From Clostridia bacterium (GTDB lineage: Bacteria; Bacillota; Clostridia; Christensenellales; Borkfalkiaceae): 44,756 nucleotides of DNA. The stretch spans positions 1 through 44,756 of the forward strand of contig JAFTSO010000044.1 of the NCBI GenBank assembly GCA_017467265.1. The letters run 5' to 3'. The notes below the pieces were generated by a model. The model made no database searches, was not told the DNA's origin, and saw nothing but the letters and a program-made list of their open reading frames with translations. A program made the position numbers and the translations under genes. Every line of letters starts with the position of its first letter. Within the stretch, counting starts at the first letter, position 1. This document shows positions 1 through 44,756 of this stretch, in pieces.

Positions 1-1
1 C

Positions 2-277
2 AGCAAGAGCCGTTCGTACAGAATCGCTCGCGAAGCGGTTATGAAGTCGTTGAACTATGCGTTCATCGGCAGAAGAAGAAGAAAGAGAGATTTCCGTCGT
101 TTGTGGATTGCACGTATCAACGCAGCAGCAAGAATGAACGGTATGTCTTACAGCAAGCTTATGCACGGTCTTAACGTTGCTGGTATCAACCTCAACAGAA
201 AGGTACTTGCTGACCTTGCAGTAAACGATGCAGCGGCGTTCACCGCACTCGTTGAAAAAGCGAAAGCAGCGCTTTAA
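2..277 (+). CDS. rplT: 50S ribosomal protein L20, 5' end outside window
   Basis: This is the C-terminal part of ribosomal protein L20, which binds 23S rRNA early in large-subunit assembly. The frame is open from base 2 and enters the window mid-gene ([21 protein letters not shown]), so the first 25-30 residues are missing. The very basic tract [14 protein letters not shown] and the motif [12 protein letters not shown] are diagnostic. In Firmicutes the gene normally ends an infC-rpmI-rplT operon, whose other members would lie just upstream. It is followed at once by a strong intrinsic terminator. The identification is safe; only the missing start limits it. Confidence 0.97.
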
Positions 278-284
278 TCGATAA

Positions 285-320
285 AAAAAGCCTTTTAGCA
301 GTAAAAGGCTTTTTCCTTAT
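285..320 (+). terminator. Intrinsic terminator after rplT
   Basis: A perfect 13-bp stem (285-297 with 302-314) with loop GCAG runs into a T-rich tract. It ends the ribosomal-protein transcript 11 bases before the next start codon. Confidence 0.93.
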
Positions 321-330
321 TTTTGCAGAA

Positions 331-1077
331 ATGATTTTAACGTCAAAAAACAATCCACTCATCAAAGAAACGGCGTCGCTCAAAGACAAAAAAGGAAGAA
401 AAGAGCTCGGTCTTTTTCTCGTAGAAGGTCGCAAAATGGCGACAGAGTGTCAAAAGAGCAGCTTTTCCGTTGAAAAAGTGTTCGTTGCGGAGAATTACAC
501 AGGCGAAAATCCCTTCGCGGACGAGCTGACCGTGCGCGTTTCCGACGACGTGTTCCGTTATCTTTCCGATGAAAAAACGCCGCAGGGGATTTTGTGTCGG
601 GTACGTATTCCCGATACGGGCTTGCGTTCGCCCAAAGGCAGATGTCTTTTGCTGGACGGGGTTGCCGATCCGGGCAACGTAGGCACGATTTTGCGTACGG
701 CAAACGCCGCAGGGTACGACCGCGTGTATTTGACCGAACAATGCGCCGATCCGTTTTCACCCAAGAGTGTCCGCGCGAGTATGAGCGGTGTATTTTTCAC
801 CGAAATTTGTCGCGGTGATCGTGCGGAGATTCTCGCCCTTATGGAAGGTTTTCCCGTCGTGATCGCAGATATGGGTGGGGTGGACGTGTTTTCCTTTGCG
901 CCCCCGAAAGACTTTGTGCTCGTCATCGGCAACGAAGCCAACGGCGTTTCGAACGAAGTCAAAAGTGCGGCGGCGCATACAGTCAAAATCCCGATGCGTA
1001 ATACGCAGGAGAGTCTGAACGCGGCGGTTTCCGCAGGGATTATTATGTACGTTCTGCAAAAAGGACAGCTAGAATAA
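331..1077 (+). CDS. TrmH/SpoU-family RNA 2'-O-ribose methyltransferase
   Basis: This is a 248-residue SPOUT-class enzyme expected to methylate a ribose 2'-OH in rRNA or tRNA using S-adenosylmethionine. The N-terminal ~95 residues form the small substrate-binding domain (LFLVEGRKM near residues 28-36). The C-terminal trefoil-knot domain carries all three SpoU motifs: DPGNVGTILRTA (residues 113-124), VIGNEANGVS (near 200) and IPMRNTQESLNAAVSAGI (near 220-237). A TrmH-family gene directly after rplT is common in Firmicutes. The start lies only 15 bases after the rplT terminator and shows no good ribosome binding site, so translation initiation may be weak. The exact RNA target cannot be read from sequence. 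Confidence 0.92.
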   Translation: MILTSKNNPLIKETASLKDKKGRKELGLFLVEGRKMATECQKSSFSVEKVFVAENYTGENPFADELTVRVSDDVFRYLSDEKTPQGILCRVRIPDTGLRSPKGRCLLLDGVADPGNVGTILRTANAAGYDRVYLTEQCADPFSPKSVRASMSGVFFTEICRGDRAEILALMEGFPVVIADMGGVDVFSFAPPKDFVLVIGNEANGVSNEVKSAAAHTVKIPMRNTQESLNAAVSAGIIMYVLQKGQLE

Positions 1078-1155
1078 TTTCCATTTTTGTCATGGAGAAC
1101 CCGATTTGTTCGGCATGGCAATCTCGGTAAAAAACAATCACAAGGAGTAAAGAAA

Positions 1156-1950
1156 ATGTCAGGACATAGCAAATGGCACAATATACAGGCAAAAAAAGGT
1201 AAGGCAGACGCGGCGAAGGGTAGAATTTTCACCAAGCTCGGCAGAGAAATCGCAGTAGCGGCGAAGAGCAATCCCAACCCCGACACGAACAGCAAGCTGG
1301 CAGATATCATCGCAAAAGCAAAAGCGGCGAATATGCCCAACGATAACATTCAACGCAGCATTAAAAAGGCGTCGGGTGAAATGAGCGGTGCGGACTATAA
1401 AGAACTCACCTACGAAGGGTACGGCGTGGCAGGTTCGGCGGTTATCATCGTCACGCTGACGGACAACATCAACCGTACGGCAGGCGACGTTCGCGCGATC
1501 CTTGGCAAACACGGCGGTCAGCTCGGTCAGAACGGTTGCGTATCGTACAATTTCGACAACAAGGGCTATATCGTGGTAGAAAGAACGGTAGAGCTTGACG
1601 AAGATACGATCACGGAGATCGCACTCGAAGCAGGCGCAGACGACGTAGTGGTTAGCGACGACGTGTACGAAATCTTCACCGATCCCGACGCGTTCTCCGA
1701 CGTTCGTAAATATTTGGAAGACAAGAACGCGGAAATGATGGCGGCAGCGCCCAAGACGAGAAGAAACGAAGAGGAAGAACCCAAAATTCGTTTCGTACAG
1801 GCAGAGGTTGCAATGATCCCCCAGAACAAGATTACGTTGCCCGACGACAAAGTGGCTACGTTCGAAAAGATGATCGACGCGCTCGAAGAACACGACGACG
1901 TACAAAACGTTTATCATAACGTGGATCTTCCCTACGACGACGAAGAATAA
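1156..1950 (+). CDS. YebC/TACO1-family protein
   Basis: This 264-residue protein belongs to the YebC/PmpR family. The family was long annotated as a transcriptional regulator; TACO1-type members act in translation, helping ribosomes through difficult motifs. The N-terminus MSGHSKWHNIQAKKGKAD is the family signature, followed by the helical domain (AAKSNPNPDTNSKLADII) and the alpha/beta domains with YEGYGVAGSAVIIV. The start is ATG 1156, preceded by AAGGAG; an upstream in-frame start at 1087 is rejected because the signature begins here. Length is typical. Function (regulation versus translation) is not settled by the sequence. Confidence 0.95.
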   Translation: MSGHSKWHNIQAKKGKADAAKGRIFTKLGREIAVAAKSNPNPDTNSKLADIIAKAKAANMPNDNIQRSIKKASGEMSGADYKELTYEGYGVAGSAVIIVTLTDNINRTAGDVRAILGKHGGQLGQNGCVSYNFDNKGYIVVERTVELDEDTITEIALEAGADDVVVSDDVYEIFTDPDAFSDVRKYLEDKNAEMMAAAPKTRRNEEEEPKIRFVQAEVAMIPQNKITLPDDKVATFEKMIDALEEHDDVQNVYHNVDLPYDDEE

Positions 1951-2055
1951 TAAAACGACGTATATACTTCGCGATACTTTGTCGCCGTTCAGTCACGTAC
2001 ATCTATGTACGCTCCTATCACGGCTTCGCGTATCGCTCGTATCTCCGCCGTTTTA
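1951..2055. repeat. 105-nt imperfect nested palindrome downstream of yebC
   Basis: Four pairs of complementary blocks nest in order: TAAAACG 1951-1957 with 2049-2055, GCGATAC 1971-1977 with 2030-2036, GCCGT 1984-1988 with 2020-2024, and CGTACAT 1996-2002 with ATGTACG 2005-2011 around a CT loop. The gaps on the two arms are nearly equal (14/13, 7/6, 8/9 positions apart), so one long imperfect hairpin can form. It begins right after the yebC stop. It may be a repetitive extragenic or MITE-like palindrome; no second copy was seen here. Confidence 0.7.
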
Positions 2056-2076
2056 TAGTCAACGTATAAATCAACA

Positions 2077-2119
2077 AAAAACACCCTCAACCAACCACGG
2101 TCGGGGGTGTTTTGATTTT
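2077..2119. terminator. Bidirectional terminator between yebC and the minus-strand beta-helix gene
   Basis: AAAACACCC (2077-2085) pairs with GGGTGTTTT (2105-2113) and is flanked by A-rich and T-rich tracts on the two sides. It can serve both converging transcripts. Confidence 0.8.
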
Positions 2120-2130
2120 TTCAACAAAAT

Positions 2131-3399
2131 TTATTCCTTGATAAGCGTAAAAGTATGCACGCCGTCGCTCGAAAGATTTTCGTCGGCGTTTGTAACGTTG
2201 CGCAAGGTCAGCGTAGCGTTCGGGTACTCGATTCCGTCCAACGCTCCGCGTTCAAAACGGATTTTTGCGTTTTTGAGATCGGTATTTACAATCGTGATAT
2301 CGCTAACGGGGTAGTTGGCGCGTAAAAAACGGTCGATTTCGTTTTCGATATATACGTTTTCAAGGACAAAACCGCCTTGCGGCAGGGGTATGCTCCCAGG
2401 GTAACAGCTATGCGCGTAGGTATCGTGATTGAGGTCAATCGATACGGCGATCGTGCGTTTCTTTTGCAGATGTATATCCTTAAAACGGATATTGCGGCAA
2501 CCCGTATTCAGAAAATCGCCTTTCTGGGTGCAAACCCAACCGATGCCGTCGTATTCCGCATATCCCCGTTCGTGCGAGGGTGGGGTATTCGACGTATAAA
2601 TTTTTCCGTCGGTGGGGTTCATAACTACGCGGTAAATTCTACCGTTATAGCATACGGTATCGGAGTGGTGCACGGGCATACCCTTAAACCAAGGCAGCCA
2701 CGAGCCGCCCAAAATACGGCAAAAATACCCCGTTGTCGTATCGTCGGCAAGGTCGTAACAGTCTTCAATTAAACCGTTTTCAATCCAGCCAACGTGCGTA
2801 TTGGAAACCGAATAATCGAACGCGTTCAAAGCGATCGGGTCGTCGTAAGTGCGGAATTTTGCGTGTCGAATTATGAAATTTTTCCCGATGGCAAGATGTA
2901 CACCGTCTTTGTTGCCTTCAATGAACAGATTTTCGAGGCGGATATTCTCAAAATTTCCGATTTGCAATCCGTAATCCTTCGCCAAAAGTCCGCGGCACTC
3001 AAAACCGTCCACGACCAAATTTTTGACGTTGATAAAACCGACTTGCGCGCGCAATCCTACGTAGCGGCTGTTCTTTCCGATGCCCGTACTTTCTACGCCG
3101 TTGCACAAAAGACGCAATCCAATCAGGCGGATATTTTGATTGCAAATGCCGTCGAACAGACCTTTATTGATAAACGCATTGCCGTTCACACCGCTTTTAC
3201 TCGGTTGACGGCGAATCGTTACGCCCTCTTCAAAGACGAGCGCGGTATCGTCGCCGAGCGCAATTGGTTCGGATACATCGTAAACACCGGGCACACGGAC
3301 GCGGATTTCTCCGCCATTATCCACAGCGTTTTGTAAGGATTTTGCGTTTTCCGTTCCGTCGTTTTCAGGCGAAAATCCAAAATTGTCTGCGAGAATCAT
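2131..3399 (-). CDS. Right-handed beta-helix (pectate-lyase-like) protein
   Basis: This 422-residue protein looks like a single-stranded parallel beta-helix. It opens with a pectate-lyase-3/GH28-style start (a run of acidic and Gly residues, then GVYDVSEPIAL and EEGVTIRRQ), followed by regularly spaced short strands such as NIRLIGLRLL, NVKNLVVDGFECRG, NIRLENLFIEGNKDGVHL and FKDIHLQKKRTIAVSIDLNH. Such folds are usual in polysaccharide lyases and hydrolases and in adhesins. No catalytic residues can be assigned. The start is ATG 3399 with AGGAG upstream; the longer frame from 3438 has no such site. There is no signal peptide from this start, which is odd for a carbohydrate-active enzyme and suggests cytoplasmic action or a missed leader. 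No polysaccharide genes lie next to it. Confidence 0.75.
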   Translation of the reverse strand: MILADNFGFSPENDGTENAKSLQNAVDNGGEIRVRVPGVYDVSEPIALGDDTALVFEEGVTIRRQPSKSGVNGNAFINKGLFDGICNQNIRLIGLRLLCNGVESTGIGKNSRYVGLRAQVGFINVKNLVVDGFECRGLLAKDYGLQIGNFENIRLENLFIEGNKDGVHLAIGKNFIIRHAKFRTYDDPIALNAFDYSVSNTHVGWIENGLIEDCYDLADDTTTGYFCRILGGSWLPWFKGMPVHHSDTVCYNGRIYRVVMNPTDGKIYTSNTPPSHERGYAEYDGIGWVCTQKGDFLNTGCRNIRFKDIHLQKKRTIAVSIDLNHDTYAHSCYPGSIPLPQGGFVLENVYIENEIDRFLRANYPVSDITIVNTDLKNAKIRFERGALDGIEYPNATLTLRNVTNADENLSSDGVHTFTLIKE

Positions 3400-3409
3400 A
3401 CTGACTCCT

Positions 3410-3448
3410 ATAAAAATCCACGCCGTAAGAAAGTGCAAAAAGGCGTGG
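3410..3448 (-). terminator. Probable terminator after the TSCPD gene (minus strand)
   Basis: A perfect 7-bp inverted repeat (CCACGCC 3418-3424 with GGCGTGG 3442-3448) is followed on the minus strand by ATTTTTAT. It lies between the stop of the TSCPD gene and the start of the beta-helix gene. Confidence 0.6.
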
Positions 3449-3476
3449 TAGTTTGTTTATTAAAAATGTAATAGAG

Positions 3477-3734
3477 TTATTCTGCCGATTTTGCAGTTTT
3501 CCACTCGCCGATGGCTTTGGAGAGCTGGTCGGGGCAAGAAGTATTGTTTCTGCAACGGATTCCGGCCAGCAACGTTTCCACTTCGTTGATGTCTTTCCCT
3601 TCGACGAGTTTTGCAATGCCTTGTAAATTGCCGCCGCAACCGCCGATAAAACGGACGTTGTGCATTTTATTTTCCGCGTCAACGTCAAAAAGAATTTGTC
3701 TGGAACACGTGCCTTTGGTAGAATACGTAAACAT
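3477..3734 (-). CDS. TSCPD-domain protein (TIGR03905-like)
   Basis: This 85-residue protein matches the small TSCPD family. It has the N-terminal pattern YSTKGTCSRQILFDVD, a Gly/Cys turn IGGCGGNLQGI, and the name-giving end CRNNTSCPDQLSKAI. Conserved cysteines suggest metal binding; the same module occurs near the C-terminus of some ribonucleotide reductases, but the free-standing form has no settled function. The start is ATG 3734 with AAGGAAGG upstream; a longer frame from 3764 lacks such support. It lies 88 bases downstream of the DUF4364 gene on the same strand and may share its transcript. Confidence 0.85.
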   Translation of the reverse strand: MFTYSTKGTCSRQILFDVDAENKMHNVRFIGGCGGNLQGIAKLVEGKDINEVETLLAGIRCRNNTSCPDQLSKAIGEWKTAKSAE

Positions 3735-3822
3735 AAAAAATACCTTCCTTGTAAATAGTGTCAATATCGCGCGTCAATCGTTAGATTTCCGCGCCTAGAA
3801 CGAAAACGATGGGGGACGTACC

Positions 3823-4350
3823 TTAATCGACCAACGTTTCGTAGATTGCCGAATACAGCTCGGACGCCTTGCTTTCCCAGCTCTTATAGATATTTTGCGC
3901 CGTTTTTTTGTCGGGAATAACGAATTTTAATTCCAGCATCGGTTGCACGGGCGCAATAATCTTTAAGAACACGGTGTAAGAGCCGTCCACGTTTTGAAAA
4001 TAATCCGCTTTGCACTCCTGACGGTTGCGCAGTTTTCCGCTGTTGTTTTTGATAAACGCGGAGATTTCGTCGCGGATACTTTTCGGGATAGTGATGTAGA
4101 AATTTTTCAGGCTTTCTCTGCCGTCGCTGGTGATGGTGTACAGAGCTTCCTCTTCAGGGGAAGAAATGCGGCACAAAAACCCGTCGTCGATGAGCTTTGG
4201 CAGGAGTTCCATACAATCCATATAATTGAGCCAGTTATTCCCTGCGGTACACATTTCGACGACCGTGCGTTCGGAGAGTGCGCTTTCCATTTTATCGAAA
4301 ACGTACAGCACGATCAATTTATTGACGGACATTTCACCCTGAATTTGCAT
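3823..4350 (-). CDS. DUF4364 family protein (winged-helix-like)
   Basis: This 175-residue protein resembles DUF4364 of Firmicutes. Its N-terminal ~80 residues look like a PadR/MarR-type winged helix (NKLIVLYVFDKMESALSERTV, then LPKLIDDGFLCRI and a wing ending YTITSDGRESL). The C-terminal part is alpha/beta (DGSYTVFLKIIAP). It is therefore probably a transcriptional regulator of unknown target. The start at 4350 has GAGGAG upstream on the minus strand, and a consensus promoter lies ~90 bases upstream, divergent from the NUDIX gene promoter. Function is inferred from fold type only. Confidence 0.8.
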   Translation of the reverse strand: MQIQGEMSVNKLIVLYVFDKMESALSERTVVEMCTAGNNWLNYMDCMELLPKLIDDGFLCRISSPEEEALYTITSDGRESLKNFYITIPKSIRDEISAFIKNNSGKLRNRQECKADYFQNVDGSYTVFLKIIAPVQPMLELKFVIPDKKTAQNIYKSWESKASELYSAIYETLVD

Positions 4351-4439
4351 TTGTAAAAACTCCTCTCACGGAATCTCCCGTGTCGAAAAAAGCCGCCGTC
4401 AGTTCCCTTCGTGCGACTTATCCGTTCAAACGTGTTTGT

Positions 4440-4468
4440 ATTATACCTGAAAATACAAAAAAAATCAA
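4440..4468 (-). promoter_or_regulatory. Sigma-A promoter for the DUF4364 gene
   Basis: On the minus strand TTGATT (4463-4468) and TATAAT (4440-4445) are separated by exactly 17 bases. It is divergent from the NUDIX promoter, with the two -35 boxes about 20 bases apart. Confidence 0.85.
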
Positions 4469-4487
4469 GACGTTTTGCTAAAAAATC

Positions 4488-4516
4488 TTGGTATTTTTCT
4501 TTTTTTTTACTATAAT
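4488..4516 (+). promoter_or_regulatory. Sigma-A promoter for the NUDIX gene
   Basis: TTGGTA (4488-4493) and TATAAT (4511-4516) have a 17-base, very T-rich spacer. The start codon follows 47 bases after the -10 box. Confidence 0.85.
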
Positions 4517-4563
4517 GATAATAATTGAACGAAAACTTGGCAAAAATGCCAAAGGAGATCTTT

Positions 4564-5094
4564 ATGGACTACATAGAAAAAACGGTGCAAAAGAACTACG
4601 TCTTTCGCGGGAAAATCCTAACGGTGCGTTGTGATGACGCACTCTTGCCCGACGGCAAGCCCTGCACGCGTGAGATTATCGAGCATAGCGGCGGCGCTTG
4701 CGTGCTGTACGTGGAAGATAACAAAATTTTGCTTGTTCGACAATATCGCTATCCGTACGGAGAGAGCATTTACGAAGTGCCTGCTGGTAAGCTGGATAAA
4801 GGCGAAGATCCGATGTCGGCTGCCGCGCGCGAACTAGAAGAAGAGGGCGGTATCCGTGCGGAAAAATTCGAACTCTTATTCATCGATTATCCCAGCCCCG
4901 GCTACACCGACGAGAAAATTTATATTTACCGCGCATATGACGGGAAGAGAGTGCGTGCACATTTGGACGAGGAGGAATTTTTGGATGCGGAGTTTGTGCC
5001 TGTGGAGAGGGTGTGGGAAATGCTGAAAAACGGCGAAATCCGCGACGGGAAAACGATCATCGCCCTGCAAGCCTATTTTCTTTCGCTGAAATAA
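4564..5094 (+). CDS. NUDIX hydrolase, probable ADP-ribose pyrophosphatase
   Basis: This 176-residue NUDIX hydrolase is most like ADP-ribose pyrophosphatases (NudF/YqkG type), which split ADP-ribose into AMP and ribose 5-phosphate. The Nudix box is complete at residues 75-97: G75, E81, then REL at 89-91, E93, E94 and G96, fitting GX5EX7REUXEEXGU. Upstream LLVRQYRYPYGESIYEVPAG is the usual approach in the ADP-ribose group, and PSPGYTDEKIYIY follows. The start chosen is ATG 4564 with AAAGGAG at good distance; an upstream in-frame ATG at 4525 has no such site. It is transcribed alone between its own promoter and a terminator. Confidence 0.93.
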   Translation: MDYIEKTVQKNYVFRGKILTVRCDDALLPDGKPCTREIIEHSGGACVLYVEDNKILLVRQYRYPYGESIYEVPAGKLDKGEDPMSAAARELEEEGGIRAEKFELLFIDYPSPGYTDEKIYIYRAYDGKRVRAHLDEEEFLDAEFVPVERVWEMLKNGEIRDGKTIIALQAYFLSLK

Positions 5095-5113
5095 TACAAA
5101 AGCATAGAGCAAT

Positions 5114-5153
5114 AAAAAAAGCGACGCCGCTTACCACGGACGCCGCTTTTTTT
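5114..5153. terminator. Bidirectional terminator between NUDIX gene and small Cys-rich gene
   Basis: AAAAAAAGCG at the left pairs with CGCTTTTTTT at the right, with a further imperfect GC-rich stem inside. T-runs are present in both orientations and the flanking genes converge. Confidence 0.8.
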
Positions 5154-5187
5154 GTGGAGTAAAAATGAAGGAGATAAAGAAGAAAAA

Positions 5188-5409
5188 TCAATAGCCGTTA
5201 TTGCAGCCGCAGTTGCACGTGCAACCACAAGTGGGGGTGAGCAAAGATGCCAACGTTCCGTTTTTATAAAGACAGAAAAGAAGGGCGATGATCACGGGCA
5301 AGCCGCAACCGCTCAATACGTTCGAGCAGAACACACCGTTCTTCGAGCCGAGCACGAGTAGAGCAATAAGAATCCAAAGGGTAGCATTACCCTGATTGCA
5401 ACAAGTCAT
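5188..5409 (-). CDS. Small Cys-rich membrane protein, unrecognised
   Basis: I do not recognise this 73-residue protein. It begins MTCCNQG, has two hydrophobic segments (about residues 10-22, TLWILIALLVLGS, and 37-48, LPVIIALLFCLY), and ends in a cysteine-dense tail TPTCGCTCNCGCNNGY. Ten of 73 residues are cysteine. The AGGAGG ribosome binding site 7 bases before ATG 5409 is one of the best in the window and argues for a real gene. The tail resembles metal-binding or disulfide-linked small proteins, but no function can be assigned. A hairpin occupies its leader. It is expressed alone and converges on the NUDIX gene. Confidence 0.75.
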   Translation of the reverse strand: MTCCNQGNATLWILIALLVLGSKNGVFCSNVLSGCGLPVIIALLFCLYKNGTLASLLTPTCGCTCNCGCNNGY

Positions 5410-5428
5410 AACAAACCTCCTGTGTTCA

Positions 5429-5474
5429 CCGCAGGGGATATGTACTTTACCGTTTGGGAGCGGAAAACCTGCGG
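5429..5474 (-). promoter_or_regulatory. Hairpin in the leader of the small Cys-rich gene
   Basis: A perfect 7-bp inverted repeat (CCGCAGG 5429-5435 with CCTGCGG 5468-5474) encloses 32 bases, about 10 bases upstream of the ribosome binding site. It could be an RNA control element or a DNA operator. I recognise no known riboswitch. Confidence 0.5.
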
Positions 5475-5582
5475 CGTTGTGTTTCTATTACATAATATTC
5501 TCAAAATTGCCGCCGTTGTGTTAAAAAATTCCCTTTTTCAAGATTTTTTTGTGAGTATTCTTGTATTTTTCCGTTCATTTCC

Positions 5583-5611
5583 TTGCGTAAATTGAAAAAA
5601 TGCGTTATAAT
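5583..5611 (+). promoter_or_regulatory. Sigma-A promoter for the pantothenate uptake/kinase pair
   Basis: TTGCGT (5583-5588) and TATAAT (5606-5611) are separated by 17 bases. The start codon is 112 bases after the -10 box, so there is a ~105-nt leader. Confidence 0.85.
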
Positions 5612-5722
5612 AAAAGCATACTCGTGGAGAATACGCTTTTTTAGGCGGTTCTACCGAAAAAACGGGTAAATCTTTATTTTTTGCTACGGGTATCGCAAAG
5701 GCGAACTCGATAGGAGGTTTTT
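5612..5722 (+). other. Structured 5' leader of the ECF S-component gene
   Basis: This stretch completes the 313-base gap between the two genes (5410-5722). It contains a small perfect hairpin CGGTTCTACCG (near 5645-5655), a CGGGT repeat that could compete for it, and two T-runs. An AAAAGC/GCTTTTTT stem at 5613-5642 overlaps the likely transcription start, so it is a poor terminator. A vitamin-transporter leader of this length could hold a riboswitch, but I match it to no known class. Confidence 0.35.
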
Positions 5723-6331
5723 ATGGACCAGCGGAAATATTTTTCCGCGAAACGCATTACGGGCTTGGCGATTTTGCTCGCGCTCGTGATCGTTTTGCAA
5801 GTATTTGGCAGCTACTTTAAGATCGGCGCAACGTCGCTCAGTTTCGTGCTCGTGCCCATTGTGTTGGCAGGAATTTTGTACGGAGCGATCGCAGGCGGCA
5901 TTGTGGGATTTGCGTTCGGGATTGTGGTGTTGATCCAAGGGGCGATGGGCGTCGACGCGTTCACGCTGATTTTACTTGAAGATCATCTCGTATTTACGAT
6001 TTTGCTTTGCGTTGTCAAGGGTACGGCGGCGGGTGTCGTTTCAGGTTTGCTCTATAAGTGGATTGCAAAAAAGAATAAATACGTAGCTGTGTTCGCGGCG
6101 GCGGCAGCTGCGCCCATCGTCAATACAGGGTTGTTTATTCTCGGTTCGCTTTGTTTTTTACAGGACTCGCTTGCGCCGATGGCGGCAGGCTACGAAGGCG
6201 GCAAAACGGTGATTTATTTCTTGATTATCGGTTGCGCTGGGATTAACTTTTTGGTGGAGTTTGCCATCAACCTCGTGCTTTCTCCGTCCATCCACACAGT
6301 TTGCCGTATCGTCGGTAAACGAACCAAATAA
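5723..6331 (+). CDS. ECF transporter S component, probable pantothenate transporter
   Basis: This 202-residue integral membrane protein is the substrate-binding S component of an energy-coupling-factor vitamin transporter, which works with shared EcfA/A'/T units encoded elsewhere. About six hydrophobic segments are visible, including LAILLALVIVLQVFGSYF, the Gly/Ala-rich LVPIVLAGILYGAIAGGIVG, and a C-terminal helix in LIIGCAGINFLVEFAINLVL. The AGGAGG site before ATG 5723 is strong. Pantothenate is proposed as substrate because the next gene, 11 bases downstream, is type III pantothenate kinase and both follow one promoter. The family fits COG4684/PanT-like proteins. Substrate assignment is inference from context; the transporter type is clear. 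Confidence 0.82.
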   Translation: MDQRKYFSAKRITGLAILLALVIVLQVFGSYFKIGATSLSFVLVPIVLAGILYGAIAGGIVGFAFGIVVLIQGAMGVDAFTLILLEDHLVFTILLCVVKGTAAGVVSGLLYKWIAKKNKYVAVFAAAAAAPIVNTGLFILGSLCFLQDSLAPMAAGYEGGKTVIYFLIIGCAGINFLVEFAINLVLSPSIHTVCRIVGKRTK

Positions 6332-6342
6332 AGGAATAAAAA

Positions 6343-7125
6343 ATGATTATTTGTATAGATATCGGTAATACGAATATAAAATACGCCATTTACGATGGAG
6401 ATGAATTAAAGATCTCTTCTCGGGTGGCAACGGATTTTAAGAAAACGTCGGACGAGTACGGCGCACAGCTGACGGGTATGCTCGCGGCGCGTGGAGTGAA
6501 GGTGGAAGACGTGAAGGGCGGCATCGTATCGTCGGTAGTGCCCTCGCTCGATTATACCATTGACAAAATGTGTCAGCTGTATTTGGGGATTGAACCGTTG
6601 CATATCGCGCCCGGCTTAAAATCGGGCTTGAATATTCGTTGCGACGACGCACGCGAAGTGGGTGCGGACCGTATCGTGAACTGCGTTTCGGCGATTGTGG
6701 GCTACGGCGAAGGAACGCCGATGATCGTGGTCGATTTCGGTACGGCAACGACGTTCAATATCATTAGCGAGAACAACGAATTTATCGGCGGCGTCATCGC
6801 TCCGGGAATCAAAGGCTCGCTCGATTCGCTCGTCAACGGCACGGCGAAATTGCCGCGCGTGGAGATTGAAGCCCCCAAGAGCATTATCGCAAAGAATACG
6901 GTGACGAATATGCAGGCAGGGATCGTGTTCGGCTTTGCAGGCTTGGTTGAATATATTGTAAAGCGTATTAAAAAGGAGCTCAAAGTTCCCAAAGTCAAAA
7001 CGATCGCAACGGGTGGATTTTCCACGATTATCGCCAAGGAGATCGAGGGGATCGACGTGGTGGACAAACTGCTCACGTTAAAGGGTTTGAAATATCTTTA
7101 CGATTTGAATACCGTAAAGGCATAA
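6343..7125 (+). CDS. coaX: Type III pantothenate kinase
   Basis: This 260-residue enzyme phosphorylates pantothenate, the first committed step of coenzyme A synthesis. The ASKHA-fold signatures are present: the P-loop-like DIGNTNIKYAIYDG at residues 5-18, DDAREVGADRIVNC in the centre, the second phosphate-binding stretch VVDFGTATTFNII, and GGVIAPGI. Length is typical of CoaX (about 255-260). It directly follows the putative pantothenate transporter gene in the same transcription unit, so uptake and trapping of the vitamin are coupled. Type III kinases are not feedback-inhibited by CoA, so control would be at the transcript level. Confidence 0.96.
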   Translation: MIICIDIGNTNIKYAIYDGDELKISSRVATDFKKTSDEYGAQLTGMLAARGVKVEDVKGGIVSSVVPSLDYTIDKMCQLYLGIEPLHIAPGLKSGLNIRCDDAREVGADRIVNCVSAIVGYGEGTPMIVVDFGTATTFNIISENNEFIGGVIAPGIKGSLDSLVNGTAKLPRVEIEAPKSIIAKNTVTNMQAGIVFGFAGLVEYIVKRIKKELKVPKVKTIATGGFSTIIAKEIEGIDVVDKLLTLKGLKYLYDLNTVKA

Positions 7126-7215
7126 AGAGTTAAAGGATAGGGCACGGTACGCGTTGAATAACATTTTTGCGCGTATATCAAAAGGAAAAATGCCGTTAGG
7201 CAGGAGGTTTAGGAT

Positions 7216-8502
7216 ATGAAGAAGAGAGTAGGCGTTGCAATTCTCGGTTTGGGCGTAGTCGGCGGTGGTACGTACAGAACGCTCGTGGATCACAGAGAGT
7301 TTTATCTGAAAACGCAAAACGTTGATATTGTCGTAGAGAGCGTTCTCGATAAAAACACGGCGAGATTAAAAGAACTCGGCGTTCCGCAGGAGTGTATTGC
7401 AGGCAGTATTGCGGAAGTGGTGGCAAATCCTGCCATTGACATCGTAATCGAAACGATCGGTGGCGTTGGCGTTGCGAAGGAATTCGTGATGATGGCTCTT
7501 AAAGAAGGGAAAACGGTCGTCACGGCAAACAAAGAGATGATCAGCAAATGCTCGCACGAGCTCGAACGCATTGCAAAGCGTAATTGCTGCGGTCTGTATT
7601 ATGAGGCAAGCTGCGTAGGCGGCGTACCCATTATCCGCACGCTTTTGGACGGCGTACAGGCGAACCATATCACCGAAATGATGGGTATTGTCAACGGTAC
7701 GACGAACTATATTTTGACGAAAATGGGGCAGGACGGCGCGGACTATCAGACGGCACTTAAAGAGGCACAGGCGCTTGGTTATGCGGAATTTGATCCCACC
7801 AACGACGTAGAAGGCTTTGATTCTACGTACAAGCTCTCGATTCTCTCGTCGATGGCGTTCCATACGAAAGTACCTTATACAAAGGTGCATCGCGAAGGGA
7901 TTACGTCCGTCAGCGCGATGGATATTGCAATCGGTAAAGAATTTGGCTACGTACTCAAACTGCTTGCCATCGGTAAGAATAGCGAAAAGGGTATCGAAGT
8001 GCGCGTGCACCCCACGTTTATTCCTGCTTCGCACCCCTTGGCGAGTGTAAACGACGCATACAACGCGGTATATCTGCGCGGTGATGCTCTGGACGACATA
8101 ATGTTGTATGGCAAGGGCGCAGGTGCGTTCCCGACGGCGAGCGCGGTGGTCAGCGACGTGATCTATGCCGCAACGCACTCCGAAATTAAATATTCCACGT
8201 TCAAAAACAACGCGACGGCGGATAGCGACGTGAAGTTTGTTTCCGATTTCGATAGTGCGTACTACATCCGTCTTTCGGTAGAAGACAAAGCGGGTACGCT
8301 CGCTAAAGTCAGCAACGTATTCGGCAAATGCGGCGTGTCCATTGTAGAAATCGCTCAGAAGTCGAAGGCAGAAGGCGAAACGCGCGTTCCGCTCATCATC
8401 ATTACGCATAAAACGCACGAGCAGGCGATCAAGAACGCCACCGCAAAGATCAACGCATCCGAGGTGGGCTGCGTAGAGGCGGTTATCCGCGTCGAGGCTT
8501 AA
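7216..8502 (+). CDS. hom: Homoserine dehydrogenase
   Basis: This 428-residue enzyme reduces aspartate semialdehyde to homoserine with NAD(P)H, on the way to threonine and methionine. The N-terminal Rossmann motif is GLGVVGGGTY. The catalytic domain contains GIVNGTTNYILTKM and the conserved GYAEFDPTNDVEGFDSTYKLSILSSM. The last ~75 residues form an ACT domain (YIRLSVEDKAGTLAKVSNVF), which normally mediates threonine inhibition. The start has AGGAGG eight bases upstream. No threonine synthase or homoserine kinase gene is adjacent, and no T-box or other attenuator is visible in the 90-base upstream gap. A terminator follows. Confidence 0.97.
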   Translation: MKKRVGVAILGLGVVGGGTYRTLVDHREFYLKTQNVDIVVESVLDKNTARLKELGVPQECIAGSIAEVVANPAIDIVIETIGGVGVAKEFVMMALKEGKTVVTANKEMISKCSHELERIAKRNCCGLYYEASCVGGVPIIRTLLDGVQANHITEMMGIVNGTTNYILTKMGQDGADYQTALKEAQALGYAEFDPTNDVEGFDSTYKLSILSSMAFHTKVPYTKVHREGITSVSAMDIAIGKEFGYVLKLLAIGKNSEKGIEVRVHPTFIPASHPLASVNDAYNAVYLRGDALDDIMLYGKGAGAFPTASAVVSDVIYAATHSEIKYSTFKNNATADSDVKFVSDFDSAYYIRLSVEDKAGTLAKVSNVFGKCGVSIVEIAQKSKAEGETRVPLIIITHKTHEQAIKNATAKINASEVGCVEAVIRVEA

Positions 8503-8516
8503 AACAAAAAAGGAGA

Positions 8517-8545
8517 GGGGGACGGGTATTTCTCGTCCCTTTTTT
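8517..8545 (+). terminator. Intrinsic terminator after hom
   Basis: GGGACG (8519-8524) pairs with CGTCCC (8534-8539) and is followed by six T. It separates hom from the ATP-grasp gene. Confidence 0.85.
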
Positions 8546-8573
8546 CATAGGGGATAACAAAGGAGAAAACAGC

Positions 8574-9470
8574 GTGCAAGGGCTCATTATTATCAATGCC
8601 TATCCCAACGGCGAAAAATTTTATCGGCAGGCAGAACGTATCGGTGCGGAACTTCAATCGCTTGGCGTAAAAACGGATATATACCGCAACGGCGAAGTCT
8701 CGGCAAAACTCCGTTCGACAGGGGACGTGTCCGCGCTTTTGCCTAAAAAATACGATTTTGCCGTGTATTTAGACAAGGATAAATATTTGGGGAAAATGTT
8801 AGAGCGGACGGGCTTGCGCCTGTTCAACAGCGCGTCGGCGGTGGAGACCTGCGACGACAAGCTCTGCACCTATTTGGCTTTGCAAAACGCAAACGTGTCG
8901 ATCGCAGAGAGCATTCCTGCGCCCCTTTGCTATACCCCGAACGCAAAAGCGGACGAAACGTTTTTAACGACGGTGGCAGATCAACTGGGCTTTCCGTTGG
9001 TGATGAAGACGAGCTACGGCTCGTTCGGAGCAGGCGTTCAACTCGTGACGGGTATGCCCGAATTGATAGAAACGGAGCAAAACAATCTCTATTGCCCGCA
9101 CTTTTATCAGCGATATATTGCAGAGGCGAGTGGTAGGGATATCCGCGTGATTGTCATCGGCGGCAAGGCGGTGGCGGCGATGGAGCGCGTGGCACAGGCA
9201 GGCGAATTCCGTTCGAATATTGAGCTTGGCGGCAGGGGCAGAGCGATTGCCCTTTCTCCTAAAATTTCGTCGGTGGCGGAGCGTGCGGCACAGGCGCTCG
9301 CGCTCGATTATTGCGGCGTGGACGTCTTGCTTTCTAAGGACGGGGCTCTGATTTGCGAAGTCAATTCCAACGCATTTTTTGAAGGGCTGGAGAGCGCGAC
9401 GGGGGTGAACGTCGCGAAAAAGTACGCCGAATATGTTGTAGAAAGGGTGAAAAGAGAGAAAAAGTCTTGA
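8574..9470 (+). CDS. RimK-like ATP-grasp ligase
   Basis: This 298-residue protein has the ATP-grasp fold of the RimK/glutamate-ligase group, enzymes that form an amide bond via an acyl phosphate. Visible elements are the ATP-binding FPLVMKTSYGSFGAGVQLV (near residues 142-160), the RimK-type block GRDIRVIVIGGKAVAAMERVA with FRSNIELGG, and the metal-binding GALICEVNSNAFFEG followed by ATGVNVAKKY. The substrate is unknown; RimK relatives act on ribosomal protein S6, tetrahydrofolate-linked glutamates, lysine carrier protein or peptides. The start is GTG 8574, with AGGAG nine bases upstream and no better ATG near it. It stands alone, and the promoter of the next gene overlaps its stop codon. Confidence 0.85.
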   Translation: MQGLIIINAYPNGEKFYRQAERIGAELQSLGVKTDIYRNGEVSAKLRSTGDVSALLPKKYDFAVYLDKDKYLGKMLERTGLRLFNSASAVETCDDKLCTYLALQNANVSIAESIPAPLCYTPNAKADETFLTTVADQLGFPLVMKTSYGSFGAGVQLVTGMPELIETEQNNLYCPHFYQRYIAEASGRDIRVIVIGGKAVAAMERVAQAGEFRSNIELGGRGRAIALSPKISSVAERAAQALALDYCGVDVLLSKDGALICEVNSNAFFEGLESATGVNVAKKYAEYVVERVKREKKS

Positions 9471-9495
9471 CAATGTGATGATTGTGTGATATAAT
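9467..9495 (+). promoter_or_regulatory. Consensus sigma-A promoter for the dehydratase/epimerase gene
   Basis: TTGACA (9467-9472) and TATAAT (9490-9495) are both perfect and 17 bases apart. The -35 box contains the TGA stop codon of the preceding gene. Confidence 0.95.
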
Positions 9496-9551
9496 TTTCT
9501 TTGCGTGTATCCACAATGTGGATACGGGTTCGACGTTGATTTGGAGGCGTT

Positions 9552-11504
<1,953 letters not shown>

Positions 11505-11518
11505 AATAAGGTATAGAT

Positions 11519-12787
11519 ATGATTGCGAAAGAAAATTATGCACGATTCGTGCAGATATTAAGAGAAGAGCTTGTGCCGGCGATGGGCTGTACCGAACCGA
11601 TCTCAATCGCGTACGCGGCAGCAAAGGCGCGCGAAATATTGGAAGATACTCCGATCTCTGCCAAGGTAGAGGTCAGTGGGAACATTGTCAAGAACGCAAA
11701 GAGTGTGACTGTACCGCATACGGGCGGTATGCGCGGTATTAAATCGGCGTTTATAGCAGGCTTGGTGGCTGGCAACGCCAGCGCAGAGCTGGAAGTGATC
11801 GCGAAGGTCACCCAAGAACAGATCGATGCGATGCGTGCGGCGGTGGAAACGTTCGACGTCGAGGTGGTCACCCCCGAAAACGCGCGTATTTTCGACATCG
11901 GTATCACGCTCCGCTCTAAAAACCACGAGGCGTACGTGCGGATTGCCGACAACCATACGAATATTGTTTCTGTCAAAAAGGACGGCAAAACGCTGTTCGA
12001 AAAGACGATAGAAGAAAAGCAAAAAACCGACCGTAGCGGTCTGACGGTGGAAAATATTATCGCATTTGCGGACGAAGTGGATATTGCGGATGTGGAAGAA
12101 ACGCTTTCGCGGCAGATTGAATACAATATGGCAATCGCCGAAGAAGGCTTGAAGAATAAGTACGGCGCGAACGTGGGAAAGGTATTGCTCCGTTCCTATC
12201 AGCCCGATATTAAGATTACGGCAAAGGCGTATGCGGCGGCTGGCAGTGACGCACGTATGAACGGCTGCGAATTGCCCGTTGTCATCAATTCGGGTAGCGG
12301 CAACCAAGGCATTACGGCATCTGTGCCCGTCATTGTGTATGCAAGGGGTATGCACTCGTCCAAGGAAAAGCTGTATCGTGCGCTGTGTGTGTCTAATCTT
12401 ATCACGATCCATCTCAAAGACGGGATCGGTGCGCTCTCCGCGTATTGCGGCGTCGTGTCGGCAGGCGCAGGCGCAGGCTGCGGTATAGCCTATCTTCTTG
12501 GCGGCAGAGCAGCAGAAATCAATCACACGCTTGTCAACGCGCTGGCGATCGATTCGGGGATCATCTGCGACGGGGCGAAAGCGAGCTGTGCGGCAAAGAT
12601 TGCAACGGCAGTCGAGAGCGGTTTGCTCGGGTTGAATATGTACTATAACGGCAACGAATTTTACGCAGGTGACGGCATTGTAAAATCGGGCGTGGAAAAT
12701 ACGATCAAGAGCGTTTCCCGTCTTGCTTATAAAGGGATGCGTGAAACGGATAAAGAGATCATTAGAATTATGCTCGACGGCGAATAA
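11519..12787 (+). CDS. cyuA: L-cysteine desulfidase (CyuA/UPF0597 family)
   Basis: This 422-residue protein belongs to the CyuA/YhaM (UPF0597) family, related to the alpha subunit of iron-sulfur L-serine dehydratases. Members break L-cysteine down to pyruvate, ammonia and sulfide using an oxygen-sensitive [4Fe-4S] cluster. Cysteines in the expected settings are C24 (MGCTEP), C310 (SAYCGVVSAG), C350 and C357 (IICDGAKASC); by spacing these are the likely cluster ligands. The Gly-rich NSGSGNQGITASVPV is also typical. The start at 11519 has AAGG upstream. It is co-transcribed with the sugar dehydratase gene, an unexpected pairing. Some UPF0597 annotations call it serine dehydratase alpha-like, so substrate specificity is inferred. 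Confidence 0.88.
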   Translation: MIAKENYARFVQILREELVPAMGCTEPISIAYAAAKAREILEDTPISAKVEVSGNIVKNAKSVTVPHTGGMRGIKSAFIAGLVAGNASAELEVIAKVTQEQIDAMRAAVETFDVEVVTPENARIFDIGITLRSKNHEAYVRIADNHTNIVSVKKDGKTLFEKTIEEKQKTDRSGLTVENIIAFADEVDIADVEETLSRQIEYNMAIAEEGLKNKYGANVGKVLLRSYQPDIKITAKAYAAAGSDARMNGCELPVVINSGSGNQGITASVPVIVYARGMHSSKEKLYRALCVSNLITIHLKDGIGALSAYCGVVSAGAGAGCGIAYLLGGRAAEINHTLVNALAIDSGIICDGAKASCAAKIATAVESGLLGLNMYYNGNEFYAGDGIVKSGVENTIKSVSRLAYKGMRETDKEIIRIMLDGE

Positions 12788-12831
12788 CGCCAAGCGGCAA
12801 CGTCGCATAAAAACAACAAAAAACATACAAT

Positions 12832-12877
12832 ACAAGGGCGGAAAAACGAGATATTTCCGTCCTTGTTTGATTTTTTT
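12832..12877 (+). terminator. Intrinsic terminator after cyuA
   Basis: A 13-bp stem with one G-U pair (ACAAGGG... with ...TTTCCGTCCTTGT) is followed by TTGATTTTTTT. It closes the two-gene unit. Confidence 0.92.
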
Positions 12878-12929
12878 CAAAAAAACCTGAAAAATAAAGG
12901 AGAAAAACGCATTTTTTCCCGTTAAATCC

Positions 12930-12959
12930 TTGCTTTTTTTCATTACTTTGTGATACAAT
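12930..12959 (+). promoter_or_regulatory. Probable sigma-A promoter for serC
   Basis: TTGCTT (12930-12935) and TACAAT (12954-12959) are separated by 18 bases. The start codon follows 79 bases after the -10 box. Confidence 0.65.
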
Positions 12960-13038
12960 AAACTATAATCAAAATTTTTGATTAAAATATGGCGTTTATT
13001 CGATTTTTTCGTTTATGCCGTATATAAGGAGAGAGATT

Positions 13039-14127
13039 ATGGAAAGAGTGTTTAATTTTTCGGCAGGGCCGTCGATGTTGCCCGAGTGCGTGTTGGAAAA
13101 AGCGGCGGCACAAATGATGAACTATGAAAACAGCGGTATGTCCGTTATGGAGATGAGTCACCGTTCGCCCGTGTATGAGAAGATTATCACGGACGCGGAA
13201 ACACTTCTTCGCAAAGTGATGGATATTCCCGACAACTACAAAGTGCTGTTTTTGCAGGGCGGTGCGTCCACGCAGTTTGCGGCCGTTCCACTCAATCTGC
13301 TCGTCGGGAGCAAGCGAGCCGATTATATTTTGTCGGGGCAGTTTTCGTCCAAGGCGTACAAAGAGGCGCAAAAATACGGAGATGTGAAAGTGGCGGCGAG
13401 TACAAAAGAGATCAATTTTTCGGCTGTACCGACGCAGGAGAGCTTGCAGTTTGACAGCAACGCCGACTACGTGCATATGTGCTTTAACAATACGATCTAC
13501 GGAACGAAATTTTACTATATTCCCGAAACGGGCGAAGTGCCGCTTGTTGCAGATATGTCGTCCTGTATTTTGAGCGAACCCGTAGACGTTTCAAAATTTG
13601 GCGTGATCTATGCAGGAGCGCAAAAGAATATGTCGGCGGCAGGCTTGACGGTGGTGATTGTGCGCGAAGATTTGATAGGCAAGGCGCGCGAGGAAACGCC
13701 GACGATGCTCGATTATAAAATAATGGCGGATAACGGCTCGATGTACAACACGCCGCCTACCTATTGCATCTATATCGCCAAGCTGGTGTACGAGTGGATT
13801 TTGTCGCTCGGCGGCTTGGAAGAAATGAAAAAGCGAAACGAAAAGAAAGCGGCTCTTTTATACGATTATTTGGATAGCCAAGATTACTACGTTGCTCCCG
13901 TGGAAAAGGCGAGCCGTTCGATGATGAACGTGACGTTTGTGACGGGGGACGCCGATTTGGATAAAAAGTTTGCGAGCGAAGCGGCGGCAAACGGTTTGGT
14001 GAATTTGAAAGGACACCGCTCGGTGGGCGGTATGCGCGCGTCGATCTACAACGCGATGCCCTACGAAGGTGTGGAAAAGCTCGTTTCGTTTATGAAAAAT
14101 TTCGCAAAGAATAATCCGAAAAAATAA
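13039..14127 (+). CDS. serC: Phosphoserine aminotransferase
   Basis: This 362-residue PLP enzyme transaminates 3-phosphohydroxypyruvate to phosphoserine, the second step of serine synthesis, and may also serve pyridoxal phosphate synthesis. The start motif FNFSAGPSMLPE is diagnostic. VIYAGAQKNMSAAGLTVVIV carries the PLP-binding lysine, and GHRSVGGMRASIYNAM is the conserved phosphate-binding end region. The start is ATG 13039 with AAGGAGAG upstream; a longer frame from 13015 is not supported. serA follows under its own promoter 89 bases later. Phosphoserine phosphatase is not in the window. Confidence 0.97.
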   Translation: MERVFNFSAGPSMLPECVLEKAAAQMMNYENSGMSVMEMSHRSPVYEKIITDAETLLRKVMDIPDNYKVLFLQGGASTQFAAVPLNLLVGSKRADYILSGQFSSKAYKEAQKYGDVKVAASTKEINFSAVPTQESLQFDSNADYVHMCFNNTIYGTKFYYIPETGEVPLVADMSSCILSEPVDVSKFGVIYAGAQKNMSAAGLTVVIVREDLIGKAREETPTMLDYKIMADNGSMYNTPPTYCIYIAKLVYEWILSLGGLEEMKKRNEKKAALLYDYLDSQDYYVAPVEKASRSMMNVTFVTGDADLDKKFASEAAANGLVNLKGHRSVGGMRASIYNAMPYEGVEKLVSFMKNFAKNNPKK

Positions 14128-14151
14128 TTTGAGAAAAAAGTAAAAAAAAGA

Positions 14152-14196
14152 TGGCAGTACCCCCTTGACAATGGAAAAAAGTATGTTATACTGCCA
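14152..14196 (+). promoter_or_regulatory. serA promoter flanked by an 8-bp inverted repeat
   Basis: TTGACA (14165-14170) and TATACT (14187-14192) with a 16-base spacer form the promoter. The perfect inverted repeat TGGCAGTA (14152-14159) and TACTGCCA (14189-14196) brackets it, with the right arm over the -10 box. That placement fits a repressor operator; the regulator is unknown. Confidence 0.7.
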
Positions 14197-14216
14197 ATAC
14201 AACGGAGAGAAGAGAT

Positions 14217-15389
14217 ATGTTGAAAATAAAATTGATGAATAAAATCGCAAAGGTAGGGACGGACGTTTTATCCCCTGCAAAATACGAAATTAGCGATGCG
14301 CTCGAAAACGAAGACGCTATTATGGTGCGTTCGGCGGCTTTGCACGACGTTCCTTTTTCGGAGAACCTGCGTGCGATTGCCCGTTGCGGCGCAGGAGTGA
14401 ACAATATTCCTGTTGATAAATGCACGGAAAAAGGGATTGTTGTATTCAACACGCCCGGGGCAAATGCGAACGCGGTGAAAGAACTCACGCTTGCGGCGCT
14501 GGTGCTCGCCTCGCGCGACGTGATCGGCGGTGTGAAGTGGGTGGAAACGTTGGCAGGACAGACGGACGTGGCAAAGCTCGTGGAAAAGGGCAAATCGGCG
14601 TTCGTCGGGCACGAGCTGGCGGGCAAGACCTTGGGCGTCATCGGTTTGGGTGCGATCGGCGGTATGGTTGCCAACGCGGCGATTTCGCTGGGTATGAGTG
14701 TTATGGGCTATGATCCGTATATCACCGCAAAGGCGGCGTGGAGTTTAGCTCCGTCCGTTCGTCAGGCGTCCGATTATAACGATATTTTCGTGCATTGTGA
14801 TTATATTACCTTGCACGTACCAGCAACGCCGCAGACGAAGAATATGATCTGCGAGAGCTCGATTGCGAAGATGAAGGACGGCGTGCGTATTATCAACCTT
14901 GCGCGTGCAGACCTTGTCAACGCGGCGGACGTCAAAGCGGCGTTGGCGGCGAAAAAGATTGCGGCATACGTCACAGATTTCCCGACGGACGAAACGGCAG
15001 GCGTGGAGGGCGTTATCGCGATACCACACCTTGGCGCGTCGACGGTGGAATCGGAAGATCATTGCGCGGTGATGGCGGCGCAACAGCTGGACGAATTTTT
15101 GACCTGCGGCAATATCCGCAACAGCGTGAATTTCCCGACGGTGGGGATTCCGCTCTCGGAAAAACCGCGCGTTTGCATTATGAACAAAAATATCCCGAAT
15201 ATGCTCACGCAGATCACGTCGGCGTTCTCTGCGGCAGGTATCAATATCGAAAACCTTGCCAACGGATCGAAAGGAGACGTTGCCTATACGATCGTGGAAA
15301 CGAACGTGGCTGCGAACGAAAAGATTATTGCGCAACTTTCCGCGATCGAGGGTGTGTTCGGGGTACGGGGGTATGCCTGGCAGAGCTAA
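14217..15389 (+). CDS. serA: D-3-phosphoglycerate dehydrogenase
   Basis: This 390-residue NAD-dependent 2-hydroxyacid dehydrogenase oxidises 3-phosphoglycerate to 3-phosphohydroxypyruvate, the first step of serine synthesis. The N-terminal half-domain includes RCGAGVNNIPVDKCTEKGI. The Rossmann motif is GKTLGVIGLGAIGGMVAN, and the catalytic His is in PHLGASTVESED. The catalytic Arg stretch NLARADLVN and the YVTDFPTDE stretch differ from the E. coli type but match the shorter Clostridial form as I recall it. The last ~75 residues form an ACT-like domain (VCIMNKNIPNMLTQITSAF), the usual site of serine inhibition. It pairs with serC upstream. Confidence 0.93.
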   Translation: MLKIKLMNKIAKVGTDVLSPAKYEISDALENEDAIMVRSAALHDVPFSENLRAIARCGAGVNNIPVDKCTEKGIVVFNTPGANANAVKELTLAALVLASRDVIGGVKWVETLAGQTDVAKLVEKGKSAFVGHELAGKTLGVIGLGAIGGMVANAAISLGMSVMGYDPYITAKAAWSLAPSVRQASDYNDIFVHCDYITLHVPATPQTKNMICESSIAKMKDGVRIINLARADLVNAADVKAALAAKKIAAYVTDFPTDETAGVEGVIAIPHLGASTVESEDHCAVMAAQQLDEFLTCGNIRNSVNFPTVGIPLSEKPRVCIMNKNIPNMLTQITSAFSAAGINIENLANGSKGDVAYTIVETNVAANEKIIAQLSAIEGVFGVRGYAWQS

Positions 15390-15421
15390 ATAAACCTAAG
15401 TAAGACTAGATAAGGTTGGAT

Positions 15422-16885
15422 ATGGGGGAAAGGATGAACGAACTTTTTCTGGCAAAAGCAATAAAAACCGAGGTGCGTTGCAAACGAGAAACGATAAAAG
15501 CACGGGGGGATTTTTCTGCCTTACAAAAGGGGGAAGAACGGGTATTTGATTTTGGCAATCATTTCGTTGGAAATATTAAAATTCGTTTTTCACTGGGAAA
15601 AGGTTGTTTTGACGCGCCTTTCACCGTAGATTTATTTTTTGCGGAAAACAAGCGGGAGCTTGCGGCAAAAAATATGCAATATACGGGCGGTATGAGCGAG
15701 GCTTGGATACAAAAAGAGCGGGTGCGTATTCACGAACTACCATTCGTTTTAGAATTGCCTACTCGGTATGCTTGTCGGTTTGTATGCGTGGAATTGTCTG
15801 CGGTTTCGACAGAATACTCTGTTTGCGTGAACGAAGTCGAGATGGAAGAAAGAACTTCGGCTTTTGGAGAAGTGGATTGCGTTGGAAATACGCCTCTTGA
15901 AAAGAGAATAGACGAAGTGTCTTTGCGGACGTTGCGTAGTTGCATGCAAGAAGTCTTTGAAGATGGACCAAAACGGGATAGGCGGCTTTGGCTGGGTGAT
16001 TTGCGTTTGGAAGCGTTGGTAAATTACGAAACCTACTGTAATTACGAGTTGGTGAAAAAATGTTTGTATTTATTTGCAGCAATGACAAACGAACGAGGGT
16101 TGTGCAAAGGGTGTATATTCACGACTCCGAGCGTCTACGTTCCGCAGGGGGATATGTTTGATTATCCCTTGCTGTTTATTTCGGCGTTGCTAGAATATTA
16201 TGAAAACGCCAAAGATGAGCAAACGGCAAAAGAGCTTTTCCCGACGGCGGTGAAACAGTTGCAGTTGATAGCAGATTTTTTTGATCAAGACGGAAAATTG
16301 AAAGAAAACGAAAACGTTGGTTGGGTTCATATTGATTGGTCGGAAGAAATTGATAGGGTTGCCTGTGGACAAGCCGTGTACGTATATGCGGCGAAAGCGT
16401 TGAAAAAATTAAGCGTAGCACTTGGTGAAACGTTGCGTTGGATAGACGAAGAAATAGAACAAAAATCGGCGGCGTTGCAAGCGTATTACGACGAAGAGCG
16501 CGGTGTTTTTGTGGGGAAGGGTGGACGGATTTCCTATGCGCAAAACGTGTGGAGCGTATTAGCGGGTGTCCTTACCGTTGAAAAGCGGGCTGCGGTATTA
16601 CAGCGGTTAGCGACCTATGAAAACGCCGTGAAACCGACGTCGCCGTATATGTATCATTATTACGTGCAAGCTTTGTGTGATTGCGGTTTATTTTCCACTG
16701 CCAAAGAAACGATTTTATGGTATTGGGGAAAGATGGTAGAAGATGGTGCGGATACTTTTTACGAAGTATTTAATCCCGATAATTTACAGGAAAGCCCTTA
16801 TGGGCAGGGCGGCGCACTGTTGAATAGTTACTGCCATGCTTGGAGCTGTACACCTGCTTATTTTTTTAGAAAGTACGCGCTGTGA
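15422..16885 (+). CDS. Compact GH78-like (alpha-L-rhamnosidase superfamily) protein
   Basis: This 487-residue protein resembles the (alpha/alpha)6-barrel part of GH78 alpha-L-rhamnosidases. It has an N-terminal beta-sandwich-like part (FDFGNHFVGNIKI), then the family landmark DGPKRDRRLWLGDLR (near residue 180), HIDWSEEIDR, and the end GQGGALLNSYCHAWSCTPAYF. True GH78 enzymes usually run to 700-1000 residues; here the extra N-terminal and the C-terminal beta domains are absent. There is no signal peptide, so it would act on imported sugars, or may not be a rhamnosidase. The start is uncertain (ATG 15422 or 15434, no strong ribosome site). It sits between serA and hisZ, an odd place, with no terminator on either side. 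By eye it is more A+T-rich than the flanking genes. Confidence 0.72.
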   Translation: MGERMNELFLAKAIKTEVRCKRETIKARGDFSALQKGEERVFDFGNHFVGNIKIRFSLGKGCFDAPFTVDLFFAENKRELAAKNMQYTGGMSEAWIQKERVRIHELPFVLELPTRYACRFVCVELSAVSTEYSVCVNEVEMEERTSAFGEVDCVGNTPLEKRIDEVSLRTLRSCMQEVFEDGPKRDRRLWLGDLRLEALVNYETYCNYELVKKCLYLFAAMTNERGLCKGCIFTTPSVYVPQGDMFDYPLLFISALLEYYENAKDEQTAKELFPTAVKQLQLIADFFDQDGKLKENENVGWVHIDWSEEIDRVACGQAVYVYAAKALKKLSVALGETLRWIDEEIEQKSAALQAYYDEERGVFVGKGGRISYAQNVWSVLAGVLTVEKRAAVLQRLATYENAVKPTSPYMYHYYVQALCDCGLFSTAKETILWYWGKMVEDGADTFYEVFNPDNLQESPYGQGGALLNSYCHAWSCTPAYFFRKYAL

Positions 16886-16900
16886 TTGCGGAGGAATTAG

Positions 16901-17992
16901 ATGATAGAAAAAGTATTGAAACAGGAAGAACGCATTTCGTTAGCATTGCGCTCGTTATATAAAACATACGGATATCAGCCGTATAAGATGAGTAAATTTG
17001 AAGAATACGATCTCTACGTTGCCAACAAGGAATTTTTGGTGGGCGACGGCGTGATCACGTTCAATGATACGGACGGGAAACTGCTGGCGTTAAAGCCAGA
17101 TGTCACGCTCTCCATTATCCGCAACAGCGCGGACAAGGCAGGCAAGCGCAAAGTGTATTACGACGAGAACGTTTATCGTGTTTCGGCAAAAACAAAGCAG
17201 TTTAAGGAGATCCGTCAGGTCGGTTTGGAGTGTATCGGCGCGATCGATCTGTACGACGAATACGAAACGCTGACGCTCGCGGCAGGCAGCCTTGCCGCCA
17301 TTTCCGAAAACTTTGTTTTGGACGTGTCCCATTTGGGCGTGCTGTCGGCGGTGCTTGATAGCGTGTGCACGGACAAAGCCTTTCAGAGAGCGGCGATGGG
17401 GTATCTTGCCGAAAAGAACGTGCACGAAACGGAGCACCTGTGCGATCAGTTCGGTGTGGGCGCGGACGGAAAGAAAACATTGCTGACGCTTTTTACGGCG
17501 TACGGGGAAATGAACGCGGTGTTGGACAAAATCGCGCCTGTTTGTAAGGGCAAGGCAAAGGCGGCATATAAGAAATTGCAGTCGCTGTGCAAATTGCTCT
17601 CTTCGTCGAACTACGCGGATAAAATCCGTCTGGATTTTTCCGTTGTCAACGATATGAATTATTACAGCGACGTAGTGTTCAAAGGTTTTATCGACGGCGT
17701 GGCGGAAGGTGTGCTTTCTGGCGGTAGATACGATAAAATGATGGCGCGACTGGGCAGGAACGCAGGCGCAATCGGGTTTGCGGTATATCTCGACCTTTTA
17801 GACGGGTTTAACGAAGAAAAGAGCGCGACGGACGTGGACGTAGCAGTGTTATACGATGCAAAGACTTCGCTTTCGCAGCTGACAAAAACGGTGGAAAAGC
17901 TGGTGAAAAAAGGCTGTTCCGTCAGCACGCAGACGGCGGAAGGAGTTGTCCGTGCAAAGGAAACCGTGGATTTACGGGGGTGCAAGAGATGA
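16901..17992 (+). CDS. hisZ: ATP phosphoribosyltransferase regulatory subunit
   Basis: This 363-residue protein is the histidyl-tRNA-synthetase-like partner that short-form HisG needs for activity and histidine feedback. The class II synthetase core is seen in ALRSLYKTYGYQPYKMSKFEEY, the motif-2-like LKPDVTLSIIRNSAD, and the end stretch GVLSGGRYDKMMARLGRNAGAIGFAVYL. It lacks the tRNA-binding domain, as expected. The site GGAGG lies 8 bases upstream of the start. Its stop overlaps the hisG start (ATGA), implying translational coupling of the two subunits of one enzyme. It opens the histidine operon. Confidence 0.93.
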   Translation: MIEKVLKQEERISLALRSLYKTYGYQPYKMSKFEEYDLYVANKEFLVGDGVITFNDTDGKLLALKPDVTLSIIRNSADKAGKRKVYYDENVYRVSAKTKQFKEIRQVGLECIGAIDLYDEYETLTLAAGSLAAISENFVLDVSHLGVLSAVLDSVCTDKAFQRAAMGYLAEKNVHETEHLCDQFGVGADGKKTLLTLFTAYGEMNAVLDKIAPVCKGKAKAAYKKLQSLCKLLSSSNYADKIRLDFSVVNDMNYYSDVVFKGFIDGVAEGVLSGGRYDKMMARLGRNAGAIGFAVYLDLLDGFNEEKSATDVDVAVLYDAKTSLSQLTKTVEKLVKKGCSVSTQTAEGVVRAKETVDLRGCKR

Positions 17993-18621
17993 TCAATATT
18001 GCGTTGCCCAAGGGCAGGCTTGGCGAAAAGGTGTACGAGCTGTTTGAAAAGGCAGGGTACGAGTGCCCGTCTATTAAGGAAAAGAGCAGAAAGCTCATTT
18101 TTGAAAACGAAGAAAAGGGCGTGCGCTATTTTTGGGTGAAACCGTCGGACGTGTCTATTTACGTAGAGCGTGGGGCGGCGGATATAGGCGTTTGCGGCAA
18201 GGATATTTTGGCAGAATATTCCCCCGAAGTGTACGAGCTGTTGGATATGAAAACGGGGATTTGCCGTTTGGCGGTCGCTGCAAAAAAGGGCTTTTACGAC
18301 GACGGGCGACACACCTTGAAGGTGGCGACGAAGTTTGTGAATTGCGCAAAACGCTACTATGCGGAAAAGAGCCGTGATATCGATATTATTCACCTGAACG
18401 GTTCGATCGAGATTGCACCGATTTTGGGGCTTTCGGACGTGATAGTGGATATTGTGGAAACGGGTAGTACGCTAAAAGAGAACGATTTGGAAGTCATCGA
18501 AACGATCTTCCCGATTAGCGCGCGGCTGATTGCCAACAAAGCGAGCTTTAAGTTCAAAACGAGAGAAATTGAAAATTTGACGGAGCAGGTAAAGATCTTG
18601 CTCGACGAGAAGGAATTATGA
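17989..18621 (+). CDS. hisG: ATP phosphoribosyltransferase, short form
   Basis: This 210-residue catalytic subunit joins ATP and PRPP, the first step of histidine synthesis. The start INIALPKGRLGEKV, the central YVERGAADIGVCGKDIL, and the PRPP-binding VDIVETGSTLKENDLE are conserved. It lacks the C-terminal regulatory domain of long HisG (about 290 residues), consistent with the HisZ gene next to it. The start is ATG 17989, overlapping the hisZ stop; a GTG three codons earlier is less likely. Its own stop overlaps the hisD start by four bases. Confidence 0.96.
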   Translation: MINIALPKGRLGEKVYELFEKAGYECPSIKEKSRKLIFENEEKGVRYFWVKPSDVSIYVERGAADIGVCGKDILAEYSPEVYELLDMKTGICRLAVAAKKGFYDDGRHTLKVATKFVNCAKRYYAEKSRDIDIIHLNGSIEIAPILGLSDVIVDIVETGSTLKENDLEVIETIFPISARLIANKASFKFKTREIENLTEQVKILLDEKEL

Positions 18622-19895
18622 TCAAGATTTATAAATGGGGCGAAGTCCCTGCCGAAGAGATTTTTGCGCGCGTCAGCCCTACGGCGAGTGTGGAAGGGAT
18701 CGTGGCGGAGATTATCGCGGAAGTAATTAAAAACAAGGACGCGGCGCTGATTGCATATGCGGAAAAATTCGACAAAGTAAAACTGTCGGCTCTGGAAGTC
18801 ACGCAGAAAGAGATTGACTGCGCGTATGAGAACGCAGACAAGAATTTCGTGGCGATTTTGGAAGAGGCGGCGGAAAATATCCGTTTGTTCCATCAAAAGC
18901 AGGTGCGCGAAGGCTTTACGATTGAAAAGGCAGACGGCGTGGTGATTGGGCAAAAAGTGACACCGCTCGACAGGGTAGGTCTGTACGTGCCCGGGGGTAC
19001 GGCAGCGTACCCGTCTACGGTGTTGATGGACGCAATCCCTGCCAAGATTGCAGGCTGTAAAGAGATCGTTATGGTTACGCCTCCATCCAAGGACGGGAGC
19101 GTAAACCCCGATATTTTGGCGGCTGCAAAGGTGGCTGGCGTCACGCGCATTTTTAAGGTGGGCGGCGCGCAAGCGGTGGCGGCGCTGGCTTACGGCACGG
19201 AAAGCGTGCCAAAAGTGGACAAAATCGTAGGGCCTGGCAACGCGTTCGTTGCGGAAGCGAAAAAACAGGTGTTCGGCAAGGTGGATATCGATATGATTGC
19301 AGGTCCTAGCGAGATTTTGGTTTTGGCGGATAATACCAACGAGCCTAAGCATATCGCGGCAGATCTTTTGTCGCAGGCGGAACACGATAAAATGGCGAGT
19401 GCGGTGCTCGTTACGGACAGCGAAGAATTTGCGACGGCGGTTGCGCAGGAGCTTGAACGGCAGATCCCGACGCTTTCTCGTGCGGAAATTACGCGGACGT
19501 CGATTGACAACAACGGCAAAATCATCGTGGCGGATAATCTTTTGGACGCGATTGAAATTTCCAACGAGATTGCTCCCGAGCATTTGGAGCTTTGCCTGGA
19601 CAACCCGTTTGATTATTTGGACAAGATACGTCATGCAGGTTCGATTTTTATGGGTAAATACTGTCCCGAAGCGTTGGGGGATTATTTTGCTGGTCCTAAC
19701 CACACGTTGCCGACGAGCGGCACGGCGAAATTCTCGTCGCCCCTGTCGGTAGATGATTTTGTGAAGAAATCGCAATTTTGCTATTATACCAAGGCAGGCT
19801 TGGAAAAGGTTGCGGACAAGGTGGCGGCGTTTGCGATGAAGGAAGGTTTGCAGGCGCACGCAAGAAGTGCGACTGTCCGCTGTGAAAAAGAATAA
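18618..19895 (+). CDS. hisD: Histidinol dehydrogenase
   Basis: This 425-residue zinc enzyme oxidises histidinol to histidine in two NAD-dependent steps, the last in the pathway. Conserved stretches are VGLYVPGGTAAYPSTVLM, KVGGAQAVAALAYGT, KIVGPGNAFVAEAKK, the zinc/catalytic SQAEHDKMASAVLVT and EHLELC, and GPNHTLPTSGTAKFSSPL. Length is normal. AAGGAATT precedes ATG 18618, and the start overlaps the hisG stop. hisC follows after 12 bases. Confidence 0.97.
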   Translation: MIKIYKWGEVPAEEIFARVSPTASVEGIVAEIIAEVIKNKDAALIAYAEKFDKVKLSALEVTQKEIDCAYENADKNFVAILEEAAENIRLFHQKQVREGFTIEKADGVVIGQKVTPLDRVGLYVPGGTAAYPSTVLMDAIPAKIAGCKEIVMVTPPSKDGSVNPDILAAAKVAGVTRIFKVGGAQAVAALAYGTESVPKVDKIVGPGNAFVAEAKKQVFGKVDIDMIAGPSEILVLADNTNEPKHIAADLLSQAEHDKMASAVLVTDSEEFATAVAQELERQIPTLSRAEITRTSIDNNGKIIVADNLLDAIEISNEIAPEHLELCLDNPFDYLDKIRHAGSIFMGKYCPEALGDYFAGPNHTLPTSGTAKFSSPLSVDDFVKKSQFCYYTKAGLEKVADKVAAFAMKEGLQAHARSATVRCEKE

Positions 19896-19907
19896 AAGGA
19901 TAGATTT

Positions 19908-20972
19908 ATGAGTAAGTTTTTCAGCGCGAAATACGCGGCGCTTACCCCCTACGTACCGGGGGAACAGCCCAAGGACGCGCAATATATCAAACTCAATACC
20001 AACGAATCGCCCTTTGCGCCTCCTGCGTCGGTGGTGGCGGCAGCAAAGCAAGAGGCAGGGAAGCTGCATTTGTATTCCGATCCCGAAAGTGCGCTGTTGA
20101 CGAAGAAAGCGGCGGAAGTTTGGGGGGTGAAAGACACGCAGATTTTGATGACGAACGGCTCGGACGAGGCGCTTAATTTTGCATTTATGGCGTTCTGTGA
20201 CCAAACGCACCCGATCGTTTTCCCTGATATTACGTATGGTTTTTATCCCGTGTTTGCGGAGTTGAACGGAATACCGTATGAAAAAATTCCGCTCAAAGAA
20301 GATTTTTCGGTGGATTATCACGATTACGTAGGGATAAGCAAGAATATCGTAATTGCTAATCCCAACGCGCCGACGGGGCTGGCGTTGCCGCTGTGGCAGA
20401 TCGAAGAGATTGTAAAAAGCAACCCCGATAACGTCGTGATTATCGACGAGGCGTACGTGGATTTCGGGGGAGAAAGCTGTGTGCCGCTGATTGAAAAATA
20501 CGACAATTTGCTTATCACGCAGACCTTTTCAAAATCCCGTTCTTTGGCAGGTGCGCGGCTGGGACTTGCTATCGGCAACGAAACATTGATTGCCGATCTC
20601 AACACGGTGAAATATTCCACGAATCCCTACAACGTCAACCGTATGACGGCGGCGGCTGGGTATGCGGCGCTTTGCGAGGCGCAATGGTTTGAAAGCAACT
20701 GCGCGGCGATTCAGGAAAACCGTGCGTATACGGCGGCGGCATTGAAAAAAATGGGGTTTACCGTTCTGGATTCAAAAACGAACTTCTTGTTTGCGAAATC
20801 GGATAAAATCGGCGGCAGAGCGCTGTATGAGAAATTGAAGGCAAAGGGTGTGCTGGTGCGGCAATTTAACGCGCCGCGCATTGCGGATTTTGTCCGTATC
20901 ACAATCGGAACGAAAGAACAAATGGATGCGCTGATAGAAAGGACGGCGGAAGTTTTGGAGGAAGAAAAATGA
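19908..20972 (+). CDS. hisC: Histidinol-phosphate aminotransferase
   Basis: This 354-residue class II PLP aminotransferase converts imidazole acetol phosphate and glutamate to histidinol phosphate. Seen are the N-terminal LNTNESPFAPP, the cofactor region TNGSDEALNFAFMAF, NPNAPTGLALPL, VVIIDEAYVDFGG, the PLP lysine K209 in TFSKSRSLAGARLG, and the final Arg region PRIADFVRITIGT. Its stop overlaps the hisB start (ATGA). Confidence 0.96.
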   Translation: MSKFFSAKYAALTPYVPGEQPKDAQYIKLNTNESPFAPPASVVAAAKQEAGKLHLYSDPESALLTKKAAEVWGVKDTQILMTNGSDEALNFAFMAFCDQTHPIVFPDITYGFYPVFAELNGIPYEKIPLKEDFSVDYHDYVGISKNIVIANPNAPTGLALPLWQIEEIVKSNPDNVVIIDEAYVDFGGESCVPLIEKYDNLLITQTFSKSRSLAGARLGLAIGNETLIADLNTVKYSTNPYNVNRMTAAAGYAALCEAQWFESNCAAIQENRAYTAAALKKMGFTVLDSKTNFLFAKSDKIGGRALYEKLKAKGVLVRQFNAPRIADFVRITIGTKEQMDALIERTAEVLEEEK

Positions 20973-21556
20973 GAAAGGTGGAGATAGCAAGAAAAACGGG
21001 CGAAACGGATATTTTGCTCACTCTTGATTTGGACGGAACAGGCAAGAGTACGATCGAGAGCGGCTGCGGCTTTCTCGATCATATGTTGACGTTGTTTGCA
21101 AAGCACTCGGGCTTTGATCTCGCTGTTAAATGCAAGGGGGACGTCGAGGTGGATTATCACCACACGACGGAAGACATCGGTATTGCGCTGGGCAAAGCGT
21201 TTTTTAGCGCACTTGGCGATAAAAAGGGGATTACCCGTTATGGGGATACGATGTTGCCGATGGACGAAACGCTGATTCGCTCGGCGGTGGATATTTCGGG
21301 CAGGGATTATCTTGCCATTGATTTGGATTTGCCTTGTGCCAAGGTAGGCGATTTTGATACCGAGCTTTGCGAAGAATTTTGGCTGGCGTTCGTGCGCGAA
21401 GCGAAAGTGACGTTGCATATTACCCAGCTGACAGGGAAGAACGCGCATCATATTATTGAGGGAGTGTTCAAATCGGTGGCGAGAACGCTCGGAAAAGCGG
21501 CGGCGATCGACGCGCGTCGCGCTGATGAAATTCCGTCCACAAAAGGAGTTTTATAA
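20969..21556 (+). CDS. hisB: Imidazoleglycerol-phosphate dehydratase
   Basis: This 195-residue monofunctional HisB dehydrates imidazoleglycerol phosphate to imidazole acetol phosphate. The manganese-binding repeats are visible: GCGFLDHMLTLFAKHSGFD, VDYHHTTEDIGIALG, and later the second set with ITQLTGKNAHHIIEGVFKS. There is no fused histidinol-phosphatase domain, so that activity must come from a separate HisK/HisN-type enzyme outside this operon. GGAGG lies 7 bases upstream of the start within the hisC end. It abuts hisH with no gap. Confidence 0.96.
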   Translation: MRKVEIARKTGETDILLTLDLDGTGKSTIESGCGFLDHMLTLFAKHSGFDLAVKCKGDVEVDYHHTTEDIGIALGKAFFSALGDKKGITRYGDTMLPMDETLIRSAVDISGRDYLAIDLDLPCAKVGDFDTELCEEFWLAFVREAKVTLHITQLTGKNAHHIIEGVFKSVARTLGKAAAIDARRADEIPSTKGVL

Positions 21557-22165
21557 ATGATAGCAATCGTGGATTACGGCGTGGGGAATTTGTTTTCTCT
21601 GGAATCGTCCTTGAAAAGAGTGGGTGCGGAAACGGTAGTGACTTCGGATAGGGCGGTGATCGAACGTGCGGAGAAGATTATTTTGCCGGGCGTGGGCGCG
21701 TTTGCGGACGCGGCGAAAAAATTGAAAGAAAGCGGACTTGGCGACGTTGTAAAAGCGCAGGCGGCGTTAGATAAGCCCGTGATGGGGATTTGCCTTGGTA
21801 TGCAGATACTCTTTGAAAAAAGCTACGAATACGGTGAAAACGAAGGTTTGGGCTTGCTTAAAGGCAACGTCGTGCCGATGAAGGGATATATCGACGAGAA
21901 TTTGAAAATCCCGCATATCGGTTGGAATACTTTGCGCTTTGTGCGCAAAAATCCGCTGTTTAAGTATTTGAAGAACGGCGATTACGTGTATTTCGTGCAT
22001 TCGTATTTTGTGAGTGGCTGTCAGGATAGTCTGATTGCGGATACGGAGTATGGCAAGCCGTTGACGGCGGCGGTGGCGAAAGGGAACGTGTACGGGTGTC
22101 AGTTTCACCCCGAAAAGAGCGGTGACGTGGGATTGAAAATCTTGCAGGCGTTCTGCGAACTGTAA
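21557..22165 (+). CDS. hisH: Imidazole glycerol phosphate synthase, glutaminase subunit
   Basis: This 202-residue class I glutamine amidotransferase supplies ammonia to HisF. The start AIVDYGVGNLFSLESSLKR, the oxyanion region LPGVGAFADAAKKL, the nucleophile Cys in GICLGMQILFE, and the His/Glu pair in YGCQFHPEKSGD form a complete catalytic triad. It begins immediately after the hisB stop with an AAGGAG site. Its partner hisF lies two genes downstream. Confidence 0.97.
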   Translation: MIAIVDYGVGNLFSLESSLKRVGAETVVTSDRAVIERAEKIILPGVGAFADAAKKLKESGLGDVVKAQAALDKPVMGICLGMQILFEKSYEYGENEGLGLLKGNVVPMKGYIDENLKIPHIGWNTLRFVRKNPLFKYLKNGDYVYFVHSYFVSGCQDSLIADTEYGKPLTAAVAKGNVYGCQFHPEKSGDVGLKILQAFCEL

Positions 22166-22193
22166 AATTTAGAAATAAAAAAGGAAAAGAGAT

Positions 22194-22907
22194 ATGAAGA
22201 TTTTCCCAGCAATTGATCTGTACGGCGGAAAGGCGGTACGGCTGTACAAGGGCGATTACGCACAGATGACGGTGTACAGCGACGATCCTGTGTCCGTTGC
22301 ACGGGATTTTGTTCGGCAGGGCGCGGAGTGCGTTCACGTGGTGGATTTGGAAGGTGCGAAAATTGGGAAACCAGCGCATTTAGACGTGCTGCAACGGATC
22401 GCGCAGGAAACGGATTTGTTTATCGAAATCGGCGGCGGTATTCGGGATATGTCCACGGTGGAAAAATATCTGTCCGTTGGTGCAGATCGTGTGATTTTGG
22501 GCACGGCGGCGGTGACGGACGAAGCGTTTTTACGGGCGGCGTTGGCGGCGTACGGCGATAAAATTGCCGTTGGCGCGGATATTGCGGACGGGCGGATTGC
22601 CATTCGCGGTTGGTTGGAGAAATCCGAATACACGACGGAAACGTTTTTTGATAAAATGCAGGCGTTGGGCGTGAAAACGGTGATTTGTACGGACATTTCT
22701 AAGGACGGCGCTATGCGGGGCACGAATAGGGCTTTGTACAAGGAACTTGGCGAAAAATATACGATTGATATTGTGGCGTCGGGGGGCGTATCGACGATGG
22801 ACGACGTGACGGCGTTAGCGGCGGCTGGTACGTACGGGGCGATCATCGGCAAGGCGTATTATATCGGCGCAATCGATTTGGCGAAAGCGATACAGGTGGC
22901 AAAATGA
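22194..22907 (+). CDS. hisA: ProFAR isomerase (phosphoribosylformimino-AICAR-P isomerase)
   Basis: This 237-residue TIM barrel opens the ribose of ProFAR to PRFAR. The catalytic Asp of strand 1 is in FPAIDLYGGKAVRLYKGDY. The phosphate-binding stretches IEIGGGIRDMSTVEKYL and VASGGVSTMDDVTALA and the second catalytic Asp in ICTDISKDGAMRGTN are present. The AAGGAAAAGAG site precedes ATG 22194 after a 28-base gap. Its stop overlaps the hisF start by four bases. Confidence 0.97.
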   Translation: MKIFPAIDLYGGKAVRLYKGDYAQMTVYSDDPVSVARDFVRQGAECVHVVDLEGAKIGKPAHLDVLQRIAQETDLFIEIGGGIRDMSTVEKYLSVGADRVILGTAAVTDEAFLRAALAAYGDKIAVGADIADGRIAIRGWLEKSEYTTETFFDKMQALGVKTVICTDISKDGAMRGTNRALYKELGEKYTIDIVASGGVSTMDDVTALAAAGTYGAIIGKAYYIGAIDLAKAIQVAK

Positions 22908-23662
22908 TAACGAAAAGAATTATTCCCTGTCTTGACGTAAAGGACGGCAAGGTGGTAAAGGGTGTCAATTTCGAGGGCTTGCGCGAAGTGGCGTCGCCCG
23001 TGGATTTGGCGAAATATTATTCGAAGAGCGGTGCGGACGAGCTGGTATTTTACGACATTACGGCGTCGGCGGAGGGCAGGGCGTTGTTTACGGACGTGTT
23101 GCGCGAGGCGGCAAGCTCGGTGTTTATCCCCCTGACGGTGGGGGGCGGTATCCGTAGCGTGGCGGATTTTGAACGGGTACTCTCTTGCGGCGCGGACAAA
23201 GTCAGCGTTAATTCGGGCGCGATTGCAAACCCGTCGCTCATCAAGGAGGCGGCGCAAAAATACGGCAATCAATGCGTAGTGATTTCTGCGGACGTGAAGC
23301 GTGTGAACGGCTCGTTTCACATGTTTGCAAAGGGCGGCAGAGAGGATACGGGTATGGAAGCGGTGTCGTGGATTAAACGTTGCGTGGACGAGGGCGCAGG
23401 CGAAGTTGTGGTTAATTCCATGGACATGGACGGCGTGAAAAAGGGATTTGATTTGGAGCTCTTAAAGGCGGTTTGCGCGGCGGTGGACGTGCCCGTGATT
23501 GCGTCGGGCGGCGCAGGCAGCGTAGCGGACTTTATCACTTTGTTTAAGGAAATTCCCGATATAGACGCAGGGCTTGCGGCATCGGTGTTCCATTTTGGCG
23601 AAATCGCGATCGCCGATTTGAAAAAGGCGTTGGCGGAAAACGGTATTCCGTTGCGTATCTAA
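22904..23662 (+). CDS. hisF: Imidazole glycerol phosphate synthase, cyclase subunit
   Basis: This 252-residue TIM barrel makes imidazoleglycerol phosphate and AICAR using ammonia from HisH. The start [19 protein letters not shown] holds the first catalytic Asp. [32 protein letters not shown] (second Asp) and [13 protein letters not shown] follow the family pattern. It is a paralogue of hisA, whose stop it overlaps. Confidence 0.97.
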
Positions 23663-23676
23663 AAAGGAGAAAAAAT

Positions 23677-24327
23677 ATGTTGAAGATAGAAGAATTGAAA
23701 TTTGACGAAAAAGGGTTAATTCCCGCCATCGTGGTGGACGCGATGGCGAAAGACGTTTTGACGCTTGCGTATATGAATGCGGAGAGTCTGGCAATCACGA
23801 TGCAAGAACGCAAGACCTGTTTTTATAGCCGCAGCCGTCAGGAACTGTGGCGTAAGGGAGAAACGAGCGGCAATTATCAGCACGTTGTTTCCATTACCGC
23901 AGATTGTGATAAAGATGCGCTGGTGGTGAAGGTGGAAAAGGACGGACCTGCCTGCCACACGGGCGCGGAGAGCTGTTTTTATCAGCCGCTCTATATCGAT
24001 GAAGAACGGCACGAATTTAGCCTGCGCGGTTTGTACGCTTTGCTGGAAGGCAGAAAAGCGGAAATGCCGCAAGGATCTTATACGACGTATCTTTTTGAAA
24101 AAGGCTTGGATAAGATTTTGAAGAAGGTGGGCGAAGAGTGCACGGAAGTGATTATTGCAGGGCACGCGCACGACAACAAAGAAACGATCTACGAGATAGC
24201 CGATCTTGCCTATCACGTGATGGTGTTGATGGTGCAAAACGGAATTACCGTGGACGACGTTGTGAAAGAACTTGCGTCCCGTCACATAATCGATAAAAAA
24301 GTGAAACAGGAAAAAATGACGAAATAA
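23677..24327 (+). CDS. hisIE: Bifunctional phosphoribosyl-AMP cyclohydrolase / phosphoribosyl-ATP pyrophosphatase
   Basis: This 216-residue fusion carries out steps 2 and 3 of histidine synthesis. The N-terminal HisI domain (residues ~1-115) has [33 protein letters not shown] and the zinc-ligand pattern [11 protein letters not shown] with [11 protein letters not shown]. The C-terminal HisE domain (residues ~120-210) has the MazG-like EEs in [14 protein letters not shown] and [22 protein letters not shown] precedes ATG 23677. It is the last gene of the operon. Confidence 0.97.
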
Positions 24328-24342
24328 ATATTGGATAGGTTG

Positions 24343-24385
24343 ACGTTCGCGCGACAATGGTTCGCGCGGGCGTTCTCGCTTTTTT
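24343..24385 (+). terminator. Terminator of the histidine operon
   Basis: A 12-13-bp stem with two G-U pairs (arm ACGTTCGCGCGA from 24343, pairing with TCGCGCGGGCGT from 24362) is followed by TCTCGC and six T. Confidence 0.85.
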
Positions 24386-24406
24386 GGAATTTTAGTGGAC
24401 GAATAT

Positions 24407-24456
24407 GCGTTTTGCTGGGTAAATATAGATAAGAAAACGCAGAGCGTTTTGCTCGG
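24407..24456 (+). promoter_or_regulatory. Palindrome and direct repeats upstream of the LRR gene
   Basis: AAAACGC-AGA-GCGTTTT (24434-24450) is a perfect inverted repeat just before the ribosome binding site. GCGTTTTGCT with a GG two bases on occurs twice (24407 and 24444). These may be operator or mRNA-structure elements; I found no clear -35/-10 pair. Confidence 0.4.
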
Positions 24457-24466
24457 AGGGTTAGTA

Positions 24467-24946
24467 ATGAAGAAAAAAGTGCTCCTTTTTCTAATTTCGG
24501 TATTGACGTTTTGTCTGGGGATATTTTGTTTTGCTGCTTGCAACGTAGAGAGTGGTGGCGGACGTAGCCTTGCTTTTCGCACGCTTACGCGTGACGGAAC
24601 ACAGGTGTACGGGAAGGTGAGCAACGACACGGATTCGTTTAGCTTTGCTAGTGAAATTGCCGTCACAGGCGGCGTGACGTATAGTGTGGCATCTGATCGT
24701 GCAGGGGCGAAAGAAGTGTCGAAAGACAGCGTTGCGCTTTCGGTGGGCGATAACATTTTTTACGTCTTGGAAAAGGAAAATGCGGAGATTGTGGAGACGT
24801 ATCGGGTGACGATACGCCGCCGCCCGATGTACACCGTGACGATTGATACGGGGTGCGAGATTGACGTGGAAACGCAAATTGTGGAAGAAGACGGCTATGC
24901 TACTCTTCCCAGTATATCTAGGGACGGCTATCAATTAGACGGCTAG
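24467..24946 (+). pseudogene. BspA-type LRR surface lipoprotein, N-terminal part up to an in-frame TAG
   Basis: This segment encodes the first 159 residues of a large surface protein. The start is ATG 24467 with GGAGGG seven bases upstream. MKKKVLLFLISVLTFCLG then FAAC is a lipoprotein signal peptide with the lipid-modified Cys near residue 25. A cadherin-like or beta-rich stretch follows (YRVTIRRRPMYTVTI). It then enters the first Listeria-Bacteroides (Flg_new) repeat, ISRDGYQLDG, and stops at TAG 24944-24946. The same frame continues perfectly beyond the TAG (DYDFREPIERDTAIRAQWT), and the repeat normally has Trp at this point, so TGG to TAG explains it. It is either a nonsense mutation, a sequencing error or a readthrough site. 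Confidence 0.85.
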
Positions 24947-27544
24947 GATTATGATTTTAGAGAGCCGATCGAAAGAGATACGGCGATTAGGGCACAATGG
25001 ACGGCGTTGACGACGAAGTACACGGTGCAGCATTATTGCGAAAATTTTGAAAACGACGAATACGTGTTGATGGCGACCGAAGAAAAGAGTGCGCCGACTG
25101 ATAGCGTTGTGTTGGCGGAATTCAGGCAATATGAAAACCGCGAGCCTGTAGATTTGGAAGTGCAAGGCAGAGTTAAGGGGGACGGCTCGCTGTGCTTGGT
25201 TGTGAAATATCAGGTGAAACGTTTTACCGTCACGTTCGACGGACAGGGCGGTTTGTTTGAGAACAATCAGACGAAATATGCGTTGAAAGTTAAGCAAGGA
25301 GCAAAGGCCGATCCTCCCACCGTTTATCGTAAGGGCTACGATTTGGTGGCGTGGGATAAGACGCTGGACGAAGTGACGGAAGACGTGACGGTGACGGCAG
25401 CTTGGGAAATCGTCACGTACGACGTGACGTACGATTGCAACAATGGCGATATGGCAGGCGGTGTGAATCCGTCTACCTATACTGTCGAGACGGATTTTAC
25501 TTTGATTGCGCCGCAACGTAAAGATTACATATTTGTGGGCTGGTATGACCAATACGACGCGCCGATCACGAATTTTCTTGGCTGTGCTGGAACGAAATAT
25601 TTGAAAGCGAGATGGGAACCAGTATTCCTGCATGCAGGCGGAACACTGACGGGGGTGTCTGAGCTGGCGAAGCATTCTTCTTTGCAGTTGACGATTCCTG
25701 ACGAGATCGACGGGACGAAGATTACGAGAATCGGGACATCGGCTTTTGAGAATTGTTCGGCGTTGGAAAAGATCACGATTCCGTTCGGGATTCGGTGGAT
25801 TGAAAATTCGGCGTTTAAGGATTGCGGAAATTTGCGAGAGATTTATTTCAATGCCGATTATTGTGCGGACGCGTACGTGGAAAATCAGGCGTACGAGCCG
25901 TTATTCTATAACGTAGGCGCGAACACGGACGGCGTGACGGTCGTGTTCGGGAAAGACGTGCGGCGTGTGCCTGCGCACCTGTTCTATACGGAATATCAAA
26001 GCGAAATGAACGGCATACCGAATATCAAAACGGTGGTTTTTGAAGACGAGAGTATTTGTACGGAAATCGGCGACAAAGCGTTTGGCAGATGTTGGTATTT
26101 GGAGAACGTCACTTTGCCCGATTCGCTGATAAGTATCGGTATGTACGCGTTTTTTGATTGCAAAACGTTGGTAGAAATCGAAATTCCGCAAGGGGTGGAA
26201 ACTGTTGGAGAAAATGCGTTTTATGCTTCGGGTTTGAAAAAGGCGTCGATTCCCAACAGCGTGACCGTCCTTGGCAATCGAGCTTTTATGGATTGTTTTG
26301 CGTTGGAAACGCTGTATTATAATGCTTCGCAGATTGCGTATTTTTTGCCCTCTAATGACGTTTTTTACGCGACGGGGAGAGATGGAAACGGGATCACCGT
26401 CACGTTTGGTGCGGATATGACGAAAGTGCCTGCGTATATTTTCGATCTTTTCCCCAAGATTGTCAACGTACTGTTTGAAGATGAAACAAAGATTACGGCG
26501 ATCGAAGAAAATGCCTTTTATGGCTGTCAGCAGTTGAAATCGATTTCCATTCCCGACAGCGTGAAATCGATAGGGAAATATGCATTTTATCGATGCATTA
26601 ATTTGTCGGAGCTCGATTTGGGCGAAGGGATTGTTTCCATCGAAGGCAGCGCGTTCTACGGATGCAACGCTTTGACGGAAGTGGTATTGCCAAACAGCGT
26701 AAAAACGGTGGGATCATCGGCGTTTTCCTCTTGCGAAAACTTGACAAAGTTTACCGTTTCCGACACTCTCCAAGAGTGGGGATCTTCGGTATTTTTCGCT
26801 TGTCATAATTTGCAATACAAGTTATATAACAATGGGCACTATATCGGGAGCAAAACAAACCCTTATGCAATATTTGTAAAAGTAGCAGATACGAGCAGAG
26901 CATTGTTCGCCCTGAATTTGAGCACGGAATTTATTTGCGAAAATGCCATGAGCTACTACGAACACCTGCAAGAAATTACAATTCCAAAGGGAGTGAAGAA
27001 AATTCCTTACGCTGCTTTTCAGGGGAGCGGTTTGCAAAAAGTAGTAATCCATGACAATGTGACGGAAATTGGTATGCATGCTTTTGAGAATACGAAGTTG
27101 ACAACGATAACGCTCCCCAAAGGCATTGAAAAAATCCCCGAGCAAGCCTTTTTCTATTGTCAGTCGTTAACGGAGATTGTAATCCCCGGGAACGTAAAAT
27201 CGATCGGCTCGCGCGCCTTTACGGGGTGCGATGCATTGCAATCGGTCGTGTTTGAAGAAGGGGTGGAAAGAATAGAAAGCGAGGCGTTTTGGGGCTGCCA
27301 GAGCGAATCCTTTACGAGTGTGACGATTCCCAAGAGCGTTAACTTTATCGGAAGGTCAGCGTTTGCGTTGACGCATTTGACCAAGATTCGTTTTGAAGAT
27401 CAGGACGGCTGGTTCAAACCGACAAAAACCGATGCGTACGGCACGCCCGTTGCGTGGGAGGCTTTGGACGTGAGCAACAGGCTCACGAACGCAACGACGC
27501 TGCGGTCGAGTTCAACTGCTGCAGCGTGGTATAAAAATCCTTGA
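24947..27544 (+). pseudogene. BspA-type LRR surface lipoprotein, C-terminal part after the TAG
   Basis: This is the in-frame continuation of the preceding entry; read through, the whole protein would be 1025 residues. It completes the first Flg_new repeat, then has two more (Trp in RKGYDLVAWDKT and RKDYIFVGWYDQ). From about 25660 it has some 18 BspA-type leucine-rich repeats of ~23 residues with the pattern SAFENCSALEKITIP, typical of surface adhesins. There is no LPXTG sorting signal, so lipid anchoring by the upstream signal would be the attachment. The automatic start at TTG 25007 has no ribosome binding site and no signal peptide, so an independent gene is unlikely. A terminator follows the TGA stop. 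Confidence 0.85.
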
Positions 27545-27585
27545 ACGCGTTCTTGCGTGCGTTAATAAAAATGAAAAAACTTTTT

Positions 27586-27622
27586 AAGAGAGCTGCTCGG
27601 CGTGTGTCGGGCGGTTCTTTTT
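27586..27622 (+). terminator. Terminator after the LRR gene
   Basis: AAGAG...GCTGCTC pairs, with G-U wobbles, to GGGCGGTTCTT and runs into five T. Stability is moderate. Confidence 0.65.
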
Positions 27623-27729
27623 CTATCAATTTTTTCCATAAAAGCTATTCGATTTTCGAATAATAAATTCTCTTTGATAAAATAAATTGATAAAACGGGA
27701 AATAATTTATCGTAAAAGAGAGTTATGGC
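27623..27729. other. A+T-rich intergenic stretch with an inverted repeat
   Basis: The 334-base gap 27545-27878 holds the terminator, this A+T-rich stretch, the opp promoter and its leader. Here ATTCGA-TTT-TCGAAT (27647-27661) is a perfect inverted repeat, and CTCTTT...AAAGAG arms around 27673-27722 form a longer imperfect one. No gene is visible. Confidence 0.45.
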
Positions 27730-27758
27730 TTGACAAATACTTTTTTTTGGGTTAAAAT
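27730..27758 (+). promoter_or_regulatory. Sigma-A promoter of the lipoprotein-opp operon
   Basis: TTGACA (27730-27735) and TAAAAT (27753-27758) are 17 bases apart. The first start codon lies 120 bases downstream, leaving a leader of about 115 nt with no structure I recognise. Confidence 0.88.
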
Positions 27759-27878
27759 GATAGTTGTGTTATAAGCAAAATTGGGCGATAGTGTCAAAAA
27801 TCGGTATTTTTGTGAAAAAACGAGGAAGAAAATGTCCCATTTTGTCGTTATATACAATATAAGGAAGAGGTTTACTCT

Positions 27879-29150
27879 ATGAGAAGAAAACTGAAAAGAG
27901 CAATGCTATTGCTGTTGTCGGCTTTGGCGGCGTTGCTGATGCTTGTCGGGTGCGAGCTGGGTATGACAAAAGAACAGGCGCTCAGCGGCTACGATTTGAA
28001 AGCGTCCGTCACCTATTACGCTAACGGCGGTGATTTTGGCAACGGGAACACGACGAAAGAGATTTGGTACAAAGCAAACTCTCGTCCGCTTAACATTGGC
28101 GTTGATCCGATGCCTAGCGGTACGTCGATCAATCTAAAATACGACAAACACGATTTTGTGGGTTGGTATCACGTTGCGGTGGACCAAGACGGGAATTTGC
28201 TGATCGGTGAGAACGGACAATGTACGTTGGATATGGAAAAGCCCGTGGATTTCTCGACGGCGGTGCTGTTAGAAGACGACGCGTGGCATTTGGGCGCGTT
28301 GTGGAACGCTAAAGCGAAAGTGCGCGTGCGCCTTGTGAGCGACGGCGTGATCACAGATAAGAAAGGAACGGAGTTCGATCCTGCATCGGATACGGATATT
28401 AAAGTTTCCGACTATCTTTCCACCAACGATTACAAAACGCAATTGGACGTAGGAAAATCCCCGATCGACCTTGCGTCGGGTAGCGCATATCAATTCGTCG
28501 GGTATTATTTTGATCAGGCGGCTACGCAGCCGATCTTGGAAGAATTGCGCCAGCAAGAAGGTCAGACGGAAGACGTAATTATTTACGCGAAGTATATTTC
28601 GAAAGAGTGGACGGTTGTTAAGTCGACAACGGACGTCAAGAATATGATCATGCTGAATATGAAAACAGCAGACAAGAAATTTTACATTGCGCGTGATATT
28701 GATATGTCTACGGTAGATGCGTTTGCGGTATCGAACGGTGTGAATTTGGCGGCGACGATAGAGGGTAATGGCTTCACGATCAGCAATCTGTCAATCAAAA
28801 AGACAAAGATTACTACCGATTTTGCTTTATTCGGGAACGTGAAATCGACGGCGGTGATACGAAATCTTACTTTTGATAATCTCGTTGTGGAATACGGCTT
28901 GAATTCGTCGGTAAACGTATATTTCGTTTGTCTTGGCATTGAAGACGGGGCTACAGTTGAAAACGTAACCATTTCTGGTTCAATGGAAATTGGTGGTATG
29001 GGTAGCGCGAGAAACTTTGAGAACGACTTTAACAGCTGTATGTTTGGCGTATTTGCAACAGACGAAATGTATGAAACCGAACATCCTAACGGATTCAAAG
29101 TGGAAGGGCTGTTGCTCAAATATCAAAAAGAAGAAATAACGATTAAATAA
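27879..29150 (+). CDS. Lipoprotein with InlB-like repeat, first gene of the opp operon
   Basis: This 423-residue lipoprotein has a signal peptide MRRKLKRAMLLLLSALAALL with lipobox LVGC (Cys near residue 25). An InlB/Flg_new-type unit follows (VTYYANGGDFGNG ... HDFVGWYHVA) and a second weaker one (YQFVGYYFDQAATQPI). The C-terminal third looks like the start of a beta-helix or GLUG-type region (FYIARDIDMS, IEGNGFTISNLSI, IRNLTFDNLVV, VENVTISGSM). The gene sits 26 bases before oppA under the same promoter. It may help present or capture peptides at the cell surface, or be an adhesin that shares regulation. I know no characterised relative. Confidence 0.75.
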   Translation: MRRKLKRAMLLLLSALAALLMLVGCELGMTKEQALSGYDLKASVTYYANGGDFGNGNTTKEIWYKANSRPLNIGVDPMPSGTSINLKYDKHDFVGWYHVAVDQDGNLLIGENGQCTLDMEKPVDFSTAVLLEDDAWHLGALWNAKAKVRVRLVSDGVITDKKGTEFDPASDTDIKVSDYLSTNDYKTQLDVGKSPIDLASGSAYQFVGYYFDQAATQPILEELRQQEGQTEDVIIYAKYISKEWTVVKSTTDVKNMIMLNMKTADKKFYIARDIDMSTVDAFAVSNGVNLAATIEGNGFTISNLSIKKTKITTDFALFGNVKSTAVIRNLTFDNLVVEYGLNSSVNVYFVCLGIEDGATVENVTISGSMEIGGMGSARNFENDFNSCMFGVFATDEMYETEHPNGFKVEGLLLKYQKEEITIK

Positions 29151-29176
29151 GAAAAAACAAACGGAGGATATAGATT

Positions 29177-31882
29177 ATGAATAAGTCAGTAAGAAGATTG
29201 CTTTGTCTTTTGCTCAGCACATTGACGATAAGCTCCTTGGCTGTTTCCTGCGGAGGTAGCGGTGGCGCTAGCAATCCCGCGGATTCTTCCAGCAGTGCAA
29301 GCGAAAACATTAGCGGTTCGGCAAGCGAAGAGAGCAGTGAAGAAAGTAGCGAGGATAGCGACAGCGAAGAAATCGTAGATCCCAACGCGAAGACGGAAAC
29401 CCGTCCCGTTGTCTTCTCGACCGAACCTTTGGACGGTAATTTCAACCCGTTCTTTGCTACGTCCGCAACGGACGTGGACGTGTTGTCGATGACACAGATC
29501 AGTATGCTTGGTGTGGACGCAGACGGGAACGTTGCTTGCGGCCAAGATCAGCCTACGGTCGTAGATTCGTACACCATTAAAACGGACGGCGAGAACAAGT
29601 ACACCGATTACTCGTTCGTTATCAAGAACGGTATCAAGTTCAGCAACGGCAGCGCGCTCACGATCGATGACGTTCTGTTCAACCTGTACGTGTACCTTGA
29701 TCCTGCGTATATGGGCTCGGCGACCATCTATTCGACGGATATCGTTGGCTTGGCTGCATATCAGGCGCAGGACGCGAGCTTGCTTGAAAACGACGCAGGC
29801 TTTGATAAAAACGCGCTGAATAAGACGTTCTACAACGAAGCGGATACCCGTATTCAAAACATTATCGATTCGCTCGATAAGGATTCGGGCTACACGCCTA
29901 CCGAGGAGGAGCAGAAAGAAATCAACGCTGACCTCGCGAGATTGAAGGAACTCTTCTTGGAAGAAGTCAACAGCGACTGGGCGAGCAACGCTGGTACGCA
30001 GACGAGCTATGAACAGGAATATACGCTCAAAGAAAATTGGGAGATTTATTTCTTCGTAGAAGGTTTGGCGAGCACCATCTATTACAAGACGGAAAACGGT
30101 CAGAAAGCATTGAAAGATGCGAACGGTAAGTACGTCACGGAATTGACGAAACCCGGCGTTGTCCTTGAAGACGGCAGCACGTATGACGGCACGTATCAGG
30201 GGCAGGAATATTATGCGAGCCACCTTGTAGAAGAAATCGAAATGGCGGCTGCGGACGAAGAAGCGATCGCGGCGAAAATGGCTGCGCAGGAGTGTTCGAG
30301 AGAAGAAGCGATCGAATACGTAATCCAAGATCAGGCGATCAAAATGGTGTATGAAGCGTACACGACGGACGTTTATATCGAGCAGATTTTGCTTTGGTGG
30401 GCATCTGGTGACAATCTTCGCGAAGAATTGATGGCAAAGGCGCGTACGGCGTACTATGAAGAACAGCTCGCGAGCGGTATGAAGGTGGAAACGATCAGCG
30501 GTATCACGACGAGCAAGACGGAGGATGGTAAGAACGACGTTTTGAATATCCGTATCAACGGTATCGACCCCAAGGCAATCTGGAACTTTGGTTTCACCGT
30601 TGCTCCCAAATATTACTATTCTAGTGAAGAAGCAATCCAAAAAACGAAATTCGGCGTTAAGTGGAACGATTTCGATTTCTTTAACGACGTATTGAAGGCA
30701 CCCGATAAGAACGGTTTGCCCGTAGGCGCAGGCGTATATCAAGCAACGGATAAATACGGCAACGATAACGTTAGCAAGGCAAACTTCTACATCAACAACT
30801 TCGTTTACTTTAAGCGCAATGAATATTTCAAGACGGTAGGTAGCGGGCTTTGCAACGCAAAGATTAAATATATGCGTTATAAAGTCGTGAACTCCGACCA
30901 GATCGTACAGGCAATGCAGATGGGCGAAATCGATATCGGTGAACCCAACGCAACGGCAGCGAACATTAAGGCGATCGCGGACGCTGGCTTGAACTATAAA
31001 ACGTCGCCGACGAACGGCTACGGTTACGTTGGTATCAACCCCACGTACGTACCCGATCTCGAAGTGCGTCAGGCGATTATGTACGCAATGGATACGACGT
31101 ACACGCTCGGCTATTATACGGGTGACCTCGCAGAACTCGTGTTTAGATCGATGTCACGTGAATCGTGGGCGTATCCGACGGGCGACGCAGGGGAGAATCC
31201 TTACTACGACACTGGTCTTGCAAACAAAGAATTTATTCAAGAATTGGTCGGTCTGGCTGGTTGGGAAGTCGGTAGCGGCGGCAAGCTGTACAAGGAAGGC
31301 AAAGCGCTCGATATCACCTTCACGATCGCAGGCGGTACGACGGATCACCCTGCATACAATATGTTCCTGAAAGCGGAAGAACTGTTGGAAGAATGCGGCT
31401 TTACCATCACGGTTAAGAACGACGCGTCGGCTTTGAAGAAGCTCGCAACGGGCGGTCTTGCGGTTTGGGCGGCAGCTTGGTCTTCGACGGTTGACCCCGA
31501 TATGTATCAGGTTTACCATAAGGATTCCAACGCAACGAGTACGAAGAACTGGGGATATGACACGATCCTTGACGACCAAACGGGCGACTTTGCAGAAGAA
31601 CAGTTGATCATTGACGAACTCAGCCAATATATTGACGCTGCGCGTGAAACGATGATTCAGGATTGTGGTAACCACAGCGATGAGAAAGATTGCTGCCGTA
31701 CAGCAATTTACGGAAAAGCACTCGATAAGGTAATGGAACTCGCGGTAGAGCTTCCGACCTATCAGAGAAACGACTGTGTAGCGTACAGCCCTTCGCTCAT
31801 CGATTACAAGTCTTTGAACCAAAATCCTACGGCGTTTGCTGGGGTTATCGATAAGCTCTGGGAATTGGATTACGTTGACTAA
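29177..31882 (+). CDS. oppA: Oligopeptide ABC transporter substrate-binding lipoprotein with large insertion
   Basis: This 901-residue family 5 extracellular solute-binding protein captures peptides for the OppBCDF transporter. The signal peptide ends SLAVSC (lipid Cys about residue 25), followed by a Ser/Glu-rich linker (residues ~30-70). The domain opens with FSTEPLDGNFNPFFATSATD and ISMLGVDADGNV. The family pattern resumes in FYINNFVYFKRNEYF, MQMGEIDIGEPNA, VRQAIMYAMDTTY and WSSTVDPDMYQVYH. Between residues ~200 and ~435 lies a mostly helical, acidic insertion not found in ordinary OppA (about 540 residues). GGAGG precedes ATG 29177. Gene order and spacing support peptide uptake; the ligand is unknown. 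Confidence 0.9.
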   Translation: MNKSVRRLLCLLLSTLTISSLAVSCGGSGGASNPADSSSSASENISGSASEESSEESSEDSDSEEIVDPNAKTETRPVVFSTEPLDGNFNPFFATSATDVDVLSMTQISMLGVDADGNVACGQDQPTVVDSYTIKTDGENKYTDYSFVIKNGIKFSNGSALTIDDVLFNLYVYLDPAYMGSATIYSTDIVGLAAYQAQDASLLENDAGFDKNALNKTFYNEADTRIQNIIDSLDKDSGYTPTEEEQKEINADLARLKELFLEEVNSDWASNAGTQTSYEQEYTLKENWEIYFFVEGLASTIYYKTENGQKALKDANGKYVTELTKPGVVLEDGSTYDGTYQGQEYYASHLVEEIEMAAADEEAIAAKMAAQECSREEAIEYVIQDQAIKMVYEAYTTDVYIEQILLWWASGDNLREELMAKARTAYYEEQLASGMKVETISGITTSKTEDGKNDVLNIRINGIDPKAIWNFGFTVAPKYYYSSEEAIQKTKFGVKWNDFDFFNDVLKAPDKNGLPVGAGVYQATDKYGNDNVSKANFYINNFVYFKRNEYFKTVGSGLCNAKIKYMRYKVVNSDQIVQAMQMGEIDIGEPNATAANIKAIADAGLNYKTSPTNGYGYVGINPTYVPDLEVRQAIMYAMDTTYTLGYYTGDLAELVFRSMSRESWAYPTGDAGENPYYDTGLANKEFIQELVGLAGWEVGSGGKLYKEGKALDITFTIAGGTTDHPAYNMFLKAEELLEECGFTITVKNDASALKKLATGGLAVWAAAWSSTVDPDMYQVYHKDSNATSTKNWGYDTILDDQTGDFAEEQLIIDELSQYIDAARETMIQDCGNHSDEKDCCRTAIYGKALDKVMELAVELPTYQRNDCVAYSPSLIDYKSLNQNPTAFAGVIDKLWELDYVD

Positions 31883-31925
31883 TTTTCCCTCTTTCAAAAA
31901 ATAAACTATAAGTGAAGAAAGACTA

Positions 31926-32918
31926 ATGGTAAAGTATATTATTAAACGGCTTTTGCTCGCCGTGCTGATCTTGTTCAGCGTGTCGGTCATAATGTATATT
32001 TTGGTTAGAAATATCGACCTGAACGCGCTGTGGGAGATCGCCGGCGGCGGAAACCTGTCCAACGAAAACGCGCAAGAACGTTTCGAGATCGTTGCGAAAG
32101 CGTACGGTTACGGTGATAATTCGTTTTGGGGCGTTATAAAAGGATATTTTTCGTGGCTCGGTAAGTTTTTGCAAGGGGATATGGGTACGTCCATATCCTA
32201 CCAGCAGCCCGTAGAAGACGTTATCTCTAAAAATATGGGGATTTCGTTCACGATTTCGTTTGTTTCCTTGATTTTGCAGCTCATTATCGCGATTCCGCTC
32301 GGTATCAGATGTGCGGTAAATCAGTACGGAAAACTCGACTATGCAGCGACGTTTTTGACGATGATCGGGATCTCTTTCCCGACCTTCTTCGCAGCGAGCC
32401 TTGCAATCCGCTTTTTCTCGGTAGAGCTTGGTTGGTTCCCTGTGCAGGGTATCGAATCGAGTTTGCCCGTGACGGCGACGGAGTGGGATTATTTCTGGGA
32501 TAGAGCTTGGCATATGATCCTGCCTATCGCAGTTTTGGTTGTTTTGAGCATCGGTAGTTGGTCTCGTTATACGCGTACGAACACGCTCGAAGTATTGAAC
32601 GCAGACTATATCCGTACGGCAAGAGCGAAAGGCTTGTCTGAAAGATCGGTCGTTTATAAACACGTTTTCAGAAACTCGCTGATTCCGCTTGTGACGGTGC
32701 TGGCGGGAACGTTGCCCACGCTCTTTGGCGGCGCGATGATCACGGAGACGATGTTTGCAATCCCCGGCATCGGTAAGCTCGCTTACGACGCGATGATGGA
32801 CGGTGATATTCCGTTCATTATGGGGTACAATATGTTCTTAGCAACGCTCACGGTTATCGGTATTCTTTTGACGGATATTATGTACGCGGTGGTTGATCCT
32901 CGCGTGAAACTGGCGTAA
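31926..32918 (+). CDS. oppB: Oligopeptide ABC transporter permease, OppB type
   Basis: This 330-residue inner-membrane permease has six predicted transmembrane helices, starting with IIKRLLLAVLILFSVSVIMYILV. The coupling-helix EAA motif that contacts the ATPases is seen in YIRTARAKGLSERSVVYKHVF, and TEMFAIPGIGKL-like text (ETMFAIPGIGKLAYDAMMDG) is typical of DppB/OppB. The extracellular loop after helix 1 (about 65 residues) is normal for the family. The ribosome site before ATG 31926 is weak (GAAGAAAG). It pairs with OppC. Confidence 0.95.
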   Translation: MVKYIIKRLLLAVLILFSVSVIMYILVRNIDLNALWEIAGGGNLSNENAQERFEIVAKAYGYGDNSFWGVIKGYFSWLGKFLQGDMGTSISYQQPVEDVISKNMGISFTISFVSLILQLIIAIPLGIRCAVNQYGKLDYAATFLTMIGISFPTFFAASLAIRFFSVELGWFPVQGIESSLPVTATEWDYFWDRAWHMILPIAVLVVLSIGSWSRYTRTNTLEVLNADYIRTARAKGLSERSVVYKHVFRNSLIPLVTVLAGTLPTLFGGAMITETMFAIPGIGKLAYDAMMDGDIPFIMGYNMFLATLTVIGILLTDIMYAVVDPRVKLA

Positions 32919-32930
32919 AGGAGGGGAATT

Positions 32931-34067
32931 ATGGAAGAAAATAAGAATTTACTTTCGGAAGAATTGCCCGAAGAAACGTCGGTAAACGCAGGGGACGTGG
33001 CTGTGGAAACGGCAACGGCGGAGGACGTGCACGGCGAAAATTTGAGCGATCGCGTACGTATGCTTTCGCCTGGGCAGCTGGTTGCAAAGCGCTTTTTCCG
33101 TTCCAAACTCTCGGTGATCGGTCTGATCACTCTGATTTTGTTGTTTGTATTCTCCTTTGTCGGTCCTTTGTTGCCCGGTTGTTCGGATTGGGTAAAGAAC
33201 GGCGATCCCATTGCGGATAGAAACAAGGAAAATATCAAGCAAGTCGTTTACGTGGACGTATTAAAATACGAAATCACCAACGCGGACGGCGAAACGGAGA
33301 TTTTGTACGCATACAACTTTATGACCAACGAAGACGGTGAATTGAACTGGTACGCCGATATGAACTCGACGCATTGGCTCGGTACGGATATGAACGGGTA
33401 CGATATATTCACGAACTTGATGCTGGGCGGCAGAGTTTCGCTTACCATCGGTTTCGTCGTTATATTCTTAGAGGCGATACTCGGCGTGATTTTGGGCGGT
33501 ATAGCTGGCTATTTCGGTGGTTGGGTAGACAACCTAATTATGCGTATCGTTGATATTTTAAGCTGTATTCCGACGATTCCCATTATGTTGATTTTGTCGC
33601 AGATGTTGGAGAGCTGGAATATTCTCGACATACGAAAACTGTATTTCTTAATGGCGATACTAACCTTGTTGGGCTGGACGGGGATTGCCCGTATGGTCCG
33701 CGGTCAGATTTTGTCGTTGCGTGAGCAAGAGTTTATGTTGGCGGCAAAATGTTCGGGACTTTCTACGTTCCGTAAAATATTCAAGCATTTGTTGCCGAAC
33801 GTTATGCCGCAGCTGATCGTACAGATGACGATGGGCTTGGGCAGCATTATCTTGACGGAAGCAACGCTCGGGTTCTTGGGTATCGGTGTGCCGCTCGGTA
33901 CGCCTACGTGGGGCTCGATGATCAACAGCGCAACCAAGATGGATATTCTGATCGGTTATCCGAATTTCTGGATACCGCCCGGAATCTGTATTACGCTCGC
34001 AATTCTGGCGTTCAACTTTGTTGGCGACGGTCTGCGCGACGCGTTTGACCCGAAGATGAAGAGGTGA
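32931..34067 (+). CDS. oppC: Oligopeptide ABC transporter permease, OppC type
   Basis: This 378-residue permease begins with an acidic cytoplasmic extension of ~50 residues, then LSPGQLVAKRFFRSKLSVIGL, the typical OppC_N segment. Helix 1 is followed by a long extracellular loop with HWLGTDMNGYDIFTNLMLGGR. The EAA coupling motif is LAAKCSGLSTFRKIFKHLLP, and FLGIGVPLGTPTWGSMI is a landmark. GGAGG precedes ATG 32931. Its TGA stop lies just before the oppD start. Confidence 0.95.
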   Translation: MEENKNLLSEELPEETSVNAGDVAVETATAEDVHGENLSDRVRMLSPGQLVAKRFFRSKLSVIGLITLILLFVFSFVGPLLPGCSDWVKNGDPIADRNKENIKQVVYVDVLKYEITNADGETEILYAYNFMTNEDGELNWYADMNSTHWLGTDMNGYDIFTNLMLGGRVSLTIGFVVIFLEAILGVILGGIAGYFGGWVDNLIMRIVDILSCIPTIPIMLILSQMLESWNILDIRKLYFLMAILTLLGWTGIARMVRGQILSLREQEFMLAAKCSGLSTFRKIFKHLLPNVMPQLIVQMTMGLGSIILTEATLGFLGIGVPLGTPTWGSMINSATKMDILIGYPNFWIPPGICITLAILAFNFVGDGLRDAFDPKMKR

Positions 34068-34072
34068 TGGTT

Positions 34073-35383
34073 ATGTCCGAAGAAAAAAAGACGAAAAAAT
34101 CACATTATATCTCGGGGAAGGAATCTCGTAAGATTTCGCGCCAAAACGCGAAAATCACGAGAAAATTTGAAAAGCGTAAAAAGAGAAGAAACGTTGAGAG
34201 CGAATACGTGACCGAAATGAAAGACCCTACGAATATCGTAGAGTTTGAAAATTTGCACACCTATTTCTACACGGATACGGGTGTGGTAAAGGCGGTCAAC
34301 GGCGTGACGTTCTCGATTCCCGAAGGGGCGACCGTGGGTGTCGTTGGCGAATCGGGCTGTGGTAAGAGCGTGACGTCGCTCTCCTTGATGCAGCTTGTCC
34401 AAGGGCCGAGCGGTCAGATTGTGGACGGCTCGATCCGTTTCCGTACGAAGGCGTTCCGCCGCGATAAAATGGGAAAGAAAATTCCCGTTTATGAAACGGA
34501 AGAAGTCAACGGCGAAACGGTGATCGTGAAAAATGAAAAGGGCAAGCCTGTTCAAAAGAAGGATGAACTTGGCGGTAAAATGTACGAGACTGAAGAAAAG
34601 GTGTACGACATCGCGAAGATGCCTTTGGAGGCGATGCGTGGTATTCGCGGTAGAGAAATCGCAATGATATTCCAAGAACCGATGACGTCGCTCAATCCCG
34701 TATTCACGATCGGTAATCAGCTGGACGAAGTGGCGTTCTTGCACATCAAAGGTATTTCCAAAGCGGACGCGAAAAAGCGTAGTATCGAGATGCTCAATCT
34801 CGTCGGTATTGCCGATCCTGAGGGCGTGTACAAAAAGTTCCCGCACGAGCTTTCGGGCGGTATGCGTCAGCGTGTTATGATCGCGATGGCATTGCTCTGT
34901 AATCCGCGCCTTATTATTGCGGATGAACCGACAACGGCGCTCGACGTGACGATTCAGGCACAGATTTTGGATTTGCTCCGCGAAATCAAAGCGAAGATTA
35001 GCGGCTCGATTATGCTTATCACGCACGACCTTGGCGTAGTGGCGGAGATGGCGGATTTCGTAGTAGTTATGTACGCAGGCAAAGTGATTGAGATGGGTAC
35101 GGCAGAGGATATTTTCGACAATCCTTTGCATCCTTATACGATTGGCTTGCAAAAGAGTAAACCGACGGTGGACGGTGAAGTGGATTCGCTCTATTGTATC
35201 CCCGGTTTTGTGCCTAACCCCGTCAATATGCCCAACTATTGCTATTTCCGTGACAGATGCGAAAGATGCACGAAGGAGTGCGCCGGCGATTATCCGCACT
35301 TGGTTAAGGTGTCGGATACGCATAGCGTAGCTTGCTATTTGTACAAAGATCAAAACGAAAAGGGGGAGAATAACAATGCGTGA
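34073..35383 (+). CDS. oppD: Oligopeptide ABC transporter ATP-binding protein, OppD type
   Basis: This 436-residue ATPase has Walker A GESGCGKSV, Q-loop IFQEPMTSLNPV, signature LSGGMRQRV, Walker B LIIADEPTTALDV and the switch His in LITHDLGVV. The oligopeptide C-terminal domain has four cysteines around CYFRDRCERCTKEC, possibly metal or Fe-S ligands as in related DppD/OppD. Two oddities: a very basic N-terminal extension of ~50 residues, and a ~60-residue charged insertion between Walker A and the Q-loop (about residues 124-190). I chose ATG 34073 because GAGGTGA lies five bases upstream; ATG 34067 is an alternative that overlaps the oppC stop. Confidence 0.93.
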   Translation: MSEEKKTKKSHYISGKESRKISRQNAKITRKFEKRKKRRNVESEYVTEMKDPTNIVEFENLHTYFYTDTGVVKAVNGVTFSIPEGATVGVVGESGCGKSVTSLSLMQLVQGPSGQIVDGSIRFRTKAFRRDKMGKKIPVYETEEVNGETVIVKNEKGKPVQKKDELGGKMYETEEKVYDIAKMPLEAMRGIRGREIAMIFQEPMTSLNPVFTIGNQLDEVAFLHIKGISKADAKKRSIEMLNLVGIADPEGVYKKFPHELSGGMRQRVMIAMALLCNPRLIIADEPTTALDVTIQAQILDLLREIKAKISGSIMLITHDLGVVAEMADFVVVMYAGKVIEMGTAEDIFDNPLHPYTIGLQKSKPTVDGEVDSLYCIPGFVPNPVNMPNYCYFRDRCERCTKECAGDYPHLVKVSDTHSVACYLYKDQNEKGENNNA

Positions 35384-36503
35384 GAACGAACTGGAAATGA
35401 TCCCCGAAACGACGGAAACGAGCGAAGTGCTTGCGCCTGAAACGGGGACACCCGTGGCAGACGACGTGCTGCTCGACGTACGGAATTTGAAAAAGCATTT
35501 CGTCGTTGCAAAGAGCTTTTTCGGTAAACCGATCAAATGGTTAAAAGCTGTCGATAACGTTTCGTTTACCTTGAAGAAGGGCAAAACGCTCGGTATCGTA
35601 GGTGAATCGGGCTGCGGTAAAACAACGATGGGGCGTACTATTTTGCGCCTTTACGATGTGACGGGCGGCGAAGTGTATTTCAAAGGGCAGGAAGTTTCCA
35701 AAATTTCGAACAAAGAGTTTGATAAACTCCGTCCGAATATGCAGATGATTTTCCAAGATCCGTACGCGAGTCTTTCCCCCCGTTTAACGGTGGGCGAGAT
35801 TATCGGTGAGGCGGCTTTGCAACACGGTATCGTCGATAAAAAGCATTATAAGGAATACGTGCTTAGCGTGATGAAAATGTGCGGTTTGCAGCCCCATTAT
35901 TTCGAACGTTATCCCCACGAATTCTCGGGCGGTCAGCGTCAGCGTATCTGTATTGCGCGTGCGCTCGCGTTAAAGCCCGAACTCGTCATTTGCGACGAGC
36001 CCGTTTCCGCGCTTGATGTGTCGATTCAGGCACAGATTATCAATATGCTCAAAGAATTGCAGGCGGAGCTGGGTTTGACGTACGTATTCATTTCGCACGA
36101 TTTGTCGGTGGTGAAACACATTTCCGACGAAGTGGGCGTTATGTACTTGGGCAGTATGGTGGAATTTGGTACGAAAGAAAAGATTTTCTCGAATACGTTG
36201 CACCCGTACACGAAGGCGTTGTTCTCGGCTGTTCCCGTGCCTAATCCGCACGTGAAGATGAACCGCGTAATTTTGAAAGGAGATATTCCCTCTCCTGTCA
36301 ATCCGCCCAAAGGCTGTAAGTTCCATACCCGTTGTGAACAATGTATGGAAATTTGTAAATCCGTACCGCCGAAGTATAAGCAAGTAGAAGAAGGGCATTT
36401 CTGCGCTTGCCACTTGTACGATACGCAGGAAGATATTGCGGAATACGAAGCGGCGATGGCAGCAGAACAAGCGGCTACGGAAGTAGAGCAAACGCAGGAC
36501 TAA
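35376..36503 (+). CDS. oppF: Oligopeptide ABC transporter ATP-binding protein, OppF type
   Basis: This 375-residue ATPase partners OppD. Walker A is GESGCGKTT, the Q-loop IFQDPYASLSPRLTV, the signature FSGGQRQRICIARAL, Walker B LVICDEPVSALDV and the switch FISHDLSVVKHI. The end has the Cys cluster CKFHTRCEQCMEIC and an Ala/Glu-rich tail. The start at 35376 lies inside the end of oppD (8-base overlap) with GGGGGAG upstream, indicating coupled translation. Confidence 0.95.
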   Translation: MRENELEMIPETTETSEVLAPETGTPVADDVLLDVRNLKKHFVVAKSFFGKPIKWLKAVDNVSFTLKKGKTLGIVGESGCGKTTMGRTILRLYDVTGGEVYFKGQEVSKISNKEFDKLRPNMQMIFQDPYASLSPRLTVGEIIGEAALQHGIVDKKHYKEYVLSVMKMCGLQPHYFERYPHEFSGGQRQRICIARALALKPELVICDEPVSALDVSIQAQIINMLKELQAELGLTYVFISHDLSVVKHISDEVGVMYLGSMVEFGTKEKIFSNTLHPYTKALFSAVPVPNPHVKMNRVILKGDIPSPVNPPKGCKFHTRCEQCMEICKSVPPKYKQVEEGHFCACHLYDTQEDIAEYEAAMAAEQAATEVEQTQD

Positions 36504-36505
36504 GT

Positions 36506-36778
36506 ATGGCAAAAACGGACAAAAACGAGAAGAAAGAGAAGAAAAAGCGTAACGCGGATATCGATATGGAAACTACGTTTGCGGATATGAACGTGGAAGG
36601 TTTCAAATGGTACAATCCGCATAAAAAAAAGAATTCCAAAGACTCGATCGGTAAGATCACGTTTAAGGAGTTTTGGGCGATGGTAGTAGGCGCTTTCCGT
36701 GCCTTTTGGCCGACGCTTTTGATGATAATTCTCGGCTTTGGTATGATGGTAGCGATTGCTTATATGTGGCTGAAATAA
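36506..36778 (+). CDS. Small Lys-rich membrane protein at the end of the opp operon
   Basis: I do not recognise this 90-residue protein. The first ~30 residues are very rich in Lys and Glu (KTDKNEKKEKKKRNAD). Residues ~40-60 contain FKWYNPHKKKNSKDS, and a single transmembrane helix lies near the end (FWPTLLMIILGFGMMVAIAYMW). It starts two bases after the oppF stop with a weak AGGA site, and is followed by the operon terminator, so it is co-expressed with the transporter and may be an accessory or anchoring subunit. A longer in-frame start at 36407 lies inside oppF and is not supported. Confidence 0.75.
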   Translation: MAKTDKNEKKEKKKRNADIDMETTFADMNVEGFKWYNPHKKKNSKDSIGKITFKEFWAMVVGAFRAFWPTLLMIILGFGMMVAIAYMWLK

Positions 36779-36784
36779 ATAGTA

Positions 36785-36816
36785 AAAAAGACGTTCCTTT
36801 TTGGGAACGTCTTTTT
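36785..36816. terminator. Bidirectional terminator at the end of the opp operon
   Basis: A perfect 13-bp stem (36785-36797 with 36804-36816) has A- and T-runs on both sides and serves the converging opp operon and minus-strand lipoprotein gene. Confidence 0.93.
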
Positions 36817-36832
36817 GCTTATAACACATTAA

Positions 36833-37534
36833 TTAGCTCGCGCGCTTGGCGAGAATTTTACCCGTTTCACCATTGATTAAAAATGCCGTGATATTGCCGC
36901 TGCGGTCAATGATACCCACGTAATAATAGGGCGATTCTTCAAAAATTAAACGAATATAGATTTCCCCTGCAAAGCCGTATTTGTCCGTCAGGCTATCGAA
37001 TAACGGTTTTTCCGCGTCGATCAGTCCTTGCAGCACTATGCTTGGCGAGAGGGTGCTTTCCGTGCGAACGGACGTCGCCGTCAATTCGTTTTCTACGCCG
37101 CCGTACGTGATTTTGCAAACGATCTCCGATAATGCCGACGTGTCCAAAGTGCAATAGAAATAATACTCCGCGCGTACGTTGTCAAAGGACATTTCGCCGC
37201 CGTATTCCTTGCCGTTCACCATAAAAGATATCGTGCACACTTCGTCGCCTTCGGGTGCGACCAAATACACTTCGGTACGGTCAAAGCGTTCCTGCGGTAC
37301 ACCGTCGGCGGCGTAGGGGCTTTCCTTACTAACAGAATACACGCGAAGGGAAAGTGTTTCCGTTTCCGCTAAGAAAATATTGCTGCGGAGTTCGGATACG
37401 TAGTTTTCATAACGGACTTGTTTCTTACAGCCGACGAAAGATAAAACGCAGAGCAAGGCGGCGAAAGCAAGAAACAAACGCAATAAAATTTTCGGGCGTA
37501 AAAATCTACGGTTCTGTTTGAAAAAAGCGTTCAT
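36833..37534 (-). CDS. Lipoprotein, unrecognised
   Basis: This 233-residue protein has an N-terminal basic region and a hydrophobic stretch ILLRLFLAFAALLCVLSF ending in lipobox FVGC (Cys near residue 36), so it should be a membrane-anchored lipoprotein on the outer face. The rest is predicted beta-rich with no family I recognise; the end DRSGNITAFLINGETGKIL recalls PepSY/peptidase-propeptide-like text, weakly. There is no ribosome binding site before ATG 37534. A TATAAT lies only five bases upstream, so the message may be leaderless. Confidence 0.72.
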   Translation of the reverse strand: MNAFFKQNRRFLRPKILLRLFLAFAALLCVLSFVGCKKQVRYENYVSELRSNIFLAETETLSLRVYSVSKESPYAADGVPQERFDRTEVYLVAPEGDEVCTISFMVNGKEYGGEMSFDNVRAEYYFYCTLDTSALSEIVCKITYGGVENELTATSVRTESTLSPSIVLQGLIDAEKPLFDSLTDKYGFAGEIYIRLIFEESPYYYVGIIDRSGNITAFLINGETGKILAKRAS

Positions 37535-37539
37535 AGTTC

Positions 37540-37545
37540 ATTATA
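37540..37545 (-). promoter_or_regulatory. -10 box five bases before the lipoprotein start (possible leaderless mRNA)
   Basis: TATAAT on the minus strand ends five bases before the ATG at 37534, where transcription would begin at or next to the start codon. No convincing -35 box was found at 16-18 bases. Confidence 0.4.
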
Positions 37546-37590
37546 TTAAAAAAAGGTGCAAAACATACCGAATTATTTTTGCTCATACAG

Positions 37591-37619
37591 TTGATTTTTT
37601 GTTTTCAATGTGCTAAAAT
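37591..37619 (+). promoter_or_regulatory. Sigma-A promoter for the 222-residue protein and probably guaB
   Basis: TTGATT (37591-37596) and TAAAAT (37614-37619) have a 17-base spacer. It is divergent from the lipoprotein gene, and no terminator lies between the next two genes. Confidence 0.8.
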
Positions 37620-37646
37620 AGTATAAATACAATGGGAGGAGAGTTT

Positions 37647-38315
37647 ATGAGCGTTGAGAAGATTATCCTTCGATCGTTTTTGAGCACGTTGGCGGCTATT
37701 GTGATGCTGTTCGTGTTCATGGTTGGTATGCTCGTGGCTGTCTATCCCGAAACAATGATGAACGTTTCGTACGATATGGGTATGGAAAAGGCAAGCGTTT
37801 GGTTTGCCGAGCGTGCGTACAAACGTCACGATAAGGTTGAAACGATTGCTTTTGCGACGACGGTTGCAATCGAAGAGAATATGTACGGAAAGATCGTTGT
37901 GTGCGGCGAAAAGCTGATAGCAGACGAAGAATTTGCAGACTACTGCAAAGCCAAGGACGAGGCGAACGCTGAAAAATACGGGGATCAGACGGTCAACGGT
38001 GTATTGATCACAGATATTCTCGGCTCGTACGATCAATACGTATATGCGCAGATTACGATCGCGCAGTATAAAAACGGCGACAAGGATGGCGCGGTGACAC
38101 GCGCGGTGGAGTTGACGGAAGGATTTTCTAGAAACAACGCGGTTGCCTGCCTTTTGATGGAGGCAGATAGCGATGGCGACACTGCATTGGTAGATAGATT
38201 GTTGGTTGAGATGGAGAACATGAAGATCCATTACGGCGCGACGTGGGAGGAGAGCGACGCGGAGTATTTTGGGGAAATATATTGGATGTTTTTTCCGCCG
38301 TCCGATGTCGTTTAA
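37647..38315 (+). CDS. Membrane-anchored hypothetical protein upstream of guaB
   Basis: I do not recognise this 222-residue protein. It has one N-terminal transmembrane helix (about residues 10-32, FLSTLAAIVMLFVFMVGMLVAV). The rest is soluble and mostly helical, with TPR-like character (ASVWFAERAYKRHDKVETIAFAT and AQITIAQYKNGDKDGAVTRAVEL). GGAGGAG precedes ATG 37647. It lies 48 bases upstream of guaB on the same strand without a terminator, so the two are likely co-transcribed. A role in purine metabolism is not implied by its sequence. Confidence 0.72.
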   Translation: MSVEKIILRSFLSTLAAIVMLFVFMVGMLVAVYPETMMNVSYDMGMEKASVWFAERAYKRHDKVETIAFATTVAIEENMYGKIVVCGEKLIADEEFADYCKAKDEANAEKYGDQTVNGVLITDILGSYDQYVYAQITIAQYKNGDKDGAVTRAVELTEGFSRNNAVACLLMEADSDGDTALVDRLLVEMENMKIHYGATWEESDAEYFGEIYWMFFPPSDVV

Positions 38316-38318
38316 TAA

Positions 38319-39821
<1,503 letters not shown>

Positions 39822-39830
39822 TAGATAGGA

Positions 39831-39864
39831 AAAAGACGCGGATAAAATTATCTACGCGTCTTTT
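39831..39864 (+). terminator. Terminator between guaB and the GMP synthetase gene
   Basis: AAAAGACGCG (39831-39840) pairs with CGCGTCTTTT (39855-39864), with further A-T pairs inside. It is strong although the next gene belongs to the same pathway. Confidence 0.85.
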
Positions 39865-39911
39865 CTTGCATAAATAAGTATTTATTTTTTACCATTTAGG
39901 AGGAGAAATAT

Positions 39912-40913
39912 ATGGAAAACAACGTACGTCCTGCATCTATGGAACGTATCACAACCAAAGCCTTGGCTGATGCTTTTATTGCGGAACAGGTTGCCGCGGT
40001 AAGAGAGCAGGTTGGCGATAAGAAAGTTTTGCTTGCGCTTTCCGGCGGTGTAGATTCGTCGGTTGTAGCGGCGCTTTTAATCAAAGCAATCGGCAAACAG
40101 CTCGTTTGCGTACACGTAAATCACGGGCTTATGCGTAAAAACGAATCGGAAAATGTCGTGGAATTGTTCCAAAATCAATTGGACGCAAATCTTATTTACG
40201 TTGATGCGACCGACCGTTTCTTGGACTTGTTGGCAGGCGTAAGCGATCCTGAACAAAAACGTAAAATTATCGGGAAGGAATTTATCAACGTATTTGCTGA
40301 CGAAGCAAGAAATTTGGAGGGTATTGAATTCTTGGCGCAGGGTACGATTTACCCCGATATTTTGGAAAGCATCAAACAGGCAGAAGGCAAAAAGGCGGTA
40401 AAATCTCATCACAACGTTGGTGGATTGCCCGAAGATTTGAAATTTGCGTTGGTTGAGCCCCTGAAACTGCTGTTCAAGGACGAAGTAAGAGTCGTTGGTG
40501 AAGCACTTGGTCTTCCGCATGCGATGGTTTACCGTCAGCCGTTCCCCGGCCCTGGTCTTGGGGTGAGATGCCTTGGCGCGATTACGCGCGACCGTTTGAC
40601 GGCACTCCGCGAGGCGGACGCGATTTTGCGTGATGAATTTGACAAATGTGGTTTGGCGGAAAAGGTATGGCAATATTTCGTTATAATTCCTGACATGAAG
40701 AGTGTAGGTGTAAAGGACGACAGCCGTTATGAGGGGTGGCCTGCGATTATCCGCGCTGTAAATACGGTAGATGCGATGACGGCAACGATAGAAGAAATCC
40801 CTTATTCTGTTTTGCATAAGATTACGTCGCGCATTGTCACCGAAGTGGAAGGGATCAACCGCGTGTTGTACGACCTTACACCGAAGCCCACGGGGACGAT
40901 CGAGTGGGAGTAA
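39912..40913 (+). CDS. guaA: GMP synthetase, ATP-pyrophosphatase subunit without glutaminase domain
   Basis: This 333-residue protein converts XMP to GMP by adenylation and amination. It has the PP-loop SGGVDSS at residues 44-50, QGTIYPDILES, the XMP-binding FPGPGLGVRCLG, and the C-terminal dimerisation domain ending PKPTGTIEWE. Ordinary bacterial GuaA is about 510 residues and starts with a class I glutaminase domain (Cys-His-Glu), which is completely missing here. This matches the archaeal split type (GuaAB). No partner glutaminase gene is in the window, so it may be elsewhere or the enzyme may use free ammonia. AGGAGGAG precedes ATG 39912, so the short start is genuine. Confidence 0.93.
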   Translation: MENNVRPASMERITTKALADAFIAEQVAAVREQVGDKKVLLALSGGVDSSVVAALLIKAIGKQLVCVHVNHGLMRKNESENVVELFQNQLDANLIYVDATDRFLDLLAGVSDPEQKRKIIGKEFINVFADEARNLEGIEFLAQGTIYPDILESIKQAEGKKAVKSHHNVGGLPEDLKFALVEPLKLLFKDEVRVVGEALGLPHAMVYRQPFPGPGLGVRCLGAITRDRLTALREADAILRDEFDKCGLAEKVWQYFVIIPDMKSVGVKDDSRYEGWPAIIRAVNTVDAMTATIEEIPYSVLHKITSRIVTEVEGINRVLYDLTPKPTGTIEWE

Positions 40914-40917
40914 TTTA

Positions 40918-41307
40918 ATGAAAAAATACGGATTAAAAATTTTTTTTAAGTCCGTTGTAGCAGGCGAAGTATTTTTTGAGGAATCGGTGGTCAGTTTAAC
41001 GGCGAACGATTTTGACGGCGCATACGAAAAGGCACAAAGCTACGCGAACGATCGCTTAGACAAGTACCTGAATATATACGGTGAAACCGTCGAAGAGAGC
41101 GTATTTGATATCGTTGATTGCTTTGAGGTTTTTGACGAGGAAACGGACGGCGTGCAAGAGATCTACTCCTGCTATAAGAAAAATCGTACGGATATGCCCG
41201 AACAAGCGTTTGTTGATTTTTTGAGTGACGGGTGTACAGAAGAAGAATTATTGCCCTTGCTGTCAATGGAATTTAATGAAAAAAGGGAAAAGCCTGATAA
41301 GGTATAA
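40918..41307 (+). CDS. DUF4288-like protein
   Basis: This 129-residue acidic protein has an N-terminal segment (YGLKIFFKSVVAGEVFFEESVVSL, then ANDFDGAYEKAQSYAND) that resembles DUF4288 domains, a small alpha/beta family of unknown function. The remainder is acidic and helical (MPEQAFVDFLSDGCTEEELLPLL). It starts four bases after the GMP synthetase stop, with GGGAG eight bases upstream, so it is co-translated with that gene. Whether it helps GMP synthetase is unknown. The family match is from pattern memory only. Confidence 0.6.
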   Translation: MKKYGLKIFFKSVVAGEVFFEESVVSLTANDFDGAYEKAQSYANDRLDKYLNIYGETVEESVFDIVDCFEVFDEETDGVQEIYSCYKKNRTDMPEQAFVDFLSDGCTEEELLPLLSMEFNEKREKPDKV

Positions 41308-41312
41308 AATAG

Positions 41313-41350
41313 ACGTCCTGCGAGCGGATTTGGCTTGTGGGACGTTTTTT
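41313..41350 (+). terminator. Terminator after the DUF4288-like gene
   Basis: ACGTCCTGCGAGC pairs (three G-U) with GCTTGTGGGACGT, followed by six T. Confidence 0.85.
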
Positions 41351-41467
41351 GTTGTATGCTACGCTCATAAAATCATGCGCAACACTTTACGTTCGACTGC
41401 GAAAAACTTTCTTTCCTTTTGTAATCTAATGATGCCGTTTTGTAATGTATGATATCTATTATGCCTA

Positions 41468-41496
41468 TTGACATTTTAGAAAGTATATGTTATACT
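41468..41496 (+). promoter_or_regulatory. Sigma-A promoter for the Gfo/Idh/MocA gene
   Basis: TTGACA (41468-41473) and TATACT (41491-41496) are separated by 17 bases. Confidence 0.92.
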
Positions 41497-41506
41497 AATA
41501 AAACAG

Positions 41507-41516
41507 AAAACGTTTT
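41507..41516 (+). promoter_or_regulatory. Operator-like palindrome downstream of the promoter
   Basis: AAAACGTTTT is a perfect 10-bp palindrome centred on CG, about 10 bases past the -10 box and so just after the transcription start. This is the usual form and place of a LacI/GalR-family operator; it departs from the CcpA cre consensus at several positions. Confidence 0.5.
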
Positions 41517-41532
41517 ATAGGAGGATACTCTT

Positions 41533-42606
41533 ATGCATAAAAAACTCGACCTTGCGATTATCGGTCAAGGTAGAAGTGGCCGTGATATTCACGGCAAGTA
41601 TTACATCTCGGATAAAAACACATATTTCAACGTGAAATACGTAGTGGACGCGGACGAAAGCCGTCGCGCTATGGCGGAGAAGCGTTATCCTGGGTGTAAG
41701 ACGTTCGCCGATTATCGCGAACTGTATAATTGCGATGTGGACGTCGTTGTGAACGCGTCGTACTCCCATCAGCATTATTCGATCACGAAGGATTTGTTGG
41801 AACACGGCAAGAACGTAATGGTGGAAAAACCGTTCGCGCGCAATCAGTTTGAGTGCGAAACGTTGATAGAAACGGCAAAGGCAAACGGCGTTTTGTTGGT
41901 TGTATTCCAAAACACGCAGACCGCGCCCTATTATTTGGATGCGCTCCGTTTGATTAAGGAAGGTAGATTCGGCGACGTGAAGCAGATCAGCATCCGTTTC
42001 AACGGTTTTGCGCGTCGTTGGGATTGGCAGACGTTGCAAAAGAGATTGGGCGGTAGCGCGTACAATACGGGGCCGCACCCGATCGCAATGGCACTCGGAT
42101 TTTTGGGTTTTGACAAGGATTTCAAAGTGGTATATTCCAAACTGGATACTGCGCTTACCAGCGGCGACGCGGAAGATTACGTGAAAATTTTGCTCACCGC
42201 GCCGAACAAGCCGCTCGTGGACGTGGAGATGAATTCGATTGATGCGTACAGCGATTATACGTTGAAAATTCAAGGCTCGAAAGGCACGTTCAAATGCACG
42301 GCGAGCAAATACTCGATGAAATATATCGTGGATGGGGAAAACCCCGAAAGACCTGTGATAGAAGAATTTTTGCAGGACGAGCAGGGCAATCCTAAATATT
42401 GCTGGGAACAGCTGAATATCCACGAAGAGAACGGCGAATACGTAGGTACTCCCTTCGACGTGGGTACGGAAACGATCTATGAAAATCTGTATTATGCGTT
42501 GACGGAAGGCGCAGAGCTGGTCGTAAAACCTTGGCAGTCGGCTATGGTCATCAATGTGATCGAAACGTTGCACGCACAAAATCCTTTGCCTGTAAAATAT
42601 CTTTAA
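41533..42606 (+). CDS. Gfo/Idh/MocA-family oxidoreductase
   Basis: This 357-residue NAD(P)-dependent dehydrogenase acts on a sugar or cyclitol of unknown identity. The Rossmann motif is LAIIGQGRSGRDIHGKYYIS, followed by VVVNASYSHQHYSITKDLLEHGKNVMVEKPFA, where EKP is the family cofactor/catalytic motif. The C-terminal alpha/beta domain has GSAYNTGPHPIAMALGFLG, with the conserved His as catalytic candidate. TAGGAGG precedes ATG 41533. It is a single-gene unit with a consensus promoter and an operator-like palindrome, so it is likely inducible. Confidence 0.93.
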   Translation: MHKKLDLAIIGQGRSGRDIHGKYYISDKNTYFNVKYVVDADESRRAMAEKRYPGCKTFADYRELYNCDVDVVVNASYSHQHYSITKDLLEHGKNVMVEKPFARNQFECETLIETAKANGVLLVVFQNTQTAPYYLDALRLIKEGRFGDVKQISIRFNGFARRWDWQTLQKRLGGSAYNTGPHPIAMALGFLGFDKDFKVVYSKLDTALTSGDAEDYVKILLTAPNKPLVDVEMNSIDAYSDYTLKIQGSKGTFKCTASKYSMKYIVDGENPERPVIEEFLQDEQGNPKYCWEQLNIHEENGEYVGTPFDVGTETIYENLYYALTEGAELVVKPWQSAMVINVIETLHAQNPLPVKYL

Positions 42607-42620
42607 TTGTTAAATTTGGT

Positions 42621-42658
42621 AAAAAATCCCTTTCTGCGAATAGCAGGAAGGGATTTTT
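42621..42658 (+). terminator. Terminator after the Gfo/Idh/MocA gene
   Basis: AAAAAATCCCTTTCTGC pairs with GCAGGAAGGGATTTTTT (one mismatch), with a T-run. Confidence 0.93.
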
Positions 42659-42679
42659 TTCTAAATAGTTGCTTGTGTC

Positions 42680-42706
42680 ACGAAAGGTAGGGAATTGCAT
42701 ATAGTA
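42680..42706 (+). promoter_or_regulatory. Sigma-K/E-like promoter motif before the Cys/Asn-rich gene
   Basis: AC (42680-42681), 16 bases, then CATATAGTA (42698-42706) matches the AC-N16-CATANNNTA pattern of sporulation sigma-K. No sigma-A pair is evident here. The motif is short, so chance is possible. Confidence 0.3.
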
Positions 42707-42760
42707 TAGTATGAGGTTTCCGAAAAGGGGATTTCAAATACACGAGAAGGACAAAAGCGT

Positions 42761-43156
42761 ATGTTTAATTTTTGTAATGCGTGTCAACAGCGCATTTGCC
42801 GTGATGCTTGCGGCAATATCCGCGTGACGAACGGGTTGAACTCTTGTTGCGGTTGGGGCGGCTATAACACCAGTAATGGTTATAATGGCTGCGCGCGCTA
42901 CAATTCCTGTGGTTGGAACCGTTGCAATAGCTGCAACACGTGTAATGGCTGTTTTTTGAATACGTCCGAGAATACGTCCAATTCCACGACGAGCGGCAAT
43001 AGCGGCAACGGGTGCAACTGTGGCTATCAGTACGGCTGTGTGACAGTTTGCGGCTACGGCATTTCGCAGAACAACACGACGGCAAATACTTCGTCGCAGA
43101 GTGGTCAAACGGGCAGATGTAGACGTTCGTCTTGCTATTGCGGCTATAACGGTTAA
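42761..43156 (+). CDS. Cys/Asn/Gly-rich low-complexity protein, unrecognised
   Basis: I do not recognise this 131-residue protein. It has 19 Cys and 23 Asn, arranged as CxxC-type and CC spacings in the first half (FNFCNACQQRICRDACG, NSCCGWGGYN, NRCNSCNTCNGC), then a Ser/Thr/Asn linker and a second Cys cluster (GCNCGYQYGCVTVCGYG), ending CRRSSCYCGYNG. There is no signal peptide or membrane segment. The composition is like spore-coat or matrix proteins, or a metal-binding storage protein. A GAGAAGGA site lies 9 bases before ATG 42761. It stands alone with its own terminator and a sigma-K-like upstream motif. Confidence 0.65.
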   Translation: MFNFCNACQQRICRDACGNIRVTNGLNSCCGWGGYNTSNGYNGCARYNSCGWNRCNSCNTCNGCFLNTSENTSNSTTSGNSGNGCNCGYQYGCVTVCGYGISQNNTTANTSSQSGQTGRCRRSSCYCGYNG

Positions 43157-43177
43157 ACGGAAAGAAATACCTTGGAT

Positions 43178-43205
43178 AAAAAGCGGCGGCTCGTCCGTCG
43201 CTTTT
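43178..43205 (+). terminator. Terminator after the Cys/Asn-rich gene
   Basis: AAAAGCG...GG pairs with CC...CGCTTTT around a short loop, with four T and a following T-rich tract. Confidence 0.7.
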
Positions 43206-43252
43206 CCTGTTTTGTGGTCTAAAAGTAAGGATAAAAGTACATACTGCTGTTG

Positions 43253-44044
43253 ATGGGAAGAGTTCGCCGCGCATATCAATATTTGAAAGGCAAATACGAG
43301 CTGCTGCACGTAAAAAAATACACGACGATCGCAGGAACGCTCGTGTTCTTTTTGATTATGTCGATTATGCCGTTTGCGTTTTGGCTCTCGCTGATCATCG
43401 GCAAATTGCCGATCGACACCGAAAAACTTTTTTCCTTGCCTGTGTTCGAGTCGGTGAAAAATGTGCTGGAATACGTGCAAACAGAGGCGCGAGAGGCAAC
43501 GGCAGGTGCGTCGGTGGTGCTGCTCGTGACGACGCTCTATTCGTCCACAAATTTGTTTTATCAAATGCGGCGGAGTGGAGAGATTGTCTACGACGTGTAT
43601 CGCAAAAAACAGGGATTAAAGACGCGTATCGCTGCGTTGGCGTTGCTTGGCTTTGTGTTGGTGCTGGCGGTGGCGTTTTTACTCGTTTTCGCGCTCGGAA
43701 CGTTTGTTTTTTCGCGCTGGTTTCCACGTGGCGTCGAATTACTCATCGATCATGTTTTGCTTGCGATTTTGGCGTTTTTTTTGGCGCTGTTGCTAAACGT
43801 GTACGTTTGTCCCTACAAAAGGAAATGGCGGCTGTTTTTATCGGGAACGTGCGTCACGGTGGGGCTGTGGGCGGTGGCGGCTCTGGGATTTTCGATCTAC
43901 TTAAAGATCGGAAATCTGACAAAACTGTACGGCGCATTGACTACGGTGATTGTGTTTTTGTTATGGTTGTACGTGATGATGATCGGGTTTATCGTCGGGG
44001 TCATTTTTAACAGTGAACGTGTGATTAAAAAACGTAAGCGTTAA
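43253..44044 (+). CDS. YihY/BrkB-family integral membrane protein
   Basis: This 263-residue membrane protein matches the YihY/virulence-factor BrkB family (formerly mis-called ribonuclease BN), of unsettled function. Six hydrophobic segments are visible, including TIAGTLVFFLIMSIMPFAFW, VVLLVTTLYSSTNLFYQMR, LALLGFVLVLAVAFLLVFAL, a pair near residues 160-210, and VIVFLLWLYVMMIGFIVGVIFN. The pattern W-Y...G in LWLYVMMIGFIVG is conserved in the family. The ribosome site before ATG 43253 is poor (AAGG lies about 22 bases upstream), so the start is uncertain by a few codons. Confidence 0.85.
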   Translation: MGRVRRAYQYLKGKYELLHVKKYTTIAGTLVFFLIMSIMPFAFWLSLIIGKLPIDTEKLFSLPVFESVKNVLEYVQTEAREATAGASVVLLVTTLYSSTNLFYQMRRSGEIVYDVYRKKQGLKTRIAALALLGFVLVLAVAFLLVFALGTFVFSRWFPRGVELLIDHVLLAILAFFLALLLNVYVCPYKRKWRLFLSGTCVTVGLWAVAALGFSIYLKIGNLTKLYGALTTVIVFLLWLYVMMIGFIVGVIFNSERVIKKRKR

Positions 44045-44086
44045 AGAATTTGTATAAAATCAGAGCGGAATACACAAACTGCGGTT

Positions 44087-44533
44087 ATGAAAACGGTTAA
44101 AATGAGAAGTTCGATTATGGCAAGTGTGGCGGCACTACTCTTTTCCTTTTCCGCGTTGCAAAAAGGCTCGATAACGGATATTACAAAGCCGTATTTGGGC
44201 ACGTATGAGTGCGAAAGGGCGGAGCTTGGTAGCGGCGATCTTCTCGCGCGTTTTGACGATTTGCGTTTGGAACTAAAAGATAAGGGCGAATACGTGCTCT
44301 ATTATAAGGAAAAGGGGGCAAAAATCAAGAAAATAAACGGGAAATATCATTATGACGAGCAAAGCAAAACGATTTCGTTATATCTCCCGAATAGTCGTCA
44401 TATTCATCGAGAATATACAGTGCGAAGATCATTATGTAGGTGTAGAAGAAGTTCTGCATCTGATCCTTGCCGAGTGTTTCGGTGCCGCTTTCAATCTGAA
44501 CAGACATTATTTCTCCTGCCTGCTCGGGCGTAA
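44087..44533 (+). pseudogene. Truncated secreted hypothetical protein, 3' part replaced at a junction
   Basis: The frame opens with a signal-peptide-like stretch (SSIMASVAALLFSFSAL). A small lipocalin-like or DUF-type beta domain follows: YLGTYECERAEL, LRLELKDKGEYVLYYKE, KINGKYHYDEQSKTISLYL. After about 44400-44414 the frame runs on to 44533 as an antisense reading of an ABC-2 permease gene (arginine- and cysteine-rich, not protein-like). So the real gene is probably cut off near residue 105. No function is assigned and no good ribosome site is seen. Confidence 0.6.
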
Positions 44534-44756
44534 GTCCGTTCTGCACCATAGCATTGATACGATATACCTCTTGAAGAACGGTGTCTGCAATGGCGGTGTT
44601 ACTATCGTACATCGAAAGGTTGTTTACGTAGTAGGTATAGGAGGATGCGCTGTTCATCACGAAAGCACATTCCGCATTGCCTGATATAATATCATTTTTC
44701 AGATCGTCAACGCTACCTTCTGCGACCTTTACGTTATAATCGACGAAAGCGTTTCC
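44325..44756 (-). pseudogene. ABC-2-type transporter permease fragment, truncated both ends
   Basis: The minus-strand frame is open from the window end (44756) down to about 44412, encoding an N-terminal-half extracellular region (KVAEGSVDDLKNDIISGNA and QNGLTPEQAGEIM) and then the transmembrane start QNFFYTYIMIFALYI. This is typical of NatB/ABC-2 permeases, in which this helix continues with ILLYGQ-like text. Here it instead reads into antisense of the plus-strand gene and stops at 44325. Thr codons are mostly ACC and no Leu is TTG, unlike the rest of the window. It is cut at a recombination or assembly junction. Confidence 0.65.

What the first reader, a model, noticed from the sequence alone, without database searches (positions are those of the whole stretch)
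24944..24946. In-frame TAG exactly at a conserved Trp of a Flg_new repeat in a 1025-residue LRR lipoprotein
The frame continues without a shift on both sides of the TAG: GYQLDG, stop, DYDFREPIERD. The two later repeats of the same protein have Trp at the same position (GYDLVAW, DYIFVGW), so a TGG to TAG change is the simplest reading. Without readthrough the 2.6 kb LRR part has no signal peptide and no ribosome site. Possible meanings are a recent nonsense mutation, phase-variable or population-level loss of a surface adhesin, regulated amber readthrough, or a base-call error.
Basis: partly seen in the sequence, partly recalled or inferred. Interest (0 to 1): 0.72.

Follow-up and report, generated by a model that had tools for sequence, protein, structure and literature searches.

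The report
Premature stop in an adhesin-like gene
One of several similar surface-protein genes in an uncultured gut-type bacterium carries a single stop codon early in its sequence; this looks like an ordinary knocked-out copy or a draft-genome error rather than a new way of reading the genetic code.

Summary
TAG at 24944-24946 splits one frame (24467-27544) into a 159-residue lipoprotein-like lead and an 865-residue Flg_new/LRR_5 tail, with no frame shift. The column is Trp in 23 of 23 relatives whose match reaches it; 8 of 31 loci examined do not reach it. At least three relatives match both pieces in one open frame, so this is one gene.

Nothing positive supports a special decoding system. 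RF1 is encoded. No CTA-anticodon tRNA is among the 21 tRNAs found, an incomplete set. PylS is over its cut-off in 0 of 57 genus genomes. TAG is a rare but real terminator (14 of 256 sampled ORFs). In the homology-covered part of a 397-kb sample, I judge this the only clean in-frame stop inside a gene. The RNA fold after the stop ranks 4th of 100 windows along the gene.

Best reading: a recent nonsense mutation, possibly strain-level, in one member of a redundant BspA-like family. A consensus error in this 79%-complete, 53-contig draft cannot be excluded without reads. Genome-wide recoding is disfavoured; leaky readthrough is possible but unsupported. Ordinary.

The parts
24342..24374 (+). terminator-like stem-loop between the last his gene and the lipoprotein gene
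   Evidence: consensus scan; 8 found against 5.1 +/- 2.8 in shuffles, so weak as a class; 13 pairs followed by a T-rich stretch
24455..24460 (+). Shine-Dalgarno-like GGAGGG
   Evidence: sequence
24467..24946 (+). lead ORF, 159 aa: lipoprotein-type signal, cadherin-like region (sub-threshold), first part of Flg_new repeat 1 (sub-threshold)
24944..24946 (+). in-frame TAG at a column that is Trp in relatives
24947..27544 (+). tail, 865 codons in the same frame, no further stop until TGA
25223..25384 (+). Flg_new repeat 2 (below family cut-off)
25418..25555 (+). Flg_new repeat 3 (over family cut-off)
25718..27304 (+). BspA-type LRR_5 region, four matches, 355.8 bits in all

Best explanation
This is an ordinary premature stop codon in one member of an expanded family of BspA-like LRR lipoproteins in an uncultured Clostridia-type bacterium. 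Ribosomes start at 24467 and RF1 ends translation at 24944, releasing a 159-residue lipoprotein with at most the cadherin-like region; the Flg_new and LRR part is not made, or only at trace level. Shown: the frame, the stop, the conserved Trp column, an RF1 gene, and uninterrupted relatives. Inferred: that the base is real in the cells, that the mutation is recent and possibly polymorphic, and that loss is tolerated because of redundancy.
For: Same frame both sides. Trp in 23 of 23 relatives reaching the column. G063, G001 and G075 match both the lead and the start of the tail in one open frame. RF1 481 bits, over its cut-off, with PAT and GGQ seen in the translation (meaning of the motifs recalled). 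Redundancy: of 58 LRR_5 matches in this genome 54 lie outside this gene, none with a stop inside the match (a match spans at most about 130 residues), and two other LRR lipoproteins read in full are intact. No second stop in 865 codons: under neutral drift this becomes unlikely (P<0.05) only after about 63-88 substitutions (2.4-3.4%), so a recent event is enough. Belinky et al. 2021 (PMC7918605; [quoted passage not shown]
Against: No reads and no second strain, so the base itself is unverified. No close orthologue (best about 50% identity over some 120 residues of the lead), so no dN/dS test of decay or of continued selection. Lead and tail have equal codon scores: no sign of decay, which fits recency but equally an artefact or readthrough. 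Belinky et al. conclude from conservation and dN/dS below 1 that many in-frame stops in bacteria are not pseudogenes and may be read through (abstract), which is against a general presumption of loss.
Confidence: 0.62

Rival explanations
1. Consensus or base-call error in a draft, metagenome-type assembly; the cells have an intact gene.
For: Assembly has 53 contigs, is 79.37% complete with 3.14% contamination. I judge it the only clean in-frame stop in the homology-covered 110,562 of 396,756 sampled bases, and the 54 LRR_5 matches outside this gene are clean. The tail shows no decay.
Against: Single-base substitution errors are uncommon in short-read consensus (recalled); a real recent mutation explains the same facts.
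Confidence: 0.25
2. Amber readthrough, leaky or regulated, gives a minor full-length protein besides the 159-residue form.
For: TAG is a rare terminator here (14 of 256 ORFs). The 100 nt from the stop fold better than shuffles (z -2.82, 0 of 200). A genus relative, G070, has another LRR lipoprotein frame with one in-frame TAG. The tail keeps coding character. Belinky et al. argue that readthrough of in-frame stops is frequent in bacteria (abstract).
Against: The window just after the stop ranks 4th of 100 in the same gene. An RF1 gene is present. No CTA anticodon in 21 tRNAs (set incomplete). The tRNA-Trp has a five-pair anticodon stem and CCA. PylS over cut-off in 0 of 57. None of the 23 relatives that reach the column shares the stop.
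Confidence: 0.09
3. Split gene: the tail is translated on its own from an internal start or coupled re-initiation.
For: Start codons such as TTG 25007 and ATG 25070 lie in frame; one weak promoter-like match begins at 25007.
Against: No clear Shine-Dalgarno sequence (by eye) and no signal peptide at the tail's start; promoter-like matches are not clearly above chance (8 found, 4.6 +/- 2.1 expected); relatives have one continuous frame.
Confidence: 0.03

Closest known systems
Nonsense-interrupted surface-protein genes, e.g. Listeria monocytogenes inlA with premature stop codons (PMC12427964, PMC10299213; search listing and start of abstract only)
   Same: LRR surface protein (inlA: recalled) cut short by one in-frame stop in some lineages
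   Different: inlA truncations are documented in isolates; here one draft assembly, LRR_5 rather than internalin LRR and a lipoprotein rather than a wall-anchored protein (inlA details recalled), in an uncultured host
In-frame stop codons in bacterial genes (Belinky et al. 2021, PMC7918605; abstract and part 1 of Results)
   Same: Single stop inside an otherwise intact frame
   Different: Their argument rests on stops shared by orthologues and dN/dS below 1; here no relative shares the stop and dN/dS was not computed
BspA-type LRR_5 proteins / HupY-LrrG adhesin (NF047961)
   Same: Tail matches LRR_5 with 355.8 bits; HupY model 142.8 bits
   Different: Far under the HupY cut-off of 1250 bits (tail alone), so not shown to be HupY

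Membership tests
BspA-type LRR protein (PF13306) | LRR_5 repeats over the curated cut-off | tested here: met
   355.8 bits, cut-off 27.7
HupY/LrrG adhesin (NF047961) | Whole-protein score over cut-off | tested here: not met
   142.8 against 1250 bits (tail alone)
Flg_new / Listeria-Bacteroides repeat | Repeat over the family cut-off | tested here: met
   Repeat 3 over the cut-off (31.8 bits); repeat 2 under it (22.7); repeat 1 interrupted, 13.4 bits
Premature-stop (nonsense) allele | Uninterrupted relatives across the site | tested here: met
   23 of 23 relatives reaching the column have Trp
Premature-stop (nonsense) allele | Stop present in reads of the organism | not testable with these tools
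   No reads held
Genome-wide TAG reassignment | TAG as sense codon in several genes; RF1 lost or altered | tested here: not met
   RF1 present; 14 of 256 ORFs end in TAG; no other clean in-frame TAG in the homology-covered part of the own sample
Pyrrolysine decoding | PylS | tested here: not met
   0 of 57 genus genomes over cut-off; 55 of 57 have weak matches under it (27.7 bits at most), as do most controls; 1 of 14 controls is over the cut-off
Amber suppression by tRNA | tRNA with CTA anticodon | tested here: inconclusive
   None in 21 tRNAs, but tRNAs for 8 amino acids are missing from the set found
Functional readthrough site | Stop conserved among orthologues | tested here: not met
   0 of 23 relatives share the stop; relatives are distant, about 50% identity or less
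Functional readthrough site | Purifying selection downstream of the stop | not tested
   Relatives too distant for dN/dS

The most novel reading that the evidence does not exclude
In this genus rare UAG codons inside some LRR lipoproteins are read through at low level, so that cells show mostly a short lipoprotein and sometimes the full surface protein, with the stem-loop after the stop as stimulator. The second in-frame TAG, in an LRR lipoprotein frame of G070, would be a sister case.
Probability: 0.05. Interest if true: 0.55.

Novelty: new member of a known kind. Interest (0 to 1): 0.12.

Why it matters
As it stands, little: it is one more interrupted copy in a redundant surface-protein family, or a draft error. 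It matters for annotation, because gene callers may list two unrelated ORFs where relatives have one gene, and as a reminder that single stops in draft genomes need reads before they are called recoding.

Tried and rejected
Genome-wide TAG recoding: rejected (RF1 present, TAG used as terminator, no other clean case in the part tested). Pyrrolysine: rejected. RNA element: the only Rfam match in 23500-28500 at E up to 1 was BSnc120 at 27561-27636, 21.9 bits, far below its gathering score of 114. Repeats at the site: none found.

A codon-usage scan for interrupted genes failed its own positive control, as it did not list the window TAG; I give it no weight. A first homology scan (13 stops flagged in own DNA, 34 in G063, 8 in G035) was swamped by what look like antisense ORFs. 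The filtered one flags 6 in own DNA: the window TAG; three together at what looks like a gene junction in L067; two weak ones in L064 (34.8% and 30.8% identity) that I judged by eye as antisense or chance. The 16 flagged in G063 (3 of them TAG) and 11 in G035 (2 TAG) were not sorted one by one; many look antisense by eye, so a real in-frame TAG among them is not excluded. 'Stops inside' reported in the capped list for G007 and G024 are gene boundaries by eye; the one in G070 looks like a true in-frame TAG.

A plasmid-record protein search gave only distant LRR proteins (33 records, all under 60% identity, none covering 80%). The synteny check in four named relatives (E up to 1e-8, flanks of at most 8 kb) found no his or transporter gene near their copies. 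The genome-contig scan gave 5 loci, the best 50% over about 120 residues (one at 52% over 27 residues), so no second strain of the species was found there.

Full report
What is there. The window is one contig (C24) of a 1.39-Mb, 53-contig draft, 79.37% complete. Upstream lies a run of genes that I read as a histidine operon (names given by me from protein sequence and order; only the first, a HisRS-like gene at 16901-17992, was searched). After a terminator-like hairpin at 24342-24374 a gene starts at 24467 with GGAGGG upstream and a lipoprotein-type signal ending FAAC (lipobox recalled). Its frame runs to 27544 with one interruption, TAG at 24944-24946: 159 codons before, 865 after. The lead has a sub-threshold cadherin-like match (17.5 bits, cut-off 24.2) and the beginning of a Flg_new repeat; the tail has two more Flg_new repeats and an LRR_5 region of 355.8 bits.

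Is it one gene? Yes. Of 31 loci brought by the lead searches, 23 have a match that reaches the interrupted column and all 23 have Trp there: 17 by pattern, 6 by eye. The other 8 do not reach it or have no lead match. Some genomes give two loci and the named loci may duplicate unnamed species, so these are not 23 independent species. G063, G001 and G075 match both the lead and the first part of the tail in one open frame, and a G063 protein aligns across the stop with 48% and 56% identity over 25 residues on either side.

Is the code different? I see no sign of it. RF1 scores 481 bits over its cut-off. TAG ends 14 of 256 non-overlapping ORFs of 150 aa or more in 396,756 bases (5.5%; TAA 175, TGA 67); with a limit of 120 aa it is 17 of 276 here, 19 of 260 in the G063 sample and 21 of 295 in the G035 sample. 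In my hand-picked list of window genes the 33 other ends (the tail's own end counted) are 23 TAA and 10 TGA, none TAG: notable, but within a rare-codon habit. Three TAG-ended ORFs followed by a long open frame are, by eye, followed by a neighbouring gene. The homology scan flags six stops in the covered part of the own sample (110,562 bases), of which I judge only the window TAG a clean sense-frame stop. No CTA tRNA was found among 21, but Ala, Ile, Lys, Asn, His, Phe, Tyr and Cys tRNAs are also missing from that set, so this is inconclusive. The tRNA-Trp has CCA and a five-pair anticodon stem. PylS is over cut-off in 0 of 57.

Is there a readthrough signal? The 100 nt from the stop fold at z -2.82, better than all 200 shuffles. 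In a scan of 100 windows along the gene, the window that starts just after the stop has z -2.68 and ranks 4th, behind three windows in the LRR part, two of which overlap. This is weak and was selected after the fact. No Rfam family reached its gathering score in 23500-28500. None of the 23 relatives shares the stop.

Recency. The tail has the same codon score as the lead (0.255 and 0.235) and no further stop. Under neutral substitution, absence of a new stop becomes unlikely (P<0.05) after 63-88 substitutions, 2.4-3.4% (indels ignored). The event is therefore either recent, not real, or the tail is still selected. I could not separate these: relatives are about 50% identical or less in the lead, so dN/dS was not attempted, and no reads are held.

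Context. The genome carries 58 LRR_5 matches, 54 of them outside this gene, none with a stop inside the match. Two other LRR lipoproteins that I read in full (C16 and C7) are intact frames. All 57 genus genomes have Flg_new matches. Loss of one copy is likely to be tolerated (inference). Belinky et al. 2021 (PMC7918605: abstract and part 1 of Results) find in-frame stops in bacterial genes widespread and mostly short-lived; they also conclude, from conservation and dN/dS, that many are not pseudogenes and may be read through. Their argument rests on stops shared between orthologues, which is not met here.

Verdict. A correct and careful observation of an ordinary thing: a nonsense allele (0.62) or a consensus error (0.25), with readthrough unlikely (0.09).

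Noticed in passing
L132 (G070:C144:6200-8444), frame 1: Another LRR_5 lipoprotein in a genus relative has a single in-frame TAG (context DNF-TAG-ITNEL) where related proteins (e.g. L012, L015) appear by eye to have Tyr; the contig ends soon after.
   Followed up: partly
L036, L043: ARAGORN reports tRNA-Pro with anticodon AGG and tRNA-Leu with anticodon AAG in the own genome, unusual first-position A anticodons (unusual: recalled).
   Followed up: no
L131 (G024:C43:6000-14000): In relative G024 tandem LRR genes lie directly before a gene that by eye looks like hisIE; in the window the LRR gene lies directly after hisIE. Possibly a shared neighbourhood.
   Followed up: no
window 27879-29150: A second lipoprotein-like gene of 423 aa beside the broken one has no Pfam or NCBIfam match at E 0.001; an oligopeptide-type ABC transporter set follows.
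   Followed up: no
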